Source: Paludisphaera soli (GTDB taxonomy: Bacteria; Planctomycetota; Planctomycetia; Isosphaerales; Isosphaeraceae). Taken from it: 64,000 nucleotides of DNA. Positions 1 to 64,000 of this stretch are shown here, one piece after another. The notes beneath the pieces were generated by a model that did no database searches, was not told the origin of the DNA, and saw only the letters and a program-made list of their open reading frames with translations. Each line of letters starts with the position of its first letter. Position 1 is the first letter of the stretch. The DNA lies in NCBI RefSeq assembly GCF_011064595.1, contig NZ_JAALJI010000001.1:434001-498000 (forward strand), written 5' to 3'. Both the position numbers and the translations under genes were made by a program.

Positions 1-424
1 TGCATCCGGAGAGCGTCGTCCACTCGATGGTCGAGTTCGTCGACGGCAGCGTGGTCGCCCAGCTCTCGCCTCCGGACATGCGGCTTCCCATCCAGTACGC
101 CCTGACCTACCCCGACCGCCACCCGTGCCCGGGGCCGAGGCTCGACCTGACCCGGCCGTCCGCCCTCCACTTCGAGCCGCCCGACCGCGAGACCTTCCCG
201 GCGCTCGACCTGGCCTTCGAGGTCATGAAGCAGGGGGGCACGGCCGGCGCGGCCCTGAACGCCGCCAACGAGGCGGCCGTGGGCCGGTTCCTCGGCGGCG
301 AGATCGGCTTCCTGGACATCGCCCGGGCCTGCCGGGCCGCGCTCGACCATCACGAATACGATCCCCGCCCGACGCTCGACCGCCTGTGGAAGGTCGACGC
401 GAAGGCTCGCCTGGAGGTGCAACG

Positions 425-437
<13 letters not shown>
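1..437 (+). CDS. dxr: 1-deoxy-D-xylulose 5-phosphate reductoisomerase, C-terminal part (partial)
   Basis: This is the 3' end of dxr, reading in frame from base 3 to the TGA at 435-437. Dxr makes 2-C-methyl-D-erythritol 4-phosphate in the MEP isoprenoid pathway in the cytoplasm. The visible part carries the family's conserved HPESVVHSMVEFVDGS stretch, the DMRLPIQYAL stretch and the C-terminal helical domain with LNAANEAAV. The N-terminal NADPH domain lies outside the window. The gene overlaps the next one (RseP-like) by 13 nt, the usual dxr-rseP order in bacteria, which suggests translational coupling. Confidence 0.95.
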
Positions 438-2464
<2,027 letters not shown>

Positions 2465-2489
2465 CCCAGGCCCGGATCGGAGAGGCCGC

Positions 2490-3194
2490 GTGAGTGGGTT
2501 CCAACGACGCATCACCTTCGCCCCGGACGGACTCCCCATACTGGCGGCCTCCCGCCTGCCGATCGACGAGGCGATCCGGCGTCTTGAGGCGGGGGAGACC
2601 CCGGCGCGAGTCTTCGGGGAGCATCCCCGCGACCTCGTCGCCGCGGTCGCGACCGCGGCGTTCGGCGAGGACGGCTCTCTCGGACCCTCGCTCGTCCGGC
2701 GTCCGCCGGATCGACCCGGGCTGGTCGCCTCGGTGACGGAGGCAGCCCTCGCCGAGCTCCTCCCGAGGGCCCAGCGTCCGATCCGGCTGACGCTCTCGGC
2801 CGGCCTGCTTCAGATCCTCGACGCCTGGGAGGCCAGTCATGAGGCGGCGCAGGAGGCCGATGACCTGGGCGAGCGGCGGTTCTCGGCCTACTGGCACGGG
2901 ATCGCCCATCGCCGCGAGCCCGACCCCGGCAACGCCGCCTACTGGTTCCGTCGCGTCGGCCGGCACGCCCTCTTCCCCGCCCTGGCCGAGGATGCGGGGC
3001 CCCTGCTCGAAGCCCACGGCAATCCGAGATGGGCGGGTCGCCTGACGGGCTCCCAGGGCTGGGACCCGCACGCGATGATCGAACTATGCACACGCTCTCG
3101 CCCCGGGACGGATGAGGAGAGGCTCGCCCGCCGACTCCAGCGGCTGGAGATGGCGATCCTGCTGGAGGCGACGGCGGAGGCCGTCGGGGCCTAG
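2490..3194 (+). CDS. Conserved hypothetical protein, 234 aa
   Basis: I do not recognise a characterised family. It starts at GTG 2490, with GGAGAGG about 5 nt upstream. The protein looks soluble, with no signal peptide or membrane segment. The N-terminus (DGLPILAASRLPIDEAIRRL) faintly resembles DUF433-type antitoxin-like domains, but the match is too weak to assign. The rest is rich in Ala, Arg and Glu with conserved-looking Trp/His segments (SAYWHGIAHRREPD, YWFRRVG). It follows rseP by 25 nt and precedes the acs promoter, so it may be the last gene of the dxr-rseP transcript. Confidence 0.7.
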   Translation: MSGFQRRITFAPDGLPILAASRLPIDEAIRRLEAGETPARVFGEHPRDLVAAVATAAFGEDGSLGPSLVRRPPDRPGLVASVTEAALAELLPRAQRPIRLTLSAGLLQILDAWEASHEAAQEADDLGERRFSAYWHGIAHRREPDPGNAAYWFRRVGRHALFPALAEDAGPLLEAHGNPRWAGRLTGSQGWDPHAMIELCTRSRPGTDEERLARRLQRLEMAILLEATAEAVGA

Positions 3195-3204
3195 CTTCGG
3201 ACGA

Positions 3205-3233
3205 TTGACTCGGCCTCACAAGGGGTTTAAGAT
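3205..3233 (+). promoter_or_regulatory. Sigma70-type promoter of acs
   Basis: TTGACT at 3205-3210 and TAAGAT at 3228-3233 are separated by 17 nt, close to the housekeeping consensus. The predicted start of transcription is near 3240, leaving a leader of about 48 nt before the acs ATG. Confidence 0.5.
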
Positions 3234-3287
3234 CCGGGCTCCCCCCCCCTTTCCCGTGGTCGACAAGCGATCCTGGAGCGTGCGAGC

Positions 3288-5263
<1,976 letters not shown>

Positions 5264-5267
<4 letters not shown>

Positions 5268-5932
5268 CCGCGCTCGACCGATTCCGGGGCGCCTGGAAAC
5301 TCCTGGCGTCCCGGCTCGGCCTCGCCGAGGTCGCGACCGCGGTCGGCGACCACTACCTCGTCGAGCAGTACACGGCGGCCGGTCGCCATTATCACGGCGT
5401 CGGCCACATCGTCCACCTGCTCGACGAGGCCGGCGCCCTGCCGGCACTGCTCCGCGAGGGCGAGGCCGCGGGTCTCGCCCTCTTCTTCCACGACGCCGTC
5501 TACGACCCGTCGCGCGACGACAACGAGGCCCAGAGCGCGGCGGCCCTCCGCCAGCTCATGACGGGCGCGGTCGCCGAGCCGATACTGGCGCGGGCCGAGG
5601 CCATGGTCCTGGCGACGCATCGCCACGAAACGACCGGAGACGCAGGCATCGACGCGTTCCTGGACGTGGATCTCTCCATCCTCGCCGCCCGCTGGGACGA
5701 CTACGCCCTTTATGCCGATGGCGTCCGGCGTGAATACGCTCCCGTCATCGGCGAGGAGGCGTTCCGCCAGGGTCGCCTCGACCTGTTCCTGAGGCCGATG
5801 CTCGCACGAGGCCGAATCTTCCTGACCGACCGCTTCACGCCTCGCGATCCCGTTGCGCTGGCGAACCTGCGGCGCGAGGCGGAGATCCTGGCGTCGGGCC
5901 ACGACGTCCGGCCGCCCAGGTCTTCGACCTAG
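5264..5932 (+). CDS. HD-superfamily metal-dependent phosphohydrolase (COG4339-like)
   Basis: A 222-aa soluble protein. [13 protein letters not shown] followed by FFHDAVYDP gives the H...HD metal-binding layout of HD hydrolases, and the [11 protein letters not shown] and ATHRHE segments agree with the COG4339 predicted metal-dependent HD phosphohydrolase group. The physiological substrate is not known for this group. The start overlaps the acs stop by 4 nt. The stop codon TAG at 5930-5932 overlaps the stop of the convergent response-regulator gene inside the palindrome CTAG. Confidence 0.8.
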
Positions 5933-7296
5933 GACGCATATTCCTTGAGCTTCCGGTAGAGCGTCCGCTCGCCGATGCCGAGGAGCTTGGCGGCCTCCTC
6001 GCGATTGCCGGCGGTCAGCTTCAGGGTCTCGGTGATGTAGTGCTTCTCGATGTCTTCGAGCGACTTGCCGATGAAAGCGTCCACCCCCTCGTGGGAGTCG
6101 GCCAGGGCGCCGGCCACGCCCGACTGGAGGTCTTCGGTCAGGTCGTCGACGTCGACGACGCCGTCGAAGTCGATGACGACCATGCTCTCCACGACGTTCT
6201 TCAACTCGCGGACGTTGCCCGGCCAGGAATAGTGCCGCAGGAGCTTGCGAGCCGCGGGCGTGATCGACGTGATCTTCTTGCCGTGGACGACCGTGTATTC
6301 CTTGAGGAAGTGGTCGATCAGCAGGTCGATGTCCTCGCGGCGCTCGCGCAAGGGGGGGAGCTTCACGCTGACGACCTTTAGGCGGTGGTAGAGGTCCTGG
6401 CGAAACGCCCCCGACGCGATCCCTTCGGCGAGGTCGCGATTCGTCGCCGAGATCAGTCGGACGTTCACCTTCACCGGCTCGTTGGTGCCGACGCGGACGA
6501 TCTCGCCGTTCTCCAGGGTCCTCAGCAGCTTGACCTGGGTGCCGAGCGGGATGTCGCCCACCTCGTCCAGGAACATTGTGCCGCCGTTGGCGTGTTCAAA
6601 CCACCCCTTGCGCTCGCGGTCGGCCCCGGTGAAGGCGCCCTTCACGTGGCCGAACAGCTCGCTCTCCAGGATGTTGTCGCTTAGCGCGGCGCAGTTGAGG
6701 GCGACGAACGGCTTGTAGCGTCTCGGGCTGTTGTTGTGCAGGGCCTTGGCGACGAGTTCCTTGCCCGTGCCGCTCTCCCCGGTGATGAGCACCGAGGCCG
6801 ACGTCGGCGCGATCTGCCGCAGGCGCGCGACGACGGTGTGCATCGCCGCCGAATTGCCCACGACCCCTTCGAAGCCGAACTTCTCGTTGAGCTGCTTCTG
6901 GAGCTCGATGTTCGAGCGGGCGAGCCGCTGGGACTGCGAGGCCTTGTCGACGACGGTCCGCAACTCGCCGATGTCGAGCGGCTTCGTCAGGTAGGTCGTG
7001 GCCCCCGCCTGCATCGCGGTGACGGCGGTCTTGATCGTGCCGTGGCCCGTGAGGATGACGACCTCGGCGTCGGGCAGCTCGCGCTTGGCCTTGGCGAGGA
7101 TCTCCAGGCCGCCGACCCCGTCCATGATGAGGTCGGAGATGATGATGTCGAAGCTCTGCTCCTCGATCAGCCGGAGGCCCTCACGGCCGCTGGTCGCTAC
7201 GACGCACTCGTACCCCACGCGCGCCAGGCTCTCGGCCACGGCCTCGGCGTGGGGCTCGTCGTCGTCGACCACGAGGACGCGGATCTGCTGGTCCAT
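5929..7296 (-). CDS. Sigma54-dependent response regulator (NtrC/AtoC family)
   Basis: A 455-aa transcription activator. The N-terminal receiver domain has the acidic pocket VVDDDE and phospho-acceptor Asp55 (IISDLIMDG), with the TKP lysine following. The central AAA+ domain shows Walker A GESGTGKE, the GAFTGA loop that contacts sigma54, and Walker B FLDEVGD. The C-terminal Fis-type helix-turn-helix is [23 protein letters not shown]. The start overlaps the stop of the kinase gene by 1 nt, so the two form an operon and very likely a cognate pair. The target promoters cannot be seen here. Confidence 0.95.
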
Positions 7297-8147
7297 CAGG
7301 GCTTACTCGACACTCCGGGAGCGACGGGCGGCGCGGAGACGGGGGCCTTGGCCCGATCGGCCCGGGGCGGCGCGGTCCGGGCCCCGGCGGCCGGGAGGCG
7401 GATCGAGAATCGCGAGCCTCGGTTCGGGACGCTCTGGACCTCGATCGAACCGCCGTGCGCCTCGATGATGTTCCGGGTGGTGGGGAGGCCCAGCCCGGTC
7501 CCGCCCTTCTTCGTGGAGTAGAACGGGTCGAAGATCTTGAGCCGGGTCTCCTCGGGCATGCCGACGCCGGTGTCGATCACGTCCAGCACGACGAACGGCC
7601 CGTCGCGGCGGGTGGTCAGGATCAGCTCGCCGCCGTCGGGCATGGCGTGTTCGGCGTTGAGCATGAGGTTGAGGACGGCCTGCTTGAAGGCGTCGGCGTC
7701 GAGCGCGGCCTTGGGCAGATCGGGGGCGAAATGGGTCCGGACCATGACCCCCCGGACGGAAGCCTGAGGCTCGTAGAAGTCGCAAAGTTCCTCGACCACC
7801 GCGTTGAGGTCGGTCTCGGAAGGCTTGAGGTCCTGCAGGCGGGCGAAGCGGAGGAAGTTTTCCAGGATGTCCTGGAGCCGCCGTGCCTCGTGCTTGAGGC
7901 GTTCGATCCGCGCCCCGGCCCGGCGCTCGCGAGGTGTCTCGGCCTCCTGGAAATCCTCGGCGAGGAGGTCCAGATTGAGCGAGAGCGTCGAGAGCGGGTT
8001 GCGGATCTCGTGCGCGAGCCCGCCCGCGAGTTGCGCGATCTGGGCGTTCTGTTCGCGGAGTCGCCGAGCGACGTCGGGCCCGGAGGGAGGGGCCGCGTCG
8101 TGCTCCGAGGCGGGTGCGACGACGGTTCCGGCGAGTGGGTGGGCCAT
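7296..8147 (-). CDS. Sensor histidine kinase, soluble NtrB-like
   Basis: A cytoplasmic histidine kinase of about 283 aa that probably phosphorylates the adjacent NtrC-type regulator. The H-box is [14 protein letters not shown], followed by an N-box region ([11 protein letters not shown]), G1 [11 protein letters not shown] and G2 [17 protein letters not shown]. No membrane helix and no recognisable PAS or GAF sensor domain is present; only about 35 poorly conserved residues precede the H-box region. I prefer ATG at 8147 over TTG at 8186, but neither has a strong ribosome-binding site. It lies 145 nt downstream of pnp on the same strand. Confidence 0.88.
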
Positions 8148-8292
8148 GGTCTCGATCCGCCGGTCCGCGGGCGATGTTTCGATCAAGGGCCGCCAGGGGG
8201 ATGACGTGAGGCGGGACGCCCGGGCGGTGAGCCCGAGCGTCCCCGGATCGGGTGGAGTGGTGGAGGGGGAGCCGGGCGAGGCTCCGCTCGAT

Positions 8293-10629
8293 TCAGCGAG
8301 GGCCGCGCGGTCCGCCGCGATCCCCGCCCCGATCGCCGCCGTAGCCGCCCCGGCCGCGGTCGCCGTCGGTCCGCCGCGGGGGAGGTCCGCCGGGACCGCC
8401 CGGGCCGCCGCCGCCCTGCGGGGGGCGCTCCGCGGAGCCGGCGGGGCGCGTCTTCGAGGCGAATTCGTCCGGCAGGTCCCGCTCGGCGAGGGCCGCCTTG
8501 CGCGACAGCTTGACGCGGTCCTGGTCGTCGACCAGGATCACCTTCACGAGCATGGGGTCGCCGACCCGGCAGACGTCGGCGACGTTGGTGACGTAGCCGC
8601 TGGAGAGCTCGGTGACGTGCACCAGGCCGTCCTTGCCGGGGAGGATCTCGACGAACGCGCCGAACTCCTTGATGGAGGTGACGCGGCCTTCGTAGATCCG
8701 GCCGACCTGGACGCCCTCGGTCATGGCCAGGATCTTGTCCCGCGCCGCCTCGGCGCCGGAGGCGTCGATGCTCGCCAGGGTCACGACGCCGCTGTCGTCG
8801 ATGTCGATCTTGGCGCCGGTCTCGTCCTGGAGGCGGCGGATGGTCTTGCCGCCGGGGCCGATCAGCAGGCCGATCTTGTCCGGGTTGATCTGGATCTGGA
8901 TCAGCCGGGGGGCGTTGGTCGAGATCTCCTCGCGAGGCCGCTTGATGGAGCGGAGCATGGCCCGGAGGATCTCGAGGCGGGCCTCGTGGGCCTGCTCGAG
9001 GGTCTCGCGGATGACGTCCTCGGTGATGCCGTGGTTCTTCAGGTCGAGCTGGATGCCCGTCACGCCGCGCTGGGTGCCGGCGACCTTGAAGTCCATGTCG
9101 CCGTAATGGTCTTCCTCGCCGATGATGTCGGTCAGGAGGACGTGCCGGCCGCTCTCGTCGTCCTGGACCAGGCCGATCGAGATGCCGCCGACGGGGTCGC
9201 TGATCGGGACGCCGGCGTCCATCAGGCTGAGGGTCGCCCCGCAGACCGAGGCCATCGAGCTGGAGCCGTTGGACTCCAGGATGTCGGAGATGACGCGGAC
9301 GGTGTACGGGAACTTGGCGGGGGGCGGCAGGATCGGGGCGACCGAGCGTTCGGCCAAGGCGCCGTGGCCGATCTCGCGGCGGCCGGGGCCGCGGATGGGG
9401 CGGACCTCGCCGACGGAGAACGGCGGCATGTTGTAGTCCAGCATGAACTTCTTGGTGTACTCGTCCATGATGCCGTCGACCCGCTGCTCGTCGGCCCCGG
9501 TGCCGAGCACCGTGGTGACGAGGGCCTGGGTCTCGCCGCGCTGGAAGATGGCCGAGCCGTGGGCGCGGGGCAGGACGTCGACCTCGCACTTGATCGCGCG
9601 GAGGTCGCGGGGGCCGCGGCCGTCGGGGCGCTTGCCGCTGAGGATCAGCTCGCGGACGACCACCTCTTCCGCGGCGTGGAAGACGCTCTTGAGCCGCTCC
9701 TTGGTGATCGGGACGGCGGTGTGGGCGTTCTCGCCGGGGCCGCCCGGCGGCAGGGCGAAGGCCTCGCGGTCGGCCGGGATCAGGTCGGCCATGATCGATT
9801 CGAGGATCGCCTTGGTGGTGGCGGTCCGCTCCTGCTTCATCACGATCTGCTTGGCGTCGCGGAGCCGGGAGCCGTAATGCTCCAGGATGTGCGCCTTGAG
9901 CGCGTCGGGCGGGGTCGGGCGGGGGTCGGGCCGCTCCAGGCCCACGGCCTCCAGGAGCTCGTACTGCAGCGCGATGAGCTCCTGGTTGATCCGGTGGCCT
10001 TCGATGATGGCGTCGGCCATCTCGGGCTCGGGGAGCTCTTCGGCGAAGCCCTCGATCATCACGACGGCCTTGGCCGTGCTGGCGACGATCAGGTCGAGGT
10101 CGCTGGCGGCGACCTCCTCGACGGTGGGGAACGCCACGAGCTTGCCTTCGACCCGGGCGAGGCGGACCGCGCCGATGGGGCCGAAAAAGGCCGCCTTGGC
10201 CAGCAGCAGCGCGGCGGACGCGCCGAAGATGGAGAGGACGTCGGGGTCGTTGACGCGGTCGGCGGAGATCGGGCCGGCCTGGATCTGCACCTCGTCGCGG
10301 TACCACTCGGGGAAGAGCGGCCGGATCGGCCGGTCGATCAGCCGGCAGGTGAGGATCTCCTTGGTGGTCGGCCGACCCTCGCGCTTGATGAAGCCGCCCG
10401 GGAATTTGCCGGCCGCGTAGGTCTTCTCGCGGTAGTCGACGGTGAGCGGGAAGAAGTCCAGGCCTTCGCGGCCCGGGCCGAGCATCGCCGTCACCAGCGT
10501 CATGGTGTCGCCCAGACGGACGACGACGGCTCCGGAGGCTTGCTTGGCGAAGCGTCCCGTCTCGATGCTGATGGTGCGGTCGCCGATCGTCCGCTCGACG
10601 ACCTTACGCGAAAATGGCGATGTAGACAT
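8293..10629 (-). CDS. pnp: Polyribonucleotide nucleotidyltransferase (PNPase)
   Basis: A phosphorolytic 3'-5' exoribonuclease of the RNA degradosome, 778 aa. Two RNase PH-like domains (first FAKQASGAVVVRLGDT, second FQRGETQALVTTVLG) surround an alpha-helical linker. They are followed by a KH domain with GPGGKTIRRL and an S1 domain (GRIYEGRVTSIKEFGAFV). The protein ends in an extra tail of about 40 residues rich in Gly, Arg, Asp and Pro. ATG 10629 gives the canonical N-terminus (MSTSPFSRKVVERTIG); the frame is open further upstream but without homologous sequence. It follows rpsO, as in many bacteria. Confidence 0.96.
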   Translation of the reverse strand: MSTSPFSRKVVERTIGDRTISIETGRFAKQASGAVVVRLGDTMTLVTAMLGPGREGLDFFPLTVDYREKTYAAGKFPGGFIKREGRPTTKEILTCRLIDRPIRPLFPEWYRDEVQIQAGPISADRVNDPDVLSIFGASAALLLAKAAFFGPIGAVRLARVEGKLVAFPTVEEVAASDLDLIVASTAKAVVMIEGFAEELPEPEMADAIIEGHRINQELIALQYELLEAVGLERPDPRPTPPDALKAHILEHYGSRLRDAKQIVMKQERTATTKAILESIMADLIPADREAFALPPGGPGENAHTAVPITKERLKSVFHAAEEVVVRELILSGKRPDGRGPRDLRAIKCEVDVLPRAHGSAIFQRGETQALVTTVLGTGADEQRVDGIMDEYTKKFMLDYNMPPFSVGEVRPIRGPGRREIGHGALAERSVAPILPPPAKFPYTVRVISDILESNGSSSMASVCGATLSLMDAGVPISDPVGGISIGLVQDDESGRHVLLTDIIGEEDHYGDMDFKVAGTQRGVTGIQLDLKNHGITEDVIRETLEQAHEARLEILRAMLRSIKRPREEISTNAPRLIQIQINPDKIGLLIGPGGKTIRRLQDETGAKIDIDDSGVVTLASIDASGAEAARDKILAMTEGVQVGRIYEGRVTSIKEFGAFVEILPGKDGLVHVTELSSGYVTNVADVCRVGDPMLVKVILVDDQDRVKLSRKAALAERDLPDEFASKTRPAGSAERPPQGGGGPGGPGGPPPRRTDGDRGRGGYGGDRGGDRGGPRGPR

Positions 10630-10762
10630 GCAAGGTACCTGGATGAGACACGGAGTCGTGGGGCGTGGAAATGATCGCGGGGCTCGCCGCCTCGTCGGGC
10701 GGATCGGCCGAGGCCGCCACACCCGCCTCGCGGGCGTCGGACGCCGGCGGTGCGGGAGATAT

Positions 10763-10800
10763 GCAAAGAGGGCCGGTCCCGGAGGGCCGGCCGTCTCTTT
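10763..10800 (-). terminator. Intrinsic terminator between rpsO and pnp
   Basis: Read on the minus strand, AGAG plus GGCCGG pairs with CCGGCC plus CTCT around a loop of about 10 nt, followed by a short T run. It lies about 180 nt after the rpsO stop and 130 nt before the pnp start. It probably ends or attenuates rpsO transcripts. The remaining bases of the 348-nt gap (10630-10977) show no gene or other clear signal. Confidence 0.5.
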
Positions 10801-10977
10801 CGGGCGGGAAGTCGGCCGATCGCGACGGATCGACGCACGCTCGCAACCGCGAGGAACTCGCTGCCCGCCGATCACTCGGGACGATCCGACGGCCCTCGTC
10901 GTCAGGAGCGAAGCGCCGTCGCCGCTCGCGCGAGGGGCCGATCGACCGGGTCACGGCGTGGGGCGATCCCCTTCGCG

Positions 10978-11247
10978 TTACTTGCGGATGCCCAGGCGGC
11001 TGATCAGTTCGAGATACTTCTTCCGATCGTGAAGCCGCAGATACTTGAGCAGGCCTGACCGCTTGGAAACCATCATCAGCAGCCCGCGGCGGCTGGCGTG
11101 GTCCTTGCTATGCGTCTTGAAGTGGTCGGTGAGATCGTTGATGCGGGCGGTCAGGAGGGCGATTTGCACCTCCGGCGAGCCCGTATCTTGATCGCCCCGG
11201 CTGAAAGACCCGATCAGTTCCTGCTTCTTCTCCTTCGTGATCGCCAT
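10978..11247 (-). CDS. rpsO: 30S ribosomal protein S15
   Basis: An 89-aa primary 16S rRNA-binding protein of the small subunit platform, at exactly the usual family length when started at ATG 11247 ([12 protein letters not shown]). The family signature is present: [35 protein letters not shown] and [10 protein letters not shown] longer frame adding four residues exists but does not fit the family. It is followed by a terminator-like hairpin and then pnp, the classic rpsO-pnp order. Confidence 0.97.
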
Positions 11248-11318
11248 CGCTCGCCCCAAAACCCCGGCCTTCGCTGTGAAAGCCGATCTTGTGAAACCCT
11301 CTACACTTCAAGTGAACC

Positions 11319-11347
11319 ACAATAGGCGAACCCGCCTCGGAATACAA
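11319..11347 (-). promoter_or_regulatory. Candidate promoter of rpsO
   Basis: On the minus strand TTGTAT (11342-11347) and TATTGT (11319-11324) are 17 nt apart. The predicted transcript starts near 11312 and has a leader of about 65 nt containing the small palindrome CACTTCAAGTG. Confidence 0.4.
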
Positions 11348-11446
11348 TCCCTTCCCCGACCTTTCCGGCCCCGACACGGCCCTTCCCGCCGCACCCACCC
11401 GGACCTCCCGTCAACTCCGCCCGGTCCGCCGTTTCGACCACCGCGT

Positions 11447-14008
11447 TCAACGTCGGTTCTCGTGCATGGCCTCGATCCCGGCCCCCCAGGTGAAGCCGTG
11501 CCAGGCGCGCTTCCAACGGGCCTGAACGCCGAGCCCGTCCGGGCCGATCCGGGGGATGGACGCCAGGACGACGATCGCCGCCGCGATCAGCCAGGCTCGC
11601 CGCAGGCGCCCCGCCGCGGGCAGGTCCTGGTGATCCGCCGAGGCCGCCCTCCTTCCGGGGCGGACCATCATCGCCAGGGCGAGCAGCCCTCCGAACGCCG
11701 TCGCGGCCAGCCCCGCCGTGAACCCCGCCGGTGAGTATCGAAAGACGACCCGGTGCGGCCCCGGCTCCAGGTAGACCGCACGGAAAGCGACATATGCCGG
11801 CGCGATCGCCGCAGGCTTGCCGTCGACGGTCGCCGACCAGCCGGGGTCAAACGTGTCGGCCAGCACGAGGTAGGCGGGGGTCTCGGCGACGACCGAGACG
11901 ACGACCTCTTCGGGGAGATCCACCTCGATCGTCGCGGTCCCCGCGACCTGCGCCGCCTCGTCGAGCGGACGCGCGGGGTCCTCGACCACCAGCCGCTCCT
12001 GCACCTCCGGCCCCAACCGGGTCAGGGTCTCCACGGCCTCCTCGCGGCCCGAGGCGTAGATCGGCCGGCCCTCCAGACGGGCGCGGGGGCGGGCGTTCGG
12101 ATTGACGTGGAGGAACGCCTCGCCCGCCGGCTCGTTGGGGACGAAGACGGAACGAAGGCCCCGGCCCGTAACGACGTGGCTCACGCTGTCGAGGTCGAAT
12201 CGTCCCGCCTTGTACTGGGTATGGTCGAAGTAGTCCAGGATCCGCCTCGGGATCATCGGCGTCTCGCCCTTGGCCGAGGCCAGGCCCCAGGCGGCGGGCA
12301 GGCTCCAGTCCAGGGCGTCCCGGGCCTTGAAAAAGTCGATCGGCTCGGAGGCGTACCCCGGCTCCCCCGCGCTCCGGTCGCCCTTGCCGTAGACGCGGAT
12401 GAACGTCGGGTCGGACCTGAGCCGCTTGACCGTCTCCGGCGGCGAGGTCCAGTACTCGGGAGCGACCGTGACCGGGTCGACGGCGTGGGAGCCCAGCAGG
12501 TCGGCCAGGACCAGCACCGGCAGGAGGGCGGCCGTTCGCGAGCGGATCTTTCCGTCCGCGGTTCGCGCAGCTCGGTGAGCCAGCATCAGACCCACGATCG
12601 TCAGGATTCCGGTCCGTGCGGCCCCGACCAGCAACTCGCGGCCGAGCCAGCGGTAACGGTCCAGGTGGTACGGCGTCGCCCAGCGCCGGGGATCGGTCCA
12701 GACGGGCGAATAGACGTAAGCGAGGATGGGCAGCGAGGCCACGACGAGCAGGCCGACGAGCGACAGGGCCGCACGCAGGCTGACCACGCCCGGCCGCTGG
12801 AGCCGCTCCACTCCGACCGCCGCCAGGGCGGCGACGCCCAGCGAGACCCACAGGTGCAGCCGGACCGGCTCGCGCGAGCTGCCGGCGATCGGGATCCGGT
12901 TGGCGTAGTCGAACAGGAAGGTGAACCGACCGAGCATCAGCAGGCCGCCGGTGATCGTCAGCAGGGCGAAGCAGGTCGTCCAGCGGTCCCGCCCCCCCGG
13001 CCCCGCCGCGCCGACGACCGCGAGCGCGAGGCCGAGCAGCCCGAGGTAGGCGTTCATCTCGTGGTAGGGGTAGAAGCCGTCCATCCAGTCGGTGTCGCGG
13101 GCGCGGGTGCCGTAGGCCTCGCGCACGACGAGGGTCGGCAGCAGCTCGGGGCTCCACGACCCGTAAGTCAACTCGTCGTAGCTCAACCCCCCGGCCCGCG
13201 GGGAACGATCCAGCAGCTCCTTCGACGGGACCCACTGCACGGCCGAGAGCAGGACGCCCAGGGCGACTAAGCCGAACGTCCGCGCGAGGACGTTCCGGGC
13301 CTCGGCCCGATCCGCCGAGGTCGCCGCCCGGAAGAGCCCGTAGAAGCCGACCATCCCCGAGCAGAGGATGACGTCCTGGAGATGGCCGGCGAAGACCTGG
13401 CAGGCCAGCGCGAAGGCCCCCAGCGCGACGCCTCGCCACCGTCCCGAGCCCCAGGACCATTCGAGCGCCCAGATCACGAACGGGACGCTCGCCAGGGCGT
13501 TGATCATGCTCGTGTGGACGAGGTGGGCCCAGGTGAAGCCGCCCGCCCCGAACAGCGCGGCCCCGGTCAGAGCCCCGGCCGGGCCGACGTGTCGCCGGAG
13601 CCAGCCGTAAGTCCCCGCGCCGGCGAGCCAGATCGACAGCACGGTGTCGAGGTTGAACGCCTTCCAGGTCTCCATCCAGGGATAGAGCAGATACTTGAGC
13701 GGGTGGAGATAGCCCGCCTGGCTCTCGCTGAAGAGGGGCATCCCGCAGTAGAGCCAGGGGCACCAGCGCGAGAACCGGCCCGCCCTCAGCTCCTCGGCGA
13801 AGAAGTGACGGTAGGGGTAGTTGATCTCGGTCACGTCGAAGTAGAAGAAGGCCCCGCGGAGGAAGACGGCGTCGCGGAAGATCCAGCAGAGGCCGGCCGT
13901 CCAGACAGCCAGCGCCGCGAGGTCGCGGGGCCCCCATCGCGGCGGCCGGAACCAGCTCGACTCGGCCTCGATCTCGGCGACGGCGACGCCCGGCTCCGGT
14001 TGCGACAC
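11447..14008 (-). CDS. YfhO-family integral membrane protein
   Basis: An 853-aa polytopic membrane protein. The N-terminal loop FYFDVTEINYPYRHF with an acidic residue after the first helix, the many hydrophobic segments, and the C-terminal extracytoplasmic domain ending in a final helix (LADTFDPGWSATVDGK, then YSPAGFTAGLAAT) match the YfhO family, members of which glycosylate or export cell-envelope polymers. The start is GTG 14008 with GAGGAC 8 nt upstream. It is 16 nt downstream of the GT-C-like gene and probably co-transcribed with it. The exact sugar acceptor is unknown. Confidence 0.85.
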   Translation of the reverse strand: MSQPEPGVAVAEIEAESSWFRPPRWGPRDLAALAVWTAGLCWIFRDAVFLRGAFFYFDVTEINYPYRHFFAEELRAGRFSRWCPWLYCGMPLFSESQAGYLHPLKYLLYPWMETWKAFNLDTVLSIWLAGAGTYGWLRRHVGPAGALTGAALFGAGGFTWAHLVHTSMINALASVPFVIWALEWSWGSGRWRGVALGAFALACQVFAGHLQDVILCSGMVGFYGLFRAATSADRAEARNVLARTFGLVALGVLLSAVQWVPSKELLDRSPRAGGLSYDELTYGSWSPELLPTLVVREAYGTRARDTDWMDGFYPYHEMNAYLGLLGLALAVVGAAGPGGRDRWTTCFALLTITGGLLMLGRFTFLFDYANRIPIAGSSREPVRLHLWVSLGVAALAAVGVERLQRPGVVSLRAALSLVGLLVVASLPILAYVYSPVWTDPRRWATPYHLDRYRWLGRELLVGAARTGILTIVGLMLAHRAARTADGKIRSRTAALLPVLVLADLLGSHAVDPVTVAPEYWTSPPETVKRLRSDPTFIRVYGKGDRSAGEPGYASEPIDFFKARDALDWSLPAAWGLASAKGETPMIPRRILDYFDHTQYKAGRFDLDSVSHVVTGRGLRSVFVPNEPAGEAFLHVNPNARPRARLEGRPIYASGREEAVETLTRLGPEVQERLVVEDPARPLDEAAQVAGTATIEVDLPEEVVVSVVAETPAYLVLADTFDPGWSATVDGKPAAIAPAYVAFRAVYLEPGPHRVVFRYSPAGFTAGLAATAFGGLLALAMMVRPGRRAASADHQDLPAAGRLRRAWLIAAAIVVLASIPRIGPDGLGVQARWKRAWHGFTWGAGIEAMHENRR

Positions 14009-14024
14009 GAAACGTCCTCGCTGC

Positions 14025-15629
14025 TCATTCGGCCTGGGCGGGCGGACGGGACGCGATCGTCGTGCCCCGCTCGCGGTGGAGCGCCCGGCCGCCTTCGGCG
14101 AGCGCCTGGTCCAAGAATCTCCGGTCCTCGATCGTCGGCCGAGCGATCAGCACCGCCGGCCGGCCGCCTGGGAGCCCCCGCGACCACTCGGGGAATCGGT
14201 TCGGGTAGATTGGGTGGGGCACGCCCCGCAGCGGACGCCCGCTCAGGAACGCCAGGCGATACGCGTCCCAGTAGCCGGCCGCGAAGGCGTCGACCTCGGG
14301 ATGCGCGTCGAGCCACCGGAGGGCGGGGTCGTCGACCGTCCGGCGGACGATCTTCCCGCGCTCGTCGAGCCAGCCCAGACGACGATACCACGCGGCCCCG
14401 TCCATCGTGAACGCGAGCCCGAACGCGATCGCGATCGCCAGGGCCGTCACGAGGCCCTCCGGCGACCGCCTCGACAGCGCGTCCAGCGTGAGGCCGACCC
14501 CAAGGGACCAGGGGATCAGCAGCAGGACGAGGTATCGGTAATTGTCGGCGTTGAAGATGTTCCGGTTGGCGACGAACGCGGCGAGGATCGCGGCCGAGGA
14601 GGTCAGCAGGCCCGCGGCGATCGCGCGGCCGGCGAGTTCCCCCCGTAGGACGGCTTTCCCCGCGACCATCCCCATCGTGACGACGACCAGGATCGACGTC
14701 AGGCCCGTCGTTGCCACGGCGACCCAGCCGGCCTCGGCGCCGCGCGATCCCGCCCGCCGGACCGGGGCCCCACCGCCCAGCAGGGCCGGGTCGGGATCGG
14801 CCTCCAGGCCCGGCAGGCGATGCCCGGCGATCAGGCGTGGGAGGCAGTCGAGGAACAGGATCCCAGCGTGCTCCCGGAGCAAGGCGGGGTCGAGGCTCCA
14901 GGCGAACTGCTCGTTGTAAGCGTCGTGCGGTTCGAGCGCCCGGCCGATCGGCCTGGGCGCGACGCCGATCGCGAAACCGAGCAGCAGCAAGAGCCCGCAA
15001 GCGGTCGTCGCCCGGGTCGACCGACCGCCTCGGGTCGCGATCGCGGCGAGAACCCCTGCGGTGACGAGCCCGATCAGCGTCATCAGGAACATCGAGTCGT
15101 GCCACAGCCCCAGGCCGCACCAGAGGCCCAGAAGAAGCACCCCGCACCGCCCCCCCTTTCGGATGAGCCAGGCCAGGATCAGCCACGCCCCCGCACTCCA
15201 CGCCGCGGCAAGCATGTGGCCGCCGGTGATCCGCCCGGTGAGCCAGATCGTCCCGGTGGAGGCGAAGGCGAGCGGGAGCAGGCTCCACGCCGCGACCCTC
15301 GGGCCGAACCCGGCCCAGGCCGCCGCGAAGACGCCGGCGACCAGCAGGACGTAGGCGAGCGTGCCGCCGACGACCAGCGTGGCGGGCGATGCGCCCCAGG
15401 CCTTCGCCGGGAGATAGCTCAGCAGGACGGCCCCCGTCCCCATGTAGGGCGTGCCGGGATAGTGCCATCGCCAATGACCGGTCACGGCCTCGCGGAGCGT
15501 CAGCCCGTCGACGGCCAGGTCGCTGTCCAGGTGCGTCGGGGCGTTCACGATCAGGGGAACCCGGACGACGACGCTCCAGGCGATCGCGGCGAAGAGCGCC
15601 AGGCTCGCGAGAATGGCTGTTCTTTTCAC
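14025..15629 (-). CDS. GT-C-like multi-pass membrane protein (putative glycosyltransferase)
   Basis: A 534-aa membrane protein with about ten hydrophobic segments. An acidic first-loop motif, HLDSDLAVDG, directly follows the first helix, as in GT-C glycosyltransferases that use lipid-linked sugar donors. No named family is certain. The C-terminal 120 residues look soluble (DDPALRWLDAHPEVDAF). The start ATG overlaps the stop of the upstream Uma2 gene (ATGA). With the YfhO-family gene downstream, the pair may work on an envelope glycan; this is inferred from context. Confidence 0.7.
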   Translation of the reverse strand: MKRTAILASLALFAAIAWSVVVRVPLIVNAPTHLDSDLAVDGLTLREAVTGHWRWHYPGTPYMGTGAVLLSYLPAKAWGASPATLVVGGTLAYVLLVAGVFAAAWAGFGPRVAAWSLLPLAFASTGTIWLTGRITGGHMLAAAWSAGAWLILAWLIRKGGRCGVLLLGLWCGLGLWHDSMFLMTLIGLVTAGVLAAIATRGGRSTRATTACGLLLLLGFAIGVAPRPIGRALEPHDAYNEQFAWSLDPALLREHAGILFLDCLPRLIAGHRLPGLEADPDPALLGGGAPVRRAGSRGAEAGWVAVATTGLTSILVVVTMGMVAGKAVLRGELAGRAIAAGLLTSSAAILAAFVANRNIFNADNYRYLVLLLIPWSLGVGLTLDALSRRSPEGLVTALAIAIAFGLAFTMDGAAWYRRLGWLDERGKIVRRTVDDPALRWLDAHPEVDAFAAGYWDAYRLAFLSGRPLRGVPHPIYPNRFPEWSRGLPGGRPAVLIARPTIEDRRFLDQALAEGGRALHRERGTTIASRPPAQAE

Positions 15630-16189
15630 GCGAAGAGGTCCGAGACCTGGCAGCGGAATCCTGGAAGCTCGGGCTGGTCCTCGATCGCGTCGCCTTCTTT
15701 CAGGACGACGGGTGCCGTCTCACGCTCACGGTGGATGACGACCGAACGCTCGCGCGGGTAGACCAGCCAGACGGCGAGGACGCCGGCGTCCAGGTACTCC
15801 GCGACTTTCGCAAACATCTCCCCGCGGCGGTTGCCGGGGGAGACGACCTCGATCACGAGGTCGGGGGCGATGGGACTCAGTTTCGAGCCGACCTGAGAAC
15901 GCGGCTGCCTGGCCTCGCTGTAGAAGCACACGTCCGCCCCCCGGACCGTATCCGGCCCTCGCGTCGTTTGGACGGCCGAGTCGTTCGAGAGGCAGTAGCC
16001 CAGCCCCGTGCGACGGGCGAAGTCGCTCAGGTAGTACGTCAGATTGGCGCAAACGAATCCGTGCTCGGTATTCGGCGGCGGCGTCACGTCGACGACCTCC
16101 CCTCGGACGAGTTCATGCAGCCCCTCGCCGAGGTCGGCCTTCATGAACTCCTCGGCGGTCATCAGGCGCGGCTTCGATGCGATCGACAT
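15626..16189 (-). CDS. Uma2-family (DUF820) putative endonuclease, copy A
   Basis: A 187-aa protein of the Uma2/DUF820 family, which has a PD-(D/E)XK restriction-endonuclease-like fold and an unknown biological role. Family features visible are MTAEEFMKADLGEGLHELVRGEV, GADVCFYSE, PDLVIEVVSPGN and LDAGVLAVWLVYPRERSVVIH. The catalytic-type residues D and E-V-x (PDLVIEVVSP) and the later acidic/basic positions are intact. GAGAGGGAG precedes the ATG. It is a close paralogue of the gene just upstream and has the same length. Confidence 0.88.
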   Translation of the reverse strand: MSIASKPRLMTAEEFMKADLGEGLHELVRGEVVDVTPPPNTEHGFVCANLTYYLSDFARRTGLGYCLSNDSAVQTTRGPDTVRGADVCFYSEARQPRSQVGSKLSPIAPDLVIEVVSPGNRRGEMFAKVAEYLDAGVLAVWLVYPRERSVVIHRERETAPVVLKEGDAIEDQPELPGFRCQVSDLFA

Positions 16190-16205
16190 TTCGTCGTTCT
16201 CCCTC

Positions 16206-16769
16206 TCAGCCGTCGAAGATTTCCGAGACCAGGCATCGGAACCCCGGCAGCTCCGGCTGGTCGTCGATGGCGTCGCCGTCCTTGAGGACGTCCGGCGGGG
16301 ATTCGGGGTCGCGATGGATGACGACCGATCGCTTCCGGGGGTAGACCACCCACACGGCCAGCGTCCCGGCGGCCAGGTACTCGCCGACCTTCGCCTCGAT
16401 CTCGCCGCGGCGGTCGCCCGGCGAGACCACCTCGACCGCCACGTCGGGGGCGATCGGCGGGATCACCGCGGCCGGCTTCGGCTTCGGCCACCGCGCGTTG
16501 CTGAAGAAGAGCACGTCGGGGCCGCGGACCGTATCGGGGCCGCGCTGGGTCTGTACGGAAGTATCGTTCGACGCGGTATGTCCAAATCCGGTGCGGCGCG
16601 CGTACGATCCGAGGTGGAACGTCAGATTCGAGCAGATGAAGCCGTGTTCGTAGAGCGGCGGCGACAAGCGGACGACCTCCCCCCGGACGAGTTCGAACTG
16701 GCCGTCGCCGAGATCGGCCTGCAGGAACTCCTCGGCGGTCATCAGGCGAGGATTCGAGGCGATCGACAT
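16206..16769 (-). CDS. Uma2-family (DUF820) putative endonuclease, copy B
   Basis: A 187-aa paralogue of the neighbouring copy A, with MTAEEFLQADLGDGQFELVRGEVV, PDVLFFSN, PDVAVEVVSPGDRRGE and LAAGTLAVWVVYPRKRSVVIH. ATG 16769 is preferred over GTG 16784 because GGAGGG lies 6 nt upstream and because it gives the same N-terminus (MSIASNPRLMTAEEF) and length as copy A. It lies between the radical SAM gene and copy A, with 16 nt to copy A. The two copies probably arose by tandem duplication. Confidence 0.88.
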   Translation of the reverse strand: MSIASNPRLMTAEEFLQADLGDGQFELVRGEVVRLSPPLYEHGFICSNLTFHLGSYARRTGFGHTASNDTSVQTQRGPDTVRGPDVLFFSNARWPKPKPAAVIPPIAPDVAVEVVSPGDRRGEIEAKVGEYLAAGTLAVWVVYPRKRSVVIHRDPESPPDVLKDGDAIDDQPELPGFRCLVSEIFDG

Positions 16770-16790
16770 GGGATGACCCTCCACTCGTCG

Positions 16791-18584
16791 TCAGACGGCA
16801 CCGGCCATGGATTCGAGCTGGACCACGGCGCGGTTCTGCTCCTTCGCCAGATAGTCGCGTCCGTACTTGATGTGGATGTGGTCCCAGGGGAGGACCTCCT
16901 CCACGGGCCGCTCGCGCTGGCTGTAGAAGGGGACCTCGATTCCCAGGTCCTCGAACGTCTTCCACCAGAGCGAGGGGTCGAAGTATTCGGTCCAGGCGTC
17001 GAGCCGCGCCCCGCGGCGCCAGGCCTCTTCCATCGCGGCGGCCACGCGGCGGTCGCCCCGCGTCAGGATGCCTTCCAGGAGGCTGCGCTCGACGTCGTGG
17101 ACCTTGACCGTGACCGAGCGCATCCTGACCCGCGACTTCAAGTACTTGTGGGCCCAGTGGAAGTACTCTCGGTCCTTCATCCCATTCCACTGATACGGCG
17201 TGTGGGGCTTGGGGACGAAGTTCGAGACGCTGGCGGTGACGTCGGCGAACCGCCCGGTGACTTCCTTGCCGATGCGGGCGATGGTCTCGGCCATCTCGAT
17301 GATGCCGTCGAGGTCGGCGGGGCGCTCGCCGGGGAGTCCGCACATGAAGTAGAGCTTGACCTTCCGCCAGCCGCGCCGGAACGCCTCGGCGCAGCCGTCG
17401 TACAGGTCCTGGTTGTTGATCGGCTTGCGGATCTGGGCCCGCATGTCGTCGCGGGCGACCTCGGGCGCGAGCGTCAGGCCGCTCCGCCGTCCCTCCTGCA
17501 GCAGAGCGGGGATCTTCTTGAGCGTCTCGGTGATCCGCAGGCTGGGGAGCGAGATCTTGACCCCCAGCGGCGTGAAGACCTCGCTCATCCGGGTGACGAG
17601 CCGCTCGAAGTCGGGATAGTCGCTCGTCGACAGCGAGAGCAGGCTGATCTCGTCGTATCCGGTGTTCCGGTACGATTCGAGGGCGGACTCGACGATCGTC
17701 TCCACGGTCCGATACCGCATCGGCCGCTTGATGACCGTGCTCTGGCAGAAACGGCACTGCCAGGGGCAGCCGCGCATGATCTCGATGGCGATCCGGTCGT
17801 GCGCCGTCTCGACGAACGGGACGACCGGCTTCGTCGGCAGCGGCGAACCTTCCAGATCCTGGATGACGCAGGGGCGGATGCCGGCGGGCACGTCGTCGCG
17901 GAGGCGGCGGATCTCGGCGATCGTCCCGTCTTCGGCGTAGACCGGCTCGTAGAAGCGGGGGACGTACGCCCAGGTCACCGCCCCGGCGATCCGCGCGAGC
18001 TTCTCCTCGCGCGAGAGCCCCGAGTCCCGCAGGGCCCGCCACTGCTCGCAGACGATCGGCAGGCTGGGCTCGCCGTCACCCATCACGAACAGGTCGACGT
18101 AAGGGGCGAGCAGCTCCGGGTTCTGGCCCCCCGGGCCGCCGGCGATGACGAGCGTGTCGTCGGCGTCGCGGTCCTCGGCGTGCAGGGGGATGCCGCCCAG
18201 GTCGAGGATCGTCAGGACGTTGGTGTAGGAGATCTCGTACTGGAGCGAGAAGCCCAGGACGTCGAACTGGTTCAGCGGGGTGAAGGTTTCCAGCCCGTAG
18301 AGCGGCAGGCCCTCGGCCCGCATGGCGGCCTCGAAGTCGGGCAAGGGGGCGTACGCCCGCTCGCAGGCCCAGCCGCGGTCGTTCATCAGGCTGTAGAGGA
18401 CCTGCATCCCGTGGTGGCTCATCCCCAGGGCGTAGGTGTCCGGGAACGCCAGGCAGACCGTCCCGGCGACCGTCCGGTGGTCCTTGGGGACGCTGTTCAG
18501 CTCGCCCCCGACGTACTGGCCGGGGGTCCGGACCTTGGTGAGGACCCGGGAGACGACGGCGTCCTTGAGTTCCTGATTGAGCAT
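16791..18584 (-). CDS. B12-binding-type radical SAM protein (TIGR03960-like)
   Basis: A 597-aa protein whose N-terminal half resembles a B12-binding-like domain (LAFPDTYALGMSHHGMQVLY, FVMGDGEPSLPIVCEQW). Its central radical SAM domain has the CxxxCxxC cluster motif in MRGCPWQCRFCQSTVIKRP. The layout matches TIGR03960, whose reaction is not established; in other bacteria members sit next to a TIGR03936 partner that is sometimes fused to it. I do not see that partner here. ATG 18584 is chosen because GGGAG precedes it and the family begins there. It is divergent from pdxA. Confidence 0.85.
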   Translation of the reverse strand: MLNQELKDAVVSRVLTKVRTPGQYVGGELNSVPKDHRTVAGTVCLAFPDTYALGMSHHGMQVLYSLMNDRGWACERAYAPLPDFEAAMRAEGLPLYGLETFTPLNQFDVLGFSLQYEISYTNVLTILDLGGIPLHAEDRDADDTLVIAGGPGGQNPELLAPYVDLFVMGDGEPSLPIVCEQWRALRDSGLSREEKLARIAGAVTWAYVPRFYEPVYAEDGTIAEIRRLRDDVPAGIRPCVIQDLEGSPLPTKPVVPFVETAHDRIAIEIMRGCPWQCRFCQSTVIKRPMRYRTVETIVESALESYRNTGYDEISLLSLSTSDYPDFERLVTRMSEVFTPLGVKISLPSLRITETLKKIPALLQEGRRSGLTLAPEVARDDMRAQIRKPINNQDLYDGCAEAFRRGWRKVKLYFMCGLPGERPADLDGIIEMAETIARIGKEVTGRFADVTASVSNFVPKPHTPYQWNGMKDREYFHWAHKYLKSRVRMRSVTVKVHDVERSLLEGILTRGDRRVAAAMEEAWRRGARLDAWTEYFDPSLWWKTFEDLGIEVPFYSQRERPVEEVLPWDHIHIKYGRDYLAKEQNRAVVQLESMAGAV

Positions 18585-18793
18585 CGGCGGGGCTCCCGCG
18601 AGGGGTTCGTCGAATGGCCGGAACCGTCTGGTCGCGCGACTGGAGGAATGGCGTTCGGATCGCTCGCGAGCCAAGGCGAAGGCCGACGCGACCGGCTGCG
18701 CCGGACGCGGGTCATGGCCTTGAATCTTAACCCATCCCCCCCGCCGATGACCAGCCGACGCGACGGCTTCGAGCGGGCGGGCCGTTCCGCCCC

Positions 18794-18799
18794 TATAAT
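18794..18799 (+). promoter_or_regulatory. -10 element upstream of pdxA
   Basis: A perfect TATAAT sits about 45 nt before the pdxA ATG, with no convincing -35 hexamer. It gives a predicted start near 18806. Confidence 0.45.
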
Positions 18800-18844
18800 A
18801 AGGGTCGAGGAGAATCGACCTGCCGCGGACCGAGAATCGCCGAC

Positions 18845-19897
18845 ATGGACCGACCGAAGATCGCACTCACCCTGGGAGACGCCGCCGGCGTCGGGCCCGA
18901 AGTCGCCGCCCGCGCCTGGAGCGATCCCACGCTCCACGCCCTCTGCCTGCCGTTCGTCGTCGGCGCCCCGGAGGTCCTCCGCCGGGCGGCCGAGTTGGTC
19001 GACGGCCCCGCGCGCGTGCAATCGATCGCCACGCCGGAGCAAGCCGACCCCTCGCCGCTCTGCATCCCCTGCCTGGAGCCGCCGGGCGCGGCGGACGTGT
19101 CGACCGTCCTTCCCGGGCAGGTCGACCCGCGCGCCGGCCGCGCGGCCTACGACTACCTCGTGCACGCGGTCGACCTGGCCCTCGCGGGGAGGATCGACGC
19201 GATCGCGACCCTGCCGCTGAACAAGGAGTCGCTGCACCTCGCGGGCGTCGCGCACCCGGGACACACCGAGATCCTCGCCGAGCGCTGCGGGACGCCCGAC
19301 CACGCGATGATGCTCTATCTGCCCTCCGATGACGCGGCCGAGGACCCGCGAAAGAGCCAGGGCCTGGGCGTGGTCCACGTCACGCTCCACATGGCGCTCC
19401 GGGACGTGTTCGCCGCGATCACGGTCGAGTCCGTCGCCGCCAAGATCCGGCTCGCCGACCGTGCATTGCGGCCGCTGACGGCCGGGCGTCGGCCCCGGAT
19501 CGCCGTCGCCTCGCTCAACCCCCACGCGGGCGAGAACGGGCTCTTCGGCGACGAGGAGATCCGCATCATCCGCCCCGCCGTGCTCCAGACCCGCGAGGAG
19601 GGCGTCGACGCCTCGGGCCCGTATCCGAACGACACCCTCTTCCGCGACGCCTTGACCGGCTCCTTCGACGCGGTCGTGGCGATGTACCACGACCAGGGGC
19701 ACATCGCGCTCAAGACCGTCGGGTTCTGGCGAGGTGTGAACATCACGCTCGGGCTGCCGATCATCCGCACCAGCGTCGCGCACGGGACGGCCTTCGACAT
19801 CGCCGGGCGAGGGGTCGCCGACCCGAGGAGCCTCATCGAGGCCGTCCGCGCCGCCGCCCGGATGGCCGCCTGGAAGCGCGAGAAACGGACCCCCTGA
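18845..19897 (+). CDS. pdxA: 4-hydroxythreonine-4-phosphate dehydrogenase
   Basis: An NAD-dependent, metal-requiring dehydrogenase of pyridoxal 5'-phosphate synthesis (DXP-dependent pathway), 350 aa. Motifs include the N-terminal LTLGDAAGVGPEV, the metal and substrate site HPGHTEILAERCG, SLNPHAGENGLFGDEE, and MYHDQGHIALKTVGF followed by RTSVAHGTAFDIAG. A near-consensus -10 lies upstream, divergent from the radical SAM gene. dxr at the left edge serves the same DXP branch point, but the two genes are not an operon. Confidence 0.96.
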   Translation: MDRPKIALTLGDAAGVGPEVAARAWSDPTLHALCLPFVVGAPEVLRRAAELVDGPARVQSIATPEQADPSPLCIPCLEPPGAADVSTVLPGQVDPRAGRAAYDYLVHAVDLALAGRIDAIATLPLNKESLHLAGVAHPGHTEILAERCGTPDHAMMLYLPSDDAAEDPRKSQGLGVVHVTLHMALRDVFAAITVESVAAKIRLADRALRPLTAGRRPRIAVASLNPHAGENGLFGDEEIRIIRPAVLQTREEGVDASGPYPNDTLFRDALTGSFDAVVAMYHDQGHIALKTVGFWRGVNITLGLPIIRTSVAHGTAFDIAGRGVADPRSLIEAVRAAARMAAWKREKRTP

Positions 19898-19903
19898 CCC
19901 CGC

Positions 19904-20599
19904 TCAGAGCCGCGTGCGGGGACGCCTCGTCGGGGCCGGCTCGGGGGCCTCGTCCGGGGGCACGGGGTCGGCGCCCGGATCGCCGGGTTCGGCCCCGGGC
20001 ATGCCGGGCATGGGGTCGATGATCGTCGGCTGTCGAAGCTGGAGCCCGTCGTTCGAGTCGGCCCGGTCGAGAATCTCGTCGAGGGCGTCCTGCATGTCGT
20101 GAAGCTCGCGGTGCATGTGCCCCATCTCGGCCCAGACCTTGTCCAGGGGGTCTTCAGAGCCCTCGGCGTCGGTCAGGATCATGAGGTTGTCCTCCGGGAT
20201 GACCCGATAGGTCAGCTCCACCTGGTCGAGCAGCAGCTTCAGGCCGGTCTTGAGCCGGCTCCCCTTCAGCTCCAGCTCGACCGTGTCCTCCTTGCGGACG
20301 TCCAGCCGATCGAGCGCGGCGAGGTCGAGGACGACCTCGCCTCCCAGATCCTGGGAGAGGCGCTTCGCGACCTGATCGAGGGCCGTCGGTTTGCCGAAGT
20401 CGAACGTGTAGGGGCGCAGGAGGGCGTCCTGGAGCGTGGGCCTCCCCTCGACCTGGGGGACGGCGGCGGTCCCGACGGCCGCCGGCGGCTCGACCGCGTG
20501 CTCCTGGGGGGGCCGCTGGGCGTGCAGCGGCATCCTCGCCGCGGCGAGGATGCCGGCGACCAGCCCCGCCAGGGCGAACATCACGTTACGTCGCGTCAT
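19904..20599 (-). CDS. Exported protein with an STN-like domain (planctomycete type)
   Basis: A 231-aa protein starting at ATG 20599, with GAGAGGG upstream. A signal-like segment (VMFALAGLVAGILAAA) is followed by a low-complexity linker and then a domain around residues 60-140. Its pattern (DLAALDRLDVRKEDTVELEL, then LKTGLKLLLDQVELTYRV, then NLMILT) is the short secretin/TonB N-terminal-like module that recurs in planctomycete exported proteins. An Asp/Glu-rich helix and a Pro-rich tail with several MPG/DPG repeats follow. The function is unknown. It is convergent with pdxA, 6 nt away. Confidence 0.65.
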   Translation of the reverse strand: MTRRNVMFALAGLVAGILAAARMPLHAQRPPQEHAVEPPAAVGTAAVPQVEGRPTLQDALLRPYTFDFGKPTALDQVAKRLSQDLGGEVVLDLAALDRLDVRKEDTVELELKGSRLKTGLKLLLDQVELTYRVIPEDNLMILTDAEGSEDPLDKVWAEMGHMHRELHDMQDALDEILDRADSNDGLQLRQPTIIDPMPGMPGAEPGDPGADPVPPDEAPEPAPTRRPRTRL

Positions 20600-20686
20600 C
20601 GGCCGACCCTCTCGCAACCGTCCGGTGGACGCCCCGACCGGCGCGTCCGGGAGGGGCGATCGGCCATTGTACCCGGAAGGCCGATT

Positions 20687-21799
20687 TCAGTCGACGATCC
20701 CTCGCGACAGCGCGGCGTCGACCTCGGCGGCCGAGGGGAAGCCGAACCCGACCCAATCCAGCACCAACGCCGACGCGGCCGAGGCCCGGCGCATCGCCGC
20801 GGCGACGTCGACGACCGCCGCGGTGCACGAGGACGGCCGCCAGCCCCGCTCCAGCAACGTCGTGATCAGGAAGGCGGCGAAGGCCTCCCCGGCTCGATTC
20901 GTGTCGCGGGACGGCCGGGCCCTCGGGAACGCCCCGACCTGGAGCCGCCGCGACTCCCCCTGCGGATCGGTGAACCGGGCCCAGGCCCCCGACGCCCCCT
21001 CGGTCACGACCAGGATCGTGAGCCGGGCCGCGACCTCTTCGCGATCCTCCAACGCGTCCCATTCCGCGCGGTTGCAACACAGCAGGTCGACCGGGCCGAT
21101 CGCCCTCCGCAATGGGAAGTCGCGTTCGAGCATGTTCCGCATCGCCGGCGCGAAGACCCGCAAGGCCGGGCCGGGCGCCGTCAGGATCTCGGCCGAGAGC
21201 CGATTGGACAGGCCCGCGACGACGAGCACGTCGCACGATTCGCCGAGCGACGGCCGAACGTCCTCCGGCCCGAGCGCCGCGTGGCAGCCGCGGAACCCGA
21301 CGGCGAGCTTATCCCCGTGCTCGCCGCTTGAGATCAGGAGCGTCCAGTCGGCCGGACCGGCCGTCCGGATCCGACGGCCGGCGACGCCGTGGCGAGCAAG
21401 CAGCCCGGCCACGGCCCGGCTCGTCGCGTCGTGTTCCGGCCCGAGGGCCGCGACCAGCTCGCCCCCGAGCGCGGCGGCGAATCCGGCCCCCATGCCCCCG
21501 AGCTGGTCGTCCCAGTCCGATGCACGGACCTCGGATCGGATGCCGGGAGGCGCGCCGAGGGGGCGGTCGAGGGCCACGTCGCCGCAAGGACCAGGCCAGC
21601 CCTCCGGGAGGTCGACGGCGAGGGCCGCCCCCGTCGGGTCCACGAGCGTCAGGGAGCCCCCGTCCACCTCGCCGAACCCTAGGCGGCCCTCGACGCTCTG
21701 ATCCAGGGGCGGGCCGGACGACGCGTCGAGCAGCCGACGGTCGACTCGGAGGACACGGTCCAGGTAGGCGGGGCCGAACACCCGCACGCTCCCGATCAT
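20687..21799 (-). CDS. PfkB-family carbohydrate kinase-like protein with altered catalytic motif
   Basis: A 370-aa soluble protein with the ribokinase/PfkB outline. Near the N-terminus is a glycine-rich substrate segment (DDQLGGMGAGFAAALGGELVAALG), and near the C-terminus is the family signature position DTNRAGEAFAAFLI. In active kinases this motif is DTxGAGD; here the catalytic Asp position holds Glu305 and the first Gly is Arg. It may be a divergent kinase or a non-catalytic sugar-binding homologue. GGGAG lies 8 nt before ATG 21799. It is divergent from the MBL-fold gene. Confidence 0.7.
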   Translation of the reverse strand: MIGSVRVFGPAYLDRVLRVDRRLLDASSGPPLDQSVEGRLGFGEVDGGSLTLVDPTGAALAVDLPEGWPGPCGDVALDRPLGAPPGIRSEVRASDWDDQLGGMGAGFAAALGGELVAALGPEHDATSRAVAGLLARHGVAGRRIRTAGPADWTLLISSGEHGDKLAVGFRGCHAALGPEDVRPSLGESCDVLVVAGLSNRLSAEILTAPGPALRVFAPAMRNMLERDFPLRRAIGPVDLLCCNRAEWDALEDREEVAARLTILVVTEGASGAWARFTDPQGESRRLQVGAFPRARPSRDTNRAGEAFAAFLITTLLERGWRPSSCTAAVVDVAAAMRRASAASALVLDWVGFGFPSAAEVDAALSRGIVD

Positions 21800-21870
21800 G
21801 ACGCCGACTCCCGAGTTCGAGCGCGGCCCGGCGGCCCAGGCCGCCGTGTTCAGGCCGTACTTCGTTTGTT

Positions 21871-21876
21871 TATAAT
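21871..21876 (+). promoter_or_regulatory. -10 element of the MBL-fold gene
   Basis: A perfect TATAAT at this site predicts transcription from about 21883. That is the position of an in-frame ATG which would make a leaderless start, but the GTG at 21928 with a strong Shine-Dalgarno is the better translation start. No good -35 is seen. Confidence 0.5.
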
Positions 21877-21927
21877 ACGGGGATGCCTGTCCGCCATGCC
21901 CCCCGCGTCGTGCCGAAGGAGAGTAGG

Positions 21928-22809
21928 GTGTCGGTCGATATCGAATCGGATGTGGAGTCGCTCGATCACCCCGTGGACAACGCGCCCGTGCGCACGATGT
22001 CCCACAAGGGCCTGACGATCGAGGGCTATTCCCGGGCCGCCGTCCAGACGTACTGGCGGGTGCCGGAGCTGAAGCTCGGCTTCGACCTGGGGGTCCAGCC
22101 GTGGTCGTTCATGACCACGCCCAACTGGTTCGTCTCGCACGCCCACCTGGACCACATCGCCGCCCTGCCCGTCCTCGTCGCCCGCCGCCGGATGATGAAG
22201 ATGGAGCCGCCGACGATCTACCTGCCGACCGACGCGGTCGACGGCGTCCACCAGCTCCTGCGCGCGTTCCAGCGCCTGGACCGGGGCCGCATGCCCTGCG
22301 AACTCGTCGGCGTCGCGCCCGGCGACGAGATCCAGCTGTCGCGCGAGCTGGTCGTGAAGGCCTTCCCGACGCGGCACACCATCCCGTCGCTGGGGTTCCT
22401 GGTCTGGGAGCGTCGCAAGAAGCTCAAGCCCGAATACCACGACCTCTCCGGCGAGCAGATCCGCGACATCCGCCTCTCCGGCGTCGAGGTCTCGTCGGAG
22501 ATCCGGATCCCCAAGGTCGCCTACATGGGCGACACCGCCCCGGCCGGGCTCGACGGCTTCCCGGAAGCCTACCGGGCGCAGATCCTCATCATGGAGATGA
22601 CCTTCGTCGCGCCCAACGAGCGGGCGTCGGTCATCCACAAGTACGGCCACACCCACCTGGACGACCTGATCGCCCGCGCCGATCGGTTCGAGAACGAGGT
22701 GATCGTGGCCTCGCACTTCAGCACCCGGCTGCACCCCGACCACATCCAGCGGATCGTCGACCGTCGCTTGCCCGATTCCCTGCGGTCGCGATTGAAGGTC
22801 TGGCTCTGA
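21928..22809 (+). CDS. MBL-fold hydrolase, ribonuclease Z-like
   Basis: A 293-aa metallo-beta-lactamase-fold protein. The metal motif is [12 protein letters not shown], with further ligands in AYMGDTAP and in the terminal VASHFSTR. The SHxHxDH form plus the GDT and terminal ASH positions resemble tRNase Z, and similar planctomycete proteins are annotated as RNase Z-like, but the exact substrate is not proven. I choose GTG 21928 because AAGGAG lies 7 nt before it; an upstream in-frame ATG (21883) coincides with the predicted transcription start. A strong terminator follows. Confidence 0.8.
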
Positions 22810-22839
22810 TCGGCTCCCGGCGTGGATGCAGGATGCGAC

Positions 22840-22884
22840 GAGGCTCCGGCGGGGTCGATCCCCGACGGAGCCTCGATCGTTTTT
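22840..22884 (+). terminator. Intrinsic terminator after the MBL-fold gene
   Basis: GAGGCTCCG (22840-22848) pairs with CGGAGCCTC (22866-22874), with an extra GGGG/CCCC pairing inside. After six bases comes a run of five T (22880-22884). It stands between two convergent genes and has a T run only in the plus direction. Confidence 0.75.
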
Positions 22885-22903
22885 GGCGTTGTCGCGCCTT
22901 CGA

Positions 22904-23530
22904 TCAGGCCGAGCGGCGGCGGACCAGCGTCGCCGCGGCGAGCAGAGAGCCGACGCCGAGGAGGACCAGGCCGGTGGGCTCGGGGACGGCGACCGGGATG
23001 ATCGGGCCGACCTGCTGGATCAGCAGCGAGACGCCGCCGGCGTTGTCGCCGAGGTAGTAGTCGCGGATCATGAAGTTGAGCGCGGCGTTCTTGGTCAGCG
23101 TGAAGGTGGCGGAGTAGTCCTGGACCGCCGACTGGGCGGCCACGTCTTCCGCCGTCGCCCCCAGGCCCGATCCCTCGCCGAACAGGACGGCCTTGTTGCC
23201 TTCGGAGGCGTTGGTGATCAGGAAGTTCCAGACCCAGGACTCGCCGGTCGACACGTTGAAGCGGAACGCGTCGAAGAGCGCCCCGAACTCTCCGGAGGCG
23301 TTGGTGACCTTGTAGGTCCCCGCGGTCAGGATGAGCTGGTTCGCGAGGCCGCCGGGGGCGTCGACGACCGGCGTGACGACCTCGCCCACGGCCGGGATCG
23401 TGGCGCTCTCGGCGTAGCCGTAGTAGCGGGCGTCGATGTTGACGATCACGCCCGCGGGGGCGACGACGGGCGCGGCCAGGACGATCGCGAGCAGGGCGGT
23501 GATCCGGAGGGATCGGGATCGTAGGGTCAT
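22904..23530 (-). CDS. PEP-CTERM sorting domain protein
   Basis: A 208-aa exported protein. It has an N-terminal signal peptide (ITALLAIVLAAPVVAPAG) and a C-terminal sorting tag of the exosortase system: PEP at residues 183-185, a hydrophobic helix (GLVLLGVGSLLAAATLV) and a terminal Arg cluster. The middle is a beta-rich secreted domain of unknown function. AAGGAG lies 6 nt before the ATG and a near-consensus promoter lies about 140 nt upstream. No exosortase gene is in this window, so the processing enzyme must be elsewhere. Confidence 0.9.
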   Translation of the reverse strand: MTLRSRSLRITALLAIVLAAPVVAPAGVIVNIDARYYGYAESATIPAVGEVVTPVVDAPGGLANQLILTAGTYKVTNASGEFGALFDAFRFNVSTGESWVWNFLITNASEGNKAVLFGEGSGLGATAEDVAAQSAVQDYSATFTLTKNAALNFMIRDYYLGDNAGGVSLLIQQVGPIIPVAVPEPTGLVLLGVGSLLAAATLVRRRSA

Positions 23531-23677
23531 CTCATCTCCTTGAGGTGCTGAACCTCGGCGTCGAGACCATGCTCGCTGTCCATATGCGAGCGCACCGTGC
23601 GGAAGTCGATCGACTTCCTGGCGGGTCGTCCTGCGCGGCCCCCCTCCGCTTCCGCGAAGGACGGCTGACGCCCCGTC

Positions 23678-23705
23678 AACATAGGCTCGACCCCGATCCT
23701 GTCAA
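23678..23705 (-). promoter_or_regulatory. Promoter of the PEP-CTERM gene
   Basis: On the minus strand a perfect TTGACA (23700-23705) and TATGTT (23678-23683) are 16 nt apart. The predicted start near 23671 gives a leader of about 140 nt. The rest of the 413-nt divergent gap (23531-23943) shows no other gene. Confidence 0.6.
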
Positions 23706-23943
23706 GACGAGTCGCTTGCAACGATTCGACTCGGGATCCCCGCTCGGGATCCCGGAGTCGCGCAGGGGGCGAGGCCCCGCCGCGGTCCCAACCGGCCCTC
23801 CGCGCCGCTACTCGGTTGCTTTCGGCCACCGGGCTGGTCACGATGGGTCCGTTTCGCGATCCCGACGCGTCCCGACGCGCGGTCCTTCGCGACCCCACCG
23901 GTCCCGGGTCGTGGTCTCCCTTCGGGGATGGCGAGGTTTCGAC

Positions 23944-25083
23944 ATGAATGCGTTCGCATCCGGCGCGGGGCGTGCCCCCGTCGCGCTCCTGGGGTGTCTC
24001 CTCTCGCTGGCGATCGTCGCCCCGGGCCCCGCGCTCGGCGACGTCAAGGGGTTGAGCAAGATGGACTTCGGCAAGACGAAGGACGGCGAGACGGTCGACC
24101 TTTACACGCTCCAGAACGGTCGGATCACCGTCAAGGTCGCCACCTACGGCGCGACGGTCGTCTCGATCGAGGTCCCGGACCGGGACGGCAAGGTCGACGA
24201 CGTGGCCCTCGGGTTCGATTCGCTCGAAGGCTACCTCGGCGAGCACCCCTACTTCGGGGCCACCGTCGGCCGGGTCGCCAACCGGATCGCCAAGGGGAAG
24301 TTCACGCTCGACGGCGAGGAGTACTCGCTGGCGATCAACAACCCTCCGAACTCGCTCCACGGCGGCCGCAAGGGCTTCAACCGGGTGATCTGGAAGGCCC
24401 GGCCGTTCCAGGCCGCCGACGGACCGGCCGTCGAGATGACCTACACCAGCCCCCACGGCGAGGAGGGCTACCCGGGGAAGCTCGACGTGAGCGTGACCTT
24501 CACCGTCACCGCCGACGACGCCCTCAAGATCGAGTACACGGCGACCACCGACAAGGCCACGCCGATCAACCTCTCGAACCACAGCTACTTCAACCTGGGC
24601 GGCCGGACCGACGCCTCGATCCTCGACCATGAGCTGACGCTCGTCGCCTCGCGTTACACCCCGGTCGACGACACCCTGATCCCCACGGGGGAGATCGCCC
24701 CCGTCGCCGGCACGCCGCTCGACTTCACCAGGCCGACCGCCGTCGGAGCGCGGATCGACAAGATGACCGGCGACCCGGGCGGCTACGACCACAACTTCGT
24801 CCTCGACGGCAGGCCCGGCGCTTCGGCGACGGTCCACGACCCCAAGACCGGCCGGGTCCTGGAGATGACCACCACCGAGCCCGGCGTGCAGTTCTACAGC
24901 GGCAACTTCCTGGACGGCTCCAACGTCGGCAAGGCGGGCGTGACCTACAAGAAGCATCACGGCCTCTGCCTGGAAGCCCAGCACTTCCCGGACTCCATCC
25001 ACCACCCGAACTTCCCGAACGCGGTCCTCCGGCCCGGCGAGACCTACCGGCAGACGACCGTCTACAAGTTCTCCGCGCGCTGA
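23944..25083 (+). CDS. Secreted aldose 1-epimerase (galactose mutarotase)
   Basis: A 379-aa enzyme interconverting alpha- and beta-anomers of aldoses. ATG 23944 gives a signal peptide (ALLGCLLSLAIVAPGPALG, likely cut before DVKG), so it acts outside the cytoplasm. Family motifs are VGRVANRIAKGKF, NSLHGGRKGF, the catalytic His in NLSNHSYFNLGG, and the catalytic Glu in CLEAQHFPDS. It is followed after about 110 nt by a Na+/solute symporter and a small membrane protein, which suggests a module that prepares and imports a sugar. Confidence 0.92.
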   Translation: MNAFASGAGRAPVALLGCLLSLAIVAPGPALGDVKGLSKMDFGKTKDGETVDLYTLQNGRITVKVATYGATVVSIEVPDRDGKVDDVALGFDSLEGYLGEHPYFGATVGRVANRIAKGKFTLDGEEYSLAINNPPNSLHGGRKGFNRVIWKARPFQAADGPAVEMTYTSPHGEEGYPGKLDVSVTFTVTADDALKIEYTATTDKATPINLSNHSYFNLGGRTDASILDHELTLVASRYTPVDDTLIPTGEIAPVAGTPLDFTRPTAVGARIDKMTGDPGGYDHNFVLDGRPGASATVHDPKTGRVLEMTTTEPGVQFYSGNFLDGSNVGKAGVTYKKHHGLCLEAQHFPDSIHHPNFPNAVLRPGETYRQTTVYKFSAR

Positions 25084-25193
25084 CCCCTCGACTCCATCAC
25101 CCCGACGGCCGTCCCGCGGCGGCGTTCCCTCGGCCGAACGCGCCGGACCGCCCCCGTCCCGAACCCGACCGTGCGAAGGCATAGGATAGACGC

Positions 25194-27008
25194 ATGCAAA
25201 GCTTGGCGTGGATCGATTACTTGATCATGGTGATCTACTTCGCCTTCGTGCTCGGCATCGGCTTCGCGCTGAAGCGGTACATGAAGACCAGCACGGACTT
25301 CTTCCTCTCGGGCCGCTCGATCCCGGCCTGGGTGGCCGGGCTGGCGTTCATCTCGGCGAACCTGGGCGCCCAGGAAGTCATTGGGATGGCCGCCTCGGGG
25401 GCGAAGTACGGGATCGCGACCGCGCACTTCTACTGGCTGGGGGCGATCCCGGCGATGGTCTTCGTCGGCCTGTTCATGATGCCGTTCTACTACGGCTCGC
25501 GGGCCCGGTCAGTGCCGGAGTACCTTCGCCTGAGGTTCGACGAGAAGACCCGGGGGCTCAACGCGATCACGTTCGCCGCGATGACCGTGATGTCGTCGGG
25601 GGCTTCGATGTACGCGATGGCCAAGCTCATCGAGAGCCTGCACATCTTCGACCCGGTCATGCAGTCGCTGGGCCTGCCCAGGAGCTGGATCTTCCACCTC
25701 AGCATCGTCGTCTCGGCGCTGATCACCCTGGGGTACGTCTACCTGGGGGGGCTCACGAGCGCGATCTACAACGAGGTGCTCCAGTTCTTCCTGATCGTGG
25801 CCGGCTTCTTCCCCCTGGTCTACCTGGGGTTGAAGAACGTGGGCGGCTGGAGCGGGATGATCGAGAGCCTGGAGGCGAAGGGGCTGAAGGGATTCGGCCA
25901 CGCCTGGCAGGGGATGACGAACGCGGAGAACAACCCTCTGGGGGTGGAGTGGTTCGCGCTGGCGATGGGCCTGGGGTTCGTGCTCTCGTTCGGCTACTGG
26001 TGCACGGACTTCCTCGTGGTCCAGCGGGCCATGGCGGCGGACTCGATGACGTCGGCCCGAAGGACCCCGTTGATCGCCGCGCTGCCCAAGATGGTCTTCC
26101 CGTTCCTGGTCATCCTCCCGGGCCTGATCGCGGTGTCACTTCCAACCCCGGCCGCCGCGCCGGCGAACGCCGAGGCGGGCGGGCTGGGGGCGAACGAGGG
26201 CCACGCCCCCGGGATCGGGATCATCCCCGCCAAGCTGACGTCGAGCGGGGAGGTCGAGGTCGACACGAACGGCAAGCCGGTCCTCGACTATGACCTGGCG
26301 ATCCCCAACATGCTGCTGTATTACTTCCCGACCGGCATGCTGGGCCTGGGGCTCACGGCCTTGCTGGCGAGCTTCATGTCGGGGATGGCCGGGAACATCA
26401 CGGCCTTCAACACGGTGTGGACCTTCGACATCTACCAGGCGTACATCAAGCCGCAGGCCAGCGACAAGCACTACCTCTGGATGGGGCATTTCGCCACGCT
26501 CTTCGGCACGGTCATTTCCATCGCCGCAGCCTACATCGCGGCCCAGTACAACAACATCATGGAGCTGCTCCAGCTCGTCTTCGCCTTCGTCAACGCCCCG
26601 CTCCTGGCGACCTTCCTGCTCGGCATGTTCTGGAAGCGGGCCACGGCGCACGGGGCGTTCTACGGCTTGCTCTCCGGGATCGTCGCCGCGACGATCCACC
26701 ACGGACTCACGCTCCCGGCGGGGGCCGCTTCCGGCGTGAAGGGGGGATGGGCGTTTGTCGCGCACACCTATCGCAACGAGATGGCCCAGAATTTCTGGAC
26801 GGCCATCTGGGCCTGGACCGTCTGCTTCGTCGTGACCATCGTGGTCAGCATGCTGACCCGGCCGCGCCCCGACGACGAGCTGAAGGGCCTGGTCTACTCG
26901 CTGACGAGGCACGACGTCGACCGGACCCTGGTCTGGTACAAGAAGCCCGAATTCCTGGGGGTCGTCGTGGTGCTGCTGAGCGTCGCCCTCAACCTCATCT
27001 TCCGTTAA
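25194..27008 (+). CDS. Sodium/solute symporter (SSS family), probably sugar
   Basis: A 604-aa transporter with about 14 hydrophobic segments, matching the SSSF/SLC5 family. Features are the N-terminal WIDYLIMVIYFAFVLGIG, DFFLSGRSIPAWVAGLAF, the ANLGAQEVIG segment in the first unwound helix, and the SMYAMAKLI region. It is closest in feel to glucose/galactose symporters, consistent with the upstream aldose epimerase. A polar extracytoplasmic insertion rich in Ala/Gly lies around residues 318-365. AGGAT precedes ATG 25194. The substrate is inferred from the neighbour, not from residues. Confidence 0.88.
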   Translation: MQSLAWIDYLIMVIYFAFVLGIGFALKRYMKTSTDFFLSGRSIPAWVAGLAFISANLGAQEVIGMAASGAKYGIATAHFYWLGAIPAMVFVGLFMMPFYYGSRARSVPEYLRLRFDEKTRGLNAITFAAMTVMSSGASMYAMAKLIESLHIFDPVMQSLGLPRSWIFHLSIVVSALITLGYVYLGGLTSAIYNEVLQFFLIVAGFFPLVYLGLKNVGGWSGMIESLEAKGLKGFGHAWQGMTNAENNPLGVEWFALAMGLGFVLSFGYWCTDFLVVQRAMAADSMTSARRTPLIAALPKMVFPFLVILPGLIAVSLPTPAAAPANAEAGGLGANEGHAPGIGIIPAKLTSSGEVEVDTNGKPVLDYDLAIPNMLLYYFPTGMLGLGLTALLASFMSGMAGNITAFNTVWTFDIYQAYIKPQASDKHYLWMGHFATLFGTVISIAAAYIAAQYNNIMELLQLVFAFVNAPLLATFLLGMFWKRATAHGAFYGLLSGIVAATIHHGLTLPAGAASGVKGGWAFVAHTYRNEMAQNFWTAIWAWTVCFVVTIVVSMLTRPRPDDELKGLVYSLTRHDVDRTLVWYKKPEFLGVVVVLLSVALNLIFR

Positions 27009-27020
27009 GGAGCCGACGCC

Positions 27021-27242
27021 GTGAATCTCGACATCCGCACCCCGATCGGGCTCCTCTTCCTCTCGCTGGGGGGCCTGATGGCCGGCTTCGGGGCCGTGAC
27101 CCACTTCACGAACCCCGACTTGTACGCCAAGTCGCTCGGCCTGAACGTCAACCTCTGGTGGGGCCTGGTCATGATGGCCTTCGGTGCGGCGATGTTCTAC
27201 TACGGCCGCCGAGGCGTGACCGCCCCGCCGTCCGATCAGTGA
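27021..27242 (+). CDS. Small two-helix membrane protein, 73 aa
   Basis: It starts at GTG 27021, only 12 nt after the symporter stop, with AAGGAG between. Two hydrophobic segments (GLLFLSLGGLMAGFGAVTHF and LWWGLVMMAFGAAMFYYG) are separated by NPDLYAKSLGLNVN. The tight coupling suggests an accessory subunit of the symporter, an inference from position only. It is too short to place in a named family. Confidence 0.75.
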   Translation: MNLDIRTPIGLLFLSLGGLMAGFGAVTHFTNPDLYAKSLGLNVNLWWGLVMMAFGAAMFYYGRRGVTAPPSDQ

Positions 27243-27255
27243 GGGAGGGATCCAT

Positions 27256-27293
27256 CGCGTCCGGGGCCTCGACATCGAAGGGCCCCGGACGCG
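27256..27293. terminator. Perfect 13-bp hairpin between convergent genes
   Basis: CGCGTCCGGGGCC (27256-27268) and GGCCCCGGACGCG (27281-27293) form a perfect stem with a 12-nt loop. No T run follows on either strand, but its position right after the small membrane-protein stop and before the convergent membrane-protein stop fits a bidirectional transcript end. Confidence 0.5.
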
Positions 27294-27342
27294 AGCCCGA
27301 TTCGATCCCCCGGGGACGGCCACCGATTCCGTCCGCCAGGCA

Positions 27343-28053
27343 TTACGCCCCGACCTCCGTCGCGGCCCATTCGCGATGCCTTTCCTCGACGTTCGTCGAG
27401 CCGCCATGATGCAGGGAGGCCGCGTAGGCGACCATCAAGCTGACCGCGATCATCTCGCCGCCGTCCTCCAGGATCTCCATCGTGCTGTCGAAAGCCCTCA
27501 GCATGATGTGGAGCATGTCGAAGCCGACGCCGCAGAAGGCCAGCAGCAGAAGCAGTCCAATGAAGTTCCGCCCCACCACGCGCTCCTCCGAGCCGCCGAA
27601 CCAGTAGGCCAGCCCCAGCTGGGCCAACAGCACCGACCCAGCGACGGCCGAGACGATCAGCTCCCCGAAGTCGACTGCCCGAAGACCGAACGCCGGCGAC
27701 AGCGCGTACCGCTCGGCGAGGTGTTCGCCGAGACGCTCATGAATCATCAGCGCGTCGTCGACCAGGAGGTATCCGAAGACGAGGACGAGCGCGGCGTGGA
27801 TCGGCCATTGCTGCCGCCGGTGGAGGAGAGCCAGGAGCGCGACCAACGCCAGCAGCTTGGCGTACTGGAATCGCTCGCCGAAACCTCGATCATCGCCCAG
27901 CGAGAACCCGCGAGGGGCGAAATGCGTCGCCCACTGGACGATATGCATGGCGATCACGACGAGATCCGCCAGGATCAGACCCAGGGCGACCTGGAACCCC
28001 ACCTTCGAAGCTTCAACAGACCCGTCCAACGATCTCTTGGTCACGATCCTCAA
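27343..28053 (-). CDS. Hypothetical multi-pass membrane protein, 236 aa
   Basis: I do not recognise a characterised family. There are about six hydrophobic segments. Histidine and acidic residues cluster at membrane borders (IAMHIVQWATHF, MIHERLGEHLAERY, GFDMLHIMLRAFD, EILEDGGEMI), which could bind a metal or haem. The start is uncertain: the longest form begins at TTG 28053, and a GTG three codons later is equally possible. A stretch of visibly lower GC lies directly upstream. Confidence 0.6.
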   Translation of the reverse strand: MRIVTKRSLDGSVEASKVGFQVALGLILADLVVIAMHIVQWATHFAPRGFSLGDDRGFGERFQYAKLLALVALLALLHRRQQWPIHAALVLVFGYLLVDDALMIHERLGEHLAERYALSPAFGLRAVDFGELIVSAVAGSVLLAQLGLAYWFGGSEERVVGRNFIGLLLLLAFCGVGFDMLHIMLRAFDSTMEILEDGGEMIAVSLMVAYAASLHHGGSTNVEERHREWAATEVGA

Positions 28054-28245
28054 GGTTCATCCCCACTTTGGCGTCGACCCTAAGGATGGTGAAATTTCGA
28101 TGAAGAATATGGTGTCAGTTTAGAAGCGTCGCATCTCAGTTCAAGTGGTTTTGCGAACCTTATGTCCAATGGAATCGCACCTTACGTCAGATTCATGAAC
28201 CGAAATTCATGCCAAAGCAGTGCTGATCCTGGATGTGAAGCCTTG

Positions 28246-30207
28246 ATGACCCAGGCATTCCCTCATGCCACCGACGCGTCGCGGCGGGAACAGCCCTCCG
28301 GTCGTTGCCTCTCCGACAGGGACTGCGGCGTCGGATCGGGCTGGGCTCGTCTTCGTCCGTCGAGCGGGCTGGCGTCGGGGATCTTGGCCCTCGGGTGCAT
28401 GTTCGGGATCGCACTCAGCTCGGCCGGCGGGCAGACGGTGGATCGCGTCGGCCCCCCCTCCTGGTGGGTCGAGCCCGAGGATCGGTCGATCACCCTCCTG
28501 ATCGAAGGCTCCGGGCTAGCCGGGCAACCGGTCCGCGTGACCGCCGGACCGCTGCGGCTGGAGAAGGTCGAGGCGGCCGCCGACGGCCGGTCGGCGTTCG
28601 TGGACCTGGTGATCCCCGGCGGCGTCGCGCCGGGCCGTTGCGAGTTGACGGTCGGCCGCGAGGCCCGGGTCGCCTGGGAGCTCCTGGCCCGTCCGAATCG
28701 GCCGTTGCGGCCGTTCGGCCCCGATGACGTCCTCTACCTGATCATGCCCGACCGCTTCGCCGACGGCGATCCGACGAACAACGAGGCCCCGGACGGCGAC
28801 CGGATGTACGATCGCAAGGACTCGCACGCCTACCACGGCGGCGACTTCGCGGGGATCCGCAGGCGCCTGCCCGCCCTCGCCGACCTGGGCGTCACGACCC
28901 TCTGGCTGACGCCGATCTACAAGACGGCCGACTCGTGGCTCGACTCCCGGATCGACGGCGAGCCGCGAAAGCTGGCGGACTTCCACGGCTACGCGCCGGT
29001 GGATTTCTATGCGATCAACCCCCGCTTCGGGACGCTCGCCGAGTACCGCGCCCTGGTCGCCGAGGCGCACGCCATGGGGCTGAAGGTCGTGCAGGATCAA
29101 CTCCTGGGGTTCACCGGCCCGAAGCACCCCTGGCGGGAACGCCCGCCGACCGAGGCGTGGTTCCACGGCCCGCTCGATCGCCCGATCCCCTGCACCTTCC
29201 GGTACGAGGCGCTCGTCGATCCCCACGCCCTGGAGGCCGACCGCCGCGGCGTGACCGACGGCTGGTTCCTCGGCATCCTGCCGGACCTCAACATGCGCGA
29301 CGACCGCGTGGCCCGCTACGCGATCCAGCAGTCGCTCTGGTGGGCGACCCTCTTCGAAGCCGACGGCGTGCGGCTCGACACGTTCCCGATGGTCGATCGG
29401 GCGTTCTGGCGGGACTGGTCGGCGGCGATGCGGGCCGCCCGGCCCGGCCTCCGCGCCGTGGGCGAGGCGATGATCTGGGACGCCCCGAAGCTCTCCTTCT
29501 TCCAGGGAGGCCGCGCCGGCTGGGACGGCGTCGACCCCGGCGTGGAATCGGTCTTCGACTTCCCGATGTACGGGGCGGCGACCGGGGTCTTCAAGGGGAA
29601 GGACCCGACCTCGTTCCTGGCCGAAAGCCTCGGCCGCGACCACCTGTATCCGAACCCGGAGCTGCTGACGACGTTCCTGGACAACCACGACGTCGACCGC
29701 CTGGCGAGCGTCCCGGGCGTGACCCCCGCGCGGCTCCGGCTGGCGGCCGTGTTCCTGCTGACCTCGCGAGGCATCCCCCAGATGACCTGGGGGGACGAGA
29801 TCGGCCTCCCGGGAGACGCCGACGACCGTCGCGACTACCCAGGGGGATTCCCCGGCGACCCCCGCGACGCCTTCACGCCCGAGGGCCGCACGCCCGAGGA
29901 GGACCGGCTTTTCCGGACCTATCGCGACCTTCTCCACCTCCGCAAGGCCGAGCCGGCACTGCGGCGGGGTAGCCTGACCAGCCTGGTCGCGACGGACGAG
30001 GCTTATGCGTTCCTGCGCGAGTTCGAGGGCTCGCGGTTGCTGGTCGCCATCAACCGCGACGCCAAGCCGGCGAGCCTGCGACTGCCGGCGGTCGCCGCCG
30101 GCCCGGCCGAGGTCCTGTTCGGCGAGGCCCGCCTCGTCGCAACGCCCGAAGGCCTCATGCTGGAAATCCCCGCCGAGGCGGCGGCGGTCCTCCGGCTCGC
30201 CCCCTGA
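28246..30207 (+). CDS. Secreted GH13 alpha-amylase-family enzyme
   Basis: A 653-aa protein with a signal-type helix (GILALGCMFGIALSSAGG), an N-terminal immunoglobulin-like domain similar to that of cyclomaltodextrinases (VGPPSWWVEPEDRSITLLIEG), a GH13 barrel and a C-terminal beta domain. The catalytic residues are intact: nucleophile Asp in DGVRLDTFP, acid/base Glu in AVGEAMIW, and Asp in LDNHDVDR. Conserved region I is unusual: the NH of DxVxNH is replaced by GF. The likely substrates are alpha-glucans. The start is uncertain; the frame is open to ATG 28162, but the low-GC upstream part looks non-coding. The stop abuts the convergent hldD stop. Confidence 0.88.
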   Translation: MTQAFPHATDASRREQPSGRCLSDRDCGVGSGWARLRPSSGLASGILALGCMFGIALSSAGGQTVDRVGPPSWWVEPEDRSITLLIEGSGLAGQPVRVTAGPLRLEKVEAAADGRSAFVDLVIPGGVAPGRCELTVGREARVAWELLARPNRPLRPFGPDDVLYLIMPDRFADGDPTNNEAPDGDRMYDRKDSHAYHGGDFAGIRRRLPALADLGVTTLWLTPIYKTADSWLDSRIDGEPRKLADFHGYAPVDFYAINPRFGTLAEYRALVAEAHAMGLKVVQDQLLGFTGPKHPWRERPPTEAWFHGPLDRPIPCTFRYEALVDPHALEADRRGVTDGWFLGILPDLNMRDDRVARYAIQQSLWWATLFEADGVRLDTFPMVDRAFWRDWSAAMRAARPGLRAVGEAMIWDAPKLSFFQGGRAGWDGVDPGVESVFDFPMYGAATGVFKGKDPTSFLAESLGRDHLYPNPELLTTFLDNHDVDRLASVPGVTPARLRLAAVFLLTSRGIPQMTWGDEIGLPGDADDRRDYPGGFPGDPRDAFTPEGRTPEEDRLFRTYRDLLHLRKAEPALRRGSLTSLVATDEAYAFLREFEGSRLLVAINRDAKPASLRLPAVAAGPAEVLFGEARLVATPEGLMLEIPAEAAAVLRLAP

Positions 30208-31170
30208 TCAGGGGGCGTCGCCCCAGGCCAGGGCCTTCCGCACGCCGTCTTCGAGGGCGGTCGGGGCCTTGGCGTAGCCGGCTTCGCGGAGCTTGCTCAT
30301 GTCGGCCTGGGTGAAGTTTTGGTACTGGCCGCGAAGCTCGGGGGGCATGTCGATGAACCGGATGGTCGGCTCGCGGCCGAGGGCCGTGAACACGGCCGTC
30401 GCCAGGTCCCGGAAGGTCCGCGAGGTCCCGGTGCCGCTGTTGTAGATGCCCGAGGCCTCGGGGTGCTCCCACAGCCAGAGCATGTGGTCGATGCAGTCCT
30501 CCACGAAGACGAAATCCCGTCGTTGGCCACCGTCCGGGAAGGCGGGGTCGTTGGACTTGAACAGCCGGACCTCGCCAGTCTCCAGGATCTGCCGGCGGGC
30601 GTGCCAGACGACGCTCGCCATCTTCCCCTTGTGGATCTCGCGAGGGCCGTAGACGTTGAAGAACTTGAGGCCCGCCCAAGCCGGCGGGGTCGCGCCGCCG
30701 GCCGCGATCTCGGCCTGGACCCAGGCGTCGAAGTCATTCTTGCTCTTGCCGTACAGGTTCAGCGGTTCGAGCTCGGAGGCGGGGGTCCGGTCGTCGAACC
30801 CTTTCGAGCCGTCGCCGTAGGTGGCCGCGCTGGAGGCGTACAGGAACGGCCGCTTCTCGGTCGTGCACCACGTCCAGAGGCTCCGGGTGTAGCCGACGTT
30901 GTTCTCCAGCAGGAACTGCCAGTCGGTCTCGGTCGTGGAACTGCAGGCGCCCAGGTGGAAGATCGCCTCGATCGACCGGCCCTCGTCCCGTTCGAGGTCG
31001 AGGAGGAAACGTTCCATCGGCACGAAGCGGAACCGGCCCAGACCGGCCCAGTTGACCGCCGTGGCCGCCGTCAGGGGGTGGTCGACCAGGATCAGCTCCC
31101 TCCCCGCCGCCGACAGCCGATGGGCCAGGTTCGAGCCGATGAATCCGGCGGCTCCCGTGATCGCGATCAT
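30208..31170 (-). CDS. hldD: ADP-L-glycero-D-manno-heptose 6-epimerase
   Basis: A 320-aa short-chain-dehydrogenase-type epimerase that makes ADP-L-glycero-D-manno-heptose for the LPS inner core. The NADP-binding GAAGFIGSNLAHRL is N-terminal; the catalytic set is Ser in ASSAATYG plus Tyr and Lys in NLYGKSKNDFD. HLGACSSTTETD and LKFFNVYGPRE are typical of HldD. ATG 31170 starts right at the nucleotide-binding strand, with GGAGA about 10 nt upstream. It indicates a heptose-containing LPS in this organism. Other heptose genes are not in the window. Confidence 0.92.
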   Translation of the reverse strand: MIAITGAAGFIGSNLAHRLSAAGRELILVDHPLTAATAVNWAGLGRFRFVPMERFLLDLERDEGRSIEAIFHLGACSSTTETDWQFLLENNVGYTRSLWTWCTTEKRPFLYASSAATYGDGSKGFDDRTPASELEPLNLYGKSKNDFDAWVQAEIAAGGATPPAWAGLKFFNVYGPREIHKGKMASVVWHARRQILETGEVRLFKSNDPAFPDGGQRRDFVFVEDCIDHMLWLWEHPEASGIYNSGTGTSRTFRDLATAVFTALGREPTIRFIDMPPELRGQYQNFTQADMSKLREAGYAKAPTALEDGVRKALAWGDAP

Positions 31171-31283
31171 CCGTGGGGGTCTCCGAGGTCGAGGGGCGGG
31201 CGCGTCCGTCGCCCCACCCGGGGCTCGCGCGCCAAACAGGTTACTCGCACCGGCCCGGTCCGACCAGCCGACTCCGGGCCGCC

Positions 31284-32576
31284 TCACGCCGGGCTGGCGG
31301 AGGGCTCGGCCTCCATACCCGAGGACGCCCCGACCTGCGCTGGCTCGACGTCTCGGGTCTCGGGCATCGCCCAGGCGTAGAGGGCGAGGCCCCCGACCGC
31401 GATCGCCGTCAGCGTGCCGAACCCGGCGTCGAAGCCGGCGGCCTTGACGATATAGCCGCAGGCCACATTGCTCAGGGCCGCGCCGATGGCCGTCGCGGTC
31501 GCCAGCACCCCCTGGGTCAAGTTGAACCGCCCGGTCCCCCGCGTCAGATCCGCCACGACCAGGACTGAGACCACGCCGAAGATCCCCGCCCCGATCCCGT
31601 CCAGGAGCTGGATCCCGACCAGCAGGTACGGATTGGCCGTGAGCGTGTAGAGCAGCCCCCGGATCGGCAAGACCGCGAATCCGATCAGGAAGACCGGCTT
31701 CCGCCCCCAGCTCTCGGCGAGCCGGCTGGCCGCCAGGGCGACCGGGATCATCACGAGCTGGGCGGTGATGATGCAGGCCGACATCAGGACCGCCGTCCCC
31801 CGGTCCATCCCCTGCGTGACCTTCTGGCCGACCAGCGGCAGCATGGCCGCGTTGGCGAAGTGGAACATCACGGCGCAGGCCGTGAACGCCAGGATCCGGC
31901 GGTCCCGGAACAGCTCGGCCACGGACTCGACCTGCGCGCCCCCTTCCTCGCCTTCGACCGCGCCGCGCGCCCGGTCGTGGTCGATCTCCGCCTCCGGCAG
32001 GACCAAAACCGTCGCCGCGCTCAGGGCGGCCATCAACGCGACCAGGCAGAAGATCGACCAGTACCCCAGCAGATAACCGGCCGCCCCCGCCAGGACGGCC
32101 GCCGCCACGTTGCCCAGGTGGTTGAACGCCTCGTTCCGCCCCGTCCTGCGAGCCATCCGACGATGTCCGACGATCCCCAGGGTCAGGGCCGCGATCGCCG
32201 GCGGGAAGACCGAGGCCGCCGCGCCGATCATCGCCTGCGATCCCACGACGACGTAGTAGCCCGGATAAGCGACCATGGCGAGGCAGCCGGCCGAGACGAC
32301 CGCCGCGGCCCCCGCCACGGCGGCGCGCTTCCAGCGGACCCGGTCGATCATCGCCCCGGCCGGCGACTGCGTGACGATCGTGCCGACGAGCATGGCCGCC
32401 ATCGCCACCCCCACCTGCGACGGGTCCCAGTGCCGCTGCGAAGTAAGGTAGATCGCCAGATACGGCCCCAGGCCGTCGCGGACGTCGGCGAGGAAGAAGT
32501 TCAGGGCGTCCAGGCAGGCGAGGCTCCTCGGGGACGGCCCCCGCTTCGCCTCGGCGTCGGTGTCGGTGTCGGTCAT
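31284..32576 (-). CDS. MFS transporter
   Basis: A 430-aa major facilitator with about 12 hydrophobic segments. The N-terminus is short, acidic and repetitive (MTDTDTDAEAKRGPS). The loop between helices 2 and 3 carries AGAMIDRVRWKR, a degenerate MFS motif A, and a second copy (ASRLAESWGRKPVF) lies in the second half. The central loop is charged. It starts 20 nt after the stop of the upstream ion transporter, so the two are co-transcribed. The substrate is not predictable. Confidence 0.85.
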   Translation of the reverse strand: MTDTDTDAEAKRGPSPRSLACLDALNFFLADVRDGLGPYLAIYLTSQRHWDPSQVGVAMAAMLVGTIVTQSPAGAMIDRVRWKRAAVAGAAAVVSAGCLAMVAYPGYYVVVGSQAMIGAAASVFPPAIAALTLGIVGHRRMARRTGRNEAFNHLGNVAAAVLAGAAGYLLGYWSIFCLVALMAALSAATVLVLPEAEIDHDRARGAVEGEEGGAQVESVAELFRDRRILAFTACAVMFHFANAAMLPLVGQKVTQGMDRGTAVLMSACIITAQLVMIPVALAASRLAESWGRKPVFLIGFAVLPIRGLLYTLTANPYLLVGIQLLDGIGAGIFGVVSVLVVADLTRGTGRFNLTQGVLATATAIGAALSNVACGYIVKAAGFDAGFGTLTAIAVGGLALYAWAMPETRDVEPAQVGASSGMEAEPSASPA

Positions 32577-32596
32577 GTGGATCTCGGGATGAAGAT

Positions 32597-33859
32597 TCAG
32601 TAATGGGTGAATTCGAGCCAGGCGATCCCCAGCGCGGCGGTGGCGAGGGTCAGCGGGACGCCGACCTTGAGGTACTCCAGGAAGCCCAGGTCCTCGCCGT
32701 CGCGGCGTGCGTACTCGACGACGATCAGGTTCGCCACCGAACCGAGGACCGTCAGGTTGCCGGCCAGCGTGCTCGACATCGCGAGCGCCAGCCACCCCTG
32801 CTCCTGGTCGGGGATCACCGCCAGCACCGGCTTGAACAGCAGGACGGCCGGCACGTTCGAGACGAGGTTTGAAAGGAAGATCGAGGCCAGGCTCAACGGG
32901 AGCACCGGGGAGCCCTCCCCCGCGATCCAGGCCAGGTCCCAGTGGCGCACCACGTTCGCCTCGAAGCCGTGGACGACCACGAACAGGCCCATGAACATGA
33001 CCAGCAACGGCCAGTCGACCGCCGCGAACGCCCGATCGGGGCGGAGGCGGTCCAGCATCAGCACGGCCGCCGCCAGCAGCGCCGCGGTGGCCACGGGAGC
33101 CCCGGCGAAGAACAGGCCCACCGTCGCCAGTGTCACCAGGCCGCTCCGGATCAGCAGGCCGCGATGGTTCCGGGCCCGCGAAGGCTGGTGTTCGAAAACC
33201 TCGGGGTGGTCGGGCGTCCTCAGCGATCGCCGGTAGACGACCGCCACCACTGCGAACGTGACGAGCAGGCCCGCAACGGCGACCGGGGCCAGCCGCGACG
33301 CGAACCGGGCGTACGAGATCCCCGAGAGCGAGCCGATGATGATATTCTGGGGGTTCCCCGTGATCGTCGCCACCGACCCCACGTTCGAGGCCGTCGCCAG
33401 GCCCACCAGATAGGGCACCGCGGGCCTCCGGAGTCGTCGGCAAAGCTCCAGCACCAGGGGCGTCAGGGCGACGCAGACCACGTCGTTGACGAGGAAGGCC
33501 GAGAGGACGCCGGACATCGCCACGACCACCGCCAGCATCGCGTGCGGGCCCGGCCGCCGGGCCGCGACCAGGTCCGTCGCCAGGGCGAAGAACCCCGCCA
33601 GCCGAAGGTAGCCGGCCAGCACCATCATCCCGAACAGCAGGACGATCGTGTCGACGTCCACCGCACCGGCGGCCTCGTGCAGGTCCATCACGCCGAACGC
33701 CATCATCGCCGCCGCGCCGACCAGCGCGATCGCCGGTCGGTCCAGCCGGAATCCCGGAAACCGTCCCAGCGCCAACGCCGCGTAAACTCCCCCGAACAGG
33801 GTCGCCGCGATCCAGGGATTCGGAGCAATCATCAACCCTCGGTCCTCACCTCGAAACAT
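32597..33859 (-). CDS. ArsB/NhaD/SLC13-type ion transporter
   Basis: A 420-aa membrane protein of the ion transporter superfamily. There are two repeat halves with the family's hairpin motifs: SAFLVNDVVCVALTPLV with TASNVGSVATITGNPQNIIIG in the first half, and SNLVSNVPAVLLFKP with STLAGNLTVLGSVANLIV in the second. Members carry arsenite, dicarboxylates, sulfate or Na+/H+, and the sequence does not tell which. The start could be ATG 33859 or ATG 33832; the second has more Shine-Dalgarno-like bases before it. It heads a two-gene unit with the MFS gene. Confidence 0.85.
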   Translation of the reverse strand: MFRGEDRGLMIAPNPWIAATLFGGVYAALALGRFPGFRLDRPAIALVGAAAMMAFGVMDLHEAAGAVDVDTIVLLFGMMVLAGYLRLAGFFALATDLVAARRPGPHAMLAVVVAMSGVLSAFLVNDVVCVALTPLVLELCRRLRRPAVPYLVGLATASNVGSVATITGNPQNIIIGSLSGISYARFASRLAPVAVAGLLVTFAVVAVVYRRSLRTPDHPEVFEHQPSRARNHRGLLIRSGLVTLATVGLFFAGAPVATAALLAAAVLMLDRLRPDRAFAAVDWPLLVMFMGLFVVVHGFEANVVRHWDLAWIAGEGSPVLPLSLASIFLSNLVSNVPAVLLFKPVLAVIPDQEQGWLALAMSSTLAGNLTVLGSVANLIVVEYARRDGEDLGFLEYLKVGVPLTLATAALGIAWLEFTHY

Positions 33860-34376
33860 GAAACGGCTTTAATGCCAAAGCAATCCCGGTGCCGAAGAAT
33901 TCACGATTTTCTTCGGGCGGGCCTGTCGTCTTTCTTTCGACCACGGACGCTTCCCTCGCGGTCCCCCATGCCTGGAGATTCCGATCGGCCGGGAGGGCGT
34001 GTTGCGGAAATCGGCTTCGATTGGGTTCGTTCGCACGCCGGCTTGGAGGCTTCGGTCGGTCTTAAGTTATTCTGAAGTAATGAATTGCGCGGTGTGGTCC
34101 GGCGTCGGAAATTGGCTTCGTTCGGCGCTTTTCACCCGACTGCGATGCGATCGACGTCGCTTCGAAACGGTCCCGAGTCGTCCGGGACTTCCGATCGAGG
34201 ACCTGACACGCATCCCCTCCTTCTCCGCATTGCGTTCGGCGCGCACGATCCCTCAGGATGATTCTGTATGAGATCGAGAATCAGGAAGCCGATTCCTCGC
34301 GCGGATCTTCGAGGCGGCGGCGCGAGGCGTCGGGCGTGAGGAAGCCGGAATCCCAGGCACGGGCGTCGGCATCGGA
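33860..34376. other. Intergenic stretch without a supported gene
   Basis: About 520 bases with visibly lower GC than the neighbours. Short open frames occur (for example 33999-34271, plus) but none has a ribosome-binding site, family match or codon pattern that supports it. It may be decayed accessory DNA on the tRNA side of the region. Confidence 0.5.
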
Positions 34377-34405
34377 TTGACGATCGCGGGGGGCTTTGGT
34401 AGCTT
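34377..34405 (+). promoter_or_regulatory. Promoter of tRNA-Ser
   Basis: TTGACG (34377-34382) and TAGCTT (34400-34405) are 17 nt apart. The predicted start near 34412 lies about 42 nt before the mature tRNA. Confidence 0.5.
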
Positions 34406-34453
34406 CAATCTCCGCAATCGACCCCCTTCGACCCGGGGGTCGTGATCGACCGA

Positions 34454-34542
34454 GGAGAGGTGGCTGAGTGGTCGATAGCGACGGTTTGCTAAACCGTTAT
34501 ACGGCTAACCCCGTATCGGGGGTTCGAATCCCCCCCTCTCCG
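34454..34542 (+). tRNA. tRNA-Ser(GCT)
   Basis: An 89-nt class II tRNA without encoded CCA. The acceptor stem GGAGAGG (34454-34460) pairs with CCTCTCC (34535-34541), and the discriminator base is G. The anticodon stem ACGGT/ACCGT encloses the loop TTGCTAA, with anticodon GCT at 34488-34490 reading AGC/AGU serine codons. A long variable arm (TACGGCTAACCCCGTA) and the T loop TTCGAAT complete the fold. It marks the left border of a small accessory region. Confidence 0.97.
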
Positions 34543-34695
34543 CTCGAACACGTCCGGGCGACCCTTTCCCCTCCCCTGGGATGGGGCGTTCCGGCCGATT
34601 CCTCCGCGAGGCCCACTTCCCCGTCCCGGCCTTCGCGTGATGCCTCACCTCTCGTACTCTGACGGGCGTGTCGATCCCCGCATCGAGGCGGCAGC

Positions 34696-35232
34696 ATGAC
34701 GCTCGACGACGTCCAGGTCGGTGAGGCGCCCCTGTTCCACAACGCGACGGCCGACGTGGACGAGGCCGAGCGTGGGCTTGGAACGCGATTCCCCGCGGGC
34801 TATCGGAACTACATCGCCCGCTTCGGCGAGGGCGTGCTCGCCGATTACCTCCGGGTGTACCCCCCCCACCAGATCCTCGAAGGCGACAACAATGTCCACG
34901 CCTGGCGAGAGCGGATCGACGAGTACTGGTTCTGGGACGCCGGCAAGGACGTGCTGACGAAGGAGCGGACGCTCCAGTGCGTCATCGTCGCCGACACCCT
35001 CGACGGCGACGAGATCGTCTTCCACCCCTCCGAGCCGGACCGACTCTATGTGCTGCCCCACGACGACGAGGAAATCCACGAAGCCGGCGACGGGCTGACG
35101 GCGGCGATCGAGTGGCTTCTCACCGCGGGCGTCCTGACCGAACCCGTCGACAGGCGAAACTTCGACCCCTTCGACGGCCGGGCGAGCACCGGCGACGGCG
35201 ACGATCTGGACGCCGACGACGAGGACGACTGA
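34696..35232 (+). CDS. SMI1/KNR4 (SUKH) family protein
   Basis: A 178-aa soluble protein with GAGG upstream of ATG 34696. The pattern VDEAERGLGTRFPAGYRNYIARFGEGVL, then WFWD, then VIVADTLDGDEIVFHP, matches the SMI1/KNR4 or SUKH domain. Bacterial members often act as immunity proteins against polymorphic toxins or bind diverse partners. The C-terminus is a strongly acidic tail. No toxin gene adjoins it, so an immunity role is possible but unproven. It lies just downstream of tRNA-Ser. Confidence 0.8.
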   Translation: MTLDDVQVGEAPLFHNATADVDEAERGLGTRFPAGYRNYIARFGEGVLADYLRVYPPHQILEGDNNVHAWRERIDEYWFWDAGKDVLTKERTLQCVIVADTLDGDEIVFHPSEPDRLYVLPHDDEEIHEAGDGLTAAIEWLLTAGVLTEPVDRRNFDPFDGRASTGDGDDLDADDEDD

Positions 35233-35276
35233 GTTCCGTTCGGCCTGCGAGGAAGACGCTCCGCGCGTCGATCGGG

Positions 35277-36509
35277 TCACTCGAGGAATCGGTTGCCGCG
35301 CAGGTCGCCGTGCCGGTTGAACTCGCGCGTCAGGGGCGGCACGGCCTGGTAGAGGGCGTCGAAAGTCGGATGGACGAGCAGGAAGGCAAGCGCGGCGAGA
35401 TACCAGGCGCGGCCGCGGCGGCATCGGATCTCCTGCAGCCCCTCGGCGATGAGGAGGAAGAAGGCCGGGGCCAGTCCGAGGATCAGGCGACCGTGGAACG
35501 GGTAGCGTCGCGCCGCCGATGCCGCCATCGCCAGGACGATCGGGACGGCGAGGATCGCCACCACGCGGGCGTCGAGTCGGGCGAGTCGACGGGCCCCGAG
35601 CAGGGTCATGGCCAGCGCGAAGAGGGCGAAGGCGTAGGGCATCAACCTCGGGGTCAGGTTCAGCGGCGTGACGAACGTCTCCAGGAGGATCCCGGCGAAC
35701 TTCGCCAATGACTCCCGGCTCGTGGGCGCGGGCGGCAGGAACGCGAAGTCCCAGAAGACGTACATCGTCGTCGCCGGGACGAGCATCCGGCTTGAAATCC
35801 GGTGCGCCAGCAAGACGCTGACGGCCCAGGCGGCCGCCAGGCCCAGATGCCGCGCCGCGTCGCCTCGACGACCCGAACGCAGGGCGTCGACCAGCAGGGT
35901 CAGGCCGCAGCCGGCGACCACGAAGACGGAGGCGAACGAGACCCAGGGCGAGGCGACCGCCAGCACGGCGAGCCCGAGGCGTAGGCGACGGCTCGGCGGG
36001 TCTTGCAGCTCCTTCAGGCTCGCGAACGTCACGAGCAGGCCGACGGCGAGGTCGGTCGAGTACGGCTTCAACTCGTTCGAGTAATAGACGAGGTCGTCGC
36101 CGACGGCGAACAGGAACATCGCCACCACGGCCGCCGCGGGGAGGAGCGTCCGGCGGGCGACCTCGCGGAAAAGCCAGAGCGACCCCAGCCCACACGCCAG
36201 GGGGATCAGCCGGGTCGCAAAGGGGGACTCTCCCAGCATCTGGACGACGAGCCGCTCGGCCGCGAGGAAGGCGGGGGGGGCGAGTTGGTCGGACTTCAGC
36301 GGGCTGGAGAAGTCGAATGGCGCGACGCCGCGGAGGTTGGCCAGAAGGGACCCCTCATCCATCCAGTAGGGACGGCCTTGCAGGTACACCCAGACCCGGA
36401 GCGCGACGCCGATCTCCAGGCAGGCCGAGAGCGGCCGCCGCGAGACGAGTTCGACGAGCCGGTTCAGGAATGGCGCGAGGTCGATGGGTCGGGAAAGACG
36501 GTCGAGCAT
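35277..36509 (-). CDS. GT39-like membrane glycosyltransferase
   Basis: A 410-aa membrane protein of GT-C architecture. After the first helix, the loop YWMDEGSLLANLRGV carries the Asp-Glu pair typical of dolichyl-phosphate-mannose-type transferases (PMT/ArnT group), and further periplasmic loops contain SNELKPYSTDLAVG. About ten hydrophobic segments are visible. ATG 36509 is used; a GTG two codons upstream is possible. Its acceptor is unknown. It sits between the SUKH gene and the MITE-bracketed cassette. Confidence 0.8.
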   Translation of the reverse strand: MLDRLSRPIDLAPFLNRLVELVSRRPLSACLEIGVALRVWVYLQGRPYWMDEGSLLANLRGVAPFDFSSPLKSDQLAPPAFLAAERLVVQMLGESPFATRLIPLACGLGSLWLFREVARRTLLPAAAVVAMFLFAVGDDLVYYSNELKPYSTDLAVGLLVTFASLKELQDPPSRRLRLGLAVLAVASPWVSFASVFVVAGCGLTLLVDALRSGRRGDAARHLGLAAAWAVSVLLAHRISSRMLVPATTMYVFWDFAFLPPAPTSRESLAKFAGILLETFVTPLNLTPRLMPYAFALFALAMTLLGARRLARLDARVVAILAVPIVLAMAASAARRYPFHGRLILGLAPAFFLLIAEGLQEIRCRRGRAWYLAALAFLLVHPTFDALYQAVPPLTREFNRHGDLRGNRFLE

Positions 36510-36555
36510 GGACACGAAAAGGGGGATCTCCAGCGCGCGGGTCGTTCGCCGACCT

Positions 36556-36660
36556 TAGAGGCCCTGACAACACCCCACTCGTGCGTGCGAGAGCACGTCG
36601 AAACCCCAGGGGTTTCTGCTATCGCTTCGGTGATTGATGGGGTCTTGTCCGGGTCTCTTA
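36556..36660. repeat. MITE-like 105-bp element, copy 1
   Basis: This 105-bp element is about 90% identical to copy 2 at 37114-37218 and in the same orientation. Imperfect terminal inverted repeats of about 20 bp begin TAGAGGCCC, and a TA dinucleotide stands at each end, as expected for mobile elements of the IS630/mariner type. Internal palindromes include CTCGTGCGTGCGAG and AAACCCCAGGGGTTT. Its right end has drifted (TCTCTTA instead of CCTCTA). It supplies the stop codon of the MafI-like gene. Confidence 0.75.
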
Positions 36661-36909
36661 CATGGCGAGTGGTCCCAGCAGTGTAACTCGCTCGACATCG
36701 GCATGGGTTAGCCGGGCGAGTTCGAGTAACTCTTGAAACTCGTCTTGCGTGATCCGTACATCGCTGTCGAAGAGACAATCGGCAATCATCTCGACAGCAA
36801 GCCCATTTTCCCCGAATTCGGAATAACCTACAGCGTTCGAGATCAGGCCATGATCCAGCCTGCCATCGAATGCCTTGCCCAGGTTCTTGATCCTCGCCTC
36901 AAAAGACAT
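36658..36909 (-). CDS. MafI-like immunity protein
   Basis: An 83-aa protein started at ATG 36909, which has GGAG 6 nt upstream; an alternative ATG is at 36921. The sequence (FEARIKNLGKAFDGRL, then NGLAVEMIADCLFDSDVRIT, then DEFQELLELARL) resembles the MafI family, which neutralises secreted MafB-type polymorphic toxins in the cytoplasm. It follows the toxin-end fragment by a few bases, the usual toxin-immunity order. Its stop TAA lies exactly at the edge of MITE copy 1. Base composition is visibly lower in GC than the neighbours, suggesting transfer. Confidence 0.7.
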   Translation of the reverse strand: MSFEARIKNLGKAFDGRLDHGLISNAVGYSEFGENGLAVEMIADCLFDSDVRITQDEFQELLELARLTHADVERVTLLGPLAM

Positions 36910-36924
36910 GAACGTCTCCATCGC

Positions 36925-37113
36925 CTATGGGATGCGGATGCCGGAAAACGGTGTGGTCAGGTCCGGGAACGCCGTGACCACCCTCCCCATGGATGGTTCA
37001 TATACGGTGCGGATTCGAGCACCATCCCGGACTTCCCAGGACACCCACCTCGCCGGCCTGCCGGACTTCGTGAGCGGGTCCGCCAGTCCCTGCCTGAGCG
37101 TACCAATTTGCTT
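36925..37113 (-). pseudogene. C-terminal remnant of a polymorphic toxin gene
   Basis: About 62 codons in frame, ending in TAG at 36925-36927, just before the immunity gene. The visible end (RPARWVSWEVRDGARIRTVY, then EPSMGRVVTAFPD) looks like the last strands of a BECR-fold RNase domain of the EndoU type, which is a common partner of MafI. The 5' part is missing: reading upstream, the frame runs into MITE copy 2 at 37114. There is no start codon or secretion domain, so it is probably inactive. The family assignment is an inference from a short match. Confidence 0.5.
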
Positions 37114-37218
37114 TAGAGGCCCGGACAAAACCCCACTCGTGCGTGCGAGAGCACGTCGAAACCCCAGGGCTTTCCGCTATCGCTTCGGTGATTGGATGGG
37201 GGTTTGTCCGGGCCTCTA
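37114..37218. repeat. MITE-like 105-bp element, copy 2
   Basis: The better preserved copy. Terminal inverted repeats are nearly perfect over about 20 bp (TAGAGGCCCGGACAAA at the left, its complement at the right), with TA at both ends. It lies directly against the broken toxin frame and is a direct repeat of copy 1. No transposase is encoded; a full-length IS with the same ends would have to be elsewhere in the genome. Confidence 0.8.
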
Positions 37219-37337
37219 ACGGCGTCGGCGGCGCCCTGTGACTTCAGCGTCGAGGTCGCGTCCCGATAGGCGTCCCGATAGACTAGGCGGGCGGCGTCCC
37301 GGACGCCACCCCCTCACCCGTCCCCGAGGCCATCGAC

Positions 37338-38000
37338 ATGCTGATCAAGTGGTACGGCCACGCCGCGTTCCTAGTGGAGACGGCGGGCGTCCGGATCATC
37401 CTCGACCCGTATCGTTCGCCCGATTCCGGCGGCTACGAGCCGATCGCCGAGCCGGCCGACGTCGTGGTCGTCAGCCACGAGAACGACCGCTATCACAGCC
37501 ACCTGGGGCAGATCACGCCGCCGTTCCACGTCGTCCGCGCGCTCGAAATCCCCGACGGAGGCGAGGACTTCCGCGGCGTCCGGTTCGAGTCGGTCCGGGT
37601 TTACGAGACCCCCGAGCGGAAACCCGGCGACGAGGTGGCGATCGTCCATTTCCGGTCCGAGGGCCTGCACGTCGCGTTCCTGGGCGACCTCGGTCACCTG
37701 CTGACGCCCGAGGAGCTGGCGCCGATCGCGGGGGCCGACGTGGTCCTGGTCCCGGCCGGCGGGACGCCGACGATCGACATGGACGCGATCCCCGCCCTCC
37801 TGGACGCGATCGGCCCGAAGCTCGTCGTGCCGATGCACTACAAGACGCCGAGGATCAACCTGGACATCCGGCCGATCGAGGCGTTTCTGGAGCGGCTCCC
37901 CGACGATCCGGTGGTGCGGATCGCCGGGGCCGAATTCGAGGTGGAACGCGACTCGCTCCCCGACCGACGGACGATCGTCCGGCTGGAGCACGCGCGGTAA
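37338..38000 (+). CDS. MBL-fold hydrolase, UlaG-like
   Basis: A 220-aa metal-dependent hydrolase. WYGHAAFLVETAGVRIILDPY is the start of the UlaG/YtnP-like branch, and the metal motif is SHENDRYHSH (HxxxxxxH type rather than HxHxDH), followed by FLGDLGH and VPMHYKT. The function is probably hydrolysis of a small ester or lactone, but the substrate is unknown. GAGG lies about 9 nt before ATG 37338. It is convergent with the ABC permease gene. Confidence 0.82.
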   Translation: MLIKWYGHAAFLVETAGVRIILDPYRSPDSGGYEPIAEPADVVVVSHENDRYHSHLGQITPPFHVVRALEIPDGGEDFRGVRFESVRVYETPERKPGDEVAIVHFRSEGLHVAFLGDLGHLLTPEELAPIAGADVVLVPAGGTPTIDMDAIPALLDAIGPKLVVPMHYKTPRINLDIRPIEAFLERLPDDPVVRIAGAEFEVERDSLPDRRTIVRLEHAR

Positions 38001-38012
38001 CGATCGCCGCCG

Positions 38013-39173
38013 TCAGAGTTCGCGGAGGGCCGCGATGACCTCCAGGCGCACGGCGCGGAGGGCCGGGAGCATGCCGCCGAAGAGGCCCATGACCAGGGTC
38101 ATGGTCAGGGCGACGGCCATGACCCACCAGCCGAACCGGAAGTTGATGTTCACCGAGGCGAAGGTGTTGCCGTTCATCGTCTCGATCGAGAGCAGGCTCA
38201 TCGGGAGGGTCGCCAGCAGCCCGATCCCGCCGCCGAGGAGCGAGAGCAGCAGCGACTCGCCCAGGAACGACAGCAGGACGTCGCCGCGCGAGAAGCCCAG
38301 GGCGCGCATGGTGCCGATCTCGCGGGTCCGCGACTTGACGGCCGAGAACATCGTGTTGGCGGCGGCGAACATGGCGCCGAAGGTCAGCAACACGGCGATC
38401 ATCGTCCCGGCCGCCTTGAAGAAGGTGCTGGCGTCGGACTGGGTGGCGAAGTACTCGGACTCGGGGTGGGCCGCCAGGCGGAACTGGGCGCCGTCCTCGA
38501 TCTCCTTGCGGAGCTGGTCGAACTCGGCGGGGCCGGCGGCGCGGATCTGGACGCAGGAGACGGAGCCGTCGCGGCCGGTGTTGCGCTCCACGTCCTTGAG
38601 GTCGGCCCAGATCTCGCTCTCGGCCGAGCTGCCGCCGGCGGTGAAGAGGCCGACGACGCGGTAGCGTTCCTTCTCGCCGAAGACCAGCTCGCCGCCGATC
38701 TGGCCGCCCTTGTGCATCCCGGCCAGCGGCTTGGCGAGGATGCACTCCCCCTTGCCGGTCTCGAAGTCGCGGCCGGCGACGATCTTGAAGTCGGGGCGGA
38801 GCTTCCGCGAGGCGGGCTGCACGCCTCGGATGATGAGGTTGTTGAAGGTGCCGGAGACGCGCTCGGCCACGGCGATGTTCAGAAGCTCCTTGGCGGCGAC
38901 CGGGCCCTCGCCGTCGCGGAGGATGCCGTTGAGCGTGAGCAGCTCGTCGGCCTTCTTGGACTCGAAGCCCCCGGTCGTCTCGGCCGTCGCCCCCTTGCGC
39001 AGGACGATCAGGTCGAGCGGGTCGCCGGAGACCTTCAGGCTGTGCTCCAGCCCCTCCACCAGGCCGAAGAGGATGCACGAGGAGGCGACCAATAGCGCGG
39101 TCCCCAGGACCGTCATCAGGGTCGTCTTCCAGCGCACGCGGAGGTTGCGGACGTTGTACTTGAATGGGATCAT
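38013..39173 (-). CDS. FtsX-like ABC permease (second)
   Basis: A 386-aa permease with one N-terminal helix, a large extracytoplasmic MacB-like domain and three C-terminal helices. The C-terminal segments MFSAVKSRTREIGTMRALG and GLFGGMLPALRAVRLEVIAAL are characteristic of MacB/LolC/FtsX permeases. It is the last gene of a minus-strand run, 7 nt after the other permease, and probably forms a heterodimeric channel with it. Confidence 0.88.
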   Translation of the reverse strand: MIPFKYNVRNLRVRWKTTLMTVLGTALLVASSCILFGLVEGLEHSLKVSGDPLDLIVLRKGATAETTGGFESKKADELLTLNGILRDGEGPVAAKELLNIAVAERVSGTFNNLIIRGVQPASRKLRPDFKIVAGRDFETGKGECILAKPLAGMHKGGQIGGELVFGEKERYRVVGLFTAGGSSAESEIWADLKDVERNTGRDGSVSCVQIRAAGPAEFDQLRKEIEDGAQFRLAAHPESEYFATQSDASTFFKAAGTMIAVLLTFGAMFAAANTMFSAVKSRTREIGTMRALGFSRGDVLLSFLGESLLLSLLGGGIGLLATLPMSLLSIETMNGNTFASVNINFRFGWWVMAVALTMTLVMGLFGGMLPALRAVRLEVIAALREL

Positions 39174-39180
39174 GACGCCC

Positions 39181-40368
39181 TCAGACGACCTTGCGGAGAC
39201 CGTTGATCACGGACGAATTCGCGGCGAGCACCGCCGGCACCAGGCCGCTGGCGAACCCCAGGAAGAGCGAGACCCCGAGCCCCGCCAGCGCGACCGACCA
39301 GGGGACGTAGAAGAACGGCAGGAACCCGCCGGTGAACGGCGAGATGTCCACGATGTCGAATAGGGCCTTGCTCCCGAGCGTCCCGAGCACCCCGCCGAGG
39401 CCGGCGACCAGCACGGCCTCGGCCAGCACGATGCCCAGGACCAGCCCGCGGTTGAAGCCGATGGCCTTCAGGACCGCCACCTCGGTCGTCCGCTCGCGCA
39501 TCGCCATGGCCATCGCGTTGCCGGAGACGAACAGGAGCGAGACGACCACGGCGCAGCCGATCCAGTAGACGATGTCCTTCAGCCCCCCCATCATCTCGGA
39601 GAACATCTGGCCGAAGGCCTCCTCGGTCTGGGTCCGGGTGGGGAAGTCGGTGCTGCGATACTCGTCGTCGATCTTCTTGCAGAGGTTCGCCGTGGTCGCC
39701 GCGTCCTTGCACTTCACGAAGACGATCCCGGCGTTGCCCGCGGCCGTCTGCGAGGACGACCCCCCCGCGGTCGAGCCGAGCTGGCGGAGCTGGTCGTCGA
39801 GGTAGTCATAGTGGAACAGGACCATCCGCTGGTCGGTGTTCCGGGGGGATTCGTAGATCCCCCGGATGTTCAGCTTTAGGTCGACGGGGTAGATGTCCCC
39901 CTGGAGGGGCATCGGGTCGCCGATCTTGAGGTTGTACTCGCGGGCGAGCTTGGGCCCGATCACCGCGGCCGACTTCTCGGCCTTGAACGCCGCGAGCTGC
40001 TCGGGGGCGAGCTTGTACTCGTCGAGCGTGTCGAAGACCTTGTCGGCGTCGACGGCGAACTGCGCGAAGAGGACGCGCTGGTTCTGGTACTTGCCGCCGT
40101 ACCAGGAGAACGGGGTGGCGGCGACGACGCCGTCCATGGCCTCGACCTGGCGGACGCGGGCGATCGGCACCTGCCCGGCGAACCCGTTGGCGTTCATCAC
40201 GATGATCCGGTTGTACTGCTTGCTCGCGCTGTTCGCCTCCTGCATGGCGGCGAAGAACGAGGTCAGGATCATCATCAGGAACATCGAGATCGCGATGGAC
40301 GCCACCGTCAGCCCGGTGCGGACCGGGTTGCGGCGGGCGTTGCGGAGGATGTAGGTCAGGTATTTCAT
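39181..40368 (-). CDS. FtsX-like ABC permease (first)
   Basis: A 395-aa MacB/FtsX-type permease, with N-terminal helix RTGLTVASIAISMFLMMILTSF, a periplasmic domain, and the MAMRERTTEVAVLKAIGFNRG coupling helix before the last helices. It follows the ATPase gene by a single base, so translation is coupled. Together with the ATPase, adaptor and second permease it makes a tripartite-type exporter. The cargo is not known. Confidence 0.88.
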   Translation of the reverse strand: MKYLTYILRNARRNPVRTGLTVASIAISMFLMMILTSFFAAMQEANSASKQYNRIIVMNANGFAGQVPIARVRQVEAMDGVVAATPFSWYGGKYQNQRVLFAQFAVDADKVFDTLDEYKLAPEQLAAFKAEKSAAVIGPKLAREYNLKIGDPMPLQGDIYPVDLKLNIRGIYESPRNTDQRMVLFHYDYLDDQLRQLGSTAGGSSSQTAAGNAGIVFVKCKDAATTANLCKKIDDEYRSTDFPTRTQTEEAFGQMFSEMMGGLKDIVYWIGCAVVVSLLFVSGNAMAMAMRERTTEVAVLKAIGFNRGLVLGIVLAEAVLVAGLGGVLGTLGSKALFDIVDISPFTGGFLPFFYVPWSVALAGLGVSLFLGFASGLVPAVLAANSSVINGLRKVV

Positions 40369-40369
40369 G

Positions 40370-41083
40370 TCACGAGGCCGCCGAGATCGGGGATTCGTTG
40401 ATCACGTCGTCGATGAGACGACCCTTGTCGAGGTGGAGGACCCGGCCGGCGCGTCGGGCGGCCAGCGGGTCGTGCGTGACCATGACGATCGTCTTCTGGA
40501 ACTCGCGGTTGAGCTGCTCCAGCAGCTCCAGGATCTCGTCGGCCGTGTGGCGGTCGAGGTCGCCGGTGGGCTCGTCGGCGACGAGCAGGTAGGGGTCGGT
40601 GACGATGGCGCGGGCGATCGCCACGCGCTGCTCCTGGCCGCCGGAGAGCTGCCGGGGGTAGTGGTGCTCGCGGCCTTCGAGGCCGACCACGCGTAGCGCC
40701 GTCGCCACGTTCTCGCGGCGTCGCTTGCGGGAGAGGTTGGTGAGCAGCAGCGGCAGCTCGACGTTCTCGGACGCCGTGAGCACCGGGATGAGGTTGTAGG
40801 TCTGGAAGATGAAGCCGACGTTGTTGGCCCGCCAGCGGGTGATCTCGGACTCGGAGAGCCGGCCGAGGTCCTGGCCGTGGACGATCACCTGGCCCCGGGT
40901 GGCGACGTCGAGGCCGGCCACCAGATTCAGCAAGGTGGTCTTCCCCGAGCCCGACGGCCCCATGAGGGCCAGGTACTCGCCCTCGGCGACGGTCAGGTCG
41001 AGGTCCGAGAGGACCGGGACCACGAACTCGTCGCGGCGATATTCCTTCTCGACCCCTCGCAGCTCGATCGACGACGCGGCCAT
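40370..41083 (-). CDS. ABC transporter ATP-binding protein, MacB/LolD type
   Basis: A 237-aa ATPase. Walker A is [12 protein letters not shown], the signature is [15 protein letters not shown], and Walker B is [12 protein letters not shown] with the H-loop in MVTHDP. It is closest to LolD/MacB ATPases that power FtsX-type permeases mechanically from the cytoplasmic side. GAGGACGTTC precedes the ATG. It is encoded between the adaptor gene and the two permeases. Confidence 0.93.
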
Positions 41084-41196
41084 GAACGTCCTCTCGGAAA
41101 GGGATGGCGGATCGGACTCCGTCCGATCGCGCGGGGCCTCGGGGGAGGCCGCCGGCGGTCCGGACCCATCGGTGAGCTTCTCGCCCGGCGCAGGCC

Positions 41197-42534
41197 TCAG
41201 CGGCTTGCTTCGCGGACCAGGTCGCCCTCGCGGAGGGTCGACGGGGGGTTTAGGACGACCTTGTCGTCGGCCTGGAGCCCGGACTCGACGCGAGTGGAAC
41301 CCCGGTTCGAGTTGGCGACCTCGATCTTCCGGCGGGCGATGCGGGAATTGCGGTCGAACAGCCAGACCCAGTCGTGGCCGTTCTCCTGGAAGACGGCCTC
41401 GCTCGGGACGTACAGGAACGACCGGCTGGCCTCCGATTCGGCGAACTGCTTGTCGGGGAGGAAGTGGACCGTCGCGGCCAGCTCGGGGAAGAGCTTGTCG
41501 TCGGGGTCGAGGATCTCGACCTTCACCTTGACCGTGGCGCGGGTCCGGTCGCCCATCGGCGTGATCTGCCGCAGCCGGCCCCGATAACGCTTGGTCGGGA
41601 CGGCGGTGACGGAGATCTCGGCCGGCTGGCCCTCCTTCACGCGGTACATCTGCTCCTCGGGGATGTCGGCCTCGACGTCCATGTTCCGCAGGTCGGCGAT
41701 CGTCACCACGGCGGAGCGGCCGAGCGACGAGCTCATGGCCATCGGGCTGATGATCTCGCCCACCTCGCCCTGCTTCTCGACGACGGTGCCGTCGAACGGT
41801 GCGTAGAGGTACATCTGGTGCTTGATCGTGGCCTCGATCTCCTCGATGTTCGACCTCGTCACCTGGATGGCGGCCTCGGTGGCGGCGATCCGGGCCTCGG
41901 CCGAGCGGCGGGCGGCGACCGCCTTGTCGTAGTCCTCCTGGGGGGTCATGTGCTTCTCGAACAGCCGGGCCAGCCGCTTCTCCTGCCGGTCCTTGTCCCA
42001 GACGTCGACCTTGGCCTCCTCGAGCTCGGCCTCGGCCCGCTTCAGGGCGGCCTGGCGCTGGAGGAGCATGGCGTCCATGTCGTGGTGCTCGATGACGGCG
42101 AGGATCTCCCCCTTCTTGACGGTCGCCCGCTCGACCACGCGCATCTCCTCAACCCGGCCGGCGATCTTCGTGCCGATCATGGCCTGGTAGCGCGACTTCA
42201 GGTAGCCCTTGGAGCTGAGCAGTTTCTCGGCCTCGCCGAGGGTCATCGTCTGGACCAGGCCGAGCGTCACCTCGGGCTTGGATCGCATCTGATCGTATTG
42301 TTTATACGCGATGAAGCCGGCACCCCCGACGACACCCAGCGGGATCAGCCAGAACAGGAGCGAGACGAGTTTCAGGCCCAGCCCGCGACGACGGCGGTAT
42401 TCCGTCGCCAGTTTCGGGCCGGCGTCCCACCCCGGGCCGCGATCGGCCGCGACGGGGCCGCGCTCGACGGATCGGGCGTTGTTCGACCTCTCGATTCGGA
42501 GCGACGCCAGCTCTTCGCGAAGACTGCTCGCCAT
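41197..42534 (-). CDS. Periplasmic adaptor (membrane fusion protein, HlyD/MacA type)
   Basis: A 445-aa adaptor. It has a cytoplasmic N-terminus of about 65 residues, one helix ([22 protein letters not shown]), a lipoyl-like half ([19 protein letters not shown]), a coiled-coil hairpin rich in Ala/Glu/Arg, the second lipoyl half ([19 protein letters not shown]) and beta-barrel domains. ATG 42534 has GAGG 8 nt upstream; the longer open frame lacks one. It is the first gene of the exporter unit, upstream of the ATPase. Confidence 0.9.
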
Positions 42535-42763
42535 GATTGACCTCAAGAGGCCCGTGGGGTGGACGCAGGAACGCGACGGTTCCTCGGCGGCGGAATGGAG
42601 GATGTGGGCCGACTCTACAATCAATCGCCCCTTGCCGCGAGAGCGATTCCCTCACCTGATCACTCGTACCCCGAGTGTACCGTCGATATTCGACGCGAAC
42701 GTCGCATCATTCAGCATGATTTCCATTTTCCGCACGACCGCCTGATTGGATGCGTCCCTTGAT

Positions 42764-43789
42764 TCAGGGGCGTTCCGGGGGCAGCGCGGAGCCTTCGTCG
42801 GCCTCGTTGGCGAGCCCCGGCACCCCGGGGCCTACGGTCAAGGTGAAGGTCTTGCTGTGTTCGTCCAGCGACCGGAGCTTGCCGCGCTGGATGCTGACCC
42901 GGCCGGCGTGCTTGATGCGGACCTGCCAGGAGGTCGGCTTGGGGATGCCCCCGAAGCCGCCGTAGTAGGAGACATACCATCGGTAGACGCCTGGAGGCCC
43001 GGCGCCCCGGACCTTGGCCGAGCCGGGGCCGTCGGTCTCGACCAGCCAGTAGACGTTCTCGGGCCCGTAGCCCTTGGTGTTGTCGACGTCGAGTTCGCCC
43101 CCCTGCTCTCCCTTGCGTTCCTCCCAGTTGATCTCCTTGCCGCCGGGCTCGATGACGTGCAGGTCGAGGTCCACGTCGGCGTCCCAGAGCAGGGTGAACT
43201 GGGGGTCGCCGACCTTGACCGCCACGCCTCGGATCGATTCGCTGCCGTCGCCGAATCGGGCGAGGCCGAAGCCCGAGCCGTCCCCCGCGCCGGGGTTCTC
43301 CTCGTTGGGGGGGCCGCCGCCGGCCGTCGGCCTCGCGGTCCGACCGTTCAGGGGTGGTCGCTCGATCGCGACGGGTGTCGTCTCCAGCAGGGGCTCGGGC
43401 GTGGGCGAAGCTTCGAGCAGCTCGTCGGCCAGGCCCGGCTGCTCGTCGGGGGTGTTGAGGCCTCCGAGGAGCGTCAGCCCTTCCGGCACGCCGTAGGGCG
43501 AGCCTCCCAGCCGCGAGTCGAACTCGATCGGGGGTCGCGACGGCGGGACGAAGTACCAGAGGGCCAGCGTCAGCAGGAGCGCCGCGTGCAGGCCGACCGA
43601 GCCTCCCCAGCTTTTGAGGGTGGCCACCTTCCAGAGGTTCGCGCGCGATTGCGGGACCGGTTCGGAGGGCGGGAGCACGATCGCCGGGGTCGGCTTGGTC
43701 GGGCGCGCAGAGGGGCGGGGAGGATAGGCGACCGGGATCGGGGGGCGACCCCGGCCGGCGGAGGAGCGCTCTGGGGGGAGGGTCGACAT
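42764..43789 (-). CDS. Membrane-anchored DUF2135 (YfaP-like) protein
   Basis: A 341-aa protein with a Pro-rich cytoplasmic N-terminus, one membrane helix near residues 63-80 (SVGLHAALLLTLALWYFV), a Pro/Thr-rich linker, and a C-terminal DUF2135-like domain. That domain shows LLWDADVDLDLHVIEPGG, ELDVDNTKGYGPENVYW and YRWYVSYYGGFGG, a calcium-binding-looking acidic fold seen in YfaP. It probably sits outside the cytoplasmic membrane. Its role with the adjacent exporter is only suggested by position; 229 nt separate them. Confidence 0.75.
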   Translation of the reverse strand: MSTLPPERSSAGRGRPPIPVAYPPRPSARPTKPTPAIVLPPSEPVPQSRANLWKVATLKSWGGSVGLHAALLLTLALWYFVPPSRPPIEFDSRLGGSPYGVPEGLTLLGGLNTPDEQPGLADELLEASPTPEPLLETTPVAIERPPLNGRTARPTAGGGPPNEENPGAGDGSGFGLARFGDGSESIRGVAVKVGDPQFTLLWDADVDLDLHVIEPGGKEINWEERKGEQGGELDVDNTKGYGPENVYWLVETDGPGSAKVRGAGPPGVYRWYVSYYGGFGGIPKPTSWQVRIKHAGRVSIQRGKLRSLDEHSKTFTLTVGPGVPGLANEADEGSALPPERP

Positions 43790-43985
43790 TCGGTCGAGGT
43801 CCCGGGGGCGTCGATTGGTCCGACCGCGACGCGCGTCGTCGAACCGAGGCTAGCACGACGGCGGTCGGCGCCGGTAGCTCAATCCGGTTGCGGTCTCCCC
43901 GCGCCCCCTGTTACGGTTGATCGGCGATCGCCGCGGTGGGCGGACGTCGCGAATCCTTCTCCCTCGCAGGTGGAATCCGGGCCCT

Positions 43986-44795
43986 ATGATCCCACGTCAC
44001 CTGGCGCAGCTCTTCGAGGCCGTCGCGGCCGGGAAGACTACGCCCGAGCAGGCCGCGCAGGCGTTCGAGCAGCAGCAGCAGGGGTTCGCCGAGACCGGCG
44101 GCTTCGCGCACGTCGACCTCCATCGTCGGGCCCGTTGCGGGTTCCCGGAAGTGGTCTTCGGCCTGGGCAAGACGGCCGAGCAGATCGTGGCCATCGTCGG
44201 CAAGCTGGTCGAGCACGGCCAGGGCTGCCTCGTGACGCGCGTGGATCCCCGGAGCGCCGATCGGATCCAGGCCGCGTTTCCCGAGGGGGTCTACAACCCG
44301 GTCGCGCGGACCTTCCACAAGCCGGGGCCGGAGGCCGAGGGGCCGAAGGTCGGGCGGGTGGCCGTGGTGACGGCCGGCACGAGCGACCTCCCCGTCGCGG
44401 AGGAGGCCCGCGTGACCGCCGAGGCCCGGAACTGCGAGGTCGACATGCTGGTGGACGTCGGCGTCGCCGGGCTGCATCGGCTGCTCAGCCGTCGCGACCG
44501 CCTCACCGACGTCGACGCCCTCGTGGTCGTGGCCGGGATGGAAGGCGCGCTGCCGAGCGTGGTGGGAGGGCTGACGTCCTGCCCGGTGATCGCGGTCCCC
44601 ACGAGCATCGGCTACGGGGCCAACTTCCAGGGGCTCGCCGCGCTCCTGGGGATGCTCAACAGTTGCGCGTCGAACGTCGTGGTCGTGAACATCGACGCCG
44701 GATTCAACGGCGGATACGTGGCCGGCCTCATCGCCCAACGCGCCGGGACGGCGCGCGGGCAGGCCGGCGGCCCTTCGAATGGAAAGTCGGACTGA
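43986..44795 (+). CDS. larB: LarB-type nickel-pincer cofactor carboxylase
   Basis: A 269-aa protein of the LarB family, with a C-terminal AIR carboxylase/PurE-like domain (VAVVTAGTSDLPVAEEARVTAE, then VDVGVAGLHRLL, then VVAGMEGALPSVVGGL, then SIGYGANFQGLAALLGMLNSC). LarB carboxylates and hydrolyses nicotinic acid adenine dinucleotide in synthesis of the lactate-racemase cofactor. The N-terminal part is helical and Gln-rich. ATG 43986 fits the family start. LarC and LarE are not in the window. It overlaps no gene but lies 1 nt before nnrD, indicating an operon. Confidence 0.88.
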   Translation: MIPRHLAQLFEAVAAGKTTPEQAAQAFEQQQQGFAETGGFAHVDLHRRARCGFPEVVFGLGKTAEQIVAIVGKLVEHGQGCLVTRVDPRSADRIQAAFPEGVYNPVARTFHKPGPEAEGPKVGRVAVVTAGTSDLPVAEEARVTAEARNCEVDMLVDVGVAGLHRLLSRRDRLTDVDALVVVAGMEGALPSVVGGLTSCPVIAVPTSIGYGANFQGLAALLGMLNSCASNVVVVNIDAGFNGGYVAGLIAQRAGTARGQAGGPSNGKSD

Positions 44796-44796
44796 A

Positions 44797-45702
44797 ATGG
44801 CTCTGAAGCGCGTCGAATCGATCCCCAAGCTCCCGAAGCGATCCCCCGACGGCCACAAGGGGCGTTACGGTTCCTTGCTCATCATCGCCGGGGGCCGTGG
44901 CATGGCCGGCGCCGCCGCTCTGGCCGGGGCGTCCGCCATCCGATCGGGGGCCGGGCTCGTCCGCGTGGCCTCGCCCGCCGAGGTCCAGCCGACGGTCGCC
45001 TCGTTCGAGCCGTCGTACATGACCTACCCCCTGCCGAACGACGCCGAAGGGTTCGTCGACTTCCACGCCTCCCGCCCGGCGCTGGAGCGGCTGGCCGACA
45101 AGGCCGACGTCCTGGCGATGGGCCCGGGCCTGGGCGAATCGGCCGACATCCTGGAGCTGGTCCGCTGGGCCGTCTCCCTGGGCAAGCCGCTGGTCCTGGA
45201 CGCCGACGCGCTCAACGCCCTGGCGAAGGACCTCGCGCTCGTCGAGCGGCTGAGCCGGACGACCATCGTCACCCCGCACCCCGGCGAGTTCGCCCGCCTG
45301 ACCGGGCTGACCACGGTCCAGGTGCAGGCCGAGCGCGAGGCCCGCGCGGCCGCATTCGCCGCCCGGAACGAGCACCTCGTCGTCGTCCTCAAAGGGCGGG
45401 GGACCCTGGTGACGGACGGCGAGCGGGTCTACGTCAATACGTCGGGGAACCCTGGCATGGCGACCGGCGGCGCCGGCGACGTGCTGACGGGGGTCGTCGC
45501 CGCGATGCTGGGGCAGAAGCTGGCCGCCTTCGAGGCCGCCCAGCTCGCCGTGTACTCGCACGGCCTGGCCGGGGACATGGCGCGCGACCAGTCGGGCGAG
45601 GTCGGCCTGATCGCCGGCGATCTCGTCGACGCCCTGCCAGACGCCTTCAATTACGCGGTGCATCAGGACGAAGAAGAAGAGGACGAAGACCTGACGCTGT
45701 GA
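44797..45702 (+). CDS. nnrD: ADP/ATP-dependent NAD(P)H-hydrate dehydratase
   Basis: A 301-aa repair enzyme of the ribokinase-like fold that dehydrates damaged NAD(P)HX. Motifs are GRYGSLLIIAGGRGMAGAAALAG, VLAMGPGLGESADI, VLDADALNAL, TIVTPHPGEFARL and the catalytic NPGMATGGAGDVLTG. It lacks the N-terminal epimerase domain found in fused NnrD-NnrE proteins. A strongly acidic C-terminus follows. It is coupled to larB; both act on nicotinamide nucleotide chemistry. Confidence 0.92.
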   Translation: MALKRVESIPKLPKRSPDGHKGRYGSLLIIAGGRGMAGAAALAGASAIRSGAGLVRVASPAEVQPTVASFEPSYMTYPLPNDAEGFVDFHASRPALERLADKADVLAMGPGLGESADILELVRWAVSLGKPLVLDADALNALAKDLALVERLSRTTIVTPHPGEFARLTGLTTVQVQAEREARAAAFAARNEHLVVVLKGRGTLVTDGERVYVNTSGNPGMATGGAGDVLTGVVAAMLGQKLAAFEAAQLAVYSHGLAGDMARDQSGEVGLIAGDLVDALPDAFNYAVHQDEEEEDEDLTL

Positions 45703-45718
45703 GCCGGGCAGGTCCGAG

Positions 45719-45751
45719 CCCCGCCGTACGTCCCCTGTACGGTCGGCGGGG
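45719..45751 (+). terminator. Hairpin after nnrD
   Basis: CCCCGCCG (45719-45726) pairs with CGGCGGGG (45744-45751), with GTAC/GTAC also able to pair inside. No T run follows. The TATACT at 45759-45764 just downstream may be the -10 of the next gene. Confidence 0.4.
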
Positions 45752-45879
45752 CGTCGCCTATACTGAGGACGTCCGTCTTCCACGGCCCGAGCGACTCTTC
45801 GGTCGGGCCGATCTTCCGGGCCGTCCTTCGACGCTCGTCCTTTCCGTCGGCCCCGCCTGTCCCAGCGAAGGAGGTCGGA

Positions 45880-46386
45880 GTGTCAACTCCCGAGAACCCA
45901 TCCTCGGCGTCGTGGACGTACCGCATGGAAGTCTCGCCGACCGGCCAGGGCCCCACCAACCCGTCGCCCGGCCCGAACGATCCGATCGTCCTCCTGCATC
46001 ATCTGGTGAACCTGCAGAATCAGACCCTCGACGTGCTCCGCCAGAACCTGGAGGTCAATCGCCAGGAGCTGGAACTGACCCGCGAGATCGTCCAGGTCAA
46101 CCGGGAGCAGCGGGCCCGCCAGATCGCGGAGCTGGAGCGTTGGCAGAACGGCCACCAGCGGGTCCTCGACGCGAGCCGGGACGCGCTCGGCAGGCTGGAG
46201 CAGGTCCACGCCGCGCTGATCGGCGAGATGGCCGATTACGTCGAGGAGAACCACGAGAACCTCGTCGACGGCGACTTCGCGCTCAGCGACTTCGTCGACC
46301 GCTTCGGCCCCCGGCTGGCGCACCTCAACACGATGCTGGCGGTGCTCCGCCCGCTCGCCGTGATGCGCACCAAGCCCGAAGGCTGA
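45880..46386 (+). CDS. Hypothetical coiled-coil protein, 168 aa
   Basis: Not a recognised family. GTG 45880 is preceded by an almost perfect AAGGAGGT. The protein is soluble: a Pro/Ser-rich N-terminus, then a long amphipathic helix (LHHLVNLQNQTLDVLRQNLE continuing through REIVQVNREQ and AELERWQN) predicted as a coiled coil, then an acidic segment (DYVEENHENLVDGDF) and a final helix. It may oligomerise. It ends in a strong bidirectional terminator shared with the RRM gene. Confidence 0.75.
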   Translation: MSTPENPSSASWTYRMEVSPTGQGPTNPSPGPNDPIVLLHHLVNLQNQTLDVLRQNLEVNRQELELTREIVQVNREQRARQIAELERWQNGHQRVLDASRDALGRLEQVHAALIGEMADYVEENHENLVDGDFALSDFVDRFGPRLAHLNTMLAVLRPLAVMRTKPEG

Positions 46387-46415
46387 GCCAGGCGGACGAA
46401 CCGGTTCGAAAGCGA

Positions 46416-46458
46416 AACGTCCCCCGGGCCTCGCGGGAGAGGAGGCCCGGGGGACGTT
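46416..46458. terminator. Strong bidirectional terminator, 17-bp stem
   Basis: A perfect 17-bp stem (46416-46432 with 46442-46458) and a 9-nt loop. T-rich sequence follows on both strands (TGATTTGTGTTTC on plus; TTTCGCTTTCG on minus). It separates the convergent coiled-coil and RRM genes. Confidence 0.8.
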
Positions 46459-46494
46459 CATGATTTGTGTTTCAGGCTGGGAGGCCGTTCGCGA

Positions 46495-46866
46495 TCAATA
46501 GCGGTCGCGGCCACCGCCGCCACCGTAGCCGCCGCCACCGCCGTAGCCGCCGCCGCCGCCGTAGCCGCCGCGACCGCCACCACCGCCGCCGTAGCCGCCG
46601 CCGCCGCCCGAGCGGGGCTCGCGGGGACGAGCCTCGTTGACGGTCAGACGACGACCGTCGGACTCATGATCATGAAGGCCGTCGATGGCGGCCTGAGCCT
46701 CGGCGTCCGAGCTCATCTCAACGAACCCGAAGCCCTTGCTGCGGCCGGTCTCGCGGTCCGAGATGACCTCGGCGCTCTCGACGGTGCCGTACTGCGAGAA
46801 CAGCTGCTCGAGGTCCGAGCTGTTGACGCGGTACGAAAGATTCCCGACGTACAGTTTCTTGCCCAC
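46495..46866 (-). CDS. Glycine-rich RRM RNA-binding protein
   Basis: A 123-aa protein with one RRM domain: RNP2 KLYVGNLSY near the start and RNP1 SKGFGFVEM, both with the aromatic RNA-contact residues. The C-terminal 35 residues are Gly/Tyr/Arg repeats (GGGGGYGG units). It resembles cyanobacterial and planctomycete cold-induced Rbp proteins. GTG 46866 is chosen because AGGAG lies 8 nt upstream and the RRM begins two residues later; the open frame upstream is unsupported. The repeat tract in DNA is a run of GCC/GCCACC units. Confidence 0.9.
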   Translation of the reverse strand: MGKKLYVGNLSYRVNSSDLEQLFSQYGTVESAEVISDRETGRSKGFGFVEMSSDAEAQAAIDGLHDHESDGRRLTVNEARPREPRSGGGGGYGGGGGGRGGYGGGGGYGGGGGYGGGGGRDRY

Positions 46867-47267
46867 CTTGCAAACTCCTAGCGTGGCGACTCGACTCGAC
46901 CCACTACTCTCACTTTCCGGGTCCAGAAAGGGGCCGGCGGTCCGGCCCATGCGGTGGAAAGGCGGAAGAGGCAGACGAGAAGCTCTGTGGGATCTTCGGC
47001 ACGCGCTCGTTCGGTTTCCAGCCAAGCCAAAGTATAGAGATATTGCGGGTCCAATGGTAGATCGAATCCGGCTTCCGGGCCGGATTCTCGAAATTCTCCC
47101 ATTCTAACCACCAGGACCGTCCGCGAACATACAGACGCCTTCCCACCGACCCGGAGATCCTGAAAAATTCCGCAGGATCTCACATCCATTGGGAATGCGA
47201 ATTGAGAGAATCTTCACCCGACGGCGGCCGAAACCTGGGGCATCGTCGCGTGAAGGAGATTTCAATC
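46867..47267. promoter_or_regulatory. Divergent leader region of the RRM gene
   Basis: About 400 nt without a gene and with visibly lower GC between 47020 and 47220. On the minus strand TATACT (47031-47036) is a candidate -10 for the RRM gene, giving a leader of about 158 nt; long leaders are common for cold-induced RRM genes. The -35 is not convincing. Confidence 0.35.
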
Positions 47268-47582
47268 ATGCCGCGCGGGGACAAGACGAAGTACACCGAC
47301 AAGCAGAAGCGTCAGGCCGAGCACATCGCCCGGAGTTATGAGGAACGCGGGACCCCCGAGAAGGAAGCCGAGGCCCGAGCCTGGGCCACGGTGAACAAGG
47401 AGACCGGCGGGGGGAACCAGTCCGGGAGCGGGCGTGGCGTGCCCGACACGAACGTCTCCAGCGAGAAGGGCGGCAAGGCGGGCGGGGCCGCCTCGGCCGC
47501 GAGGCCGGCCTCGGCGCGGTCGGAGGCCGCGACGAAGGCCGCCGCCACCCGCAGGCGCAACAGAGAGAAGGACGCGGGCTGA
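47268..47582 (+). CDS. Small basic conserved protein, 104 aa
   Basis: A small, highly charged protein beginning MPRGDKTKYTDKQKRQAEHI, then SYEERGTPEKEAEARAWATV, then NKETGGGNQSGSG. This pattern is widespread in bacteria, where it is often labelled plasmid stabilisation protein without evidence. The C-terminal half is Ala/Arg/Lys-rich and likely disordered. AAGGAGAT lies 7 nt before ATG 47268. No partner toxin is visible. It is convergent with the GNAT gene, 18 nt away. Confidence 0.8.
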   Translation: MPRGDKTKYTDKQKRQAEHIARSYEERGTPEKEAEARAWATVNKETGGGNQSGSGRGVPDTNVSSEKGGKAGGAASAARPASARSEAATKAAATRRRNREKDAG

Positions 47583-47600
47583 TCGCCGCTCCCGATGATT

Positions 47601-48128
47601 TCAGCGTGGCGCGGGGGACGCGATCCGGCCGCCGCGACGGATGCCGTAGACGGCGACGGGGATGTCGAAGACCTCGGTCCGGCCTTCGAGCCGCATCCCC
47701 AGCCGTCGGGCCACCCGGACCGAGGGCTGGTTGTCGCCGTGGATCATGCTGATGGCGTGGCGCTCCCCCAACCGGTCGAAGGCGAAGTCGAGCGAGGCCT
47801 TCGCGGCCTCGGTGGCGAACCCTCGCCCCCACGAGGCGCGGCGGAGCATCCAGCCGATCTCCAGGCCCGGCCATCCCTCGGGCCGCCAGCAGCCGACCCG
47901 GCCGATCAGCGCGCCCCCGTCGCGCTCCTCGACGGCCCAGATCCCGAAGCCGCGCAGGGTCCAGTGGCCGAGGATCGTGGCCATGTTCCGCCAGGCCTCC
48001 GCGCGGTTCATCGGCCCGGAGCCCAGGTAGTGCATGACTTCGGGGTCGCTCGTCATCTCGGCGTAGGCGTCGAGGTCGGAGTCGCGGAACTGACGGAGGA
48101 TCAGCCGCTCGGTCTCCAGGATCTCCAT
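47601..48128 (-). CDS. GNAT acetyltransferase, RimJ/RimL type
   Basis: A 175-aa acetyl-CoA-dependent N-acetyltransferase. ETERLILRQFRDSDLDAYAEM is the usual RimJ/RimL-like N-terminus. The acetyl-CoA loop is WGRGFATEAAKASLDFAFD, followed by IHGDNQPSVRVARRLGMRLEG. It could acetylate a ribosomal protein or another amine; the substrate is not predictable. The gene stands alone on the minus strand. Confidence 0.88.
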   Translation of the reverse strand: MEILETERLILRQFRDSDLDAYAEMTSDPEVMHYLGSGPMNRAEAWRNMATILGHWTLRGFGIWAVEERDGGALIGRVGCWRPEGWPGLEIGWMLRRASWGRGFATEAAKASLDFAFDRLGERHAISMIHGDNQPSVRVARRLGMRLEGRTEVFDIPVAVYGIRRGGRIASPAPR

Positions 48129-48241
48129 GGGGGCTCGTCCAGCCGACCGGCGGTCGTGGTTGCGGGATGGCGGGCGGGGTGTTCGAGCCCCAGTCTAGCA
48201 GCCGACTCAGTCCGCGCCGAGGAGCGGGGCGGTACTTGAGC

Positions 48242-48271
48242 TTGAGGCCCCGCCGGGCTTTCGCCGATAGT
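48242..48271 (+). promoter_or_regulatory. Candidate promoter of the transglutaminase gene
   Basis: TTGAGG (48242-48247) and GATAGT (48266-48271) are 18 nt apart and lie about 75 nt before the ATG. Confidence 0.3.
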
Positions 48272-48345
48272 GGGACGGGGGGATTCCGCGCGCCGGGCGC
48301 GTCCGAGTCGGCCTCGATGCTCGTCCAGGGAAAGGGTCCAGGGTC

Positions 48346-49875
48346 ATGAACCGGATTCGACTTCGCCGCCCGCGCCTGCTGGGCTCCTCGCCGCGGCTCC
48401 TCGCCTTCGCTCTCGCCGCGGCATTCACCATGCTCGGCGCGGGCCCCGCGGCACGGGCCCAGGACGCCTGGGACGCGGTCTTCCTGGCGGGGAACAAGAT
48501 CGGCTACATCCACACCTTCATCGAGAAGGTGACGGAGAAGGGCCGGCCCCTGCACCGAGTCCGGGTCGACACGGTGCTGAGCTTCCGCCGCGGCGACGAC
48601 GTGGTGACCCAGAAGATGATGTACGGCACGATCGAGACGCCCGAGGGCGAGGTCCTCCGGCTCGACACCCGGACCCTCACCAGCGACAACGAAATCCGCG
48701 TCTACGGCGATGCGATCAAGGGCCAGATGAAGCTGATCCTCGAAGGCACGAAGCAGCGCCAGGAGCAGGTGATCCCCTGGGGGCCCGAGGTCCGCGGCCC
48801 CTACGCGGCCGAGCAGAGCATGGCCGCGAAGCCCATGACCGAAGGGGAGAGCCGGACGCTCAAGATGTACATCCCCGACCTGAACCGGGTGGTCGACATC
48901 GAGCTGAAGGCTGGGCCGACTTCGGACATCGAGCTGGGCGACGGCGCCAAGCGCCCGCTCCGCAAGGTCGAGCAGCTCGCCACGCTCGACGGCCAGGCCC
49001 GGCCCGAGCTGAGCGCGGTCCTCTGGGTCGACGCCGGCGGACAGGTGCTGAAGCAGGACGTGGACCTGCTGGGCGGGATGACGACCTACCGGACCACCGA
49101 GCAAGGGGCCAAGGCCCCCGGCGGCCGGATCAAGTACGACCAGATCCGGGGCACGATCGTCAAGACGGCCCGCGAGATCCCCACCCCCTACCAGACCCGC
49201 TCCATCAAGTACCTGGTCACGCTGAAGGACGAGGACCCGACCAAGATCATCCCCGCCGACCGTCGGCAGTCGCTCCAGGCTTCGGGAGACGGCAAGTCGG
49301 CCACCCTGACGATCCAGACGATGGGCCCGAACGACGGTGAGGCGGGGACGGCGGCCGTCGACCCCGAGTTCCTCCGCCCCAACGGCATGATCACCAGCGG
49401 CGACGCCCGCGTGAAGCGCCTGGCCGATCGGGCCGCGGGGAACGCTTCCGACCCCTGGGACGCGGCCGTCCGCATCAACCGCTGGGTCTTCCAGAACATG
49501 CGGAGCAACTTCGAGACGACGTTCGCCCCGGCGAGCGAGGCCGCGCTCAACCTGACCGGCGACTGCACCGAGCACTCGGTCCTGGCCGCCGCGATGTCGC
49601 GGGCCCGGGGGATCCCGGCGCGGGTCGCCGTGGGTTTGATCTACGTCGACAGCAAGGAGATGAAGACCAAGGGCTTCGGCTTCCACATGTGGCACGAAGT
49701 CTACGTCAACAACCGCTGGGTCGCGCTCGACTCGTCGTTCGACCAGTCCGAGGTGGACGCCACGCACATCAAGCTGTCGGAGTCGAGCCTGGAGGGGGTC
49801 TCGCCGTTCGAGTCGTTCCTGCCCATCCTCCGCGTCCAGGGGAAGGTGACGATCGAACCCCAGGACATCCGGTGA
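48346..49875 (+). CDS. Exported transglutaminase-like protein
   Basis: A 509-aa protein with a signal peptide (LLAFALAAAFTMLGAGPAARAQ), a long beta-rich N-terminal region, and a C-terminal transglutaminase/protease-like core. The catalytic triad is intact: Cys407 in GDCTEHS, His447 in GFHMWHEV and Asp462 in ALDSSFD. Bacterial members are cysteine proteases or peptide cross-linkers in the periplasm. It is followed after about 105 nt by the sugar-binding lipoprotein but not clearly co-transcribed. Confidence 0.88.
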   Translation: MNRIRLRRPRLLGSSPRLLAFALAAAFTMLGAGPAARAQDAWDAVFLAGNKIGYIHTFIEKVTEKGRPLHRVRVDTVLSFRRGDDVVTQKMMYGTIETPEGEVLRLDTRTLTSDNEIRVYGDAIKGQMKLILEGTKQRQEQVIPWGPEVRGPYAAEQSMAAKPMTEGESRTLKMYIPDLNRVVDIELKAGPTSDIELGDGAKRPLRKVEQLATLDGQARPELSAVLWVDAGGQVLKQDVDLLGGMTTYRTTEQGAKAPGGRIKYDQIRGTIVKTAREIPTPYQTRSIKYLVTLKDEDPTKIIPADRRQSLQASGDGKSATLTIQTMGPNDGEAGTAAVDPEFLRPNGMITSGDARVKRLADRAAGNASDPWDAAVRINRWVFQNMRSNFETTFAPASEAALNLTGDCTEHSVLAAAMSRARGIPARVAVGLIYVDSKEMKTKGFGFHMWHEVYVNNRWVALDSSFDQSEVDATHIKLSESSLEGVSPFESFLPILRVQGKVTIEPQDIR

Positions 49876-49979
49876 CGCGTTGACCGACCCTGGCCGGGGG
49901 GGCACAATGGTCCGGCCAGGCGAACCTTCCCGAACGCGACCCTCCGAGGCCGTCGCGTCGCGCCCCCGGAGCCGAACCG

Positions 49980-50963
49980 ATGCCCCCCCTCAAGCGGCCG
50001 GCGCTGCCGGCCTTGCTGTTGCTTGTGGCCCCCCTGCTCTCCCTCGGATGCGCCGAATCGACCGGCCCCGGGGGGGGCGGGCCGTCGTCGTCCTCGACGC
50101 GGTCTGGCCCCGGGCGGATCGGCGCGGTCCTGCCGACCTTCAACCACCCGTTCTTCCTCGCGATGAAGGAAGGGATGGAGGCCAAGGCGAAGGAACTGGG
50201 CGTGGAGGTCGACGTCCGCGACGGACAGGACGACGACGCCAAGCAGATCGCGCAGGTCGAAACCCTGCTGAACCTGGGCCGCGACGCCGTGATCCTCTGC
50301 CCCCGCGACGAGGACGCCCTGGTCCCGGCCGTCGAGGCCGCGAACCGAGCCAACGTGCCGATCCTGGCGCTCAACCGTCGGATCAACGGCGGCGAGGTCG
50401 TCAGTTACGTCGGCGCGGACGACGCCGAGGGGGGCGTCCTCCAGGGCGAGGAGCTGGTCCGGCTGCTCGGCCCCAAGGGGGGCAAGATCGTCTACCTGGA
50501 AGGGACCGAGGGGTCCAGCCCCCAGCGCAAGCGGAACGCGGGGCTCTCGGCGATCCTCCAGAAGCACCCCGAGATCGAACTGGCCGACAGCCGGTTCGCC
50601 GGCTTCCAGGAGGACAAGGCCAAGAGCGTGATGACCGACCTGGTCCGCCGCTTCAAGCCCGGCGACATCCGCGCCGTGGTCGCCCAGTCCGACGAGATGG
50701 CCCTCCCCGCCGCCGAGGTCGCCCAGGCGGAAGGCTGGAAGGACGTGGTCGTGCTCGGCTTCGACGGCAGCAAAGCCGCGTTCGACGCCGTCCGCGACGG
50801 CCGGCTCAGCTGCACGATCTTGCAAGACCCGCGCGAGCAGGGTGCCCGGGCGGTCGAGGTCATGGCCGCGAAGCTCAAGGGCGAGACTGTCGACCGAGAG
50901 ATCGTGACGCCGCTCCGCCTCATCAACAAGGCGAACGTCGACCAGCACCAGCCGGCGTATTGA
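49980..50963 (+). CDS. Sugar ABC transporter substrate-binding lipoprotein (RbsB-like)
   Basis: A 327-aa periplasmic binding protein of the ribose/galactose group (Peripla_BP_4). A lipoprotein signal ends in LSLGC with the lipidated Cys24, then a Gly/Ser linker. The two lobes show GAVLPTFNHPFFLAMKEGME, AILQKHPEIELA, VVAQSDEMALPAAEVA and VLGFDGSKAAFDAV, the usual family positions. It captures a sugar at the outer face of the inner membrane. The matching ATPase and permease are 4.6 kb downstream, separated by dapF, an M50 protease and lon. Confidence 0.9.
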   Translation: MPPLKRPALPALLLLVAPLLSLGCAESTGPGGGGPSSSSTRSGPGRIGAVLPTFNHPFFLAMKEGMEAKAKELGVEVDVRDGQDDDAKQIAQVETLLNLGRDAVILCPRDEDALVPAVEAANRANVPILALNRRINGGEVVSYVGADDAEGGVLQGEELVRLLGPKGGKIVYLEGTEGSSPQRKRNAGLSAILQKHPEIELADSRFAGFQEDKAKSVMTDLVRRFKPGDIRAVVAQSDEMALPAAEVAQAEGWKDVVVLGFDGSKAAFDAVRDGRLSCTILQDPREQGARAVEVMAAKLKGETVDREIVTPLRLINKANVDQHQPAY

Positions 50964-51012
50964 CGACGGCCCCCCCCTCGTCCTCGAGGGGGGACCGTGA
51001 CGTGGGTCGCGA

Positions 51013-51852
51013 TCAGGCGTCGGGCCATTCGCCGGAGAAGACCTCGGTGGCGGGCCCGGTCATGAAGACCGAGGCGTCGCGAGCGGGCCATTCCAGGTGG
51101 AGGTCGCCGCCCGGCAGGTGGGCGAGCACGCGGCCCTCCGTCCGGCCGCTCAGCACGCCGGCCACGGCGACCGAGCACGCGCCGGTGCCGCAAGCCAGGG
51201 TGATGCCCGACCCCCGCTCCCAGGTCCGCATGCGGACCTCGCGCGGCGAGATCACCTGGGCGATGTGGACGTTCACCCGCTTCGGGAACGTGGGGTGGCG
51301 CTCGATCAGGGGGCCGAGGGCTTCGAGCGGGAAGGCGTCCACGTCGTCCACGAACAGGACGGCGTGAGGGTTCCCCATGGAGACGGCGGTGAGCCGCAGC
51401 TCCTTGCCGCCGATCTCGAGGGGCACGTCGATCGGGGGGTCGCCGGGGAGCGTCGTCGGGATCTCGGCTCCGGCCAGGATGGGGACGCCCATGTCGACCC
51501 GGACCAGCTTCGCCTCGCCGGCCTCGACCGTGAGGTCGAGCGTGAGCACCCCGCGGCCGGTCTCCACCGTGACGCGGGGCTTGCGGGCGATGTCGTGGTC
51601 GTGGATGAACTTGGCGACGCAGCGCACGCCGTTGCCGCACATCTCGCCCTCGGAGCCGTCGACGTTGAACATGCGCATCCGGGCGTCGGCCCGCTCGCTC
51701 GGCATGATCAGGATGAGCCCGTCCGAGCCGATGGCGAAATGGCGGTCGCTGACCGCGCGGGCCAGCGCGCCCGGGTCGGCCGGCGCGGGCTGGGAGAAGG
51801 TCTCGACGTACACGTAGTCGTTGCCGAGGCCGTGCATCTTCGTGAATTTCAT
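51013..51852 (-). CDS. dapF: Diaminopimelate epimerase
   Basis: A 279-aa PLP-independent racemase converting LL- to meso-diaminopimelate for peptidoglycan and lysine. Both catalytic cysteines are present, in [10 protein letters not shown] and in ACGTGACS, and the N-terminus [15 protein letters not shown] is canonical, which fixes ATG 51852 although the frame continues upstream. It is inserted on the opposite strand between the binding-protein gene and the M50 protease. It is consistent with recent evidence that planctomycetes make peptidoglycan. Confidence 0.95.
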
Positions 51853-52002
51853 GAGCAGGTCGATGAAGTCGGAGGGAGGAGGTCCGCCCGGGGCGTCCGC
51901 GATCGGTTGGCCGACGGGCCGGGCGCGACGGTACCATTGTAGGCTCGACCCCGAACCCGCTTCCAGGCCCGTCGTCCGGCGACGGGGAACTGCGAGGATC
52001 TG

Positions 52003-52791
52003 ATGAGCAGCGTCGCGCCCAGTACGCCCTACGATTTGCGATTCCAGCTCCTGGACGTGCCGGTGCGCGTCCATCCCTTCTTCTGGCTGGTCACGGCGAT
52101 CCTCGGATGGCAGGACGGCGACATCGGCAGGGTCGCGATCTGGATGGCCTGCGTCTTCGCCTCGATCGTGGTCCACGAGATGGGCCACGCGCTGATGGGC
52201 AAGCGGTTCGGCGGCTCCCCCTCCATCGTGCTGTACGGCCTCGGCGGGCTCTGCTATTCCGGGACCGAGCGGACGCCCTGGCAGCGGTTCGCGGTGATCC
52301 TGGCCGGGCCCGGCGCGGGGTTACTCCTGCTGCTCCTGACGCTCGTCGTCACCAGCCTGGCCACCGGGATGACCCCCGGCGACCACCTGGAGTTCATGAA
52401 ACTGGTCGTCGGCGTCACGCCGGACATGGGGACCCTCGTCGAGGCCGGTCGGAAGCTCCCCGGGCGCAACGCCGGCGAGTTCTACTTCGACCTCCTCCAG
52501 ATCAACCTCTACTGGACCCTCGTCAACCTTCTGCCCATCTGGCCGCTCGACGGCGGCCAGGCCACGCAGGTCGTCTGGTCGAAGGTGGACCCGAACCATG
52601 GCGTCCGACGCAGCCACATCCTCTCCCTGCTGACGGCCGGCGTGCTCGCCCTCCTCCTGGGGGTCCGATCGGGGAACCTGTTCCTCGCCGTGTTCATGGG
52701 CTATTTCGCGTTCCTGAACTTCCAGATGCTCCAGTCCATGCACGAAATGAGGGCCTTCGGCCAACGCGACGACGACTGGTGGCGGCAGTGA
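52003..52791 (+). CDS. M50-family site-2 protease-like membrane protein
   Basis: A 262-aa polytopic protein. HEMGH at residues 58-62 lies in a hydrophobic segment and the second metal motif is [11 protein letters not shown], so the zinc site is complete. There are five or six hydrophobic segments and no PDZ domain. It belongs to the compact branch of S2P proteases. The substrate is unknown. It is divergent from dapF and 211 nt upstream of lon. Confidence 0.88.
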
Positions 52792-53002
52792 ACATTCGTT
52801 TCGAATTGAACACCGGCCGGTACGTCGATCGACGCCCTAGGTGACGGCGGGTTGTGAATTTACGTCGGAGCGCCGGGGGTCGTCGGGTCACCTCTTCCCT
52901 TTCGCGGCATGTTGGACCACAATTCACGAGTCCGCCCCGACCGAGGCTCGCCGGGGCGTGGCCTCATCCGCGTGCTTTCGAGAGAGAGCAGAATAGGGTT
53001 TC

Positions 53003-55573
<2,571 letters not shown>

Positions 55574-55607
55574 GCCCGTCGCGAACCTCTCCGACCCCGA
55601 CTGCCCG

Positions 55608-57104
55608 ATGCCCCAAGACCCGCATGAGCTTCGCCGCGTCTCGCTGAACGGCCTCACCCGTTCCTTCTCCGGCGTCCGCGCGCTCAAGGGGGTCGACCTG
55701 GAGCTGCGCGGCGGGGAGATCCACGCCCTCTGCGGCGAGAACGGCGCGGGAAAGTCCACGCTCATCCAGATCCTCGGGGGCGTGGTGCGTCCCGACTCGG
55801 GCTCGATCGCCATCGACGGGCGTCCGGTCCGGTTCGCGAACCCGGCCTCGGCGATCGCCGAGGGGATCGCGATCATCCACCAGGAGTTGAGCCTGGTCGA
55901 CCCCTTCACCGTGGCCGAGAACCTGGCGCTGGGGGCCGAGCCCCGATTCGGACCCTGGATCGACCGCCGGGCGATGGCCCGCGAGGCGAGGCGACGGCTC
56001 GACGAACTTGGCTTCGCGCTTGACCCCGACGCCCACGTCGGCACGCTGGCGATCGGCCAGCGGCAGCAGGTGGAGATCGCCAAGGCCCTCGGCCGCGACG
56101 TCCGGGTGCTGGTCCTCGACGAGCCGACCGCCGCGCTCTCGCGGGCCGAGGCCGAGCGACTCTTCGCGGTCCTTCGCGACCTTCGGGCCCGGGGCCTCGC
56201 GATCCTCTACGTCTCGCACCATCTGGAGGAGGTCTTCGCGATCGCCGACCGGATCACGGTCCTCCGCGACGGCTCGCGGGTCGGCTCGTGGCCGACGCCC
56301 GAGACGACGCTCGGCGAGGTCGTCGCCCACATGGTCGGCGAGGCCGTCGACGTCCGCGAGCGCCCGCCCCGCAAGCCCGCCGGCGAGCCGCTCCTGCACG
56401 CGACCCGGGTCGCGGGCAAGACGCTCCGCGGGCTCGACCTGACCGTCGCCGCCGGCGAGGTCGTCGGCCTCACCGGCCTCGCCGGCGCGGGGCACGAAGA
56501 GCTGGCGGCCATCCTCTTCGGGGATGCTTCGCGGGCGGCGGGCGAGATCGCCTGGAAAGGTCGGCCGTTCCGGCCCCGCCACCCGGTCGAGGCGGCGCGT
56601 CGGGGAGTCGCGATGGTCCCCGCCGACCGCCGGGGCCGGGGCCTGATCCCCACGCAGGGCGTCCTGGAGAACATGACGATCGCCAGCGACCGGGACCTGT
56701 CGCGCTGGGGATGGATCGACGGCCGTCGCCGTCGCGAGCTGGCCCGGACGTGGTGCGAGAAGTTCGAGGTGGCCGCCTCGGGGCTCTCCCAGCGCGTGCT
56801 CACGCTCTCGGGCGGAAACCAGCAGAAGGTGCTGCTGGCGCGTTGGGCGGCGCGGAACCCGGAGCTGTTCATCCTCAACGAGCCGACGCGGGGCATCGAC
56901 GTCAAGACCCGCGAGGCCATCCACCGCTGGGTCGACGAGCTGGCCGACGCCGGCCGCAGCGTGCTCCTGATCACGTCCGACACCCAGGAGATGGTCCGAC
57001 TCGCCGACCGCTGCCTCGTGCTTCGCGAGGGGAGGGTCGCGAAGGTCCTCGAACCCCCCGCGCTCACCGAGCACGCCGTCGTCGCCGCCATGGTCGAGGG
57101 CTGA
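55608..57104 (+). CDS. Sugar ABC transporter ATP-binding protein (RbsA/MglA type)
   Basis: A 498-aa double ATPase. The N-terminal domain has Walker A GENGAGKSTLIQ, signature-like LAIGQRQQVEIAKAL and Walker B VLVLDEPTAAL. The second domain has a degenerate Walker A (GLAGAGHEEL), the signature LSGGNQQKVLLARW and FILNEPTRGID. This asymmetry is normal for RbsA/MglA/XylG. It starts 34 nt after lon and is followed 43 nt later by the permease gene. Confidence 0.94.
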   Translation: MPQDPHELRRVSLNGLTRSFSGVRALKGVDLELRGGEIHALCGENGAGKSTLIQILGGVVRPDSGSIAIDGRPVRFANPASAIAEGIAIIHQELSLVDPFTVAENLALGAEPRFGPWIDRRAMAREARRRLDELGFALDPDAHVGTLAIGQRQQVEIAKALGRDVRVLVLDEPTAALSRAEAERLFAVLRDLRARGLAILYVSHHLEEVFAIADRITVLRDGSRVGSWPTPETTLGEVVAHMVGEAVDVRERPPRKPAGEPLLHATRVAGKTLRGLDLTVAAGEVVGLTGLAGAGHEELAAILFGDASRAAGEIAWKGRPFRPRHPVEAARRGVAMVPADRRGRGLIPTQGVLENMTIASDRDLSRWGWIDGRRRRELARTWCEKFEVAASGLSQRVLTLSGGNQQKVLLARWAARNPELFILNEPTRGIDVKTREAIHRWVDELADAGRSVLLITSDTQEMVRLADRCLVLREGRVAKVLEPPALTEHAVVAAMVEG

Positions 57105-57147
57105 GACGGCCCGCCCGCATCGAAGCCGAAGCCCCAAGGGAATCGTC

Positions 57148-58095
57148 ATGCCGCGCCCGCTCCGCTCCGTCCTCAGCCGCCTCCCCCAGATCCTCCTGAT
57201 CGCGGGCGCCCTGGTCCTGATGCTGCGGACCGAGCGGTTCTTCACGCCCGGGACGCTCACGAGCATCCTGACCCAGGCGAGCATCGTCGGCGTGCTGGCC
57301 ATCGGCCAGTCGTTCGTGCTGATCGGCGGAGGATTCGACCTGTCGCAGGGGGCGATGCTGGCGCTCACGGCGGCGACCGTGGGGCGCCTCTCGGAGGCAG
57401 GTTGGTCGGGCCCGGCCTGCATCGCCGCGGCGCTGGCGGTCGGGCTCGCGCTCGGGGCGATCAATGGGTTCTTCGTCTCGGTGGTGCGGACGAACCCGTT
57501 CGTGACCACCCTGAGCACGCTTCTGATCTTCCGGGGTGCCGCATTCATCGCCCTCGGCGGGCGGCCCATCTCCAACATCCGGGTCTTCCAGGCCGTCGAT
57601 TCGGGCTTCCAGATCGGGTCGACCTACATCCCCTATCGTGGCCTGGTCTTCCTGGCGGTCGCGCTGGCCGCGTGGCTCGTGCTGCGACGCTCGGTGTTCG
57701 GCCAGCACGTCTACGCGCTGGGCGGCAACGCCGACGCGGCGAGGCTGGCGGGGGTCCGCACGGTGCGGCTCCGCACCTGGACGTTCGCCCTCAGCGGCCT
57801 GGCTACCGGCCTGGCGACGGTCCTCTTCCTGAGCTGGCTTCGGGTCTCCAAGCCCGACACGGCCGTCGGCTACGAGTTCGACTCGATCGCCGCGTGCGTC
57901 GTCGGCGGAGTCTCGCTCCAGGGCGGGCGCGGGAGCGTCCTCGGCGCGGCGGCCGGCTGCCTGCTGCTCCAGGCCCTGCGCACACAGATCACGATGAGCG
58001 GGTTCCCGGAGGAGTATCGGACGTTCGTCACCGGCCTGGTGATCCTCATCTTCGCCGCCGCCGACGCCCTGGCTCGCCGCAACGAGCGAGGTTGA
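57148..58095 (+). CDS. Sugar ABC transporter permease (RbsC type)
   Basis: A 315-aa membrane permease with about ten hydrophobic segments. The signature IGQSFVLIGGGFDLSQGAML and the later YEFDSIAACVVGGVSLQGGRGSV are typical of BPD_transp_2 sugar permeases (RbsC, XylH). It forms the channel of the importer with the upstream ATPase, and probably uses the binding lipoprotein at 49980-50963. The sugar is not determined. Confidence 0.93.
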   Translation: MPRPLRSVLSRLPQILLIAGALVLMLRTERFFTPGTLTSILTQASIVGVLAIGQSFVLIGGGFDLSQGAMLALTAATVGRLSEAGWSGPACIAAALAVGLALGAINGFFVSVVRTNPFVTTLSTLLIFRGAAFIALGGRPISNIRVFQAVDSGFQIGSTYIPYRGLVFLAVALAAWLVLRRSVFGQHVYALGGNADAARLAGVRTVRLRTWTFALSGLATGLATVLFLSWLRVSKPDTAVGYEFDSIAACVVGGVSLQGGRGSVLGAAAGCLLLQALRTQITMSGFPEEYRTFVTGLVILIFAAADALARRNERG

Positions 58096-58226
58096 GTTGG
58101 GCGGCGGGGACGCGAACTGGACTGGCGGGATTGGCGGCTTTCGCCTAGTCTCCACCTCGCGCCCCCGGTGCGTCGTCGCCGATCGGGGCGGACGGTTCAC
58201 TTCCAGGGAAGGAAGGCGAGGCGGGC

Positions 58227-58889
58227 ATGAAGATCCAGCATCCGCTCCTGATCCAGGCCGTGGGATGCGTCGGCTCGCAGCTGATCCGCGGGCTGGGCCG
58301 AACCTGGGATTTCCACTTCCGATACGAGGACCCCGCGGTCGACCCCGAGGTCGCCCGTCGAGCGGGTCAACGCTACATCTACGCGTTCTTCCACGAGGTC
58401 ATGCTCTTCCCGGCCTACTATTGGAACTGGCCGAGCATGAACATCCTCATCAGCGACCATCGCGACGGCGAGATGATCACGCAGGTCGTCAAGAGGCTGG
58501 GATTCGGCGTGGTCCGGGGCTCCAGCACGCGGGGCGGCGCGCGGGCCCTGCGCGAGATGACGGGGAAGCTCGAAGGGAACCTCTGCGTGACGCCGGACGG
58601 CCCGAGGGGCCCGCGTCGGCACGTCCACCAGGGGATTGCCTACCTGGCCAGCCGGACGGGGCTGCCGGTGGTCGGGACGGGTCTGGCGTTCAAGGACGCC
58701 TGGCGGGCGAAGAGCTGGGACCGCTTCTGCGTCCCCAAGCCCGGCTCCAAGGCGGCCGCCGTCACCCCCGCGCCGGTCTTCATCCCCCCCGACGCCGACC
58801 GCGAGGCGCTGGAGGCCGGCCGGCTGGAGATCGAGCGTCGGATGCAGTCGGCCATGATCGAGGCCGAGGAGTGGGTGGAGAAGCTCTGA
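58227..58889 (+). CDS. DUF374 lysophospholipid acyltransferase-like protein
   Basis: A 220-aa protein with a short N-terminal hydrophobic segment. The DUF374 pattern is clear: FFHEVMLFPAYYW (where acyltransferases have HxxxxD), ISDHRDGEMITQVVKRLGF, RGSSTRGGARALREM and the TPDGPRGPRR motif. Members of this group acylate lipid A-like or lysophospholipid acceptors at the inner membrane. The HxxxxD motif is not strict here, as is usual in this family. It stands alone after the ABC genes. Confidence 0.85.
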   Translation: MKIQHPLLIQAVGCVGSQLIRGLGRTWDFHFRYEDPAVDPEVARRAGQRYIYAFFHEVMLFPAYYWNWPSMNILISDHRDGEMITQVVKRLGFGVVRGSSTRGGARALREMTGKLEGNLCVTPDGPRGPRRHVHQGIAYLASRTGLPVVGTGLAFKDAWRAKSWDRFCVPKPGSKAAAVTPAPVFIPPDADREALEAGRLEIERRMQSAMIEAEEWVEKL

Positions 58890-58996
58890 ACCGGGGTTGC
58901 CAGGAATCGGGCGGCCCGGTACGTTGCGTCGGCATTTCCGCATGATTCGCGTTCCGACCGCCGGCGTCTCGATAGGCCCTCGGTCCATCCCCTGCG

Positions 58997-59674
58997 ATGC
59001 ACGCACACCCCTTGAATCGGCCCCCGATCTCGCAGCCGGTCCGGTGGCTCCTGACGGCCTTGGCGGTCGGCCTGGGAATCATGCTGGCGGTCGCCCGCTC
59101 GCTGGAGCCGGACCCTCGCGGGTATGGCTCGCACGAGCAGCTCGGCCTCGCTCCCTGCTCCTTCCTGGTCGACACGGGACGCTACTGCCCCTTCTGCGGG
59201 GCGACGACGGCCGTGGCTCATGCGACGAGGGGGCGGCTGGATCGGGCCTGGGGGGCGAACCCGGCGGGTGCGCTCGTGGGCCTGCTCGCCGGCCCGCTGA
59301 TCGCCTGGTTGCTGGTGGCCGCCTGGACGCGGAAGCCCTGGGGCTTCCGGTCGCCGGGGGAGCCGCTCGTGGGCCTGCTGTTCCTGATCGTCCTGGTGGG
59401 TTCCGCATTCTGGTTGAAGCGATTTCTTGACGGCCCGGCCCACCTGGCCCCCGCCGGCGCGGCGCCGGCCACCGGCCCGGTCCCGCCCGCGCCCGAACCA
59501 AGGAAGGAGGGGGCGAAGGATGCACCCCCATACGATGACGAGGATGCGACGTCTCGCCGCCACCGTGGCGGCCCTGAGCCTGCTGGTGACCCTCACGGGT
59601 TGCGACCCGCGCACGCTCTTCTACTTCCTGCAGCCCTTCGAGCCCACGATCCCGGCCCCCGGCCCCTCGCTTAA
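58997..59674 (+). CDS. DUF2752 membrane protein with an odd C-terminal run-on
   Basis: The N-terminal 145 residues are a DUF2752 protein: three hydrophobic segments and the cysteine motif YCPFCGATTAVAHA. The frame then runs on for about 80 residues rich in Pro, Arg and His that do not resemble the family, and stops only at 59674, 155 nt inside the following lipoprotein gene. The run-on begins near 59430. A lost stop codon or frameshift is likelier than a designed tail. The function of DUF2752 is unknown. Confidence 0.75.
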   Translation: MHAHPLNRPPISQPVRWLLTALAVGLGIMLAVARSLEPDPRGYGSHEQLGLAPCSFLVDTGRYCPFCGATTAVAHATRGRLDRAWGANPAGALVGLLAGPLIAWLLVAAWTRKPWGFRSPGEPLVGLLFLIVLVGSAFWLKRFLDGPAHLAPAGAAPATGPVPPAPEPRKEGAKDAPPYDDEDATSRRHRGGPEPAGDPHGLRPAHALLLPAALRAHDPGPRPLA

Positions 59675-60230
59675 GGGGAAGAAGGTCGTCGTGCTCTCGG
59701 CCGCCGACGACGGGACCCTGGCCCGCTTCCCCGGGCTCGAACGCGACCTGGCGCGGCAGTTCGCCAACAACCTCAAGAAGAACAAGAAGATCACCACCGT
59801 CGACAGCGAAAAGGTGGCCGACTGGATCCAGGGCCATCCCAAGTGGTCCGACCCCTCCGAGGCCGCCAAGGACTTCGAGGCCGACGTCGTCGTCGTGCTG
59901 GAGGTCGAGATGTTCCAGACCCGGCACCCCGGGAGCCTGAACGTCCTCGAAGGATCGGCCAAGGTGCATATTCAGGCTTTCGAGCTGAAGCACCCCACGA
60001 ACAGCAAGGGGAAGCCGATCACCGACCAGCCCAAGGAGTCGGAGTCGATCTACGACGACTACCAGGAGACGACCTTCCCGATCCGGGGGCCGATCCCGAT
60101 GGACTCCGGCGTCGGCGAGTCCACCTTCAAGAACAAGCTGCTGCAGGTCGTCGCCGACGAGTGTTCCTGGCACTTCATCGAGCACGCCCAGGGCGACGTG
60201 ATCCAGGACGTTCGCTTCAACGGCCGCTGA
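59520..60230 (+). CDS. Exported lipoprotein, 236 aa
   Basis: ATG 59520 follows AAGGAAGGAGG at a normal distance. The signal peptide ends in the lipobox LTGC with Cys28 as the lipidation site. The mature part has VVVLSAADDGTLARFPGLER, ARQFANNLKKNKKITTV and ADVVVVLEVEMFQTRHPG, with a Rossmann-like alternation reminiscent of planctomycete lipoproteins of unknown function. It is encoded in another frame from the end of the DUF2752 gene. It is followed by a long hairpin. Confidence 0.8.
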   Translation: MHPHTMTRMRRLAATVAALSLLVTLTGCDPRTLFYFLQPFEPTIPAPGPSLKGKKVVVLSAADDGTLARFPGLERDLARQFANNLKKNKKITTVDSEKVADWIQGHPKWSDPSEAAKDFEADVVVVLEVEMFQTRHPGSLNVLEGSAKVHIQAFELKHPTNSKGKPITDQPKESESIYDDYQETTFPIRGPIPMDSGVGESTFKNKLLQVVADECSWHFIEHAQGDVIQDVRFNGR

Positions 60231-60279
60231 TCCGCGGGCCGCGCCCGCAGTCGCGGCGACCCGACGACCAATCCGCCTC

Positions 60280-60321
60280 CGGGCCGGGCCCCCGCCGATC
60301 GCGGCGGGGCGTCCCGGCCCG
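60280..60321 (+). terminator. Long hairpin after the lipoprotein gene
   Basis: An outer stem (CGGGCCGGG with CCCGGCCCG) encloses an inner stem (CCCCGCC with GGCGGGG) around GATCG. No T run follows. Its position about 50 nt after the stop fits a transcript end. Confidence 0.45.
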
Positions 60322-60369
60322 TTCGCAATCCGCGCCTTCAGAACCTTTCCGTCCCGGGCCGGGAAGGAG

Positions 60370-60398
60370 TTGTGATCGCGACGCCGCTCCCGTACGAT
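60370..60398 (+). promoter_or_regulatory. Candidate promoter of the ThuA-like gene
   Basis: TTGTGA (60370-60375) and TACGAT (60393-60398) are 17 nt apart. The leader would be about 120 nt. Confidence 0.4.
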
Positions 60399-60527
60399 GA
60401 TTAATCGTTGGAGACGGCGAGACTTCCGGCCCCCATCCGTCGACGCCTCTCGACGGAACCCTCCGAATCCGCCCCGCCCCCCGCCCCGCCCGCGACCTGG
60501 AACCCGCCCCCATCCAGGAGAACCGCC

Positions 60528-61286
60528 GTGAACATCGAACGCCGATCCTTCGTGCGCCGGCTCTTCCCCGCCGCCCTCCTGGCCGCGTCCCTCGGCGTCT
60601 CGGCGGCCGGCGCGCAGTCGGTCGCCCCGGTCCGCGTCCGGGTCTGGTGCGAGGGGGAGTCGTCCCCTTCGGCGTATCCCGACGGGGTCGACGTCGTCCT
60701 GGCCGACTCCCTGGCCCGCCAGCCGGGCCTCGCGGTGACGCGCGCACGCCTCGGCGAGCCCGAGGACGGGCTCTCGGACTCGGACCTGGACCGGACCGAC
60801 GTCCTGGTCTGGTGGGGCCGCGCCCGCCACGACGAGGTCCCGGACGCCCGCGCCCAGGCCGTCGCCGGCCGCGTCCGCCAGGGGAGGCTCGGTCTGGTGG
60901 CCCTCTATGCGTCGTGCGGCAGCAAGCCGTTCCGCCTCTTGATGGACAGCATGCCGTGCGAGCCGGGGAGCTGGCGCGAGGACGGTCGGCCCGAGTTCAT
61001 CACGGTGAAGGCGCCGGAGCACCCGATCGCGGCCGGCGTGACCTCGTTCTCCATCCCCAAGACCGACATGTTCTCCGAGCCCTTCGCCGTCCCCGAGCCC
61101 GAGACCGTCGTCTTCGTCTCGTCGTGGGAGCGCGGGGAGACCGTCCGCAGCGGGATGACCTGGACCGTCGACAAGGGCCGGGTCGTCTACCTCCGCACCG
61201 GCTCGGAGTCGTTCCCGGTGCTCTTCCACCCCTCGGTCCGGCTCTCGATCACGAACGCGGTGTTCTGGAGCGGCCGGCGGTCCTGA
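60528..61286 (+). CDS. Tat-exported ThuA-like protein
   Basis: A 252-aa protein starting at GTG 60528 with AGGAG 8 nt upstream. The N-terminus carries a twin-arginine export motif (ERRSFVRRLF) and a hydrophobic stretch ending at ASLGVSAAGAQS. The mature part fits the ThuA-like glutamine-amidotransferase fold: DVLVWWGRARHDEV, SKPFRLLM, PEHPIAAGV and SGMTWTVDKGRVVYLRTG. The position that is usually LHSGHYSKPF reads LYASCGSKPF here. ThuA proteins are linked to trehalose or polysaccharide use, but the reaction is unknown. Confidence 0.85.
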   Translation: MNIERRSFVRRLFPAALLAASLGVSAAGAQSVAPVRVRVWCEGESSPSAYPDGVDVVLADSLARQPGLAVTRARLGEPEDGLSDSDLDRTDVLVWWGRARHDEVPDARAQAVAGRVRQGRLGLVALYASCGSKPFRLLMDSMPCEPGSWREDGRPEFITVKAPEHPIAAGVTSFSIPKTDMFSEPFAVPEPETVVFVSSWERGETVRSGMTWTVDKGRVVYLRTGSESFPVLFHPSVRLSITNAVFWSGRRS

Positions 61287-61356
61287 GCGATTCGCAGGCA
61301 CCCAGACTGCATGCGACCTCTCGTCCACGGGCGTCTGGGCGGGATTGACTGGGTTG

Positions 61357-61384
61357 TTGACTGGCCGCGGGTGCGACCTATAAT
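61357..61384 (+). promoter_or_regulatory. Strong sigma70-type promoter before the peroxiredoxin-like gene
   Basis: TTGACT (61357-61362) and a perfect TATAAT (61379-61384) are 16 nt apart. It is one of the best promoters in the window. The predicted start is near 61391. Confidence 0.65.
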
Positions 61385-61390
61385 CGAGCG

Positions 61391-61637
61391 ATCGTCGCGT
61401 CGGCGAGTGGCGACGATTCCAACACGGCCGCAAAATACAAAGCCTTCGAAAGCCTGCAGTTTCACCGGCCCAGTAGACCAGCGACAACGCTTTCTCCAGA
61501 AAGCTGAGCGTACCGACGGGCGCGCCGACGGACGGCGAGCCTCTCGCGTGGACCGATCGGTGGTTCGTCCTGTGGGCGAGGGAGTCGCTCCTTCGACTAC
61601 CGGCCCAGACCTCAAACCCCAGACGGAGTCAGCATCG
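61391..61637 (+). promoter_or_regulatory. Long structured 5' leader
   Basis: About 247 nt between the predicted start and the ATG hold no gene. At the 5' end ATCGTCGC (61391-61398) pairs perfectly with GCGACGAT (61410-61417). Further on, GCTTTCT (61489-61495) pairs with AGAAAGC (61498-61504), and the overlapping ACGCT (61487-61491) can pair with AGCGT (61507-61511), giving two competing structures. I recognise no known riboswitch consensus. Confidence 0.45.
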
Positions 61638-62255
61638 ATGCGGAAAGTCCTCCTGAGCCTGGCCGCCCTGGCCATCGTGGCCCCGGCCTTCGCGGGCGAA
61701 CGCTACAACAAGGTCGTGAAGCCGGGCGACAAGGCCCCCGACTTCTCGGGCATCCCGGCCGTCTCGCCCTCGGGCGAGCAGACCAGCCTCACGCTGTCCG
61801 ACGTGAAGGAAGACGTCGTCGTCGTGGTCTTCCTGGCCAACCACTGCCCCGCGGTCGTGGGCTGCGAGGACCGCCTCAACGAGTTCACCAGCGAGTACAA
61901 GGACAAGGGCGTCCGCGTCGTCGGCCTCTGCGTCAACGACATCGATCAGGACAAGCTCCCCGCCATCAAGAAGCGGGTCGCCGACAAGAACGACGGCAAG
62001 ATCAACTACATCTACGGGTACGACGAGACCCAGGCCGTCGGCAAGGCCTACGGCGCCGTGAACACGCCGTCGTTCTTCGTCCTCGACAAGGATCGCACGA
62101 TCCGCTACCTGGGCTCCTTCGACGACAACATGCAGGAAGCCAAGGCGACCAAGCACTACGTCAAGGACGCCGTCGACGCCCTGCTCGCCGGCAAGTCCCC
62201 CGCGATCGAAGAGACCAAGCCCTTCGGCTGCGGCATCCAGTACACCAAGAAGTGA
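61638..62255 (+). CDS. Exported peroxiredoxin/thioredoxin-like protein
   Basis: A 205-aa protein with a signal peptide (VLLSLAALAIVAPAFAG) and an AhpC/TSA-like thioredoxin fold. VKPGDKAPDFSGIPAV is the start of the fold. The active segment is FLANHCPAVVGCEDRL, where this subfamily has one Cys in NHCP and here also a second. GAVNTPSFFVLDKDRTIRYLG and the terminal FGCGIQYTKK complete it. It probably handles thiols or peroxides outside the cytoplasm. A strong promoter and a long leader precede it. Confidence 0.85.
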   Translation: MRKVLLSLAALAIVAPAFAGERYNKVVKPGDKAPDFSGIPAVSPSGEQTSLTLSDVKEDVVVVVFLANHCPAVVGCEDRLNEFTSEYKDKGVRVVGLCVNDIDQDKLPAIKKRVADKNDGKINYIYGYDETQAVGKAYGAVNTPSFFVLDKDRTIRYLGSFDDNMQEAKATKHYVKDAVDALLAGKSPAIEETKPFGCGIQYTKK

Positions 62256-62299
62256 GCCGAGGAGGCCCCTCGGCCTCGCCGCTCCTGAAACCCCCTCGG

Positions 62300-62324
62300 G
62301 CCGCCGGACTCCTCGTCCGGCGGC
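62300..62324 (+). terminator. Hairpin between the two thioredoxin-fold genes
   Basis: GCCGCCGGAC and GTCCGGCGGC form a perfect 10-bp stem with a 5-nt loop, followed by TCGATTCGCTT. It may end or reduce read-through into the next gene. Confidence 0.5.
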
Positions 62325-62368
62325 TCGATTCGCTTACCCCCCCCGGCCACTCCGAGGAATCGAACACC

Positions 62369-62905
62369 ATGTTCCGCAAGTCCGCCCTCGTCCTCGCGGC
62401 CTGCCTGGCCGGTTCGCTCGCGGCCCCGGGGCGCGCCGACGATCCCAAGGCCGGCCCGATCGCGCTCCAGCAGCTCACCTGGGCCGAGTTCGAGAAGCAC
62501 CTCGCCTCGACGGACGGAGCCAAGTACACCCTGGTTGACGCCTGGGCCACCACCTGCGCGCCCTGCAAGGAGAACTTCCCGCACCTCGTCGAGATGCACG
62601 AGAAGTACGGCCCCAAGGGGCTCGCCGTCGTCTCGCTCTCGCTCGACGACGCCGAGGACTCCAAGGCGATCGCCGAGGCCGAGAAGTTCCTCAAGGAGAA
62701 GCACGCGACCTTCACGAACGTCCTGCTGAAGGAAGAGTTCGGCGCGGGGTTCGACCGGCTGGACATCAGCGCGATCCCGGCCGTCTTCCTGTACGGCCCC
62801 GACGGCAAGGAGGTGAAGCGGTTCACCATGGATGATCCCAACAACCAGTTCACCTACGACGAGGTCGAGAAGGAAGTCGCCGCGCGGCTGTCGGCCCCGA
62901 AATGA
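62369..62905 (+). CDS. TlpA-like exported thioredoxin
   Basis: A 178-aa exported thioredoxin-fold protein. It has a signal peptide (ALVLAACLAGSLAAPGRA) and a redox motif in VDAWATTCAPCKENFPHLV (CAPC), followed by the cis-Pro region ISAIPAVFLYGPDG. TlpA/ResA proteins reduce disulfides in the periplasm, for example during cytochrome c maturation. GAGGAAT lies about 9 nt before ATG 62369. It follows the peroxiredoxin-like gene and may be its redox partner, inferred from adjacency. Confidence 0.88.
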   Translation: MFRKSALVLAACLAGSLAAPGRADDPKAGPIALQQLTWAEFEKHLASTDGAKYTLVDAWATTCAPCKENFPHLVEMHEKYGPKGLAVVSLSLDDAEDSKAIAEAEKFLKEKHATFTNVLLKEEFGAGFDRLDISAIPAVFLYGPDGKEVKRFTMDDPNNQFTYDEVEKEVAARLSAPK

Positions 62906-62907
62906 CC

Positions 62908-62937
62908 TTGGGAAGCGGCGTCGGGATGTGATAAGAT
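62908..62937 (+). promoter_or_regulatory. Candidate promoter of rpmE
   Basis: TTGGGA (62908-62913) and TAAGAT (62932-62937) are 18 nt apart, 70 nt before the rpmE ATG. Confidence 0.35.
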
Positions 62938-63006
62938 GACGACTTCGGCCGGGGCCAGCGCGAGATTCCGCCCGGTCGCCACTCTCAATCGAGAAAACAG
63001 ACGGCG

Positions 63007-63261
63007 ATGAAAGACGGCATTCACCCCAATTACGTCGAGTCCACGGTCACCTGCGGCTGCGGCAACACCTTCCAGACCCGCAGCACCCGGCCGAAGATCT
63101 CGGTCGAAGTCTGCGCCAAGTGCCATCCGTTCTTCACCGGGTCGGTGAAGTTCGTCGACGCGGCCGGCCGGGTCGACAAGTTCAACAAGAAGTTCGGGGG
63201 CACCTACGGCAAGGCCAAGAAGGCCGCCGAGCCCGCCGCCGCCGAGCCCGCCAAGGCCTAG
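63007..63261 (+). CDS. rpmE: 50S ribosomal protein L31
   Basis: An 84-aa large-subunit protein. It is the zinc-binding type, with four cysteines in CGCG and CAKC ([15 protein letters not shown] and [13 protein letters not shown]), and [10 protein letters not shown] is the family start. An Ala/Glu/Lys-rich tail of about 15 residues extends it beyond the usual length. It is followed by prfA, the common rpmE-prfA order. Confidence 0.96.
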
Positions 63262-63392
63262 TCCTTCCGCGAGGATCTCACGAACCACGGCCCGCGTGGC
63301 GGATTCCCCGACCGCCACCGCCGGGCCGTTTCGCGTGACGGCGCATCGCGACGGTCGCCCTCGGTCCCCGGCCCCTGGCAGGTCATCCCCCC

Positions 63393-64000
63393 GTGTTCGA
63401 GAAGCTCCAGGCGGACTATCGACGCTTCCTCGAGATCGAGCAGGCCCTGCTCGACCCCGCCGTCGCGGCCGACTCCGCGAGGGTGACCGCCCTGTCGCGG
63501 GAGCGTGGCAAGATCGCCAAGGTGGCGACCCTCTACGGCCGCTATCTCGACCTCGGCCGCCAGATCGACGAGGCCGAAGGCCTGCTCGCCGGCGAGGCCG
63601 ACTCCGAGATGCGCGCCTATGCCGAGGGCGAGGTCGCCGGGCTCCGGGACCGCCGCGAGGTCGACGCCGAGTCGCTCCGCAACATGCTGTACGACCGCGA
63701 GTCCGGCACCGACCATGCGGCCCTCATCATGGAGATCCGCGCCGGCGCCGGCGGCGACGAGGCCGCGCTCTTCGCCCGCGACCTCTACGAGATGTACCGG
63801 CGCTTCGCCGAGTCGATGGGCTGGAAGATCGAGCTGCTCGACATGGAGGCCACCGAGCTGGCCGGCTTCCGCGAGGTCTCGTTCAGCGTCTCCGGCGAGG
63901 GGGCGTTCCGGCTCCTCCAGTTCGAGAGCGGCGGCCATCGCGTCCAGCGCGTGCCGCAGACCGAGACCCAGGGCCGCATCCACACGTCCGCCGCCACCGT
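63393..64000 (+). CDS. prfA: Peptide chain release factor 1, N-terminal part (partial)
   Basis: About 202 codons are visible, starting at GTG 63393 ([20 protein letters not shown]). Domain 1 is helical. Then comes [20 protein letters not shown], the conserved segment shared by class I release factors, and [20 protein letters not shown], which introduces the peptidyl-hydrolysis domain. The GGQ loop and the stop-codon recognition motif lie beyond the window edge. The rpmE-linked position and the lack of the RF2 frameshift site favour RF1. Confidence 0.93.

Follow-up and report, generated by a model that had tools for sequence, protein, structure and literature searches.

The window, i.e. the whole stretch of 64,000 nucleotides of Paludisphaera soli that was analysed, contains a gene coding for a redoxin that is preceded by a strong promoter and a long predicted leader. 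This raises the question whether the leader controls the redoxin gene and, if so, through which kind of RNA element. The features concerned are the following:

61357..61384, + strand: promoter TTGACT-16 nt-TATAAT, from the promoter scan; it recurs at the loci of the family
61391..61637, + strand: predicted 5' leader of 247 nt, its start placed from the -10 box; blocks of it are kept in six genomes of the genus
61391..61417, + strand: 8-bp inverted repeat with an 11-nt loop at the leader start; letters present, low pairing probability
61475..61512, + strand: most conserved leader block, holding the hairpin AACG(CTTTC[TCCA]GAAAG)CTGAG CGTA, from the genus alignment
61519..61541, + strand: hairpin GGC.CGCCG[ACGGA]CGGCG.GCC, found by eye; its loop varies within the genus
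61552..61567, + strand: conserved leader block ACCGATCGGTGGTTCG, the first ten bases being the same in all six genomes of the genus
61625..61628, + strand: Shine-Dalgarno-like GGAG, inside the conserved CAGACGGAGT
61638..62255, + strand: redoxin gene of 205 amino acids with AhpC/TSA and Redoxin domains, ATG at 61638
62296..62328, + strand: 3' hairpin of 14 bp with loop TCCTC, between the redoxin and thioredoxin-like genes
62369..62905, + strand: thioredoxin-like gene, next downstream of the redoxin gene, from the domain search

The promoter, consisting of TTGACT (61357-61362), a 16-nt spacer, and TATAAT (61379-61384), agreed with the consensus at 11 of 12 positions. It was the sole promoter-like site in 60400-62900 (about 2.5 kb), where 0.1 was expected from shuffled sequences. 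The near-consensus promoter described by the first-pass annotation was hence borne out, as was, by the letters between promoter and ATG, its long leader, the predicted 247 nt being counted from 7 nt past the -10 box, where transcription would start, to the ATG at 61638. A gene with a ThuA domain lies upstream of the leader. The redoxin itself is probably exported, judging by eye from its signal-peptide-like N-terminus. The possibility that the gene extends further upstream in frame (ORF 61311-62255) was set aside, as in relatives such as L008, L009, and L010 the open frame comprises only 205 codons and hardly exceeds the redoxin gene.

A first explanation may be a riboswitch, for a metabolite or a redox signal, in which two stems compete, in keeping with the long leader, the redox gene downstream, and the letters of two overlapping stems. 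Indeed, both GCTTTCT (61489-61495) with AGAAAGC (61498-61504) and ACGCT (61487-61491) with AGCGT (61507-61511) were present in the leader, with three 5'-side bases in common. The two stems had been described as mutually exclusive, which did not hold, as AACG/CGTA and CTTTC/GAAAG nest in a single hairpin with a 3' bulge CTGAG and, in the window, A.A as the outermost pair. This hairpin (61486-61512) is the most conserved one of the window leader. In the six genomes of the genus, 94.4% of the cells of the nested form AACG(CTTTC NNNN GAAAG)CTGAR CGTT were paired, G004 deviating at two inner pairs, and ACGCT/AGCGT had lost one pair in four of the six. Within the full window leader, the pairing probability was about 0.74 for GCTTTC/GAAAGC and about 0.08 for ACGCT/AGCGT, the latter stem being nearly missing from the ensemble. 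Similarly, the perfect 8-bp hairpin noted earlier at the leader start was present in its letters (ATCGTCGC, 61391-61398, and GCGACGAT, 61410-61417), but its pairing probability in the full leader was only 0.09-0.17, and by eye the repeat was not preserved in all six genomes of the genus. Compared with dinucleotide shuffles, the full leader had a z of 0.60, 145 of 200 shuffles folding at least as well. Neither the nested nor the alternative stem displayed a two-sided change among the six genomes, in which the conserved stems vary too little to speak for or against covariation, and RNAalifold yielded no consensus structure from a MAFFT alignment of 18 leaders. The earlier statement that no known riboswitch class matches was confirmed: at gathering score, the sole Rfam match in the window was a tRNA elsewhere and 20 relative loci gave none, two weak sub-threshold matches being found in 61340-61660 (E 1.7 and 3.8). 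A two-state leader switch was rejected on account of the nested stems, the second stem broken in four of six genomes, and the folding z; a riboswitch of this kind is thus very improbable.

A second explanation holds that the leader is an ordinary long UTR without a regulatory element, its conservation stemming from the surroundings of the promoter and the ribosome-binding site. The z of 0.60, the lack of an Rfam match, and the lack of covariation in the genus are in its favour. The family set comprised 41 loci from 41 Isosphaeraceae genomes; no match was taken from G022, G026, G060, and G062 of the order, and the family counts do not include the paralogs (L070 and L076-L078) or the outgroup loci (L079-L086). 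A BLASTN search with the leader gave clear matches, of E 2.2e-69 to 3.3e-10, in the remaining five genomes of the genus; among 45 genomes, the best hit after these was a 47-base match in G022 (E 8.2e-4). A search of the window's genome for further copies of the leader matched only the window itself at E<=0.001. When scored against the hexamers of the window, with TTGACA also allowed, a promoter reached 11 or 12 of 12 before 26 of the 41 family loci, the leaders having 131-268 nt. Alignment of 18 leaders from other genera revealed, by eye, a common A-rich stretch, RACGCTC, CTGCGRGA, and a GC-rich hairpin. Anchors on ACGCTC were set by hand in 29 of the 41 loci, leaving 12 unanchored. RACGCTC was situated 43-52 nt past the predicted start in 14 of the 29 (among them L013, L016, L022, and L075, which have weak promoters of 8-9 of 12), 59-67 nt past it in four g9 loci, all with weak promoters, 83-98 nt past it in nine loci of the window's genus and g7, and 194 and 15 nt past it in two loci. 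The base after CGC was T in 23 of 25 hand-anchored loci, CGC itself having been the anchor. Both the placement of the ACGCT block in these 14 loci and the keeping, within the genus, of internal blocks distant from promoter and start codon speak against an ordinary UTR, which is judged unlikely.

Furthermore, an HMM trained on 17 leaders from other genera detected 11 of the 24 family leaders held out (E 0.0098-0.75; 0.75 for the window leader), and 1.6 Mb of background gave no hit at E<=10. It missed 13 of the 24, and five of the 11 matches were confined to the first 64 model positions, largely promoter. These matches are taken to reflect homology of the leader, the indication being weak for the window considered by itself. 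A genome-wide module of promoter and ACGCTC was considered and rejected: the exact pattern occurred at five places in 45 genomes, four of these being redoxin leaders, and the reversed-pattern control gave one match. This pattern misses most redoxin leaders and has little bearing on looser forms. The only non-redoxin TTGAC/TATAAT/ACGCTC at redoxin-leader spacing in the 45 genomes was found at G023:C52:21497-21594 and could be due to chance.

Conservation in relatives, which the first-pass annotation had named among the checks on its reading, was thus found, as the promoter, the blocks, and the place before the redoxin gene recur. This family-wide recurrence of promoter, internal leader, and position supports a cis-acting leader, and the window leader is conserved and probably cis-acting. 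As to the RNA-level switch or RNA-binding-protein site proposed before, the ligand switch with competing stems is not supported, and a protein site may exist in view of the CsrA homologs treated below. The leader would most likely set the amount of redoxin after transcription begins, via translation or mRNA lifetime, and would act through fixed hairpins rather than as a ligand switch.

A clue to how it may do so came from the 3' ends of the relatives, counted on 40 loci because the contig of L075 ends there. The best 3' hairpin carried CCATCC in its loop in 12 of these 40 loci with a readable 3' end:

CCATCC loci: L016, L017, L021, L024, L025, L026, L028, L029, L030, L067, L073, and L074

In 11 of the 12, the loop of a leader hairpin contained GGATGG (loops of up to 15 nt being allowed in the search), L073 having GGAATGG against CCATCC; both hexamers and the 12-locus set were picked by eye after the data had been seen. 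The 12 loci span seven genera (g2, g8, g9, g10, g15, g19, and g21), in which a distance of about 70-145 nt separates the GGATGG hairpin from the start codon downstream, and the CCATCC loop starts 55-92 nt past the stop codon. Whereas the loops stay constant in these loci, the stems of both hairpins change in compensating pairs, and the mean identity of the stem bases flanking the loops was 0.32 for the 5' hairpin and 0.47 for the 3' hairpin. For example, the leader hairpin reads caggctcagaa[AGGATGG]ttctgagcctg in L030 and, at the same place, ccaccggggccggc[GGGATGG]gccggccccgatgg in L067. A short upstream ORF from the ATG within GGGATGG was set aside, being by eye inconsistent between genera. 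The 7-mers GGGAUGG/CCAUCCC alone would pair with -11.4 kcal/mol. The mean unpaired probability of the 3' loop was 0.96-1.00 in all 12 loci.

Without reference to the hexamers, though after that look and with author-chosen thresholds, the best 3' loop was also compared with every hairpin loop of the leader: a complement of at least 6 nt occurred in 10 of 40 loci, whereas 100 sets of shuffled leaders had a mean of 1.03 and a maximum of 4. A 7-nt complement occurred in five loci against 0.13 in shuffled leaders (maximum 1), and the second-best 3' hairpins gave a loop complement in one of 39. Hence, complementary 5' and 3' segments beyond chance were present in the relatives, within predicted UTR limits. 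Loops holding either hexamer were found in three of 1381 strong hairpins in 1.6 Mb of six genomes and in two of 839 hairpins in five genomes having the pair; on these counts, the idea that the loops derive from a generic hairpin family was rejected. In addition, L020 and L068 have no clear GGATGG leader hairpin, and their 3' loops are also altered, to CCAACCC and ATCACCC, respectively. L020 thus differs from its congener L016 at both ends, as does L068 from L025, L026, and L067, which fits joint loss in two cases.

This suggests that the GGATGG and CCATCC loops form a 5'-3' UTR kissing interaction in the relatives. The preferred explanation, with a probability of roughly 55%, is a conserved cis-acting redoxin leader whose fixed hairpins tune output and whose 5' loop, in seven genera, kisses a 3' loop. 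In the cell, the leader GGATGG loop would pair with the 3' CCATCC loop and tie the mRNA ends together, either within one mRNA, as we infer, or between two. The contact may guard the ends or set translation, and the 3' hairpin may end the transcript. In a scan of four of the 12 loci, the CCATCC hairpin was terminator-like in L017 and L026 and not in L029 and L030.

Not all loci display the pair equally well. The leader loop had a poor unpaired probability in L074 (0.18) and L030 (0.38) and a middling one (0.57-0.68) in L025, L026, L028, and L029. The leader stem was short in L024 (four pairs) and L074 (five pairs), and the leader loops of L017, L021, L025, and L026 counted 11-15 nt. Elsewhere, L018 combined GGATGG with a 3' loop CCATCAC, L019 had GAGATGG and a best 3' hairpin that lacked CCATCC, and L007 and L064 had a partly paired GGATGG near the Shine-Dalgarno sequence without a 3' partner. 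The hairpin pair was missing in loci of g5, g6, g7, g12, g13, g14, g16, g17, and g20; L013 (g12) has both hexamers, but elsewhere.

The loops may also be kept for separate reasons, for instance the leader loop by a protein and the 3' loop by folding or termination, their complementarity resulting from chance and common descent. All 12 loci are indeed related, and the joint changes on supported branches number about two. A Fisher test on the association of the loops over the 40 loci gave p 1.7e-6 with kinship ignored. The tree-aware test, which was underpowered and counted L007 and L064 as having the leader loop despite the part-paired hexamer, gave 2-4 supported independent pairs, about 1.8 joint changes, on average none in the opposite direction, and p 0.5. 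Against separate reasons stand the exact match of the loops in 11 of 12 loci, the rarity of such loops elsewhere, the excess of complementarity over shuffled leaders, and the fact that most of each loop is complementary (3' loops of 6-8 nt in 12 of 12 loci, leader loops of 6-9 nt in eight of 12). Separate causes are considered rather unlikely.

With respect to the window itself, neither a GGATGG nor a CCATCC loop was found in the six genomes of its genus. No 5'-3' UTR pairing was found at its own locus, where the longest complement between leader and 3' loops was 3 nt, the best in genus g1 being 4 nt. Matches of 7-9 nt between leader and 3' UTR do occur in the genus, at positions that by eye differ per genome, and the 3' hairpin at 62296..62328, which occupies the position of the CCATCC hairpin in the seven other genera, was not among the terminators in the terminator scan. 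The hairpin at 61519..61541 is a possible counterpart of the GGATGG hairpin of the other genera. The kissing loops may be ancestral: an Isosphaeraceae redoxin mRNA with kissing GGAUGG and CCAUCC hairpins, kept in seven genera despite changing stems and lost in the lineage of the window, is a tentative scenario with a little less than even odds. On that scenario, the genus of the window would have shed the loop pair and retained the promoter, the ACGCT hairpin, and the other blocks.

A serious contender, as main rival or as partner of the kissing loops, is CsrA. Leader sites of CsrA/RsmA combine a GGA at the Shine-Dalgarno sequence with another in the loop of a hairpin, and the CsrA consensus is RUACARGGAUGU. 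Such sites are not known to include a 3' complement. The same two placements of GGA occur in the leader studied here, a putative CsrA target. CsrA dimers could thus bridge the two GGA motifs and repress translation, the 3' loop complement being incidental or masking the site. Homologs of CsrA were found in all 45 genomes of the order searched (4-13 each), ten of them exceeding the cut-off in the window genome (G000). Furthermore, several leader loops read ARGGATGG, close to the consensus; in the window, a small hairpin loop contains ACGGA, and ACGGAG is found at the Shine-Dalgarno sequence. GGA was present in the leader hairpin loop of all 12 loop-pair loci, but among the six members of the window's genus only G000 and G002 showed it by eye, so that it seems not to be kept there. 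Nor does a CsrA site explain the exact 3' complement CCATCC, kept over divergent stems, or the constant last G of GGATGG. On balance, this rival is considered rather unlikely. The kissing closure favoured above would perhaps compete with CsrA for the same GGA.

As far as the excerpts of the literature used here go, several mRNAs and viral RNAs offer a comparison. In the icaR mRNA of Staphylococcus aureus, UCCCCUG of the 3' UTR pairs with UAGGGGG of its own 5' UTR, which blocks the Shine-Dalgarno sequence and calls RNase III (PMC3868564). The loop pair of the relatives is similar in that a short C-rich 3' UTR motif would pair with the 5' UTR of its own message. It differs in that the 5' partner is not the Shine-Dalgarno sequence but a site about 70-145 nt before the start codon, and in that both partners are hairpin loops kept across several genera. 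In the hbs mRNA of Bacillus subtilis, a 5'-3' UTR interaction affects stability and protects from RNase Y (PMC7821165); unlike the present case, it concerns a 14-nt pairing in one gene that is not described as paired hairpin loops in the excerpts of that account. RNAIII, icaR, and hbs are named there as mRNAs with pairing between their own 5' and 3' UTRs, each in one species (PMC7821165). The nearest mechanical likeness is offered by the 3' translation enhancers of plant RNA viruses, true kissing hairpins in which a 3' hairpin loop kisses a 5' hairpin of the same RNA (PMC8708638). These depend on viral RNA and eukaryotic translation factors, and no kinship is claimed. A published account of the redoxin leader or the loop pair was not found among the open-licence PMC papers retrieved. 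If true, the loop pair would represent a bacterial mRNA closed by conserved kissing loops, and would mean that its two ends can be kept in contact by selection, here across seven genera. It would also offer a concrete candidate RNA target for these planctomycetes, with their 4-13 CsrA homologs per genome.

Some minor observations concern related hairpins and leaders. In L012, L014, and L066 (g17), the stem of the 3' hairpin, not its loop, holds CATC(C) and GGATG or GGTG, possibly a remnant of the loop motif or a chance likeness. The leaders of second-paralog redoxins L070 (G063), L076 (G018), and L078 (G032) contain AGGATGGGTT about 95-100 nt upstream of the start codon. In L078, AACCCATCC occurs about 150 nt behind the gene, a 9-nt complement that could be due to chance in stretches so long. 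Lastly, the loop is TCCG in 25 of the 160 perfect hairpins of at least 8 bp in the sampled stretches L087-L106 of G014 (Singulisphaera), suggestive of a repeated element.
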